Below are positions 1 to 34,519 of a DNA stretch of 34,519 nucleotides, piece after piece (position 1 is the stretch's first letter; each line of letters starts with the position of its first letter). The notes below the pieces were generated by a model. It was not told the DNA's origin. It was given only the letters and a program-made list of their open reading frames with translations, and did not search any database. The stretch covers positions 1 to 34,519 of the forward strand of contig JAJEAG010000089.1 of assembly GCA_022824265.1 (NCBI GenBank), written 5' to 3'. Position numbers and translations under genes: made by a program. Source of the DNA: Candidatus Poribacteria bacterium (GTDB lineage: Bacteria > Poribacteria > WGA-4E > WGA-3G).

Positions 1-307
1 AGCAGTCGGCATTGGTTATAGTTGATGTTGTGGTAGACAACTGGGCAGTGAAACAACTATGTAAAAGCCTTGCGATTCAATACTGCTAAAGGGACTTTGT
101 CCCATCTATTGCACGTTCAGAGAAAGACGATTGAAATATCGTATCTCGTTCAAAAATCACGTGTCAAACATCTTAGGCACTACGGTGCATAGTTGGCATA
201 GCAACTATTGTGGAGCAGAAATAAGACGGGTGTTCTCTTAGAGATAAACGCAAACTGCTACGAAGCACAAGACCCTACCTTTAGGTAGTGGGTCACTATG
301 ACTCAAC
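1..307 (+). mobile_element. Probable right end and guide-RNA-like scaffold of an IS200/IS605 (TnpB-type) element, truncated by the window edge
   Basis: No open reading frame of useful length continues through here, but consecutive perfect or near-perfect hairpins do: GGGAC/GTCCC at 91-103, ACGAT/ATCGT at 127-142, GCAC/GTGC at 177-188, ATAGTTG/CAACTAT at 189-208 and GACCCTACC/GGTA..GGGTC at 271-294. The block ends in ACTATGACTCAAC (295-307). From memory, IS605-family right ends finish in a hairpin followed by TCAAC, and the RNA from the 3' end of tnpB serves as the guide scaffold. The three plus-strand frames close within the first 90 bases, which would fit the last codons of a tnpB gene lying to the left. 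The transposase itself is not visible, so the family call is inference. A free-standing structured RNA is the alternative. Confidence 0.35.
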
Positions 308-331
308 TTACAGTTCCCCTTGGAGGCTTTT

Positions 332-362
332 AATGCCAAAATGGCATTCATACCGTTGATTT
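332..362 (+). repeat. Hairpin repeat with TTCATACCGTTGATTT tail, copy 1
   Basis: A stem AATGCC/GGCATT (332-337 with 343-348) and its right edge run into TTCATACCGTTGATTT (347-362). The same 16 bases recur at 9969-9984 after a stem of different sequence (AAAGCC/GGCTTT), so the paired structure is kept while bases change. The tail contains TTGAT, the target motif I recall for ISDra2-type elements, but no transposase lies beside either copy. Confidence 0.55.
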
Positions 363-379
363 AAAATCTTGGTTCAGAC
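363..379 (+). repeat. AAAATCYTGKTTCAGAC repeat, copy 1
   Basis: The 17-base word AAAATCTTGGTTCAGAC here recurs with one or two changes at 496-512 and 9866-9882. It directly follows the hairpin repeat ending at 362. Function is unknown; it behaves as a dispersed intergenic module. Confidence 0.5.
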
Positions 380-495
380 AAACATAAACACCACCAAATA
401 ACCTCTTCATTCCGAGTCTTCCGACTATTCCAAAATTCTGACAAAAAACACAAACATCACAAAATACCTCTTATCCTGCAAATCCTGAAATCCTG

Positions 496-512
496 AAAAT
501 CCTGGTTCAGAC
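496..512 (+). repeat. AAAATCYTGKTTCAGAC repeat, copy 2
   Basis: AAAATCCTGGTTCAGAC, one base different from copy 1 at 363-379, set among extra AATCCTG words (479-527) that form a short degenerate direct-repeat cluster. The spacing is too irregular for a CRISPR array. Confidence 0.5.
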
Positions 513-820
513 AAAAAGCAAATCCTGGTTCAAAAAACCAAAAACTGAAACATACCCCAAACATACATGAAACATATTGTTCCAATCCTCACAAACCCAT
601 CAACCCTCCTCCAACATCTGTTATAATACGACCACTATGAAAAACAGAAAGCACACACAACCCACATTCTCAACAAAAACCACCACACATAACCCAACAA
701 ATATCCATCCAAAAAACGACCATAACCAAGCAAATCAAAAACGTACCAAAATGAAAATTTCAAAATGTTTCGTACACACCTATAAACCCAGACCCAGATT
801 GGCATAACCCCGAATTACAA

Positions 821-863
821 AACGTACCAAAAACCGAAAAATACCCTTTTTTGGTACGTTTTT
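821..863 (+). terminator. Intrinsic terminator-like inverted repeat
   Basis: A perfect 13-base inverted repeat pairs 821-833 (AACGTACCAAAAA) with 848-860 (TTTTTGGTACGTT), with a 14-base loop and a T-run to 863. It would stop plus-strand transcripts coming from the AC-rich region before the TCA-cycle promoter. The A/T-rich arms also read as a terminator on the other strand. Confidence 0.6.
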
Positions 864-1019
864 AGAAGGAGCAAAAAACCGATGTATTTACAACAAAAAC
901 ACAAACATTGTACGTAACTTGTAGGGAAAGGGTCTCCCACACTCACTATTCTGTCTGAGTCACAGATTACACAGACAAAAAATCGACAATTGAATGTCTC
1001 TGTTCTCTCAACTTTTACC

Positions 1020-1048
1020 TTGACTTTTATTACTTATTTTGATAACAT
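1020..1048 (+). promoter_or_regulatory. Sigma-70 promoter for the citrate synthase-icd-mdh cluster
   Basis: TTGACT (1020-1025), a 17-base spacer and TAACAT (1043-1048) match the -35/-10 layout. Transcription would start near 1055, leaving a 150-base leader. In that leader ATCTAAGCG (around 1113) and TTTAGATAG (around 1128) form a weak stem that I do not assign to any known riboswitch. Confidence 0.55.
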
Positions 1049-1205
1049 ATTTTAAAGACATAAAATAATCAGTCAGTAAACTTTCTAAATAGATAGAATC
1101 TGAACACCTTACCATCTAAGCGTAACCTTTAGATAGACATGCATGCGGCGTTTTCAGGTGGTTGTGTATTCTGGGACGAATCAGATTCTGAACGAAGGAG
1201 ATTTC

Positions 1206-2762
1206 ATGTTGAATAAGAATTTGGAGGCGAAACAGGTAGCAGCAGTCAGAAAAATTCTGTCTGAAGTGCCCGTTGCCTCTGCGTACTCCCCTGTAACAGA
1301 GTCAATGGATAAAGCGACTGAATTAGGGGAGGACAAAATTGCGGCTGCACTCAAAAATTTCAGTTCTATGCCGCAATCCACAAATGTTTTCGCCAACCCC
1401 GTTTTACACAAGGCAGCTGTAAACTGTAAAGATGCACAGATAACCCTGAATATCCGAAGTTTCGGAATCCGCGGTGTCGTTTCAGAAAGTGAAATTATTG
1501 CTAACAAACTTAGCCCCGCTCATGTTATTTTTACAGGTCTTTTCGGTAGAAAACCTGAAAAACATTCTGATGATATTGATGAAGAAACTATTTTATCCGA
1601 ATTAATAGATAAAAAGTTTTATCTATTTACTGAACTCCGCAGAGATGGTCTAACAGGTAAGCAACGCCTCATAAATCAGGTCGCAGAATTCGTAAAATCC
1701 TTCCCAGATGCTGGACCCGAAGCAGTCATTCAACATTTTTCAACGCTACGCAAATTAAGTGTCCCAAATCAGAAAGGTATAAAAGGCACAAGAAAACCAG
1801 GCTCTCTACTTTTAGAACTCATCGGAACGCACATGGAAAACGTTGCCTTGGGGACAGTATCTGTATTCATGCGCCACCAGTTAAGACAGAGCAGTGCTTT
1901 ACATCCACAAGTACTCGCAATGCGTGCCAATGACCTTATTACTGAAAGCCAGAAAAATGAGAAAACTGCATTCCAAACATGTTATAGTCTCCTTTTGGGT
2001 AGAGAAGCAAGTTCCGTTGAAGCAAATATATTAGAACGGATGGGTATAATACAGACACATCACGGTTCTGCAGGTTCAAACGTAGTTGCTCGCTACCTTG
2101 CTACTTTATACGCTGGTGCAGTTTCCGATTTCTTCGTCGCATCACAGATGGCTTTAGATGGCGATAGACATTTCGGGGCAATCCATGATATGACAGCTTT
2201 TATCAATCAGATAGAACCACTTGACACGGATGCAAGGGAAACAGCAATTCGTGAACGGATGCGTATCGCGCTACCAACCTTCGGACACCCTGAAATCGCC
2301 GCTGCTGGCAGATCCGATGAAATCCAACAAGACCCCAGACCCGCAATCTATTTCAATCCTTTTATTGATGCTGTTGAAAAAGGAGAAATACAACTTAACG
2401 ACAGTCAGAAGAAACGATTATCAATTATGCAACGCATATATCAAATTGCGTTCATTGAGGGAGTTGTTCGTCCCGGTCGTGAAAATGAACCACCGCTCCG
2501 TCTTACTCCTAATACAGACTTTGGCGGATGGGCAGTTCAAGAAGGATTGGATATCTATGAAAGCGACAGGACATTCCTCACATATATCTTCCGAGGATTT
2601 GGATGGATAATGGATGCGCGTGAACAACTTCAAATGAAAATCATACGACCAGTCATACCCCCAGACCCCGAAATTATTCCGAAACCGTCCGATGATATGA
2701 CAATCGCTAATGAAGTCGTTGCATTACATGATCGGATGGCTGGTCCAGAAATTTTTGACTAA
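1206..2762 (+). CDS. gltA: Divergent citrate synthase
   Basis: Condenses acetyl-CoA and oxaloacetate to citrate, the entry step of the TCA cycle. The three catalytic residues of the family can be located: a His in THHGSAGSN (285-292, replacing the usual HEQNAST region), His361 in TFGHPEI followed by DPRP (377-379), and Asp438 in PNTDFGG. The end, FGWIMDAREQ..KIIRP, matches the family's GWIAHW..KIARP. At 518 residues it is longer than the usual 370-430, mainly through the N-terminal half (residues 1-200), where I see little family resemblance. ATG 1206 is chosen because AAGGAG (1195-1200) lies 5 bases upstream; an in-frame ATG at 1143 lacks a ribosome site. The next gene is icd, which supports a TCA role. 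A 2-methylcitrate synthase cannot be excluded. Confidence 0.8.
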   Translation: MLNKNLEAKQVAAVRKILSEVPVASAYSPVTESMDKATELGEDKIAAALKNFSSMPQSTNVFANPVLHKAAVNCKDAQITLNIRSFGIRGVVSESEIIANKLSPAHVIFTGLFGRKPEKHSDDIDEETILSELIDKKFYLFTELRRDGLTGKQRLINQVAEFVKSFPDAGPEAVIQHFSTLRKLSVPNQKGIKGTRKPGSLLLELIGTHMENVALGTVSVFMRHQLRQSSALHPQVLAMRANDLITESQKNEKTAFQTCYSLLLGREASSVEANILERMGIIQTHHGSAGSNVVARYLATLYAGAVSDFFVASQMALDGDRHFGAIHDMTAFINQIEPLDTDARETAIRERMRIALPTFGHPEIAAAGRSDEIQQDPRPAIYFNPFIDAVEKGEIQLNDSQKKRLSIMQRIYQIAFIEGVVRPGRENEPPLRLTPNTDFGGWAVQEGLDIYESDRTFLTYIFRGFGWIMDAREQLQMKIIRPVIPPDPEIIPKPSDDMTIANEVVALHDRMAGPEIFD

Positions 2763-2848
2763 TAGAAGGTTCTCTGTTGCTACTCCCCTATAAAAACTAA
2801 TACGTGAGAAGACTATAGAGATTCTATGTGAAACAGAGAGGAATCCAA

Positions 2849-4096
2849 GTGATTGAATTTGACCAATTAACACCCCCCACAACAGGTGAAAAGATAGAAA
2901 CAGCCAACGGGCAGAAGGTTGTACCAAACAATCCTATTATCCCTGTTATTGAGGGAGACGGTATCGGACGAGACATTATGAAAACAACACGACGTGTCGT
3001 TGATGCAGCTGTCCAAACCGCTTACGATGGCAAAAATCAGATTGTCTGGTTCGATATCTACGCTGGCGAAAACGCCATGGCAAAATATAATGAGTGGCTG
3101 CCACAAGACACCTTCAATGCAATTGAACATTTTCGTGTGGCACTGAAAGGACCCCTGACAACACCTGTCGGCGGTGGATTTCGTAGTTTAAACGTAACCC
3201 TGCGTCAAGTACTTGAACTCTATGCCTGCGTCCGACCTGTCCGTTACTTCCAAGGAGTACCCGCACCTGTTACGCACCCTGAAAAAATGGATGTCGTAAT
3301 CTTCCGTGAGAATACCGAAGACGTATACGCTGGGATTGAATGGGAACAAGGCACACCAGAAGTAAAAAAGGTCATTGACTTACTTCGCACTGAAATGGGT
3401 GTTGAAATCCGTGAGGACTCTGGTGTTGGCATTAAACCGATAAGCATTTTCGGAACAAAACGTTTAGCGAGAATGGCAATTCAATACGCAATCGACCACG
3501 ACAGACGAAGTGTCACCTTCGTTCATAAAGGGAATATCATGAAGTTCACCGAAGGTGCTTTCTGTGCTTGGGGATACGAACTCGCTAAAGAGGAATTTGC
3601 TGATACTACCATCACGGAAGCAGAACTCTATGATGACTATGACGGAAACGTTCCAGATGGTAAAATAATCATCAATGACCGAATAGCGGATAGCATGTTA
3701 CAGCAAATCCTAACGCGAACCGATGAATATGATGTGATTGTAACACCGAATTTGAATGGAGATTATCTCTCTGATGCAGCGGCAGCGCAGGTCGGTGGAA
3801 TCGGTATGGCACCGGGTGGCAACCTCAATGATGAAGTCGCCCTCTTTGAAGCAACGCACGGCACAGCACCCAAATATGCTGATCAAGATGTCGTAAATCC
3901 GAGTTCGCTTATCCTTTCTGCAGTGATGATGTTAGAACATATCGGTTGGCAAGAAGCAGCAGACCTGATTATCGCAGGACTTGAAAAAACCATTCTTCAA
4001 AAACGGGTTACCTATGATTTAGAACGTTTGATGGAAGGAGCAACGAAAGTTGGTACGTCTGAATACGGTGCAGCTATTATTGAAAACTTTCAGTAA
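2849..4096 (+). CDS. icd: Isocitrate dehydrogenase, NADP-dependent
   Basis: Oxidises isocitrate to 2-oxoglutarate and CO2 in the cytoplasm. The protein aligns over its full length with E. coli Icd (416 residues, here 415). From GTG 2849, numbering coincides with the E. coli enzyme: Ser113 ([13 protein letters not shown], the AceK phosphorylation site), Arg119, Arg129, Arg153 (IFRENTED), Tyr160 and Lys230 ([11 protein letters not shown]). Lys342-Tyr343 in [10 protein letters not shown] correspond to the residues that bind the NADP phosphate, so NADP use is expected. GTG 2849 has AGAGAGGAA just upstream and restores the numbering; an earlier in-frame GTG at 2828 is less likely. It lies 86 bases after the citrate synthase gene, probably in one transcript. 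Confidence 0.95.
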
Positions 4097-4130
4097 TAGC
4101 ATACTACAACGTTTAAAAGGAGAACGGCAC

Positions 4131-4268
4131 TTGTCATTAAAAACAAAGATTTTTCTTGGTATCGGTTTGTTAGGTGGCATCGGTTTTGTAATGGCATTTG
4201 GGTTATATCGTATCCATAAACGTATCTTGGAAGAGTTAATAGCAATTCGTGAGCAGGGAGAAAGGTAG
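4131..4268 (+). CDS. Small single-pass membrane protein between icd and mdh
   Basis: A TTG start at 4131 sits 8 bases after a strong AAAAGGAGAA ribosome site (4115-4124) and gives 45 residues. Residues 7-25 form one hydrophobic, glycine-rich helix (FLGIGLLGGIGFVMAFGLY) followed by a basic, charged amphipathic tail (RIHKRILEELIAIREQ). I do not recognise a family. It fills the gap between two TCA enzymes: icd ends at 4096 and mdh begins at 4317. It could hold an enzyme at the membrane or be unrelated. The same frame runs upstream to 4050 inside icd, but that extension has no ribosome site. Confidence 0.55.
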   Translation: MSLKTKIFLGIGLLGGIGFVMAFGLYRIHKRILEELIAIREQGER

Positions 4269-4316
4269 TACTGTACAACACAAACCATCAGATTATTTTC
4301 CAAAATGGAGGAAGAA

Positions 4317-5243
4317 GTGGCAAGAAAGAAAATTAGTGTTATTGGCGCAGGTAACGTTGGAGCAACAGCAGCATTCCTGATAGCACAGAAGCAACTTGGC
4401 GATGTCGTCATGATTGACATCGTTGATGGAGTCCCACAAGGCAAGGCATTAGATATGGCAGAAATGGGACCGGTAGAACTGTTTGACGCTGCGATCAGTG
4501 GTGACCTTGATTATTCCGCAACCGCAGATTCCGATTTAGTGATTATCACATCGGGTTCTCCACGTAAACCGGGCATGACACGCGAAGACCTTTTACAAAC
4601 AAATGCAAATATCGTCGGAAGCGTAACAGAAAATGTAGTGAAGCATTCACCAGACACCATCATTATGATGCTCACCAATCCATTGGACATCATGACCTAC
4701 CACGCATGGAAGGTATCAGGATTCCCTTCACACCGAGTCGTTGGACAAGCAGGTGTATTGGATTCAGCACGGTTTCGTTATTTTATCTCACTTGAACTTG
4801 GTGTATCGGTAGAAGACATCCATGCCCTCGTACTTGGTGGACACGGTGACACGATGGTACCCCTACCACGTTATACCACCGTCAACGGTATCCCCATACC
4901 GCAGTTGATACCCGAAGATCGCATTGAAGCAATGGCACAGCGTACTCGTGATGGCGGTGCCGAGGTGGTCAACCTTCTCAAGACGAGTGGATATTACGCC
5001 GCAGGTGCATCATTAGCACAGATGGCAGAAGCGATTATCTTGGATAAGAAACGGCTACTCCCATGTTCCGCACATCTCACAGGACAATACGGTATCAACG
5101 ACCTTTATATCGGCGTTCCGATTAAACTCGGTGCAAACGGCATTGAAGAGATTGTTGAGATTGAATTGACTGATGACGAGTTAGGTGCATTACAGACTTC
5201 TGCGAATACTTATCGTGAAGGAATTGCATTGTTGGGATACTAA
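4317..5243 (+). CDS. mdh: Malate dehydrogenase, LDH-like type
   Basis: NAD-dependent interconversion of malate and oxaloacetate, which feeds citrate synthase. The Rossmann motif is GAGNVGA (residues 10-16), with Asp34 marking NAD rather than NADP. Substrate residues are visible as Arg83 and Arg89 (SPRKPGMTRE), Asn121 (NPLD) and Arg153. The catalytic pair is Asp149 and His176 (GGHGDTMVP). Arg83 rather than Gln separates it from lactate dehydrogenase. Its 308 residues are normal for the bacterial LDH-like MDH. GTG 4317 follows GGAGGAAG (4307-4314) at good spacing; ATG 4305 overlaps that ribosome site, so it is not the start. It is the last enzyme gene of the cluster. Confidence 0.93.
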   Translation: MARKKISVIGAGNVGATAAFLIAQKQLGDVVMIDIVDGVPQGKALDMAEMGPVELFDAAISGDLDYSATADSDLVIITSGSPRKPGMTREDLLQTNANIVGSVTENVVKHSPDTIIMMLTNPLDIMTYHAWKVSGFPSHRVVGQAGVLDSARFRYFISLELGVSVEDIHALVLGGHGDTMVPLPRYTTVNGIPIPQLIPEDRIEAMAQRTRDGGAEVVNLLKTSGYYAAGASLAQMAEAIILDKKRLLPCSAHLTGQYGINDLYIGVPIKLGANGIEEIVEIELTDDELGALQTSANTYREGIALLGY

Positions 5244-5313
5244 ACAGTATTACACGAATTTGATGCTTTGGTTACCGTGCAACTTTCACTTGTATTCGGT
5301 GATCGAAAATAGT

Positions 5314-5343
5314 TTGTTTTTTACCAATGTGTCATGTTATGAT
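5314..5343 (+). promoter_or_regulatory. Possible promoter for hicBA
   Basis: TTGTTT (5314-5319), an 18-base spacer and TATGAT (5338-5343), the latter preceded by TG to give an extended -10. The start of transcription would fall near 5350, almost on the ribosome site, so the mRNA would be nearly leaderless. This would let the toxin-antitoxin pair be transcribed apart from mdh. Confidence 0.4.
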
Positions 5344-5361
5344 ATTTGCTGGGAGGAAAAC

Positions 5362-5574
5362 ATGGAAAAAGTCTATACTGCTCAAATTCAACATCGTGGT
5401 CAATGGTGGATAGGATGGATACGTGAAATCCCCGGGGTGAATTGCCAAGAAAGAACACGGGAAGAATTATTAGAAACACTGAAAATTACGCTGCTTGAAG
5501 CCTTAGAATTTGAAGGAGATGAAGCTGCACACCAAATTGATGACGAATATGAGGTTATCAAGATCGCTGTATGA
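5362..5574 (+). CDS. hicB: HicB-family antitoxin
   Basis: A 70-residue protein of the HicB N-terminal (partial RNase H fold) type: a beta hairpin starting YTAQIQHRGQWWIGWIREIPG, then the typical RTREELLETLKITLLEALE helix. It lacks the C-terminal DNA-binding domain that many HicB proteins carry, so it would neutralise the toxin but may not repress transcription alone. ATG 5362 follows GGGAGGAAAA. The end overlaps hicA by 4 bases (ATGA), so the two are translationally coupled with the antitoxin first. The reading frame is open upstream to 5185, but that extension runs over the end of mdh. Confidence 0.8.
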   Translation: MEKVYTAQIQHRGQWWIGWIREIPGVNCQERTREELLETLKITLLEALEFEGDEAAHQIDDEYEVIKIAV

Positions 5575-5756
5575 AACTTAGACAGCTGATCCGGCATCTC
5601 AGAAAACATGAATGTTACTTAATCCGCGAAGGAAGTAAACATTCTTGGTGGGGTAACGGGAATACAGGGGACCGCACTGCTGTCCCAAGACATACTGAAA
5701 TCGACAATAAACTTGCTAAGAAAATATGTAAAGATTTAAGCATCCCACAACTGTAA
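5571..5756 (+). CDS. hicA: HicA-family mRNA interferase toxin
   Basis: A 61-residue HicA-type toxin with a small dsRNA-binding-like fold that cleaves mRNA when free of HicB. The catalytic region GSKHSWW (residues 21-27, His24) corresponds to the GS.H motif of the family. The tail RTAVPRHTEIDNKLAKKICKDL matches the usual TVPxHxxxxxxGTLxxILK part, although the conserved G-T before the last helix is replaced by N-K. The start codon overlaps the hicB stop. Whether the toxin is active cannot be read from the sequence, but no key residue is clearly missing. Confidence 0.78.
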   Translation: MKLRQLIRHLRKHECYLIREGSKHSWWGNGNTGDRTAVPRHTEIDNKLAKKICKDLSIPQL

Positions 5757-5780
5757 CACAGATTAATCAGGCAATAACAT

Positions 5781-5808
5781 TTGCCCCATCTATTGAAAGA
5801 TGGGGCAA
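5781..5808. terminator. Bidirectional terminator between hicA and dnaK
   Basis: An 11-base perfect stem, TTGCCCCATCT (5781-5791) with AGATGGGGCAA (5798-5808), has a 6-base loop and lies between convergent genes. The 3' sides are T-containing on both strands (TGTTGTTCT on plus), but neither is a full T-run. Confidence 0.65.
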
Positions 5809-5860
5809 TGTTGTTCTGACACAATCTTGAGCACTTATCCACAAATGCTAAGGTGTTTTC

Positions 5861-7783
5861 CTATTCCTTATCCTTATTCTCATCTTCGTCAACAACTTCG
5901 TATTCAGCATCAACGACATCCTCTGGTGGAGCATCTTCAGACGGAGCATCTTGGGGTGCATCGCCCGGTTCAGCACCAGCAGTCTGTTGATACAGTTGCG
6001 CTGAAGCCTCATGCCAGATTTGCATCAGGTCATCCGTTGCAGATTTTATCTCAGCATTGTTGTTCGCTTCCAGTGCTTGTTTGACGCGTTCAACACCTGC
6101 ATTGACTTTTTCCTTAGTCGCATCGTCAACCTTATCACCGAATTCTTTTAGATTTTTCTCAGTTTCATAGACCAATGAATCAGCACGGTTGCGAGTTTCA
6201 ACTTCCTCACGCTTCTGTTTATCCTCTTCAGAATGTGCTTCCGCATCTTTCACCATCTGTTCAATTTCCGCATCGGTGAGACCGGAGGAGGCAGTGATTG
6301 TAATGTTCTGCTCCTTACCCGTTGCTGTATCCTTCGCGGATACATTGAGAATACCATTCGCATCAATATCAAACGTAACCTCAATCTGTGGAACGCCTCT
6401 GGGTGCTGGCGGAATATCACTAAGTCGAAACCGACCAATTGTTTTGTTGTAGACTGCCTGTTCCCGTTCACCTTGGAGAACATGCACATCAACCGAAGTT
6501 TGGCTGTCTTCTGCAGTTGTGAACTTCTCGGATTTCTTAGTCGGAATCGTGGTATTCTTTTCAATTAACCGTGTAAACATTCCACCAAGTGTCTCAATAC
6601 CGAGTGAAAGCGGGGTTACATCAAGCAACAGAATATCTTTGACTTCCTCGTCACCAGCAAGCACACCACCCTGAATCGCAGCACCAACCGCCACAACCTC
6701 ATCGGGATTAACACCTTTGTGTGGTTCTTTACCGAAAAGTTGCTCCACTGCTTCCTGAACTTTTGGCATCCGTGTTTGCCCACCGACGAGTATAACTTCG
6801 TCTATATCTGCAGGTTGCATCTCAGCATCATTAAGAGCTTGTCTGCAAGGAGTAAGAGAACGTTCAACCAACTCATCGGTTATTTGTTCCAGTTTCGCAC
6901 GTGTAAGTGTTAGATTAAGGTGCTTGGGACCGCTTGCATCAACAGTGATAAACGGGAGGTTAATATCTGTTTGCACTGTGCTGGAAAGTTCACATTTTGC
7001 AGTTTCTGCTGCCTCTTTCAGACGTTGGAGTGCCATCTGATCGTTCCGTAGGTCAATACCCTGACTACTGAGGAATTCCTGTGCCATCCAATCAATTATG
7101 GCTTGGTCAAAGTCATCCCCACCGAGGTGTGTATCGCCATTAGTGCTTTTCACTTCAAAAACACCATCACCGATCTCCAGAATAGAGATGTCAAATGTGC
7201 CACCACCAAGGTCGTAAACAGCGATTTTCTTATCGCCTTCACTCTGCAACCCATAAGCGAGTGAAGCAGCAGTCGGTTCGTTGATAATACGTAGAACTTC
7301 TAAACCAGCGATTTTACCTGAATCTGCTGTCGCTTGACGTTGTGAGTCGTTGAAGTACGCAGGCACGGTGATAACTGCTTGTGTGACCTCTTCCCCAAGA
7401 TACGCTTCTGCTGTTTCTTTCATTTTCCGCAAAACCATTGCGGAGATTTCGGGAGGAGAGTATTCTTTACCTTCAATGTTTACTGCCACATCACCATCTT
7501 TATCACTTTTCAATTCATAAGGAACGCGGGAAGAGTCGTCTCCAAGTTCGCTATATTTTCGTCCCATGAACCGTTTAATAGAAAATATTGTGTTTTCAGG
7601 GTTCGTGATAGCTTGTCTTTTTGCTACTTGTCCGACCGGACGTTCTCCTTCTTTCGTGAAACCGACAACCGAGGGAGTCGTCCGATTTCCCTCTGCGTTT
7701 TCTATGACTTTTGCGTCGCCACTTTCTAAAACGGCAACACATGAATTTGTTGTTCCTAAATCAATTCCAATTACTTTACCCAT
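5861..7783 (-). CDS. dnaK: Chaperone DnaK (Hsp70)
   Basis: ATP-driven chaperone that folds and protects proteins with DnaJ and GrpE. The sequence is complete at 640 residues: the nucleotide-binding half opens with [14 protein letters not shown] and contains the [23 protein letters not shown] and DLGGGTFD motifs. The substrate-binding half follows the [11 protein letters not shown] linker, and the acidic C-terminus ends in [12 protein letters not shown]. The start has a GGAG ribosome site 6 bases upstream (7790-7793). No grpE or dnaJ is next to it, and no CIRCE or sigma-32-type element is seen. Instead a sigma-54-type promoter lies upstream (7839-7854), with two dyad sites further out. Confidence 0.98.
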
Positions 7784-7838
7784 TTTTTTCTCCGATTTAT
7801 TAATTCTATTCTTTTATAATAATAATGATAAATATAAG

Positions 7839-7854
7839 TGCAATATCTGTGCCA
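7839..7854 (-). promoter_or_regulatory. Sigma-54 (RpoN) promoter of dnaK
   Basis: Read on the minus strand, the sequence is TGGCACAGATATTGCA. GG and GC are separated by exactly 10 bases, fitting the consensus TGGCAC-N5-TTGCW at every position. Transcription would begin near 7828, leaving about 45 bases before the dnaK start. Sigma-54 promoters need an activator bound upstream, and two dyads are present there. Confidence 0.65.
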
Positions 7855-7893
7855 ACCTTAACCCCTTAGATTGAGTGGTTTACACAGTAACCG

Positions 7894-7906
7894 TGTCAAA
7901 TTGGCA
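7894..7906 (-). promoter_or_regulatory. Upstream dyad 1 of dnaK (TGTCAA-N-TTGGCA)
   Basis: A 13-base dyad with one mismatch, centred about 72 bases before the predicted dnaK transcription start. It matches the perfect dyad at 7939-7951, 45 bases further out. Position and pairing fit an activator (enhancer-binding protein) site for a sigma-54 promoter. Confidence 0.45.
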
Positions 7907-7938
7907 GTTTTAGCCTTAATATAACTTTCGGCTGCTAA

Positions 7939-7951
7939 TGTCAATTTGACA
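7939..7951 (-). promoter_or_regulatory. Upstream dyad 2 of dnaK (TGTCAA-T-TTGACA)
   Basis: A perfect 13-base palindrome around a central base, about 117 bases before the predicted start. It lies just past the end of the LamG gene, so it may read as a tandem operator or enhancer site with dyad 1. Confidence 0.45.
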
Positions 7952-7962
7952 CACTACGAATG

Positions 7963-8751
7963 TTAATACTTCTGTTTAATACTGCCCCACATTGTGGAGA
8001 GTTTTGCGGTGGGTTCAACTGCTAAGATATCCTCAATACCACCCTGTATCCTTTGAACCTCTTTTTGGGTAAGTCCACGGTTAAATAGAGCAAACTCATC
8101 CATATCACCGTTATAGTATCGGTTTAGATTGAGAGGTTCCTCAGTACCAAGAATTAAGGGTGATTCAACAGGAACTAATTTGGCATCTTGCTTCGGATGA
8201 TCTATCAACACCTCTCCATCAAGATATACAGTCCACCATTCTGCTCTTTGATAGGAAACAGCAACATGCTGCCAATTATCTTTGTCTATCTTGACGGGAC
8301 TTTTTGCAGGAACTTGACGACCATTTGTTAACTTCCATCCCATCCAAATATAACCATCTGGATGAAGAAGTATCTCAAAAAACTCGTCTACATCGGGTCC
8401 TTTTGCAGCAATTAGTTGCCATGTGCCAGCACCAACAACCAACGTAGGACGAATCCACGCAGAAATAGTGATACCTTCGGTGAATATAAAGTCGTTATTA
8501 TGTTTAACGCTAACGATGCCGTTCTTACCACCAAAATTAAGCCCTTTACCGAATTTACCATCTCCCCAGTCAGTATCACCTTCTAAATCTCCATGGTTTC
8601 CGTTCCCTGACAGGTCCTCAACGGTTTCACCTTTGCCACTTTCAAATGCAAAATATACAACCAAGCCGTTTAATTCTGCAGCCATGCAAGTTACCTGCGA
8701 ACTTGCCATAAGACATAAAACTGTGCATAAAACAATAAATATGTTTCGCAT
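7963..8751 (-). CDS. Secreted LamG-like (concanavalin-type jelly-roll) protein
   Basis: A signal peptide (MRNIFIVLCTVLCLMASSQVTC) is followed by a single LamG-like domain of the LamG-3 type. Recognisable parts are LVVYFAFESGKGETVEDLSGNGNHG, the FTEGITISAWIRP strand, WQHVAVSYQ.. with VYLDGE, and MDEFALFNRGLTQKEVQRI near the end. Such domains bind sugars or cell-surface molecules outside the cell; no catalytic residues are seen, so an enzyme activity is not proposed. The start is set at ATG 8751 because AGGTGA lies 5 bases upstream; a frame extension to 8775 is possible but lacks a site. It is 262 residues. A following 180-base gap separates it from the PhyH gene upstream. Confidence 0.75.
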   Translation of the reverse strand: MRNIFIVLCTVLCLMASSQVTCMAAELNGLVVYFAFESGKGETVEDLSGNGNHGDLEGDTDWGDGKFGKGLNFGGKNGIVSVKHNNDFIFTEGITISAWIRPTLVVGAGTWQLIAAKGPDVDEFFEILLHPDGYIWMGWKLTNGRQVPAKSPVKIDKDNWQHVAVSYQRAEWWTVYLDGEVLIDHPKQDAKLVPVESPLILGTEEPLNLNRYYNGDMDEFALFNRGLTQKEVQRIQGGIEDILAVEPTAKLSTMWGSIKQKY

Positions 8752-8953
8752 GGGTTCACCTGTTTTCATATTCAATTGACTGAAATTTAGAATATCTCAG
8801 TATGTATTTTCTAATTGACATCTCGTCTACTAACTTCAATGAATCGTGATAAGGATTATATAGTTTGTCGACTTGATTAACAGAAAAATAGGGTACGGAA
8901 ATTGTGTGGTGTAGACCGAAGTCGATTACATCTGTTTTATACAAAGAACATCT

Positions 8954-9676
8954 CTAAGCAAACGGGAATGTGCCTTGGTACCCACGCGGACGTGAAACAT
9001 GCCACACACCATCATACATTGGCGTAACCTGATAATGACACACTACGTTACTGCGTTCCATATCGTCTCTTTCCTTTGCCCCTTGGTGTGGCATATGGTT
9101 GATGAACACGACACAATCCCCTGCTTTCGGATACAATATAACGTGTTCTTGTGTCTCACACCATTCCTCAAATTTTGGACGATCTAACGGATACAAATGC
9201 GGTGGTTCGTTTAGATGTCCATCTTTTACAAACTTCAGATGTCCATCACCTGGACCGTTGTCTTGAAAATAGTAAGTGGTGTTGATACCAACGGGTACCA
9301 TTGCAAACGGATGTTCTTCAACATACCGCTTTTCGTGCCAATAGCCGTAAAAATCCATGTGCCATTCTTGCAGGTAAGGTCCTGGATTGATATGCGCGCG
9401 TAGACTACGTAGTTGACACTGCTTACCCATTAATCCTTCAAGATAAGGACGAACACTTTGATGTCCTACAAGTGGGGCATAAGTATCAGGTTCCCTGTCA
9501 AGCAGAGAATCGAACCACATATTACCAACTGCATTCAATCCTTCTTCCCAACCTTGTTCGCGTGCGTAATTGACACGTTGGCGAATATTCTCCGTTTCTT
9601 CAGGCGACAACGCCCCTTCTATTAATACGTAACCGTCCTGTAATAGTTGTGCGATATTGGCTTTATTATCTTCCAT
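8954..9676 (-). CDS. Phytanoyl-CoA dioxygenase (PhyH) family protein
   Basis: Fe(II)/2-oxoglutarate-dependent oxygenase, 240 residues. The iron-binding facial triad is visible: His106 and Asp108 (EWHMDFY) and distal His197 (NHMPHQGA). Arg208 (ERSNVVCHY) is placed to bind 2-oxoglutarate. The family hydroxylates aliphatic C-H bonds in diverse substrates; the substrate here cannot be named. GGAG sits 8 bases before ATG 9676. A second, only distantly similar PhyH gene lies at 32562-33413. The genes around it (LamG, ThuA) do not give the pathway. Confidence 0.8.
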   Translation of the reverse strand: MEDNKANIAQLLQDGYVLIEGALSPEETENIRQRVNYAREQGWEEGLNAVGNMWFDSLLDREPDTYAPLVGHQSVRPYLEGLMGKQCQLRSLRAHINPGPYLQEWHMDFYGYWHEKRYVEEHPFAMVPVGINTTYYFQDNGPGDGHLKFVKDGHLNEPPHLYPLDRPKFEEWCETQEHVILYPKAGDCVVFINHMPHQGAKERDDMERSNVVCHYQVTPMYDGVWHVSRPRGYQGTFPFA

Positions 9677-9865
9677 GGTTCATCTCCATTTAAGGTTAAT
9701 AGTTAGTGGCAAATTAAACTAACTTACAGTAGAAATATAAACCAAATGGGTTCCAAATCTTATCAGGTAGACCAAGCAGAGCCATTCAGTTTTCCAAATC
9801 CTATTATTTTCAATATTAAGCCTTCCTTTGTAGGAACAATCTCCGAAACGCTACCTCTTCTCCTA

Positions 9866-9882
9866 AAAATCCTGTTTCAGAC
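9866..9882 (+). repeat. AAAATCYTGKTTCAGAC repeat, copy 3
   Basis: AAAATCCTGTTTCAGAC, one base from the copy at 496-512. Confidence 0.5.
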
Positions 9883-9892
9883 TACATCGTAG

Positions 9893-9911
9893 GGGCGAGG
9901 TTTCCTCGCCC
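9893..9911. repeat. GGGCGAGG-N3-CCTCGCCC hairpin, copy 1
   Basis: An 8-base perfect stem with loop TTT. The same stem occurs at 14669-14687 (loop TCG) and 19321-19339 (loop TTG), so it is a dispersed palindromic unit. Confidence 0.7.
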
Positions 9912-9953
9912 GTCTTCGCCCCTCACACCCTCTTCTGTAGGAGCGACCCGGGG

Positions 9954-9984
9954 AAAGCCAAAAGGCTTTTCATACCGTTGATTT
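9954..9984 (+). repeat. Hairpin repeat with TTCATACCGTTGATTT tail, copy 2
   Basis: Stem AAAGCC/GGCTTT (9954-9959 with 9964-9969) and the tail TTCATACCGTTGATTT (9969-9984). Compared with the copy at 332-362, the stem changes on both arms together while the tail is identical. Confidence 0.55.
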
Positions 9985-10089
9985 CTTGATGTCTTAATTT
10001 ACTGGTCGCGACTTTACGACATATTTCTACGAATTAACGAAAACTGAATGACTCTGGTAGACTAAGAAGTGTCTTCTAATGATATATCT

Positions 10090-10812
10090 CTATTCCAACG
10101 GTTCTAAGGGTTGCGAATGTCCAAAAACGGGTTTCGGTGCATCTCCGAGAGCTGCCCAACGTGCCGCATTAGCTATCACACGACGGACATTCTCGTCATA
10201 ATAAATCGGATATGTTTCATGACCGGGACGAAAATAAAATATCTTTCCTCTGCCACGGTAGTAGCAACAACCACTACGAAACACTTCACCACCGGGGAAC
10301 CAACTAATGAAAACAAGCGTATCAGGTTCAGGAATGTCAAACGGTTCACCATACATTTCGGCATGCTCAATTTCAAAGTACTCGTCAAGTCCCTCAGCAA
10401 TCGGATGTCCGTGTTCAATCACCCAGATACGTTCTTTTTCCGCTGCCTCACGCCATTTAAGGCTACAAGATGTTCCCATCAAACGGATAAAAGGTTTAGA
10501 ATAATGTCCAGAATGTAAGACGATAAGTCCCATGCCCTGCAACACCCGCGCTTTTACTTTGTCAGCGATAGCATCTTCAACGGCACCGTGTGCAGCATGT
10601 CCCCACCATATCATCACGTCTGTTTTTTCAAGTACTTCGTCTGTTAATCCGTGTTCAGGTTCATCTAACGTAGCAGTCAATGTTTCAATTCCGTGTTCAC
10701 TTAACCCATCGGCAATTGCAGTGTGAATGCCTTTGGGGTATAATTTTTTGATAGCTTCGTTTGTTTTTTCATGTCTAAATTCATTCCAAACTGTAACTAA
10801 TAGTTGTGACAT
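10090..10812 (-). CDS. ThuA-like protein (trehalose utilisation / glutamine amidotransferase-like fold)
   Basis: A 240-residue protein of the ThuA family with a class I glutamine-amidotransferase-like fold: [37 protein letters not shown] and [23 protein letters not shown] are recognisable. ThuA proteins are associated with trehalose or other sugar catabolism, but the enzyme reaction of most members is not known, so only the family is called. It is the third gene of the ridA-fabV-thuA set: it begins 10 bases after fabV ends (10823), so it is probably co-transcribed. Confidence 0.8.
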
Positions 10813-10822
10813 AAGTTTCTCC

Positions 10823-12016
10823 TTAAAATGTCAATTCCGTCTCTACTGCTTCATCATAGTCAACGCCATCCACCTCAAAACCAAAAAGGTTTCGGAAACG
10901 TCTTCTATATCCAGCATAATCAGAGAGTTCATGGAAGTTGTCGGTATTGATCTTTTCCCACCGTTCAGTGACAGCATCGGTAACATCTTGTCGTAATTCT
11001 CTGTCATCCAACCGAATGTAACGGTCACTATCAAGTCGCGGCGTTAGTCCAGGACCGAGATGTTCCGAGAATAACCGCTGCATCTGTCCTATCGGTGCTT
11101 CGTTGATACCTTTCTCGTTCATAATATCGTAAAGGATACTAATATAGAGCGGGACAACAGGAATTGCCGCAGAAGCTTGTGTAACAACAGCTTTGTTTAC
11201 CGAGATATACGCATTGCCCCCGAACTGATTCGAAAGCCTTTCATCAAGTGCGTCAACACGCGCCTTCAGGTCATCCTTTGCCTTGCCGATAGTACCATCT
11301 CTGTAGATAGACCACGTTAAGGCACTACCGATATAGGTATACGCAACAACCGTCACCTCTGGTGCAAGCAATTCGGCATCTGCCAATGCATCAACCCACA
11401 TCTCAAGGTCTTCACCACCCATCACAGCGATGGTATCCGAGATCTCTTTGTCAGTTGCAGGTTCAATTGTTACAGGTGCTACGACTTCGTTACTCAGGTC
11501 AATCGTTTTCCCTGTATACGGTTCACCGATCGGTTTTAACTCAGAATTATGTACTTCACCAGTGCGTGGATGGGTTCGACGTGGTGCAGCGATGCTATAG
11601 ACAAGAATATCTATTTTACCAAAATTTGCTTTGAGTTGTGCGATTGCCTCCTGCTTCACATCATCCGAAAAGGCATCTCCGTTGAGACTTTCGGCAATAA
11701 AACCATCTTGTTGCGCCTGTTGATGGAATGCAACAGTATTGTAGTATCCTGCTGATGCTGTACGCCGCTCATCCGCCGGACGTTCATAAAGAAGTCCCAA
11801 CGTTTTCGCGCCGTATCCCCATGTCAAAGCAATGCGAGAAGCAAGTCCATACCCAGTTGATGCACCAACAACAAGTGCGTTTAAACCCGCTTCATTGTTC
11901 AAAACGTTCTCTTTAATTCGCTTTATCTGATTTTGAACATTTGCCTGACATCCCGCAGAATGCGCATTTGTACAGATAAAACCACGGATCCGTGGTTTGA
12001 CAACTTGAACTGCCAT
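10823..12016 (-). CDS. fabV: Trans-2-enoyl-CoA/ACP reductase FabV
   Basis: NADH-dependent reduction of trans-2-enoyl thioesters, the last step of the fatty-acid elongation cycle. The protein opens with the family's [17 protein letters not shown], has the nucleotide motif [11 protein letters not shown] (51-61) and carries the FabV active-site spacing Tyr-x8-Lys (Tyr238 and Lys247 in [12 protein letters not shown]). The 397 residues are normal length. FabV is the triclosan-resistant alternative to FabI. It is 20 bases downstream of ridA and directly upstream of thuA, which suggests one transcript from the promoter at 12573-12601. Confidence 0.93.
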
Positions 12017-12036
12017 TTTTATCCTTTTTTTAAAGG

Positions 12037-12498
12037 TTAGTCTTCGATTTCTACGACCATTTCGACTTCAACCGGAATTCCACCGGGTAATTGCACCATA
12101 CCAACAGCAGAACGCGCATGCTTGCCTTTATCACCGAACACTTCAACAAAAAAGTCTGATGCGCCGTTGACAACAGCGGGCTGATCAATGAAATCTGCAG
12201 ATGAATTAACAAAACCGACTACCTTCACAACACGTTTGATCCGATCCAGATCACCTAAAGCGTGTTTGAGGGTACTTATCAACCCGATTGCTACTTGTCT
12301 TGCAGACTCATAGCCTTCTTCAATAGTGGCATCTGTGCCAAGTTGACTTTTATAGATTTTGCCCTCACCTGTACCAGGTCCATGTCCAGATGTGAAGACA
12401 AGATTTCCTGTCTGAACTGTGGTAACGTAATTTGCTACTGGTGTTGCCGGTGGCGGTAATTCAATCCCTAATTCTTCAAGCCGTTTCTCTATTTTCAT
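12037..12498 (-). CDS. RidA/YjgF family protein (enamine/imine deaminase-like)
   Basis: A 153-residue member of the RidA superfamily, resembling the longer MKIEKRLEELGIELPPPATPVANYV type. Signature parts include TGNLVFTSGHGP, and SAVGMVQLPGGIPVEVEMVVEI near the end. RidA proteins hydrolyse reactive enamine/imine intermediates. The usual active-site arginine of the canonical R-x-x-V/C-Q motif falls at ARSAVGMVQLPGG (Arg-Ser-Ala-Val). ATG 12498 is chosen by protein homology; the nearest GGGAG is about 12 bases upstream, which is long. It is the first gene of the ridA-fabV-thuA set. Confidence 0.85.
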   Translation of the reverse strand: MKIEKRLEELGIELPPPATPVANYVTTVQTGNLVFTSGHGPGTGEGKIYKSQLGTDATIEEGYESARQVAIGLISTLKHALGDLDRIKRVVKVVGFVNSSADFIDQPAVVNGASDFFVEVFGDKGKHARSAVGMVQLPGGIPVEVEMVVEIED

Positions 12499-12572
12499 GT
12501 AATTAAATATCTCCCGAATAAGTTCATATTTTAAAGGTACTACAAACACGATTGGTTAGAATAACCTTTATT

Positions 12573-12601
12573 ATTAAATAGGTTTTCATTGAATTTGTCA
12601 A
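12573..12601 (-). promoter_or_regulatory. Sigma-70 promoter of ridA-fabV-thuA
   Basis: On the minus strand, TTGACA (12596-12601), a 17-base spacer and TTTAAT (12573-12578). Transcription would start near 12566, about 70 bases before ridA. Confidence 0.65.
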
Positions 12602-12780
12602 GTAAATTCATCTTTATGACAGAACCATTCAACTGTCGTGTACCAATCCTGTAATCAAGATTTCTAATCAAAACGTAAATTTCCATATCAGTTTAAACGG
12701 TAATTCATATAATATTTTACAAATTTGACGATAAAACTAAAATAAATTCAAAAAAATAGCACAAAAATGTAATTATTAAC
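12602..12780. other. AT-rich divergent intergenic spacer
   Basis: Lies between the minus-strand ridA promoter and a strong plus-strand promoter. Very A+T rich; no gene or clear operator seen. Confidence 0.5.
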
Positions 12781-12810
12781 TTGACATTCGTTATTTTTAT
12801 ATGTTATAAT
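12781..12810 (+). promoter_or_regulatory. Strong extended -10 sigma-70 promoter
   Basis: TTGACA (12781-12786), an 18-base spacer and TATAAT (12805-12810) preceded by TGT, making both consensus hexamers plus an extended -10. It points rightward toward tgt, whose start is 640-670 bases downstream. Confidence 0.8.
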
Positions 12811-13053
12811 ATATGTCACATAGAATTTATGATTACGAGTAACCCAATTATGTTAACATTTTACCATACCAACATTCTTATGAATTTAGAAAAAATATAC
12901 CAAATTGCAGTCAAAAAACTGGTATTTTTCCAGATGATGCAAAAGATACCAAAATTTAATTTTTTTCTCATGAAAAAACCGATGCAAATAACCAATAAAA
13001 CCAGACAGGCACTATACGCAGACCGATCACACCAAAAGATACCGTTATGTAAA

Positions 13054-13079
13054 AAAAGGATACCGTACGGTAACCTTTT
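13054..13079. promoter_or_regulatory. 26-base near-perfect palindrome (possible operator or RNA hairpin)
   Basis: Twelve of thirteen base pairs match around the centre ACCGTACGGT (13062-13071), with one A-A mismatch. Arms are AAAAGG/CCTTTT. Such length and symmetry suit a protein-binding dyad. Confidence 0.4.
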
Positions 13080-13309
13080 AAAGGTAGAAAATCCCCTAAA
13101 ATTTATAAGAAAAACTGTTCGGCAAAAAGCAGATTACACACATAAACAGAATCATCACCTCCAATTTTCCATACAGGAAGGTAACACGAAAAAAATAGTC
13201 AATCATACAAAACCCAAACCGTCCCAAAAATGCGAAATTAAAAAATGCAAAAACCTACATAAAAACCCCAGTAAACCCAGACAGGGACTGGGAACACACC
13301 ACCGTCCCA

Positions 13310-13343
13310 AAACCGTCCCAAAAGACGAAAACTGGGACGGTTT
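13310..13343 (+). terminator. Terminator-like inverted repeat upstream of tgt
   Basis: AAACCGTCCCA (13310-13320) pairs with TGGGACGGTTT (13333-13343) around a 12-base loop; only three Ts end the stem and no T-run follows. A second CCGTCCCA half-site precedes it at 13302. It may be an attenuator or a processing structure rather than a full stop. Confidence 0.4.
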
Positions 13344-13437
13344 GAAGGAAACAAAATCCAGAGAATTTGAAGAAAAAAAACGAGGTATATACCAATATCT
13401 TACAGTGACAATTGAATTCCTCTGTCTTTGTAGGTAG

Positions 13438-14634
<1,197 letters not shown>

Positions 14635-14636
14635 TC

Positions 14637-14820
14637 GCGCAATTCATTGCGCCTCTTACACTCTGTAGGGGCGAGGTCGCCTCGCCCGCAGGTTCACATA
14701 CAGTCCTAAAGCCTCAGAGAGGCGAAAGGTGTATAGTAAACGTTGTTTCTGCTAATAGCAAGCCCCAGAGGGGCGAAAGGTGTATTAGATGCCCTAACGT
14801 TACACACTAAATTGACGCTT
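14637..14820. repeat. Composite intergenic repeat, copy A
   Basis: A mosaic unit: a GCGCAAT/ATTGCGC stem (14637-14652), the GGGCGAGG hairpin (14669-14687), and two GCCYC-AGN-GRGGC hairpins (14711-14723 and 14762-14774), exactly 51 bases apart and each followed by GAAAGGTGTAT, then a CACTAAATTGAC end. The same order is found at 19287-19513. The two hairpins differ by a paired change (GCCTC/GAGGC against GCCCC/GGGGC). It lies between convergent genes tgt and 14885-15568. Confidence 0.75.
14669..14687. repeat. GGGCGAGG-N3-CCTCGCCC hairpin, copy 2
   Basis: Same 8-base stem as 9893-9911 with loop TCG, here inside composite repeat A. Confidence 0.7.
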
Positions 14821-14822
14821 AT

Positions 14823-14844
14823 GGTTCGGTTAGGAAACCGAACC
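14823..14844. terminator. Strong hairpin in the tgt-downstream gap
   Basis: A 9-base perfect stem GGTTCGGTT/AACCGAACC with loop AGGA, followed by TACC. It lies between convergent genes and could terminate either, but it also looks like part of the repeat mosaic (compare GGAAAACCG.CTACCC at 19521). Confidence 0.4.
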
Positions 14845-14884
14845 TACCAAAGTGTCCAAGGAATTACGAATTTTACTATAATGT

Positions 14885-15568
14885 TCAAGGAACTGGGAGT
14901 GGTAGTGGTTGTTTGGCTTCCAAACTGTGTTGTTCCTTCTCGCGTTGAGGTTGAAGGAACTGCCGGTAAAAATCTATCACTACATTTTTACAGAACTCGT
15001 CAAGTTGATCCAGGGTTGGTTCGGCAATTGGGTTATAGAAACCAGCAACGCCAGAATGATCCTGAGAGTAAAAGCATACACCTATTTTTGCAAAGGTTAG
15101 ATGTGTTCCATTTTCGCGTGGACGATAGAATATTTTGAATACTATCTGTATAAAATGCGACCATGCGTCTTGGATATCATCTGAAACAATCTTAACATCA
15201 CCGAGTTCCACTAACATCTGTTCTATATATTTTTGTATCGTCTCTCTAAATTGGATAGTCTCATCAATACTTTTTGAGAAGAGGCGTTTAACGTCTTCTT
15301 GATACGGAGAGGTAACTTTGACAACAACGAGATGTTTATTGTCAACTTTCGTTTGTAGGGATTTAGAACGATACTCAGTGTATGTAACATCGACATTTTC
15401 ATCGTTAGATGCCATGATTAGATCACTCCTGCTATAAATAGGATAGACGGTCTGTACTAAACAATCGCTTTTTGACGAAAAAGAATGTATATCTCCGAAG
15501 TTTTCAATTGCGATCAGACTTTCGTCAAATCTTCCCTTCCACAATATCGGATGTGGATTATTCTTCAT
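14885..15568 (-). CDS. Hypothetical protein, second of an overlapping pair
   Basis: A 227-residue soluble protein that I do not recognise. It has no signal peptide or membrane helix. The middle (residues about 60-170) looks like a mixed alpha/beta domain (HLVVVKVTSPYQEDVKRLF, ETIQKYIEQMLVELGDVKIV) and the C-terminus is low-complexity (QREKEQHSLEAKQPLPLPVP). ATG 15568 overlaps the end of the upstream gene by 11 bases, so translation is probably coupled and the products may act together. Confidence 0.5.
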   Translation of the reverse strand: MKNNPHPILWKGRFDESLIAIENFGDIHSFSSKSDCLVQTVYPIYSRSDLIMASNDENVDVTYTEYRSKSLQTKVDNKHLVVVKVTSPYQEDVKRLFSKSIDETIQFRETIQKYIEQMLVELGDVKIVSDDIQDAWSHFIQIVFKIFYRPRENGTHLTFAKIGVCFYSQDHSGVAGFYNPIAEPTLDQLDEFCKNVVIDFYRQFLQPQREKEQHSLEAKQPLPLPVP

Positions 15569-15899
15569 GCATTTCAATCTCTATTTCCATTTTCAACCAA
15601 GTATCCCATCCACGTTTGCGTGTATAGTGTTTTATCACATCTTTCACCATGTGAATAATCTCGTTTTTAGAATCCGCATCTACGTTATCGGTAAGTACGA
15701 ACTTTACAACTACCGTATCAGGATCCCCCTGTTTGGGAATAAACATTGCATGCATCCCAACCTCTTCAGTTCGCCACTGGAAAAATCCTAAACTATTGAG
15801 TTCTACACATAACCATTCTATACGCGTCGGTGTGTAAGCCTCTGCGCCACCTTTCATATTTTCGTTTGGGTTTTTGTCTCTTTTCTTTTTGGATGACAT
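15558..15899 (-). CDS. Hypothetical protein, first of an overlapping pair
   Basis: A 113-residue protein with a lysine-rich start (MSSKKKRDKNPNENMKGG) and a domain of beta strands and one helix (WLCVELNSLGFFQW, TVVVKFVLTDNV, IIHMVKDVIKHYT, WLKMEIEIEMHEE). No family is recognised. ATG 15899 has GAGGGAG just upstream; the frame is open upstream to 16046, but that extension lies over the promoter at 15988-16016. The gene is the first of a two-gene unit. Confidence 0.5.
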   Translation of the reverse strand: MSSKKKRDKNPNENMKGGAEAYTPTRIEWLCVELNSLGFFQWRTEEVGMHAMFIPKQGDPDTVVVKFVLTDNVDADSKNEIIHMVKDVIKHYTRKRGWDTWLKMEIEIEMHEE

Positions 15900-15987
15900 T
15901 GCTCCCTCTTCATGATGTGATATAATGTTTAAGAGAAGTAAGCACTGTGAAACACAAAATGATCTCTTTTCTATTGTTTGCAAGACT

Positions 15988-16016
15988 ATTATAACACGCT
16001 GTTTGTATCCCGTCAA
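15988..16016 (-). promoter_or_regulatory. Sigma-70 promoter for the hypothetical pair
   Basis: On the minus strand TTGACG (16011-16016), a 17-base spacer and TATAAT (15988-15993), the latter preceded by TGT. Transcription would start near 15981, about 80 bases before the first gene. Confidence 0.75.
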
Positions 16017-16097
16017 TAAACTATTCACACAACTCCAGCAAATCAAGGACGCACCACTTTCTCTATAACCCCAAAATCTATTTCCGCACTCACGTAT

Positions 16098-19097
16098 TTA
16101 CTTATTTTCCTTTCGGTTAGAACCCTTGATAACTTCATCCCAATCCCACAGAAGAATTGCGCCATCTTGCCCTGTACTCATAAGTGTTTTGCCATCAGGT
16201 GAGAACACCAACGTCTTCACTGGTGCCGTGTGTCCATCAAGTATAGTGAGTCTGTCGCCTGTTTCCGTGTCCCATAACTTAATTCCACCATAATTAAGTC
16301 CCGCAACAAGGATGCGATTATCTGGTGAAAATACAAACACTTCAGCAATAAACGTTTTGGCACCCTGGGACACTTCCTTAAAAGTGATCTGTTCCTTAAT
16401 CTCAATCAAACGGATTTGTTTATGAGTTGCTACAACAAGCAAATTGCCATTTGGCGAGAATGCCAATGTTTTAATACTTTCCTTATAAAGGATGCCACTG
16501 TTATCAGTTTTGCCACTGAATACCGGTTCCTCTCCCGTAAAGAGAAGTGCTAACGGAACTCCAGTTTTCGCATCCCACATCTGCACTTTTCCGCCCTTGG
16601 TTCCACTAACAAGTTTTTTGCCGTCTGGCGAAAAAACTAAAGTGCTGATTGTAGACTTAAACTTGCGCTTGTGCTTACGCTTGCGCTTAACGTTCTGATA
16701 TGAGGGGGATATATCAGGGAGAGATATATCAGAAATCTCACCTGTCTCTGTATTCCATAGACGAATCTTACCAGAATTGCTGAATGCCACCATTTTTCCA
16801 TCAGGTGAAAAAGTCACGGGTGAAAAAAAACCTTTTTTCGCAGCCAAAGTCTGCAACTCATCGCCCGTCCTAACATCACTCAGACGGACCAGCGGCTCAT
16901 CCCACTTTATAGGGGCATCTGGGAAGGTTCTATTACCTTTTTCACGAAAACTGACGAGCTTTGTCCCATCAGGTGAAAACGTTGAAAACGATGATAACCC
17001 AGGTTGCCGTCTTTCTAGGTAGAAATCGGTTGTTTGCAATGCATTCGAACCTGTTTTTTGTGATGTTTTCACATCCCAAAGGCTAATTACCTCATCATAA
17101 GCGACACTCGCAAGCGTGGTGTTATCTTTAAAGAAAGTTGCTGCTTCCACTTCCATTGTGTGTCCGGTGATGCATGTGGGTAATAGATTCCCATTTTTGA
17201 TATTCCAAAATCGGACTGTGCCCATTGTAGTTGCACCGGCTAGTATGCGATTATCTGGTGAAAACGTTAAAGCAATGATGCCGCCGGCATGACCTGTGAA
17301 AGTGGTGATAGGCTCACCAGTGGCGACATCCCACAATAGCACTGTTTGCTCTGCCTTACGTCTCCCTCCGCTGGCAAGCATTTTTCCATCCGATGAGAAT
17401 GCTAACACGTCGACCTTCTTCGCGTGTTTGTCAAGGAGAATAGATTCGTTGCTGTTGGTATCCCATAATTGTAATGTGAATGTTTCATCATTATTTTCAC
17501 CTGCACTCGCGAGACGTGTGCCATCAGGTGAAAATTCCAAGGCTAAAAGAGATGTGTTTCCCTTGAGTGTAAACAGTATTTTGCCGGGTATTTCTCCGGT
17601 CGTTGTGTCCCGCAACTCAATCTCAGTTCCCATTCCAACTGCAAATTTATCATGTGTGAGCGCATAGTATCTATGATCAACGATCGTCGGTGTCTGATCT
17701 TCCGTAATACGCTTCAACATTCTTTTACCGGTTTCAACATCCAGCCGGAGGAAAATGGTTCCCCACACGTCATCCAAACCAAAAAGTGTTTTGCCATCTG
17801 CAGAGAACTGCAATACTAAGGCATGCGGAAAAAGACGAGGAGTAAGTTGCATTTTCTGACCAGTAGCTACTTCCCACAACTGGAGTCCCACTGCAAACAA
17901 CCGGTTTCCCTTTCTGCGAGAACCTCCAATACTGCCTGCAAGGAAGTGGCCGTCTGGAGAAAATGCGATGGATTCGTACTTACCGGGGAACATGGATACT
18001 TCTTTACCCGTTTTCGCATCATAAAGCCACAAACCGATATCGCTGCCTACCGCGAGTAGCGTGCCATCTGGTGAGAATTGCATGACATTAATTCCACCCT
18101 TGCCTAAACGCGCTTTTGCCTTTTCAGGTAATGCCCACTGTGTATAATCTTTCATAGTTTCCTCTGTTTGTTCCTCTTCAACTGCTGCAGAAGCATCATT
18201 CGGTTGCTGTTTAGAGTTATTGTGTTTATTCAATGCATTGACATTTCCTATTTGCGTCCGCACATCAGGTTTGGATTCTAAGTTCGCAACAATAGGTGCG
18301 TCAATGATCTCAACCACCATCTCCGAGGTAGCATCAAAACTATAAGGTTTCTGAAAACGCGCCAGGTATCGGTGATTTCCAAAACCGAGCATGAGCAACA
18401 TCACTACTAACATAGAAACAGCAACTGCCCATGGCACTAACGGTTTACTTCCTGATGGGGCAGCGGGTTTGATATGTTCAACCTTTTGCATGATATTATC
18501 GGTAAGATTTGGGGATAGTTTGAAGTTACTGAGTGCCTCTCGGATCATAGTTTCCTCCTTTTGTAACTTTTGCCGTGCGCGGTGAAGACGGAGCTTGATT
18601 GCACTTGTGGATACGCCTAAAAATTGGCTAATCTCCTCAGTCGTCATTTCACCTAAGTAGTAGAGTGTCATTACGGTTCTTTCACTTTCCTTTAGTTTGG
18701 AAAGCAGTTTTTTCACCACCTCGCGCTGTGTTTCAACTGTGACTTTTGCTTGTTCTTCAGCGACATATTGGGAATATGTTGTTTCATCTATCCACTCAGT
18801 GTCAGTGTCTTCTAACGATTCTGTTTCTATACGCTTTTTACGTAGCCATGCAAGACATTGACGATTGGCAATTACGTAAAGCCATCCTGAAAACTGGTTT
18901 GGATCTCTCAGTGTAGAAAGTTTCTGGTAGGCTTTGAGGAAGGTGTCCTGTGTAATTTCTTCTGCGATGTGGAAATCACCTATTTTCCGCCAAGCGAGTG
19001 CGTGTATCTGCTTTTGATATTTCTCTACCAACCTTACAAATGCAGTATCATCACCTGCAATGATTTGTCGTATTAGATTAACATCATTTTCTTTCAT
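16098..19097 (-). CDS. ECF sigma-70 factor fused through one membrane helix to a WD40 beta-propeller
   Basis: A 999-residue fusion. Residues about 18-90 are the sigma-2 region (AFVRLVEKYQKQIHALAWRK...EEITQDTFLKAYQKL, with RKKR at 86-89) and about 126-178 sigma-4 (LKESERTVMTLYYLGEMTTEEISQFLGVSTSAIKLRLHRAR), typical of extracytoplasmic-function factors. A single hydrophobic helix (221-240) is followed by a polar linker to about 330. Then come about 13 WD40 blades, seen as repeated FSPDG..L.S.G and W-D endings, probably two seven-bladed propellers. The helix predicts a sigma head in the cytoplasm and propellers outside. No anti-sigma gene is adjacent. ATG 19097 follows GAGGTG (spacing about 6). 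A short Lys/Arg-rich insert in the propeller is encoded by an AAGCG(N)-like hexamer run (about 16660-16690). Confidence 0.9.
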   Translation of the reverse strand: MKENDVNLIRQIIAGDDTAFVRLVEKYQKQIHALAWRKIGDFHIAEEITQDTFLKAYQKLSTLRDPNQFSGWLYVIANRQCLAWLRKKRIETESLEDTDTEWIDETTYSQYVAEEQAKVTVETQREVVKKLLSKLKESERTVMTLYYLGEMTTEEISQFLGVSTSAIKLRLHRARQKLQKEETMIREALSNFKLSPNLTDNIMQKVEHIKPAAPSGSKPLVPWAVAVSMLVVMLLMLGFGNHRYLARFQKPYSFDATSEMVVEIIDAPIVANLESKPDVRTQIGNVNALNKHNNSKQQPNDASAAVEEEQTEETMKDYTQWALPEKAKARLGKGGINVMQFSPDGTLLAVGSDIGLWLYDAKTGKEVSMFPGKYESIAFSPDGHFLAGSIGGSRRKGNRLFAVGLQLWEVATGQKMQLTPRLFPHALVLQFSADGKTLFGLDDVWGTIFLRLDVETGKRMLKRITEDQTPTIVDHRYYALTHDKFAVGMGTEIELRDTTTGEIPGKILFTLKGNTSLLALEFSPDGTRLASAGENNDETFTLQLWDTNSNESILLDKHAKKVDVLAFSSDGKMLASGGRRKAEQTVLLWDVATGEPITTFTGHAGGIIALTFSPDNRILAGATTMGTVRFWNIKNGNLLPTCITGHTMEVEAATFFKDNTTLASVAYDEVISLWDVKTSQKTGSNALQTTDFYLERRQPGLSSFSTFSPDGTKLVSFREKGNRTFPDAPIKWDEPLVRLSDVRTGDELQTLAAKKGFFSPVTFSPDGKMVAFSNSGKIRLWNTETGEISDISLPDISPSYQNVKRKRKHKRKFKSTISTLVFSPDGKKLVSGTKGGKVQMWDAKTGVPLALLFTGEEPVFSGKTDNSGILYKESIKTLAFSPNGNLLVVATHKQIRLIEIKEQITFKEVSQGAKTFIAEVFVFSPDNRILVAGLNYGGIKLWDTETGDRLTILDGHTAPVKTLVFSPDGKTLMSTGQDGAILLWDWDEVIKGSNRKENK

Positions 19098-19234
19098 TAG
19101 ACACCTCAAGAAAGTGGGAGATTGCTTAATGTTCTATCAATATATAATGACGCGGGTTAGGAGCAAAATGGTTACTTAATTCTGAAGAAAACTGATTCCC
19201 ATGAGATTACTTTTTGATTGAACAATACAGTGTA

Positions 19235-19252
19235 GGGAAAACCGTCTACCCA
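19235..19252 (+). repeat. 18-base direct repeat GGGAAAACCGTCTACCCA, left copy
   Basis: An exact match to 19520-19537. The right copy contains the stop codon of the neighbouring ABC-transporter ATPase gene. The two copies bracket the composite repeat, as a duplicated target or a recombination junction would. Confidence 0.7.
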
Positions 19253-19286
19253 TAAACGTCAATTTAAGGAAGAAATGCGTTTGTCG

Positions 19287-19513
19287 TTGCACTTTTCATT
19301 GCGTCTTTTACATGCCGCAGGGGCGAGGTTGCCTCGCCCGCATGCCCACATACAGTCCCGTAGGTCGGAGCGAGCAAAGTGATCGCCGACATGGATATTA
19401 AAGCCCCAGCGGGGCGACAAGTGTATAGTAAACGTTGATCCCGCTAATAGCAAGCCCCAGCGGGGCGAAAGGTGTATCAGATGCACTAACATTATGCACT
19501 AAATTGACACCTA
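19287..19513. repeat. Composite intergenic repeat, copy B
   Basis: Same order of modules as 14637-14820: GGGCGAGG hairpin (19321-19339) and two GCCCC-AGC-GGGGC hairpins (19403-19415 and 19454-19466), again 51 bases apart, ending in CACTAAATTGAC. It carries an extra stretch of about 40 bases (around 19365-19400, starting TAGGTCGGAGCG). Confidence 0.75.
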
Positions 19514-19519
19514 TATGTG

Positions 19520-19537
19520 GGGAAAACCGTCTACCCA
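19520..19537 (+). repeat. 18-base direct repeat GGGAAAACCGTCTACCCA, right copy
   Basis: Identical to 19235-19252; it contains the ABC-ATPase stop codon and the last residues before it. Confidence 0.7.
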
Positions 19538-20460
19538 ACCAAATACTTAAAGACAGCAGACAGATTGTCATCAGGTGAGTAGAGTTGAGAGACATTCAAC
19601 TCGTTTTCAATGAGAATTTCGGGAAGTCGAGCGTAAAAAGCATCCGGTTTTGCTGTTTCAATGATAACATCACCCGCTTCATCGCCAAAGGTAACGCTGA
19701 GTATATCTTCAAACGGCATACAGATTTGTGCTAAACGGCGCGGGTCGTCAGCACTTAAGTAGACTTTGTGTGGGTGTTCATCAATCAGTTCGCGAATATC
19801 TGAGATAGTTCCCTCAGCGAGAATACGTCCCTGATGAATGAGCAGGATCGTTTCTGTCATCGCTTCTATTTCGTAAAGTATATGGCTTGAGACGACCATG
19901 CTAATCCCTTGTTTTGCGAGTTCTGTGAGGAGGCTTATGACATGCCGTCTGCCAATCGGGTCAAGTCCGGTGAGTGGTTCGTCCAAGAAGAGGAGTTCAG
20001 GCTCATGCACAAGTGCTTGTGCAAGCTTAATCCGTTGTCGCATCCCTTTGCTATAAGATCCAATGGGTTTGTCTTTGGCTGAAATCATGTCCACAGTTTC
20101 AATCACTTTCAGACTTTGAGATTCTGCCTCTGCTCCTTGATACCCACTCAATGTTGCGAAAAAAGTGACGAACTCAAAACCTGTCATAAATTGGTATGCT
20201 AATTCGATATCTGGACAGTAACCAACTCGCTGTGTCAGCATATAGTTATTCCAGACAGGTTGGTTTAGGACAGTGATGACTCCCATGTTGGGTTTGAGTT
20301 GACCAGTCATTAATTTGAGGAGACTGGTTTTTCCCGCGCCGTTCGGACCAAGCAAACCGGTAATACCAGGGTGAATGGTTAACGTAACATCGTTCACACC
20401 CATTACTTCTCCATACCATTTTGTCAGGTTTTCTGTTTGAACGATGGCATTATCATTCAT
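19531..20460 (-). CDS. ABC transporter ATP-binding protein (ABC-2 type)
   Basis: A 309-residue ATPase with Walker A GPNGAGKT (38-45), signature SYSKGMRQR (135-143), Walker B LLFLDEP (156-162) and the switch His193 (SSHI). The usual Q-loop position reads YCPD (Asp84) instead of Gln. The C-terminal 100 residues resemble the accessory region of ABC-2 exporters. No permease gene lies beside it, so its membrane partner must be elsewhere. The last codons and stop lie in an 18-base repeat that also occurs at 19235. The start codon is preceded by AGGAA about 9 bases upstream. Confidence 0.88.
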   Translation of the reverse strand: MNDNAIVQTENLTKWYGEVMGVNDVTLTIHPGITGLLGPNGAGKTSLLKLMTGQLKPNMGVITVLNQPVWNNYMLTQRVGYCPDIELAYQFMTGFEFVTFFATLSGYQGAEAESQSLKVIETVDMISAKDKPIGSYSKGMRQRIKLAQALVHEPELLFLDEPLTGLDPIGRRHVISLLTELAKQGISMVVSSHILYEIEAMTETILLIHQGRILAEGTISDIRELIDEHPHKVYLSADDPRRLAQICMPFEDILSVTFGDEAGDVIIETAKPDAFYARLPEILIENELNVSQLYSPDDNLSAVFKYLVG

Positions 20461-20482
20461 GAAGTGAGTTCCTATTCCGTTC

Positions 20483-21418
20483 TTATGTTGCGGTGTTGTT
20501 TTGGCAGATTTTCATAGTTTCTTCAAGATTTTGGATACCCGTGGTGGTGCCGATAGCAGTTACACAAGCTGCACCTGTTGCGGATGCTAACTGAGCAGTA
20601 GTTCTGAGGTCCCACCCTTTTATAGTTCCAGCGAGGAATCCCGCCACGTAAGCATCACCTGCGCCGGTAGCGTCAATGATGTTAACAGGGTATGCAGGGA
20701 CAAACAGTGCTTCATCGGGGGTAGAAACATAACTACCACGTTCCCCCATTTTTATTCCTATTGTGTTAATTCCGTAGTTCCTCAAAAATGTTGAGATTTC
20801 ACGGGGGTCAGATGTGCCTGTCAGATGTTCTGCTTCGGTCAAACTCGGTAGAAAGATGTCAACGAATGGTAGACACGGTTCCAATGTTTCCAACCATTTT
20901 CCTGTTGCATCCCATGCGGTATCGAGGGAAGTTGTTATTCCTAATGCCTTTGCTTTTTTGAGAACATTCGCCATCGGTTGTCCATCAAATTGGGGCATGA
21001 CAAGTGCACCAGCGATATGGAGTATTTTTGCTGTTTTAATTATATCCCAATTTATGTCGTTTTCGCAAAGTTCACCGTTTGCTCCGATGTAGTGGCAGAA
21101 ACTTCGCTCACCATCGGAAGCCACCGCAACAAATGTATAGGAGGTGTTCGCACCTGTATTCCGTTGCATGCCTGCTGTGTCAACATTGTTTTCTGTAAGT
21201 GTTTGCAGGACTAAATTGCCAAAATTGTCGTTGCCGATTTTACCCATAGCACCGACAGAAACACCGAGGCGTGCAAGTGCGATGGCTGTGTTGTTCGCAC
21301 AACCCCCTGAATGGATTTCCAGTTCATCAAAGAGTACTAATTTACCCTTTTCAGGAAAACTGTCTATCGGTTTTCCAATTACATCCACGACAAAAATTCC
21401 GAGTGATAGCACGTCCAT
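20483..21418 (-). CDS. PfkB-family carbohydrate kinase (ribokinase-like)
   Basis: A 311-residue sugar or nucleoside kinase. The first signature is visible as HSGGCANNTAIALARLG (36-52) and the second as DATGAGDAYVAGFLAG (249-264), with catalytic Asp255 after the anion hole GAG. GNDNFGNLV resembles the substrate region of ribokinase-type enzymes. The sugar is not known; ribose, fructose and adenosine are typical. The gene is 22 bases from the ABC ATPase gene and probably shares its transcript. Confidence 0.85.
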   Translation of the reverse strand: MDVLSLGIFVVDVIGKPIDSFPEKGKLVLFDELEIHSGGCANNTAIALARLGVSVGAMGKIGNDNFGNLVLQTLTENNVDTAGMQRNTGANTSYTFVAVASDGERSFCHYIGANGELCENDINWDIIKTAKILHIAGALVMPQFDGQPMANVLKKAKALGITTSLDTAWDATGKWLETLEPCLPFVDIFLPSLTEAEHLTGTSDPREISTFLRNYGINTIGIKMGERGSYVSTPDEALFVPAYPVNIIDATGAGDAYVAGFLAGTIKGWDLRTTAQLASATGAACVTAIGTTTGIQNLEETMKICQNNTAT

Positions 21419-21451
21419 AATTTACTTTCCATACCCTAAAGTAGTGTGAGA

Positions 21452-23398
21452 TTATAACTCTGTGTCCTTCTCATCCAGATACATTATAACTAACGTTTCA
21501 TTATTATCGCTAACAATTTCGTCCGCTGATATACGCGGAATCTGTGTTGATTTTTGTTCCGATTGTGAAATCCATCCAATTAATACCGTGCGGTTTTGCG
21601 TTTTCCCAATCTGACGAGCATCTTCTTGTTGCAATAAGTATTGAAGTAGACCTTCCTGTTGTAAGATTTTCGCTAAAGTTTTCCTTGGTCCATCAAGTTC
21701 TTCAAGTGGTGGTATTTTTTTAAACGCTTGACTTGGCGAATCTGATACCCATAAATTGCTTTTTCCCAGTGTGACATCCCCCAAGTAGTTCGCTGCATTC
21801 CCTGTAATTCTCCATGTATTTTCAAGTTTTATCGGAGTTACCTGTATATCTAATGGAGAAAATGTCTCTTGAATGTATGTGCTAGGACTCCAAGGTTCTA
21901 CAGACACCTCCCGCAACTCAGCCGGTGATCCAAAAAAGAACTGAAAAGGTCTAGTGATACTATCAATCCTCAAAGGACGAATAAAGGTATTTTGTGTTAA
22001 TGGAATTACCGTTTTAGTCCGTGCAGCAGCCCTAAGTGAAACGTAACTTTGAATGTGCGCGTTTTCCTGTTCAGGATATATTGATAAAATTGAGAAATGC
22101 TCTGTTGTTATTTTCTTAGGCAATACCGCACGTGCACCACCAATGATGCTAACGGATACAAGAACAAAGATCAGTGCAACGATCCAATAACGACGATTAT
22201 TTTTCTGGACAGACCTCCTATTTCTCACGAAATAAAACGTAATACCCGCAAAACTGAGTACATAAATAGGGAGTATAATAAATAATAGTTTTATAATCGG
22301 AATTTGTGTTGGCATTTTTGAGAGAAAATGTTCATGTATTTTTTCCTCATGTTGCCGAAATGGTGCGTATTTATCAGCAAAAAACCGAGATGATTTCCCA
22401 TGTGTTTTGAGTAGCCAACGCCAAAAGGTTTCTCCCAACTTCAGTTCTGAAAATGGTGGTGTATTGTAATCAAAGGAAAAGCATATTACTTGTCCGCTTC
22501 CCAAGCTCCGTTTCGCAATGAAAATCTGTTCATCAGTTCCAAGCAGCATCTGACATTCAGGTTTGGGTTGAAAATGGATGTTTTTAAACGCGTGGTTTGC
22601 ACTGTTTGAATTAACAATTCCGAACTGTTGTCTTAAAGCCTGTGGCACTTTATCAAATGTTTCTTCACGGATCAATTTTACAGGAAGTAATTGCTCAATA
22701 AAACTGTCTTTTAGGAAACGGAAGTTGCTTCCACCGGAAACGACAAGTGTCCCACCACGTTGTACCCAATCTAACAGTGCTGTTTGCTGTTGCTTTAATA
22801 TACGTTTGTCTGTAAGTGATACCTCACGAATAATCATCAAATCAACTGCACTATAACCTACCCACTTTGTAGGCATTGCACGAGAGTTTGGTAGATATTT
22901 AATATGAACCTGTGTACCATCCTCATCTAATCGCTTTTTATCTACGATTTTTTGTATTTTGTCTCTGTTTAGGGCTAAAACCAATGCAAAATAGTCCCTG
23001 TTTGCGATCGGTGTTAGAGGTGTGATTTGATGTGTTGTGTGTGGTTCTGATATAGATGTCTCTGTGACTTCTGATCGCTCTAATTGTATGAGAAGGTAGA
23101 AAGAAGTTTTAGGACAGTAGACAAACAGTCTTTTCTGCTTCCGATCAGTTTTACTTAGATGTAGTGGCGTGGCATATCGACAGATTGTTTCATCTGTATT
23201 ATAATTACGAACTTCAACGGTGAGTTCTCCGTTGAACGGAACAGGTTCATTTTGACTTCGGAGATTAACGGTCAGTGGTGTCCATTTTCCTTGTTTATAT
23301 CCGTTATTGAACCCAAAAGTTACCTCCTCAAAATCCACAGCACAGAATGCTGAAGATGCAACAACAAACGCGATGAAAATTGCGACATTCATTCTCAT
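21452..23398 (-). CDS. Envelope protein with a GATase-like domain and two membrane helices
   Basis: A 648-residue protein with an N-terminal signal (cut near AFCA|VDF, residue 20). Residues about 180-310 look like a class I glutamine-amidotransferase-like fold (VDLMIIREVSLTDKRI, LLDWVQRGGTLVVSGGSNF, GSGQVICFSFDY), with no catalytic Cys-His-Glu triad identified. Two membrane helices lie at about 368-391 and 404-421, and the C-terminal 220 residues are a second soluble part. Similar domain orders occur in auxiliary proteins of ABC-2 exporters, but I cannot name the family. The start follows GGAGTTGTT at 5 bases. The nearest gene on the same strand is the PfkB kinase, 33 bases away. Confidence 0.6.
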   Translation of the reverse strand: MRMNVAIFIAFVVASSAFCAVDFEEVTFGFNNGYKQGKWTPLTVNLRSQNEPVPFNGELTVEVRNYNTDETICRYATPLHLSKTDRKQKRLFVYCPKTSFYLLIQLERSEVTETSISEPHTTHQITPLTPIANRDYFALVLALNRDKIQKIVDKKRLDEDGTQVHIKYLPNSRAMPTKWVGYSAVDLMIIREVSLTDKRILKQQQTALLDWVQRGGTLVVSGGSNFRFLKDSFIEQLLPVKLIREETFDKVPQALRQQFGIVNSNSANHAFKNIHFQPKPECQMLLGTDEQIFIAKRSLGSGQVICFSFDYNTPPFSELKLGETFWRWLLKTHGKSSRFFADKYAPFRQHEEKIHEHFLSKMPTQIPIIKLLFIILPIYVLSFAGITFYFVRNRRSVQKNNRRYWIVALIFVLVSVSIIGGARAVLPKKITTEHFSILSIYPEQENAHIQSYVSLRAAARTKTVIPLTQNTFIRPLRIDSITRPFQFFFGSPAELREVSVEPWSPSTYIQETFSPLDIQVTPIKLENTWRITGNAANYLGDVTLGKSNLWVSDSPSQAFKKIPPLEELDGPRKTLAKILQQEGLLQYLLQQEDARQIGKTQNRTVLIGWISQSEQKSTQIPRISADEIVSDNNETLVIMYLDEKDTEL

Positions 23399-23449
23399 AA
23401 CAACTCCAGATAGTGGAATTCGTTATGTATTAGACGTAAAACAGGTATA

Positions 23450-24295
23450 TTAGATGAGTCGTGCTGGATTTTTTGAGAGTATTGTCTCCGTTGCACCGTT
23501 GAAGGCATGTGTGCTGAAGACTCCGTTTCCTAACATAATCATTGAACCCACACCACCTGCTGCCTCAATCTGCGCAATTGTGTCTATCACCCGTTTATCG
23601 CTGAGCAAGCCACTATCCACTGAAAATTGCTTCGCAACAGCAAAACATTCAGAAAATAAATCAGGATTTGACTGAGTCCGTGCAAGTTTTTGTAAAACGG
23701 TTAATGCTGTATCTGCCGCACAGTTGATACGTTTTGTCTGTTCACTATTTCTAAGCACTTCACTTGTTTGAATTGGTCCAAAGTAGCGATAATAGATAGG
23801 TTGATCAGGTATCGGCAATTTGTCCGCAACTAACGGGGCACCCTCCGTCAACTTTACGAGACACCCACCGTGGTATTGTGAGCAGACATCACCTAAACCA
23901 GTTCGGTTTTCAACTTCCGCCACGTGTGCAATCATTGCTAAAGCTTCATTTTCTTTATCCAACTCTATGAGTTCGTTCAGTGCATAAGCAGTAGCAAGTG
24001 CAGCAGCACCACTCAAACCGAAACCGCAACCCAGAGGAAGTGGAGACGTTAGATTTACTTTTATCCCTGAAACATCCGTATTTTGAATTAGCCGATTAAC
24101 CACAGCACTGACTGTTGGAAAAACAATGTTTTGTTGATTAAATGATACTTTTGTTTCGTGATATTCAGAAACGATGACCTCAACACCCTCTTTGACGGTG
24201 AAACCCATGCCGAGAGAATGCATACGTGCCGGATCTGGGTGCGGAATTATTTTGAATACACACGAAATGTTACCAGGTGCAAACGCACTCGCCAT
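23450..24295 (-). CDS. GHMP kinase, archaeal pantoate-kinase type
   Basis: A 281-residue kinase of the GHMP superfamily. It opens with SAFAPGNISCVFKI, has the GHMP loop SPLPLGCGFGLSGAAAL (84-100), and contains AHVAEVENRTGLGDV (123-137) and GGCLVKLTEGAP (143-154). These regions match the archaeal pantoate kinase pattern (COG1829) that I know from archaeal CoA biosynthesis, where pantoate is phosphorylated before condensation with beta-alanine. A bacterial copy is unusual. Other GHMP kinases share the loop but not the TGLGDV part. GGAG lies 4 bases before ATG 24295. No other CoA gene is near. Confidence 0.65.
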   Translation of the reverse strand: MASAFAPGNISCVFKIIPHPDPARMHSLGMGFTVKEGVEVIVSEYHETKVSFNQQNIVFPTVSAVVNRLIQNTDVSGIKVNLTSPLPLGCGFGLSGAAALATAYALNELIELDKENEALAMIAHVAEVENRTGLGDVCSQYHGGCLVKLTEGAPLVADKLPIPDQPIYYRYFGPIQTSEVLRNSEQTKRINCAADTALTVLQKLARTQSNPDLFSECFAVAKQFSVDSGLLSDKRVIDTIAQIEAAGGVGSMIMLGNGVFSTHAFNGATETILSKNPARLI

Positions 24296-24420
24296 ATCAC
24301 TCCTTTTTTAAATTTAGTAGTTTGATATTGATTGTTAACTATATATATGGTTGCTTAGTTGTAATGAATGACCACTAATTACTCTTTTATGTAAAACATA
24401 TATCCATCAAGTAGACCAGA

Positions 24421-25962
24421 TTACTGTCTATTCTGGTTTTGTCTGGCTTGTCTTACTTTGAAGGCATCCTCACCATACTTTCCATCTCCAATCTTTGCTG
24501 CTTGCCCACCACCAGTGACACCAAATCTTGATCCGTCTAAACGTGGTATTACATACTGCTCAAACCATTCCCCCATTTGTCTTCGCATATCGCTAATCAG
24601 GGCTCTATGTGTCTTGTCATCTACCAGATTCTTCCGCTCGCGTGGATCATTCACAATATCATAGAGTTCATGCGGTCCGTAAGGATAACGGTGGACATAT
24701 TTCCACTCTTGCGTGCGGATCATGCGGACAGGACCGTACTCATCAAAAACTACAATCCTATCTTGGGCATCGTTTGTATCACCGGAAAGTGCGGAGACAA
24801 AACTTCTACCGGGAGACATGTCGTCGTTGGGATCAGGTAAACCGAGATAGTCAAGTAATGTCGGCATGAAATCATATTGACTCACCATCGCCTCGCTTTC
24901 ACGTCCCTCTGGTATCTTACCGGGTTGACTCACGATAAAAGGCACTTTGACGGAATTTTCATACATATTAAGTGGGAATGTTCCATTGCCTTTATGCCAA
25001 AATCCGTTATGTCCACATGAGTATCCGTTATCACTACTGAAAACGATAAGTGTATTCTCACGAATACCTAACTCGGTAAGTCGTTCTAAAATACGTCCGA
25101 CGTTGAGATCAAGTGCTGTTATTGCAGCGAAATAACCTTTTAAGGACTCACGATTGCCCATGTGAGGTAATGTGCCTCGTCCAGCCCACGGATGCAATGC
25201 CTCCTGTGGACATGTCTTGAAAGGACAATCATCATAAGAATCCACAATGTCTTGCGGGTGTCCATTAAACGGGGTATGGGGTGCGTTATAGTTGACGCTG
25301 AGATAGAACGGACCCTCTTTATTCTCGGATATAAAATTTAAAGCGTCATCGGTAATTACATCAGTGAGATAACCCGGTTGTCTTTCTACTTTTCCGTCTC
25401 TAATCATGTTTGCATTGTTGTATCTGCTCCCACCTAATGGCAAAGCAAACCAATGACTAAAGCCGTGTTGTGGTGTTAGACTATCACCGAGATGCCACTT
25501 TCCACTCAAACCTACCGTATAATCATTTTCAGCAAGTACATCGGTATAGCAGGTCAAACCTTCAAGATAACGTTCGGCATTTGGTGGCATGCTTCCGTCA
25601 CGGCAAAAATCATGCACTCCGTGTGCTGATGGGATACGTCCGGTCATTAAACTTGCACGTGCTGGTGAACATACAGGAGTTGTGCAGAAAAAATTGGGAA
25701 AACGTGTGCCTTCTGAAGCGAGTTGGTCTATAAAAGGTGTACGCACCTCATCGTTACCACAACAACCTGCTGCCCAAGGTCCTTGGTCGTCAGTCAGAAT
25801 AAAAATGACATTTGGTTGGTTTTGCATTTGATTTCCTCCTTTTTGTTCTGCACCAAGTAAGACCGTTGGCGCGACAGCCGCAGCGACAGTCCCTGTGCCT
25901 ACGTTCTTTAAGAACTTTCTGCGCGACATATTCGTGCTATTGTTTCTCTCCTGATTTGACAT
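24421..25962 (-). CDS. Sulfatase with Tat signal (tandem copy 1)
   Basis: A 513-residue type I sulfatase, probably exported. Residues 1-40 form a Tat-type signal with SRRKFLK (13-19) and a hydrophobic, alanine-rich stretch to LLGAEQ. The formylglycine motif CSPAR begins at Cys98, and VIFILTDDQGPWAAGC supplies the metal-binding aspartates. The substrate is unknown; such enzymes remove sulfate from polysaccharides or small sulfate esters. The start has AGAGGTGAG just upstream. The gene at 26047-27450 is very similar from residue 49 onward, showing tandem duplication. Confidence 0.9.
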   Translation of the reverse strand: MSNQERNNSTNMSRRKFLKNVGTGTVAAAVAPTVLLGAEQKGGNQMQNQPNVIFILTDDQGPWAAGCCGNDEVRTPFIDQLASEGTRFPNFFCTTPVCSPARASLMTGRIPSAHGVHDFCRDGSMPPNAERYLEGLTCYTDVLAENDYTVGLSGKWHLGDSLTPQHGFSHWFALPLGGSRYNNANMIRDGKVERQPGYLTDVITDDALNFISENKEGPFYLSVNYNAPHTPFNGHPQDIVDSYDDCPFKTCPQEALHPWAGRGTLPHMGNRESLKGYFAAITALDLNVGRILERLTELGIRENTLIVFSSDNGYSCGHNGFWHKGNGTFPLNMYENSVKVPFIVSQPGKIPEGRESEAMVSQYDFMPTLLDYLGLPDPNDDMSPGRSFVSALSGDTNDAQDRIVVFDEYGPVRMIRTQEWKYVHRYPYGPHELYDIVNDPRERKNLVDDKTHRALISDMRRQMGEWFEQYVIPRLDGSRFGVTGGGQAAKIGDGKYGEDAFKVRQARQNQNRQ

Positions 25963-26046
25963 GTCTCACCTCTAATCAGTATCACAAAATTAACACTACA
26001 TGCGCGTGTTATACTCACCGCAGTTAATTTGGATGAAAAGATGTGT

Positions 26047-27450
26047 CTAAACATTCCGCCTTGGTGGCGCGTATCTTGGATGGAAAGAATCTTCTCCGTA
26101 ATTACCTGCTCCAAGTTTTGCTGCTTGTCCACCACCTGTGACCGAACATCTTGCACCGTCTAATTCAGGATCCACATATCTTTCAAACCACGCACCCATC
26201 TGTTGGCGCATTTCCGATATGAGTGCGTTATGTTCGTTCTCATCAACAAGGTTCTTGCGTTCACCCGGATCGTTTGCTAAGTCGTATAGTTCATGTGGAC
26301 CGTAAGGATAGCGGTGAACATATTTCCACTCTTGCGTCCGGATCATACGGACAGGTCCGTATTCATCAAAAACGACGATTTCGTCTTGTGCATCGTTTGT
26401 TTCTCCAGTAAGTGCGGAAACAAAACTCTTCCCAGGAGACATATCATCGTTAGCATCAGGTAAACCGAGATAATCGAGCAGTGTCGGCATGAAATCGTAT
26501 TGACTTACCATTGCTTCACTAACTTGTCCCTCTGGTATCCTACCGGGTTGACTAATAACAAAAGGCACCTTGACAGAGTTATCATACATATTCAGTGGAA
26601 AAGTTCCGTTGCCTTTATGCCAAAATCCGTGATGTCCACATGAGTAACCATTATCACTACTAAAGACAACAAGTGTGTTCTCACGGATACCTAACTCCGA
26701 AAGTCGATCTAATATTCGTCCAACATTCAAATCAAGTGCTGTAATCGCAGCGTAATAACCTTTCAACGACTCACGATTACCCATGTGTGCGGCTGCACCT
26801 TGTACTGCCCACGGATGCAATGGTTCTTGTGGACATGTCTTGAACGGACAATCATCATAAGAATCTACGATGTCTTGTGGATGTCCATTGAACGGTGTAT
26901 GCGGAGCGTTATAGTTGACGCTAAGGTAAAATGGACCTTCGCTATTAGCGGAAATAAAATCTAACGCATCATCTGTAATTATGTCTGTGAGGTAGCCGGG
27001 TTGCATCTCCACCTGTCCATCGCGAATCATATTCGCGTCATTATATTTGCTGCCACCTGTAGGCAAAGCGAACCAGTGACTGAAACCATGTTGTGGTGTT
27101 AGACTATCACCGAGATGCCATTTACCGCTCAAACCGACGGTATAATTATTTTCGGCAAGTACATCGCTATAGCAGGTCAATCCTTCAAGATATCTTGCGG
27201 GGTCAGGTGGCATGTTTCCATCACGAATCCAGTCGTGTACCCCGTGTGCTGATGGAATACGTCCTGTCATCAGGCTGGCACGTGCCGGTGAACACACAGG
27301 ACTCGTGCAGAAAAAATTAGGGAAGCGGGTACCTTCGGCGGCGAGTTGATCTATGAAAGGTGTGCGGAGTTCGTCGTTACCACTACAACCCATTGCCCAA
27401 GGTCCTTGGTCGTCTGTTAATACAAAAATGACATTCGGTCTGTTTTCCAT
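26047..27450 (-). CDS. Sulfatase without signal peptide (tandem copy 2)
   Basis: A 467-residue type I sulfatase that begins directly at the catalytic domain, MENRPNVIFVLTDDQGPWAMGC, with CSPAR at Cys53. Most positions agree with its neighbour at 24421-25962, including the substrate-side region AHGVHDWIRDGN against AHGVHDFCRDGS. GGAG lies 8 bases before ATG 27450, and no upstream extension would supply a signal peptide. It should therefore be cytoplasmic unless exported by an unrecognised route. Gene order and similarity indicate duplication followed by gain or loss of the signal. Confidence 0.9.
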   Translation of the reverse strand: MENRPNVIFVLTDDQGPWAMGCSGNDELRTPFIDQLAAEGTRFPNFFCTSPVCSPARASLMTGRIPSAHGVHDWIRDGNMPPDPARYLEGLTCYSDVLAENNYTVGLSGKWHLGDSLTPQHGFSHWFALPTGGSKYNDANMIRDGQVEMQPGYLTDIITDDALDFISANSEGPFYLSVNYNAPHTPFNGHPQDIVDSYDDCPFKTCPQEPLHPWAVQGAAAHMGNRESLKGYYAAITALDLNVGRILDRLSELGIRENTLVVFSSDNGYSCGHHGFWHKGNGTFPLNMYDNSVKVPFVISQPGRIPEGQVSEAMVSQYDFMPTLLDYLGLPDANDDMSPGKSFVSALTGETNDAQDEIVVFDEYGPVRMIRTQEWKYVHRYPYGPHELYDLANDPGERKNLVDENEHNALISEMRQQMGAWFERYVDPELDGARCSVTGGGQAAKLGAGNYGEDSFHPRYAPPRRNV

Positions 27451-27514
27451 ATTGTGTTCTCCATTTTAGTGTTAGTAAATTAGTTGCAGTAGTACATCCT
27501 TTTTAATTAATGGA

Positions 27515-28312
27515 CTATAATTCTCTCAATATTGCTTCTACATCTTCATAAGGAATTTGATCTAATTTTGCAGATTTGTATAGTTTGTCAGATAGATTAT
27601 TAGAAAATCCAGGATACTTGGCAGGTTTACTGCCTACAATCCAAGTTTTACCTCCAACACCTGAATATAATTCACTAATTTTTTTCATAAGCGGATTGCT
27701 ATTATTAATAAGTCCTTTGTCCTGTACTTCCAGAATATCTGTAAGAATTGAAGAGACTTTAGTAGTAATATTGGGGTTCCCTAAACCTTCTAAATCAATT
27801 TGGTCTGCATTCATACATAATTTTATTATACATAACTGACGAAAACTTAGTTCATCAAGAATATTTAAAAAACGTCGATATGTATCTAAATCAAAATCAG
27901 AATCGAAATGTACATTTTCAGTTAAATTCGCTATAAATTTGATTTTGGGTTCTTCTGTTGTATCTATCACTGTTTGCAGAGTAGATTCAACAACTTCGTC
28001 AGCTTTGGAGCGATTTGTAGGCGTTTCATCAAAGAACCCATCCGTTCGTAATTTTTCATCGTTTTCCAATCTTTGTGCTATACCTTCAGCTGCTTGAATT
28101 CCCCATTGAAATAATCTGACAGTTTGTCTTTTACTTATAAGTGGTGTGATGAATCTGTCTAAACCCAACTGACCAAGCACACCAATAGCTCCTGTTGTTA
28201 TCCCAGCCATATCACCAATAGCAGCACTAACTGCTATCCCTGAACCCAACGCAATTAGTTGATAATAGGGAAATCCTTTTATTTCCTTTTCTTTTTGTTT
28301 AAGAAGATCCAT
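27515..28312 (-). CDS. Hypothetical protein with a hydrophobic N-terminus, next to a nuclease-methyltransferase
   Basis: A 265-residue protein. Residues about 16-54 are hydrophobic and glycine/alanine-rich (YYQLIALGSGIAVSAAIGDMAG..), long enough for one or two membrane helices. The rest is helical and charged, with FLNILDELSFRQLCIIKLCM near the middle. I do not recognise a family with confidence; abortive-infection-type proteins can have a similar build, but that is only a guess. GGAGATAGTGAA precedes ATG 28312. It lies 74 bases downstream of the methyltransferase gene, on the same strand, and is likely co-transcribed. Confidence 0.5.
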   Translation of the reverse strand: MDLLKQKEKEIKGFPYYQLIALGSGIAVSAAIGDMAGITTGAIGVLGQLGLDRFITPLISKRQTVRLFQWGIQAAEGIAQRLENDEKLRTDGFFDETPTNRSKADEVVESTLQTVIDTTEEPKIKFIANLTENVHFDSDFDLDTYRRFLNILDELSFRQLCIIKLCMNADQIDLEGLGNPNITTKVSSILTDILEVQDKGLINNSNPLMKKISELYSGVGGKTWIVGSKPAKYPGFSNNLSDKLYKSAKLDQIPYEDVEAILREL

Positions 28313-28386
28313 TTCACTATCTCCTTGATTACAAATTTACGCTCTGCTGAAGTACTGTATGACGATTAAAGATTGATACTAATAAC

Positions 28387-31344
28387 CTAATCAACATACC
28401 AACTCGGAAAAGCAATTCCTTTCTTCTTAAGCTTTTCCAACTCCGCCTCAAGATCACATTTAGACTTTTTGCCACCGTGGATACTCGGTTCAGCGCAAAG
28501 CATATCACGGAGTGTCTGCATTGACTCCAGTACGCTATTACTTGTAATTCCAAGCACCTCAGTAAGTAAACAGCGGTCTAACTCTTTGCGGACAGGGTCG
28601 TGATTGCACTCATTTACAGGCAGCATCCGCTTATACTTCAACCGTTCAAAAATAGCCTCAGCGTTTGCTAACGCCTCATCAGATAATTTACGGACATCCA
28701 GTGTCGGCAGAGTATTTAATGTTGTAAGCCTCAATTTCCCACGTCCAGCAGTTTGTTTTCCACTATGCATCCAATGACAAAACAATCCTAAGGTTGAATT
28801 ACACCATAATGTCCAGGGTATTTCATATCGTGGACTTTCAAAGGCTACATTCGTTATTAGAGTTGGACCTATAGCAGGTTGCTCAGTAAAAAGAACTATA
28901 TTTGAACAGGCAGTAAATCTTGGTACCATGTTATAGTGGGTTCTGCTGTTTCGATCTACCCGCTTCTGTACCGCAATTTCAGCTGCCGGAAGGGGTTTCG
29001 CACGTGAATCTGGAAGCACTAACATTGACCTTTGGACTTTACTTTCAGCATTCCACAAACAAGAATAACCGTCATCGTTGGGTTGAAAACCATTTTCTTT
29101 ACGAAACACACCTCTAACCTCAGCGAATCCCAAAGTGGCAATATCCCTAACTTGGCAAATAGGAATTTTAACATTCTTTTCTTGTATTCCTTGCATTGGT
29201 AGTTCCAACCTACCTTTTTTTAATCGTTGAGCAGATTGGAGGAGTGCCATTGACTTGACGCGTGTTGCAATCCAACCTTCACCGTGAGGTAATGGACAAT
29301 CAAGCGTGTACCCGAGTATTTTATCTCCTACTTTAATCGAATCACCACCACTGGGCGCATCTTCTAATTGGTATGTCCCATTATTGCGAAGGATCTGGTT
29401 TGTAATCTCAAAAGCCTCAAGTAAACTTTGTGGACATTGGTTTAGACAGACAAACTTGCCACGACCAGAGTTTTCACCTTTTCCTTTGGTCGCTACGATT
29501 ATGCACTCCGCCATGTCTGTATCGGCAGAGAAAGCACAGTCAGGACCTTTTGCTTCTGCAATCGTTATCACAACTATATCACGGTATTCTGTTGCCCACA
29601 TGTCCCGTACCTTTTGTGAGGTAGGAGATGCAATTACTGTAGCAGGTAAAATAAAACCCATTGTTCCGTTATTCTTAAGCAATCTATCTGCCAGTTCTAT
29701 AAAATACGAACTAAGTCCTGCTTGTCCATCAGCAACTTTTGTTTTTTTCTTTTTTAGTGCTTTTTGCATTGCCTTGGTATATTCTTTTGGTCTATCACTA
29801 CCTTGAAACGGAGATTTAGCTCCATCTATGCCTGCGGGATCTGCCCCCGGTTTTGTAAACGGAGGATTCTGAATTACAATGTCAAATTCTCCGTATGGAA
29901 AAGCCTGTTGTAGTTCAACTATTCTGTTTTCTTTACCGCCTATTTGTTCACTGTTCGGATTAATTAACTTCAATTCATCAAGTAATTCAAGTGAACCAAC
30001 AGCGTAATCACCATTATCTAATTTACCATAGGGTGCTGTAATAATACATGTTACATCAAGTTTCATATCAGTATATCTGCTTGCAAGTGCAGCAGCCGTA
30101 AGGTGTGTAGCATTCGGCATTACATCTGATCCTGCAAGGTTTTTCTCTAACATCTGTTGGTGGATTTCTCTGCCGTTTTCACCTGATTGCTCATATAAAG
30201 ACAATATACGCTGATAGACACCGTTGAGCAATGCGCCTGTTCCACATGCCAAGTCGACTACTTTTGGGAGTTTGCCTTTCGGTAATTCTGGCATTACAAG
30301 CGTAGAAAGCAGCACCGCGCTTTCGGGTAAGGTGTAGTTTGCTTTGACGTATTTTCTGTCGGTAATGAGTTTTTGGAACACTATACCTGCAAGTTCATGT
30401 ATCTGTGCGATACCTGTATCAACAAGGTTTTTGGCAGCCTCACACAGAAGTCTTAAAATGTGTTTGACCTGTCTGTCATCGGTAGCGAGTGCCTCAACAA
30501 GACCTCGAGCATCCTCAAAGATCGGACGGTAGTTAACCTTAAGAATTGTGTTCCAATCCTCTATAACATCAACATAATCAATTGTCGGTAGGAGTTGGCG
30601 AAGTGAACGGACAGATTCCATTTCAGTTTTACCAGCGAGAGAACTCTGGAAAACAAAAGCATCAGTGATAATCAGTGTTGCCATGCGGAGCGTTTGGATA
30701 TTAGGTTTTTCTTCTATGTCCCCATCTTCTTTAGAAAAGACCTCTTGGTGCAGAATTTCCTCAATTCTCTTACCAATAGCAGGATGTTCAACAATTGCAT
30801 CTTCAAGTAGATAAGCTGCTTTGTTGACGCTTTTCTCCATCTCTTCTGCTGCATCTTCAAGATGAGAGTTGGGCATTGCACCGACGCGGAGTGCATTTGC
30901 AATGTCTGCTACTGTACCTGTTGTCCATCCATTTTCTGGGAAATGTCCGACGGTGTCACCTACAGTATTGACAAGTTTATACTGTAGGTCATCTGCATCG
31001 CGTAATTGTGGATTGATATCCGAGCCTGGGATCGTCTTAAAACGGTCAGGATATAAGATAGCTAAGACGTTATTTAGTTTTTTTCCTACTACATGGTATT
31101 CAGCTTCAAGTTCAAGAACAAGTCTATCTTCTGCTTGTGTAACGAGATTTTTCGCATTAGTTGCAGTCGCGAATTTCGCTTCAATTCCGACTGGTTCTCT
31201 ACCGCGTTCAATTACAATAGCGTCAAGTTCGTTGCTGCCTTCAATAAAAGCGTTAACTTCCGTTTCAAGCTCCCATCCGTGACGCATGTGTCTTAGAATA
31301 TTTACAAGTTCGTTTGTAATTGTGGTTTCACGTCTGTATGGCAT
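28387..31344 (-). CDS. Type IIG-like restriction nuclease fused to an N6-adenine DNA methyltransferase
   Basis: A 985-residue protein with three parts. The N-terminus (about 35-75) has the nuclease pattern Asp41...Glu55-x-Lys57 (ELDAIVIERGREPVGIEAKF) of PD-(D/E)XK enzymes. The middle is an N6-adenine methyltransferase, with the SAM motif DLACGTG (364-370), Asp407 in GSDVMP as the acidic motif II, and the catalytic NPPF (493-496). The C-terminal 400 residues probably include the target-recognition part. A separate specificity gene is not present. Its start overlaps the ATPase gene (31302-32555) by 43 bases. The ribosome site is weak and A-rich, so it may rely on coupling. Its own methylation could protect the host, as in type IIG systems. 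Confidence 0.85.
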   Translation of the reverse strand: MPYRRETTITNELVNILRHMRHGWELETEVNAFIEGSNELDAIVIERGREPVGIEAKFATATNAKNLVTQAEDRLVLELEAEYHVVGKKLNNVLAILYPDRFKTIPGSDINPQLRDADDLQYKLVNTVGDTVGHFPENGWTTGTVADIANALRVGAMPNSHLEDAAEEMEKSVNKAAYLLEDAIVEHPAIGKRIEEILHQEVFSKEDGDIEEKPNIQTLRMATLIITDAFVFQSSLAGKTEMESVRSLRQLLPTIDYVDVIEDWNTILKVNYRPIFEDARGLVEALATDDRQVKHILRLLCEAAKNLVDTGIAQIHELAGIVFQKLITDRKYVKANYTLPESAVLLSTLVMPELPKGKLPKVVDLACGTGALLNGVYQRILSLYEQSGENGREIHQQMLEKNLAGSDVMPNATHLTAAALASRYTDMKLDVTCIITAPYGKLDNGDYAVGSLELLDELKLINPNSEQIGGKENRIVELQQAFPYGEFDIVIQNPPFTKPGADPAGIDGAKSPFQGSDRPKEYTKAMQKALKKKKTKVADGQAGLSSYFIELADRLLKNNGTMGFILPATVIASPTSQKVRDMWATEYRDIVVITIAEAKGPDCAFSADTDMAECIIVATKGKGENSGRGKFVCLNQCPQSLLEAFEITNQILRNNGTYQLEDAPSGGDSIKVGDKILGYTLDCPLPHGEGWIATRVKSMALLQSAQRLKKGRLELPMQGIQEKNVKIPICQVRDIATLGFAEVRGVFRKENGFQPNDDGYSCLWNAESKVQRSMLVLPDSRAKPLPAAEIAVQKRVDRNSRTHYNMVPRFTACSNIVLFTEQPAIGPTLITNVAFESPRYEIPWTLWCNSTLGLFCHWMHSGKQTAGRGKLRLTTLNTLPTLDVRKLSDEALANAEAIFERLKYKRMLPVNECNHDPVRKELDRCLLTEVLGITSNSVLESMQTLRDMLCAEPSIHGGKKSKCDLEAELEKLKKKGIAFPSWYVD

Positions 31345-32555
31345 AATTTTTTCTTTTTCTTCATTTCAGCAGAATTCATTTTGTTTGAATCAAAAAGATT
31401 AAGCTGTGCGAAATTAGGTTGTAATTGATCTCTGCGTAAAAGATCGCCAACTGTAAACAGTTTATCGTTTACCACTGATCTGCTTGCATCATCCGCGGGT
31501 GCAATCACCGTATTTCCAGCATGTGTTTCGGAAACGAGAATTGAGTCTACATCCAGACTCTTCCCATCAAGCAAATCTGGACTGTGGGTAGTGATGATAA
31601 CCTGTGTGTTGTATGCAGTATTCCGAAATTCATCAAACAATGATCCCACTATTGCGGAATGAATAGCGATTTCTGGTTCTTCAATTCCCACAAGTGACAC
31701 TTGCTTCTTTGTATCGTGAATTCCCTGAGACAGTGCTACAAGAATCCCCAATAAGCGGAGTGTACCATCAGACATATTGCTTGCGAGAAATCGCCAAGGG
31801 TATTTATCACCTGCAACATCCTGTCTGAACGCTAATGTCTCCTTACTACCAAACTTTTCAACTTCTACACCACGAACGCCAGGTACGATGATTGAGAGGT
31901 ATTCCTCAATGTCTTGCTTCACATTGGGTGACAGTTGGGCAAAGACACTCGTAAGGTTACTTCCGTCCCGACTAAGCATATCTCCAATATCAGGTGTTTG
32001 CAGGTCTCGGATTTTTTCGGGATTGAGATTATAAAATCCCATCCGTGAAAATGCATCATAGACAGGACGAAACTCAGACAAACCCGCAGCATTTACCAAA
32101 TAGAGACGATCCGTTACTGCAGGTGGTGCGACCTTAACACTTGTACGTGTTACAGTTCCGTTTTCAACCTGGAAGTATATGTCAGGATGTAGTTTACACT
32201 GTTCTTTTTGGACCTCGTAACCTCCTGAGGAAAGTGTACGGATGCGGAACGTGTAATACCCTATGATGCCATTGGACAAAGAAAAGTCAAACGAAATACT
32301 AAAATGGTTTGGGTGTCCTCGTGAACGACGGCGGACATCATTGATCCCACCACGATCTCTTATTGCATGGTCAAGTGACGTATTCAACGCATCAGAAACA
32401 AACCGTAACGCATCAAGGAAATTACTCTTCCCCGAACCATTGCGACCCACAAGAAACGTCAGAGGCTGCAACTGCACATCGCATGCTGCAATACTCTTAT
32501 AATTCTTGAGGATAACTCTTTTGATAAACGTTGAATCTTGCATTTCAGTATCCAT
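31302..32555 (-). CDS. AAA/ABC-type ATPase of the SMC/RecF-like defence class
   Basis: A 417-residue ATPase: Walker A GRNGSGKS (37-44), the ABC signature SDGTLR (262-267), Walker B LVGIEEPE (288-295) and His324 in ITTHSPDLLD. The order and spacing match AAA_15/AAA_21-type ATPases, found in antiphage systems with nuclease partners such as OLD, Gabija and PARIS. No coiled-coil arm of length is visible. The C-terminus runs into a lysine-rich tail (EMKKKKKLCHTD). Its end overlaps the nuclease-methyltransferase gene, so the two are very likely translated together. PhyH ends 6 bases upstream, so all may share a transcript. Confidence 0.85.
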   Translation of the reverse strand: MDTEMQDSTFIKRVILKNYKSIAACDVQLQPLTFLVGRNGSGKSNFLDALRFVSDALNTSLDHAIRDRGGINDVRRRSRGHPNHFSISFDFSLSNGIIGYYTFRIRTLSSGGYEVQKEQCKLHPDIYFQVENGTVTRTSVKVAPPAVTDRLYLVNAAGLSEFRPVYDAFSRMGFYNLNPEKIRDLQTPDIGDMLSRDGSNLTSVFAQLSPNVKQDIEEYLSIIVPGVRGVEVEKFGSKETLAFRQDVAGDKYPWRFLASNMSDGTLRLLGILVALSQGIHDTKKQVSLVGIEEPEIAIHSAIVGSLFDEFRNTAYNTQVIITTHSPDLLDGKSLDVDSILVSETHAGNTVIAPADDASRSVVNDKLFTVGDLLRRDQLQPNFAQLNLFDSNKMNSAEMKKKKKLCHTDVKPQLQTNL

Positions 32556-32561
32556 ACTTTG

Positions 32562-33413
32562 CTATGCCACAGGAAATCCATCTCCCACAAGTGGTTCACC
32601 ATCTTCTACTTCAATAGTCGGAACAAGGACGTGTCCCGGTGATTGAGCATTGTTATAGCGTACGCCTTGCGCCATAAAGATCATGACAAACGCTCGACGT
32701 TGGTGATCCGTAACATTAGGGGGAGTCCCATGCCAGTTTAGACAGTGATGAAACATACACTCCCCTGCTTTAAGTTCCACTGGTATACCGTGACTGATGT
32801 CTAAACTTCGTCTTTCTGCCCATGGATTCGGAGGTGGCTCACGTCCTTCTTCTTGAGCCTTTGCTGTTTCTGCATCAAATGCTGCTTTTGCCTCAACAGA
32901 AAAACGTTCATCTTTGTGGCTTTTCGGCATGACGTGCATGCAACCACTGTCTACCGTAGCATCATCTAAGGCAAGCCAACAGCTTACAATGTTCGGAGGA
33001 CTGAGGGGCCAAAAAAAGAAATCGTGATGAAAACCGAAGTGTCCGTTATCCTGTGGTGGCTTGGAAATAACTTGATCATGCCAGAGACGTACTTCGGGAG
33101 TTTCCAATAACGCGCGGGCTGTTCCTGCAATTAATGGGTTGTGGATTGCTGCCTCATAACTGGATTCACGTTTCCACATATTAACGAATTGGTGGATTGC
33201 ACGCGGGTGATCTCTACCCCTATGGAGTCGCTGTCCTTGACGGTCATGTCCATACTTAAATTCCGGTGATGAATCGTCTCCCTCGTTGAGTTCCAATTCA
33301 ATGATGCTATCCAATCCATCGCGCATGGTTTCAACGCCATCACTGTCTAATACTTTACCGTATTTTAGGTATCCATTCTCCTGAAAAAAGTCAACTTGCT
33401 GCTGTGTTATCAT
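32562..33413 (-). CDS. Phytanoyl-CoA dioxygenase (PhyH) family protein
   Basis: A 283-residue Fe(II)/2-oxoglutarate oxygenase. His129 and Asp131 (FGFHHDFFFW) and His228 (LNWHGTPPN) form the iron triad, and Arg239/Arg240 (HQRRAF) would hold 2-oxoglutarate. It shares only fold-level similarity with the PhyH gene at 8954, so it is not a recent duplicate. ATG 33413 is preferred over 33443 because AAGGAGAGACACA precedes it. The SDR gene upstream (33509-34267) lies 95 bases away and may form one oxidation pathway with it. Confidence 0.8.
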   Translation of the reverse strand: MITQQQVDFFQENGYLKYGKVLDSDGVETMRDGLDSIIELELNEGDDSSPEFKYGHDRQGQRLHRGRDHPRAIHQFVNMWKRESSYEAAIHNPLIAGTARALLETPEVRLWHDQVISKPPQDNGHFGFHHDFFFWPLSPPNIVSCWLALDDATVDSGCMHVMPKSHKDERFSVEAKAAFDAETAKAQEEGREPPPNPWAERRSLDISHGIPVELKAGECMFHHCLNWHGTPPNVTDHQRRAFVMIFMAQGVRYNNAQSPGHVLVPTIEVEDGEPLVGDGFPVA

Positions 33414-33508
33414 TGTGTCTCTCCTTGTGAATATGATATTCAATGACTTTATATGTATGCCAACATATAATCAATTCTATCCAATAAAAATTTTAGAATA
33501 TGGATGTC

Positions 33509-34267
33509 TTAGATAGGAAACTGGTGATTACCTGCAGTCAAACCACCATCAATAACAAACACTGCCCCCGTTGCGAAACTTGCTTCATCAGATGCGAGGA
33601 ACAGCGCGGCATTTGCTATGTCAACAGGTTTTCCGATACGTCCCAACGGATACCACGGGGTGATTTCGTCCAGTATCTGCGGATTGCGTTCAATCATCGG
33701 TTCCCAGACTTCAGTCTGCACAGTACCAGGACAGATACAATTGATACGGATATTATCTTTACCGTGTACAACTGCCATAGAGCGCGTCAAGGCAATTACG
33801 CCACCTTTCGCTGCGGAATACGCGTGAATTCCTTGCAACCCGATGAGACCGTTAACTGAAGCGATGTTGACAATACTACCGCCGCCTCCTTTCTGCATAA
33901 TTGGTATCACAGCATTACTACAATGACTTGTGCCTTGTAGTGCGACTGATAGGTTCGCTTCCCAATTATTGTTCAGGACATCTTCTGTTGAACAGATAGC
34001 GTTATTTACGAGAATGTCAACTGTTCCATAAACATCAACCGACTGAGCAATAAGTCTTTCAGCATCCGTAGCATCAGAGACATCAGCGTTGATAAATAGT
34101 GCTTCACCACCTACATCGGTAATATCAGAGACGGTTGCCTTACCAATATCATCGTTTACGTCATCAACCACAACTTTTGCTCCCTCTTCAGCAAACCGAA
34201 TTGCGATTGCTCTACCTATACCGCGTCCTGCTCCTGTGACAATGGCTACTTTATCTTTTAACCGCAT
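33509..34267 (-). CDS. Short-chain dehydrogenase/reductase
   Basis: A 252-residue classical SDR: nucleotide motif TGAGRGIG (11-18) with Asp36 implying NAD, NNA (88-90), and the catalytic set Ser137, Tyr150 and Lys154 (NIASVNG..AYSAAKGG). It is of the FabG-like, 3-oxoacyl or sugar-alcohol dehydrogenase type; the substrate is unknown. GGTGA lies 5-6 bases before ATG 34267. The PhyH gene downstream may act on the same compound. Confidence 0.88.
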   Translation of the reverse strand: MRLKDKVAIVTGAGRGIGRAIAIRFAEEGAKVVVDDVNDDIGKATVSDITDVGGEALFINADVSDATDAERLIAQSVDVYGTVDILVNNAICSTEDVLNNNWEANLSVALQGTSHCSNAVIPIMQKGGGGSIVNIASVNGLIGLQGIHAYSAAKGGVIALTRSMAVVHGKDNIRINCICPGTVQTEVWEPMIERNPQILDEITPWYPLGRIGKPVDIANAALFLASDEASFATGAVFVIDGGLTAGNHQFPI

Positions 34268-34289
34268 AAAGGTTCACCAACGTTTCGTG

Positions 34290-34519
34290 CAGGAAGCCCA
34301 AGTTTTTATGCTTGGGAGGAATGCCCGATCCCATATTTTCCTTGACAAAATATGTCAAACTTGATAACGGACTTCCGCAACAAGTCGGAAGTGTCTTGTT
34401 TTAGGGATACGTGCATAGCCGTATCCAAGTAACTCGAAGACGATAGTTCGCTCGAACAACTTCCGAAGTCGGAAGTGTCTGAGGTTCTGTATCGTGGGTC
34501 GCTGGGACCCCTCGGTGGC
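34290..34519. mobile_element. Consecutive hairpins, possibly an IS200/IS605- or IscB/TnpB-type end or guide-RNA scaffold, cut by the window edge
   Basis: At least six stems lie in 230 bases: CCCAAG/CTTGGG (34297-34316, within GGAAGCCC..GGGAGGAAT), TTGACA/TGTCAA (34342-34358), ACTTCCG/CGGAAGT (34371-34392), GGATAC/GTATCC (34405-34426), a second ACTTCCGA/TCGGAAGT (34459-34476) and GGGTC/GACCC (34496-34510). A 15-base direct repeat (34382-34396 and 34466-34480) joins the two ACTTCCG stems. The GGAAGCCC..GGGAGG form looks to me like the hairpin seen at right ends of TnpB-type elements, but the encoded protein would lie outside the window. On the minus strand one open frame (34402-34519) could be the last codons of such a gene. 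A free structured RNA is the alternative. Confidence 0.35.

What the first reader, a model, noticed from the sequence alone, without database searches (positions are those of the whole stretch)
7784..7962. dnaK under a sigma-54 promoter with two enhancer-like dyads
The minus-strand TGGCAC-N5-TTGCA is a full match to the sigma-54 consensus with the required 10-base spacing, 45 bases before dnaK. Upstream at about -72 and -117 are TGTCAA-N-TTGRCA dyads, 45 bases apart, one perfect. This is the textbook layout for activator-dependent transcription, yet dnaK is usually controlled by sigma-32, CIRCE/HrcA or sigma-70. It implies that chaperone synthesis is tied to a signal sensed by an enhancer-binding protein.
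Basis: partly seen in the sequence, partly recalled or inferred. Interest (0 to 1): 0.7.

Follow-up and report, generated by a model that had tools for sequence, protein, structure and literature searches.

The report
Sigma-54 heat-shock regulon in Poribacteria
In a phylum of mostly sponge-associated and marine bacteria, the genes for the main protein-folding helpers (DnaK, GroES/EL, ClpB, Hsp20) share an activator-dependent sigma-54 type of switch, and one family has lost the usual heat-shock repressor HrcA altogether, so chaperone production there probably hangs on an active, signal-gated activator.

Summary
Upstream of dnaK (minus strand) lie a perfect sigma-54 -24/-12 element (7839-7854) and two dyads (7894-7906, 7939-7951) centred at about -72 and -117. 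The genome is a Candidatus Poribacteria genome with one rpoN gene. Across 48 genomes of its family with readable dnaK upstream DNA, 46 keep the sigma-54 element and 44 a dyad; reversed-sequence controls give 0. Proximal dyad to -24 spacing is fixed at 52-54 bp while promoter-to-ATG distance drifts from 56 to 329 bp. The same pair of elements precedes clpB, groES and hsp20. In the window's genome those four chaperone loci are the only places where a TGYCA-N3-TGRCA dyad precedes a sigma-54 site. HrcA is absent from all 59 genomes of this family but present in 19 of 26 other Poribacteria. In most other families the sigma-54/dyad promoter stands before a small receiver gene that precedes dnaK. Matching elements occur before hsp20 in Zixibacteria, KSB1 and Ignavibacteria-like genomes. 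The activator is not settled: two sister enhancer-binding proteins are candidates. Sigma-54 promoters for chaperones were predicted in 2025 for Planctomycetota and Bacteroidota; the dyad, the HrcA replacement and this phylum appear new. No expression data exist here.

The parts
5861..7783 (-). dnaK (Hsp70, 640 aa), the regulated gene; convergent with the malate dehydrogenase gene, so probably a single-gene unit
   Evidence: Pfam HSP70 E 1.1e-268
7789..7793 (-). GGAGA, likely ribosome-binding site
   Evidence: sequence
7784..7828 (-). predicted 45-nt 5' untranslated leader, start at about 7828
   Evidence: inferred from the -12 position; not mapped
7839..7854 (-). sigma-54 -24/-12 element TGGCACAGATATTGCA
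   Evidence: conserved in 46 of 48 relatives of the family and as a footprint in the alignment
7894..7906 (.). proximal enhancer-like dyad, TGCCAATTTGACA on the minus strand, centre about -72
   Evidence: 52-54 bp before the -24 element in relatives
7939..7951 (.). distal enhancer-like dyad TGTCAAATTGACA, perfect, centre about -117
   Evidence: 96-98 bp before the -24 element in relatives
7963..8775 (-). upstream neighbour, Laminin-G-domain protein (270 aa); ends 11 bp before the distal dyad and bounds the regulatory region
   Evidence: Pfam Laminin_G_3

Best explanation
The region 7784-7962 is an activator-dependent sigma-54 promoter of dnaK. RNA polymerase with sigma-54 would sit at TGGCAC-N5-TTGCA as an inactive closed complex. 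A Fis-HTH enhancer-binding protein (EBP, AAA+ ATPase) would bind the two TGYCA-W3-TGRCA dyads at -72 and -117 and open the complex with ATP when a proteotoxic or envelope signal is present. The same switch controls clpB, groES(EL) and hsp20, so it is the main chaperone (heat-shock) regulon of these Poribacteria, in place of HrcA/CIRCE. Shown here: the DNA elements, their conservation and fixed spacing, their restriction to four chaperone loci in this genome, presence of rpoN, and absence of HrcA. Inferred: sigma-54 dependence of transcription, binding by an EBP, induction by stress. Undecided: the EBP, most likely one of two sister paralogues. EBP1 (own C44:8815-10179) sits behind secD-secF across the phylum, usually with a histidine kinase; in this family it has lost its receiver. 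EBP5 (own C90:2899-4326) has a receiver without the phosphorylatable aspartate in every orthologue examined. In this family neither form should be switched by its own receiver's phosphorylation, so control by a partner protein (perhaps a chaperone, as for sigma-32) is the leading guess.
For: Sigma-54 element upstream in the window's family: dnaK 46/48, groES 24/24, clpB 27/28, and 0 in reversed sequence; dyads 44/48, 21/24, 20/28. hsp20 18/19 Poribacteria, 0 reversed. In own-genome dnaK, groES, clpB and hsp20 the dyad precedes a sigma-54 site; of 26 dyads genome-wide no other has a sigma-54 site with at most one mismatch within 320 bp. About 0.14 such pairings are expected by chance from 2 sigma-54-like sites in 117 kb. 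Alignment: GTCAA-N-TTGAC, TGCCAWWTTGRC and TTGGCAYRGATATTGC stay constant while spacers vary. Spacing fixed at 52-54 and 96-98 bp, promoter to ATG 56-329 bp. rpoN present. HrcA 0/59 in the family, 19/26 elsewhere. In most other families the sigma-54 site, the dyad or both stand before a receiver gene that precedes dnaK. EBP1 and EBP5 found across the phylum. An EBP with a nearly identical HTH to EBP1-family members is divergent from hsp20-dnaK in L359, with TGACAAAATGGCA and TGGCACGGTAATTGTT between them.
Against: No transcript, binding or mutant data. Dyads as such are not enriched in the genome (26 against 28). Family f4 lacks a clear sigma-54 site at groES (0/3), and f7 shows it in 3/6. groES in f2 and f3 has sigma-54 sites but only the looser TGNCA-type dyads. 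The EBP is not identified; EBP2 and EBP3 were not excluded, and the L359 activator is not firmly placed in the tree. Presence of RpoH or HspR was not tested, so another heat-shock regulator could coexist.
Confidence: 0.88

Rival explanations
1. The dyads are binding sites of a different regulator (for example a repressor), and sigma-54 activation of dnaK uses another, unseen enhancer.
For: Dyads of this size are also typical repressor operators; the binding protein is unknown. EBP2 and EBP3 were not excluded.
Against: The dyads keep fixed distances (52-54, 96-98 bp) to the -24 element while everything else drifts, they lie at the distance typical of sigma-54 enhancers, and no other block is equally conserved in the alignment.
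Confidence: 0.07
2. dnaK is driven by an ordinary sigma-70 promoter; TTGACA inside the dyads, or TTATCA-N17-TAGAAT at 7831-7803, is its -35/-10.
For: TTGACA ends both dyads on the coding strand; one sigma-70-like match exists.
Against: The sigma-70 scan finds 1 match where 1.5 are expected. In relatives the second dyad reads TTGGCA, which spoils the -35 but keeps the dyad symmetry, and no -10 is conserved.
Confidence: 0.04
3. Chance resemblance to sigma-54 and dyad consensus.
For: Single short motifs arise by chance; TGYCAN3TGRCA is no commoner than its backward control.
Against: Conservation in 46/48 family members, 0 in reversed controls; the same pair before three other chaperone genes.
Confidence: 0.01
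4. The regulon exists but answers mainly to envelope or protein-export stress rather than heat, through the secDF-linked EBP1 system.
For: EBP1 lies behind secD-secF in many families, usually next to a small membrane-anchored histidine kinase.
Against: The targets (dnaK, groES, clpB, hsp20) are mainly cytoplasmic chaperones; EBP1 is not proven to be the activator.
Confidence: 0.3

Closest known systems
Predicted sigma-54 chaperone cluster of Planctomycetota and Bacteroidota (PMC12316311, 2025)
   Same: DnaK, GroES, GroEL, IbpA, GrpE and DnaJ genes with predicted sigma-54 promoters
   Different: In the passages read that work names no enhancer site or activator for the chaperone cluster, and it does not mention Poribacteria; here dyads, fixed spacing, loss of HrcA and candidate EBPs are shown
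Chlamydia hrcA-grpE-dnaK operon with tandem sigma-66 and sigma-54 promoters (PMC8762339)
   Same: A sigma-54 promoter ahead of a dnaK operon
   Different: There HrcA still controls the operon and rpoN falls on heat shock; here HrcA is gone and no second conserved promoter is seen
Myxococcus xanthus HsfB-HsfA and lonD (Ueki and Inouye 2002, cited in PMC9548883)
   Same: Heat-shock gene switched on by a two-component system whose regulator is, from own knowledge, of the NtrC/EBP type
   Different: One protease gene; here a set of four chaperone loci with a shared dyad. The original paper was not read
NifA/sigma-54 control of a groESL copy in Bradyrhizobium, and sigma-54 promoters of rpoH and ibpB in E. 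coli (own knowledge, not read here)
   Same: Chaperone or heat-shock genes with a sigma-54 promoter
   Different: Single extra copies or auxiliary promoters beside sigma-32; here the main chaperone genes
PspF phage-shock activator (own knowledge)
   Same: EBP without receiver, held by a partner protein, as EBP1 of this family might be
   Different: Different targets; EBP1 carries a long insert before its HTH

Membership tests
sigma-54 (RpoN) dependent promoter | TGGCAC-N5-TTGCW with GG and GC 10 bases apart | tested here: met
sigma-54 (RpoN) dependent promoter | rpoN in the genome | tested here: met
   PF04552 hit at C8:21537-22010, E 9.9e-61
sigma-54 (RpoN) dependent promoter | upstream enhancer sites, conserved and at set distance | tested here: met
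sigma-54 (RpoN) dependent promoter | activator with AAA+ domain and Fis-type HTH encoded in the genome | tested here: met
   six EBP genes; which one binds here is open
sigma-54 (RpoN) dependent promoter | transcription requires RpoN and an EBP | not testable with these tools
   needs expression or in vitro work
HrcA/CIRCE heat-shock control | HrcA gene | tested here: not met
   PF01628 absent from all 59 genomes of the family; found in 19 of 26 other Poribacteria and in 7 control genomes
HrcA/CIRCE heat-shock control | CIRCE element before dnaK or groES | tested here: not met
   best match 8 of 18 mismatches at own dnaK, groES, clpB; 0-1 mismatches at groES in some f5 and f7 genomes, where HrcA exists
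HspR/HAIR control | HAIR element CTTGAGT-N7-ACTCAAG | tested here: not met
   5-6 of 14 mismatches at own dnaK, groES, clpB; the hspR gene itself not searched
sigma-32 (RpoH) regulon | rpoH gene and sigma-32 promoter | not tested
Predicted sigma-54 chaperone cluster of Planctomycetota/Bacteroidota | sigma-54 promoters on several chaperone genes together | tested here: met
   dnaK, groES, clpB, hsp20

The most novel reading that the evidence does not exclude
A sigma-54/EBP heat-shock system with the operator TGNCA-W3-TGNCA is an old, general class of chaperone control beside sigma-32, HrcA/CIRCE and HspR, shared by Poribacteria, Zixibacteria, KSB1 and Ignavibacteria/Kryptonia-like lineages; in one Poribacteria family it replaced HrcA and its EBP works without phosphorylation of its own receiver, perhaps by chaperone titration.
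Probability: 0.4. Interest if true: 0.85.

Novelty: new variant of a known kind. Interest (0 to 1): 0.7.

Why it matters
Heat-shock control in bacteria is usually taught as a sigma-70-class factor (sigma-32) or a repressor lifted from a sigma-70 promoter (HrcA, HspR, CtsR). Here a phylum appears to run its core chaperones from sigma-54 promoters that are silent without ATP-driven activation. That predicts a low basal level and a steep, signal-gated response, and it makes the sensor a defined, testable protein. It also offers a case where HrcA loss and direct sigma-54 control of dnaK fall in the same family, and a motif that can be used to trace the system in many uncultured phyla.

Tried and rejected
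1) Strict TGTCAANTTGACA as the regulon motif: too narrow; only dnaK matches exactly in the genome. The working motif came from comparing the chaperone promoters. 2) Dyad count alone as evidence: rejected, 26 against 28 in the control. 3) Autoregulation as a way to name the EBP: no dyad beside any own EBP gene or beside the EBP5 genes scanned before that script stopped (17 of 30 loci). 4) EBP5 as the certain activator: weakened once the secDF-linked EBP1 family proved widespread too and the L359 cluster matched EBP1-family members best. 5) An EBP5 counterpart in Zixibacteria, KSB1 and others: matches are at background level and keep the aspartate. 6) EBP4 (GAFTSA) and EBP6 (no GAFTGA loop) are poor activator candidates by sequence. 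8) A first count that placed dnaK of other families outside the regulon was wrong: the promoter lies before a receiver gene further upstream.

Full report
What is there. On the minus strand before dnaK (5861-7783; Pfam HSP70) the sequence TGGCACAGATATTGCA (7854..7839) is a perfect -24/-12 element, with a predicted start near 7828 and a 45-nt leader. Two dyads, TGCCAATTTGACA (7906..7894) and TGTCAAATTGACA (7951..7939), are centred near -72 and -117 and lie 45 bp apart. The region is bounded by a Laminin-G gene that ends at 7963. In the window, TGNCAWWWTGNCA occurs 3 times against 0.20 expected. The exact sigma-54 pattern occurs 22 times in the 4.45-Mb genome against 2 for the backward control, so the genome uses such promoters.

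Which organism. Named relatives found through hsp20 are Candidatus Poribacteria. The 85 genomes of the phylum fall into ten families, here called f1 to f10 as coded by the tool; the window is in f1.

Conservation of the dnaK promoter. In f1, 46 of 48 readable dnaK upstream regions hold a sigma-54 element and 44 hold a dyad; the same test on the reversed sequences gives 0. The distance from the proximal dyad to the -24 element is 52-54 bp in 34 cases and from the distal dyad 96-98 bp in 10, while the distance from the sigma-54 element to the ATG ranges from 56 to 329 bp. An alignment of eleven species shows the two dyads and the -24/-12 element as islands between variable spacers. In the second dyad TTGACA often becomes TTGGCA with a matching change on the other arm (TGCCAATTTGGCA): the symmetry is kept, a sigma-70 -35 box is not.

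Other families. In nearly all readable genomes of f2, f3, f5, f7, f8, f9 and f10, dnaK follows a small single-receiver gene, and the sigma-54 element and/or a dyad lies before that gene. Examples with both: G023 -641 and -706, G017 -738 and -803, G001 -616 with -717 and -757, G004 -558 and -634, G014 -566 and -699, G002 -590 and -680. G018 and G020 show only the dyad; G008, G009 and G006 show only the sigma-54 site. In f4 and f6 the gene before dnaK is grpE-like or differs, and only G026 shows a paired site, far upstream. So the promoter is older than the family, and in f1 the receiver gene was probably lost, which brought the promoter next to dnaK (inference).

The regulon. groES: sigma-54 in 24/24 f1 genomes and in most other families; own groES at C84 has TGGCATATATCTTGCT and TGCCAAAATGGCA. 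clpB: 27/28 in f1; own clpB at C14 has TGGCACAAATATTGCT and TGCCATATTGGCA. hsp20: 18/19 named Poribacteria loci, 0 reversed, often two sigma-54 elements in tandem. In the own genome there are 26 TGYCAN3TGRCA dyads, no more than the backward control (28). Five of them precede a sigma-54 site with at most one mismatch, and these five serve exactly dnaK (two), groES, clpB and hsp20. One further dyad, inside a gene on C52, has a two-mismatch site downstream and was not counted. With 2 sigma-54-like sites per 117 kb of own DNA about 0.14 pairings would be expected by chance. grpE, dnaJ, htpG, lon and clpP of the own genome were not examined.

What it replaced. HrcA is missing from all 59 f1 genomes and found in 19 of the 26 others. 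Own dnaK, groES and clpB have no CIRCE or HAIR-like site, whereas groES of some f5 and f7 genomes has CIRCE with 0-1 mismatches, so the test can see it. rpoN is present in 80 of 85 genomes, own copy included. RpoH, HspR and CtsR were not searched.

Who binds. The own genome encodes six EBPs. EBP6 lacks the GAFTGA loop; EBP4 and EBP2 have altered loops. EBP5 (C90:2899-4326) has orthologues in all ten families, with a clear gap to the next EBP in most and a narrow one in f9 and f10. In every orthologue examined the receiver lacks the phosphorylatable aspartate: Pro, Gln, Ala, Ser or Glu stand there. EBP1 (C44:8815-10179) belongs to a family found behind secD-secF, usually with a small histidine kinase, in f2, f3, f4, f5, f7 and f10; in f1 the kinase and the receiver are gone. 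EBP1 and EBP5 families are close paralogues (one clade of 24 rows, SH-aLRT 90) with similar recognition helices. In L359, an unclassified bacterium, an EBP with a canonical receiver and the helix IGLRTLYRKIEKY is divergent from hsp20-dnaK, with TGACAAAATGGCA and TGGCACGGTAATTGTT in between; its best matches in the set are EBP1-family members, although the tree does not place it firmly. I give EBP1 about 0.45, EBP5 about 0.35, another EBP 0.2.

Beyond the phylum. Among 60 non-Poribacteria hsp20 loci with enough upstream DNA, 9 carry TGNCAWWWTGNCA against 0 reversed, and 12 of 61 have sigma-54 elements against 0; they include Zixibacteria, KSB1 and Ignavibacteria-like genomes. This points to an older system, but sampling followed hsp20 only.

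Known or new. A 2025 survey predicted sigma-54 promoters for chaperone genes in Planctomycetota and Bacteroidota (PMC12316311). Chlamydia has a sigma-54 promoter beside an HrcA-controlled one (PMC8762339). Full-text searches found no report on Poribacteria, the dyad, or an EBP for this regulon; subscription journals are mostly not covered. I therefore rate it a new variant of a known kind.

Noticed in passing
L470-L487; for example L473 (G023), -544 to -52 before dnaK: Outside family f1, dnaK is preceded by a small single-receiver protein with a conserved basic tail (FFRWIRIIRHK-like); a receiver co-transcribed with a chaperone under sigma-54 is unusual and may feed back on the activator.
   Followed up: partly
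L249-L278, L410-L426 (EBP5 orthologues): An enhancer-binding protein conserved through the phylum whose receiver lacks the phosphorylatable aspartate; in several families it is followed by a small membrane protein and a MoxR-type ATPase.
   Followed up: partly
L203:8815-10179, L213, L218, L442, L443, L445-L448: A histidine kinase-EBP pair sits behind secD-secF in many Poribacteria families; in family f1 the kinase and receiver are lost and small proteins of unknown function with an SCTxRKKYK-like motif stand in their place.
   Followed up: partly
window 334-346: A lone dyad TGCCAAAATGGCA in non-coding sequence before the citrate synthase-like gene (1143-2762), without a sigma-54 site downstream.
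   Followed up: no
L025-L043 (own genome): Other perfect sigma-54 sites precede TonB-like, WD40-repeat, PhyH-like and carboxypeptidase-regulatory-like genes, so several sigma-54 regulons exist with few EBPs.
   Followed up: no
L359:443-1870 and 1923-4464: In an unclassified bacterium an EBP gene is divergent from an hsp20-dnaK pair, a natural place to test the regulator.
   Followed up: partly
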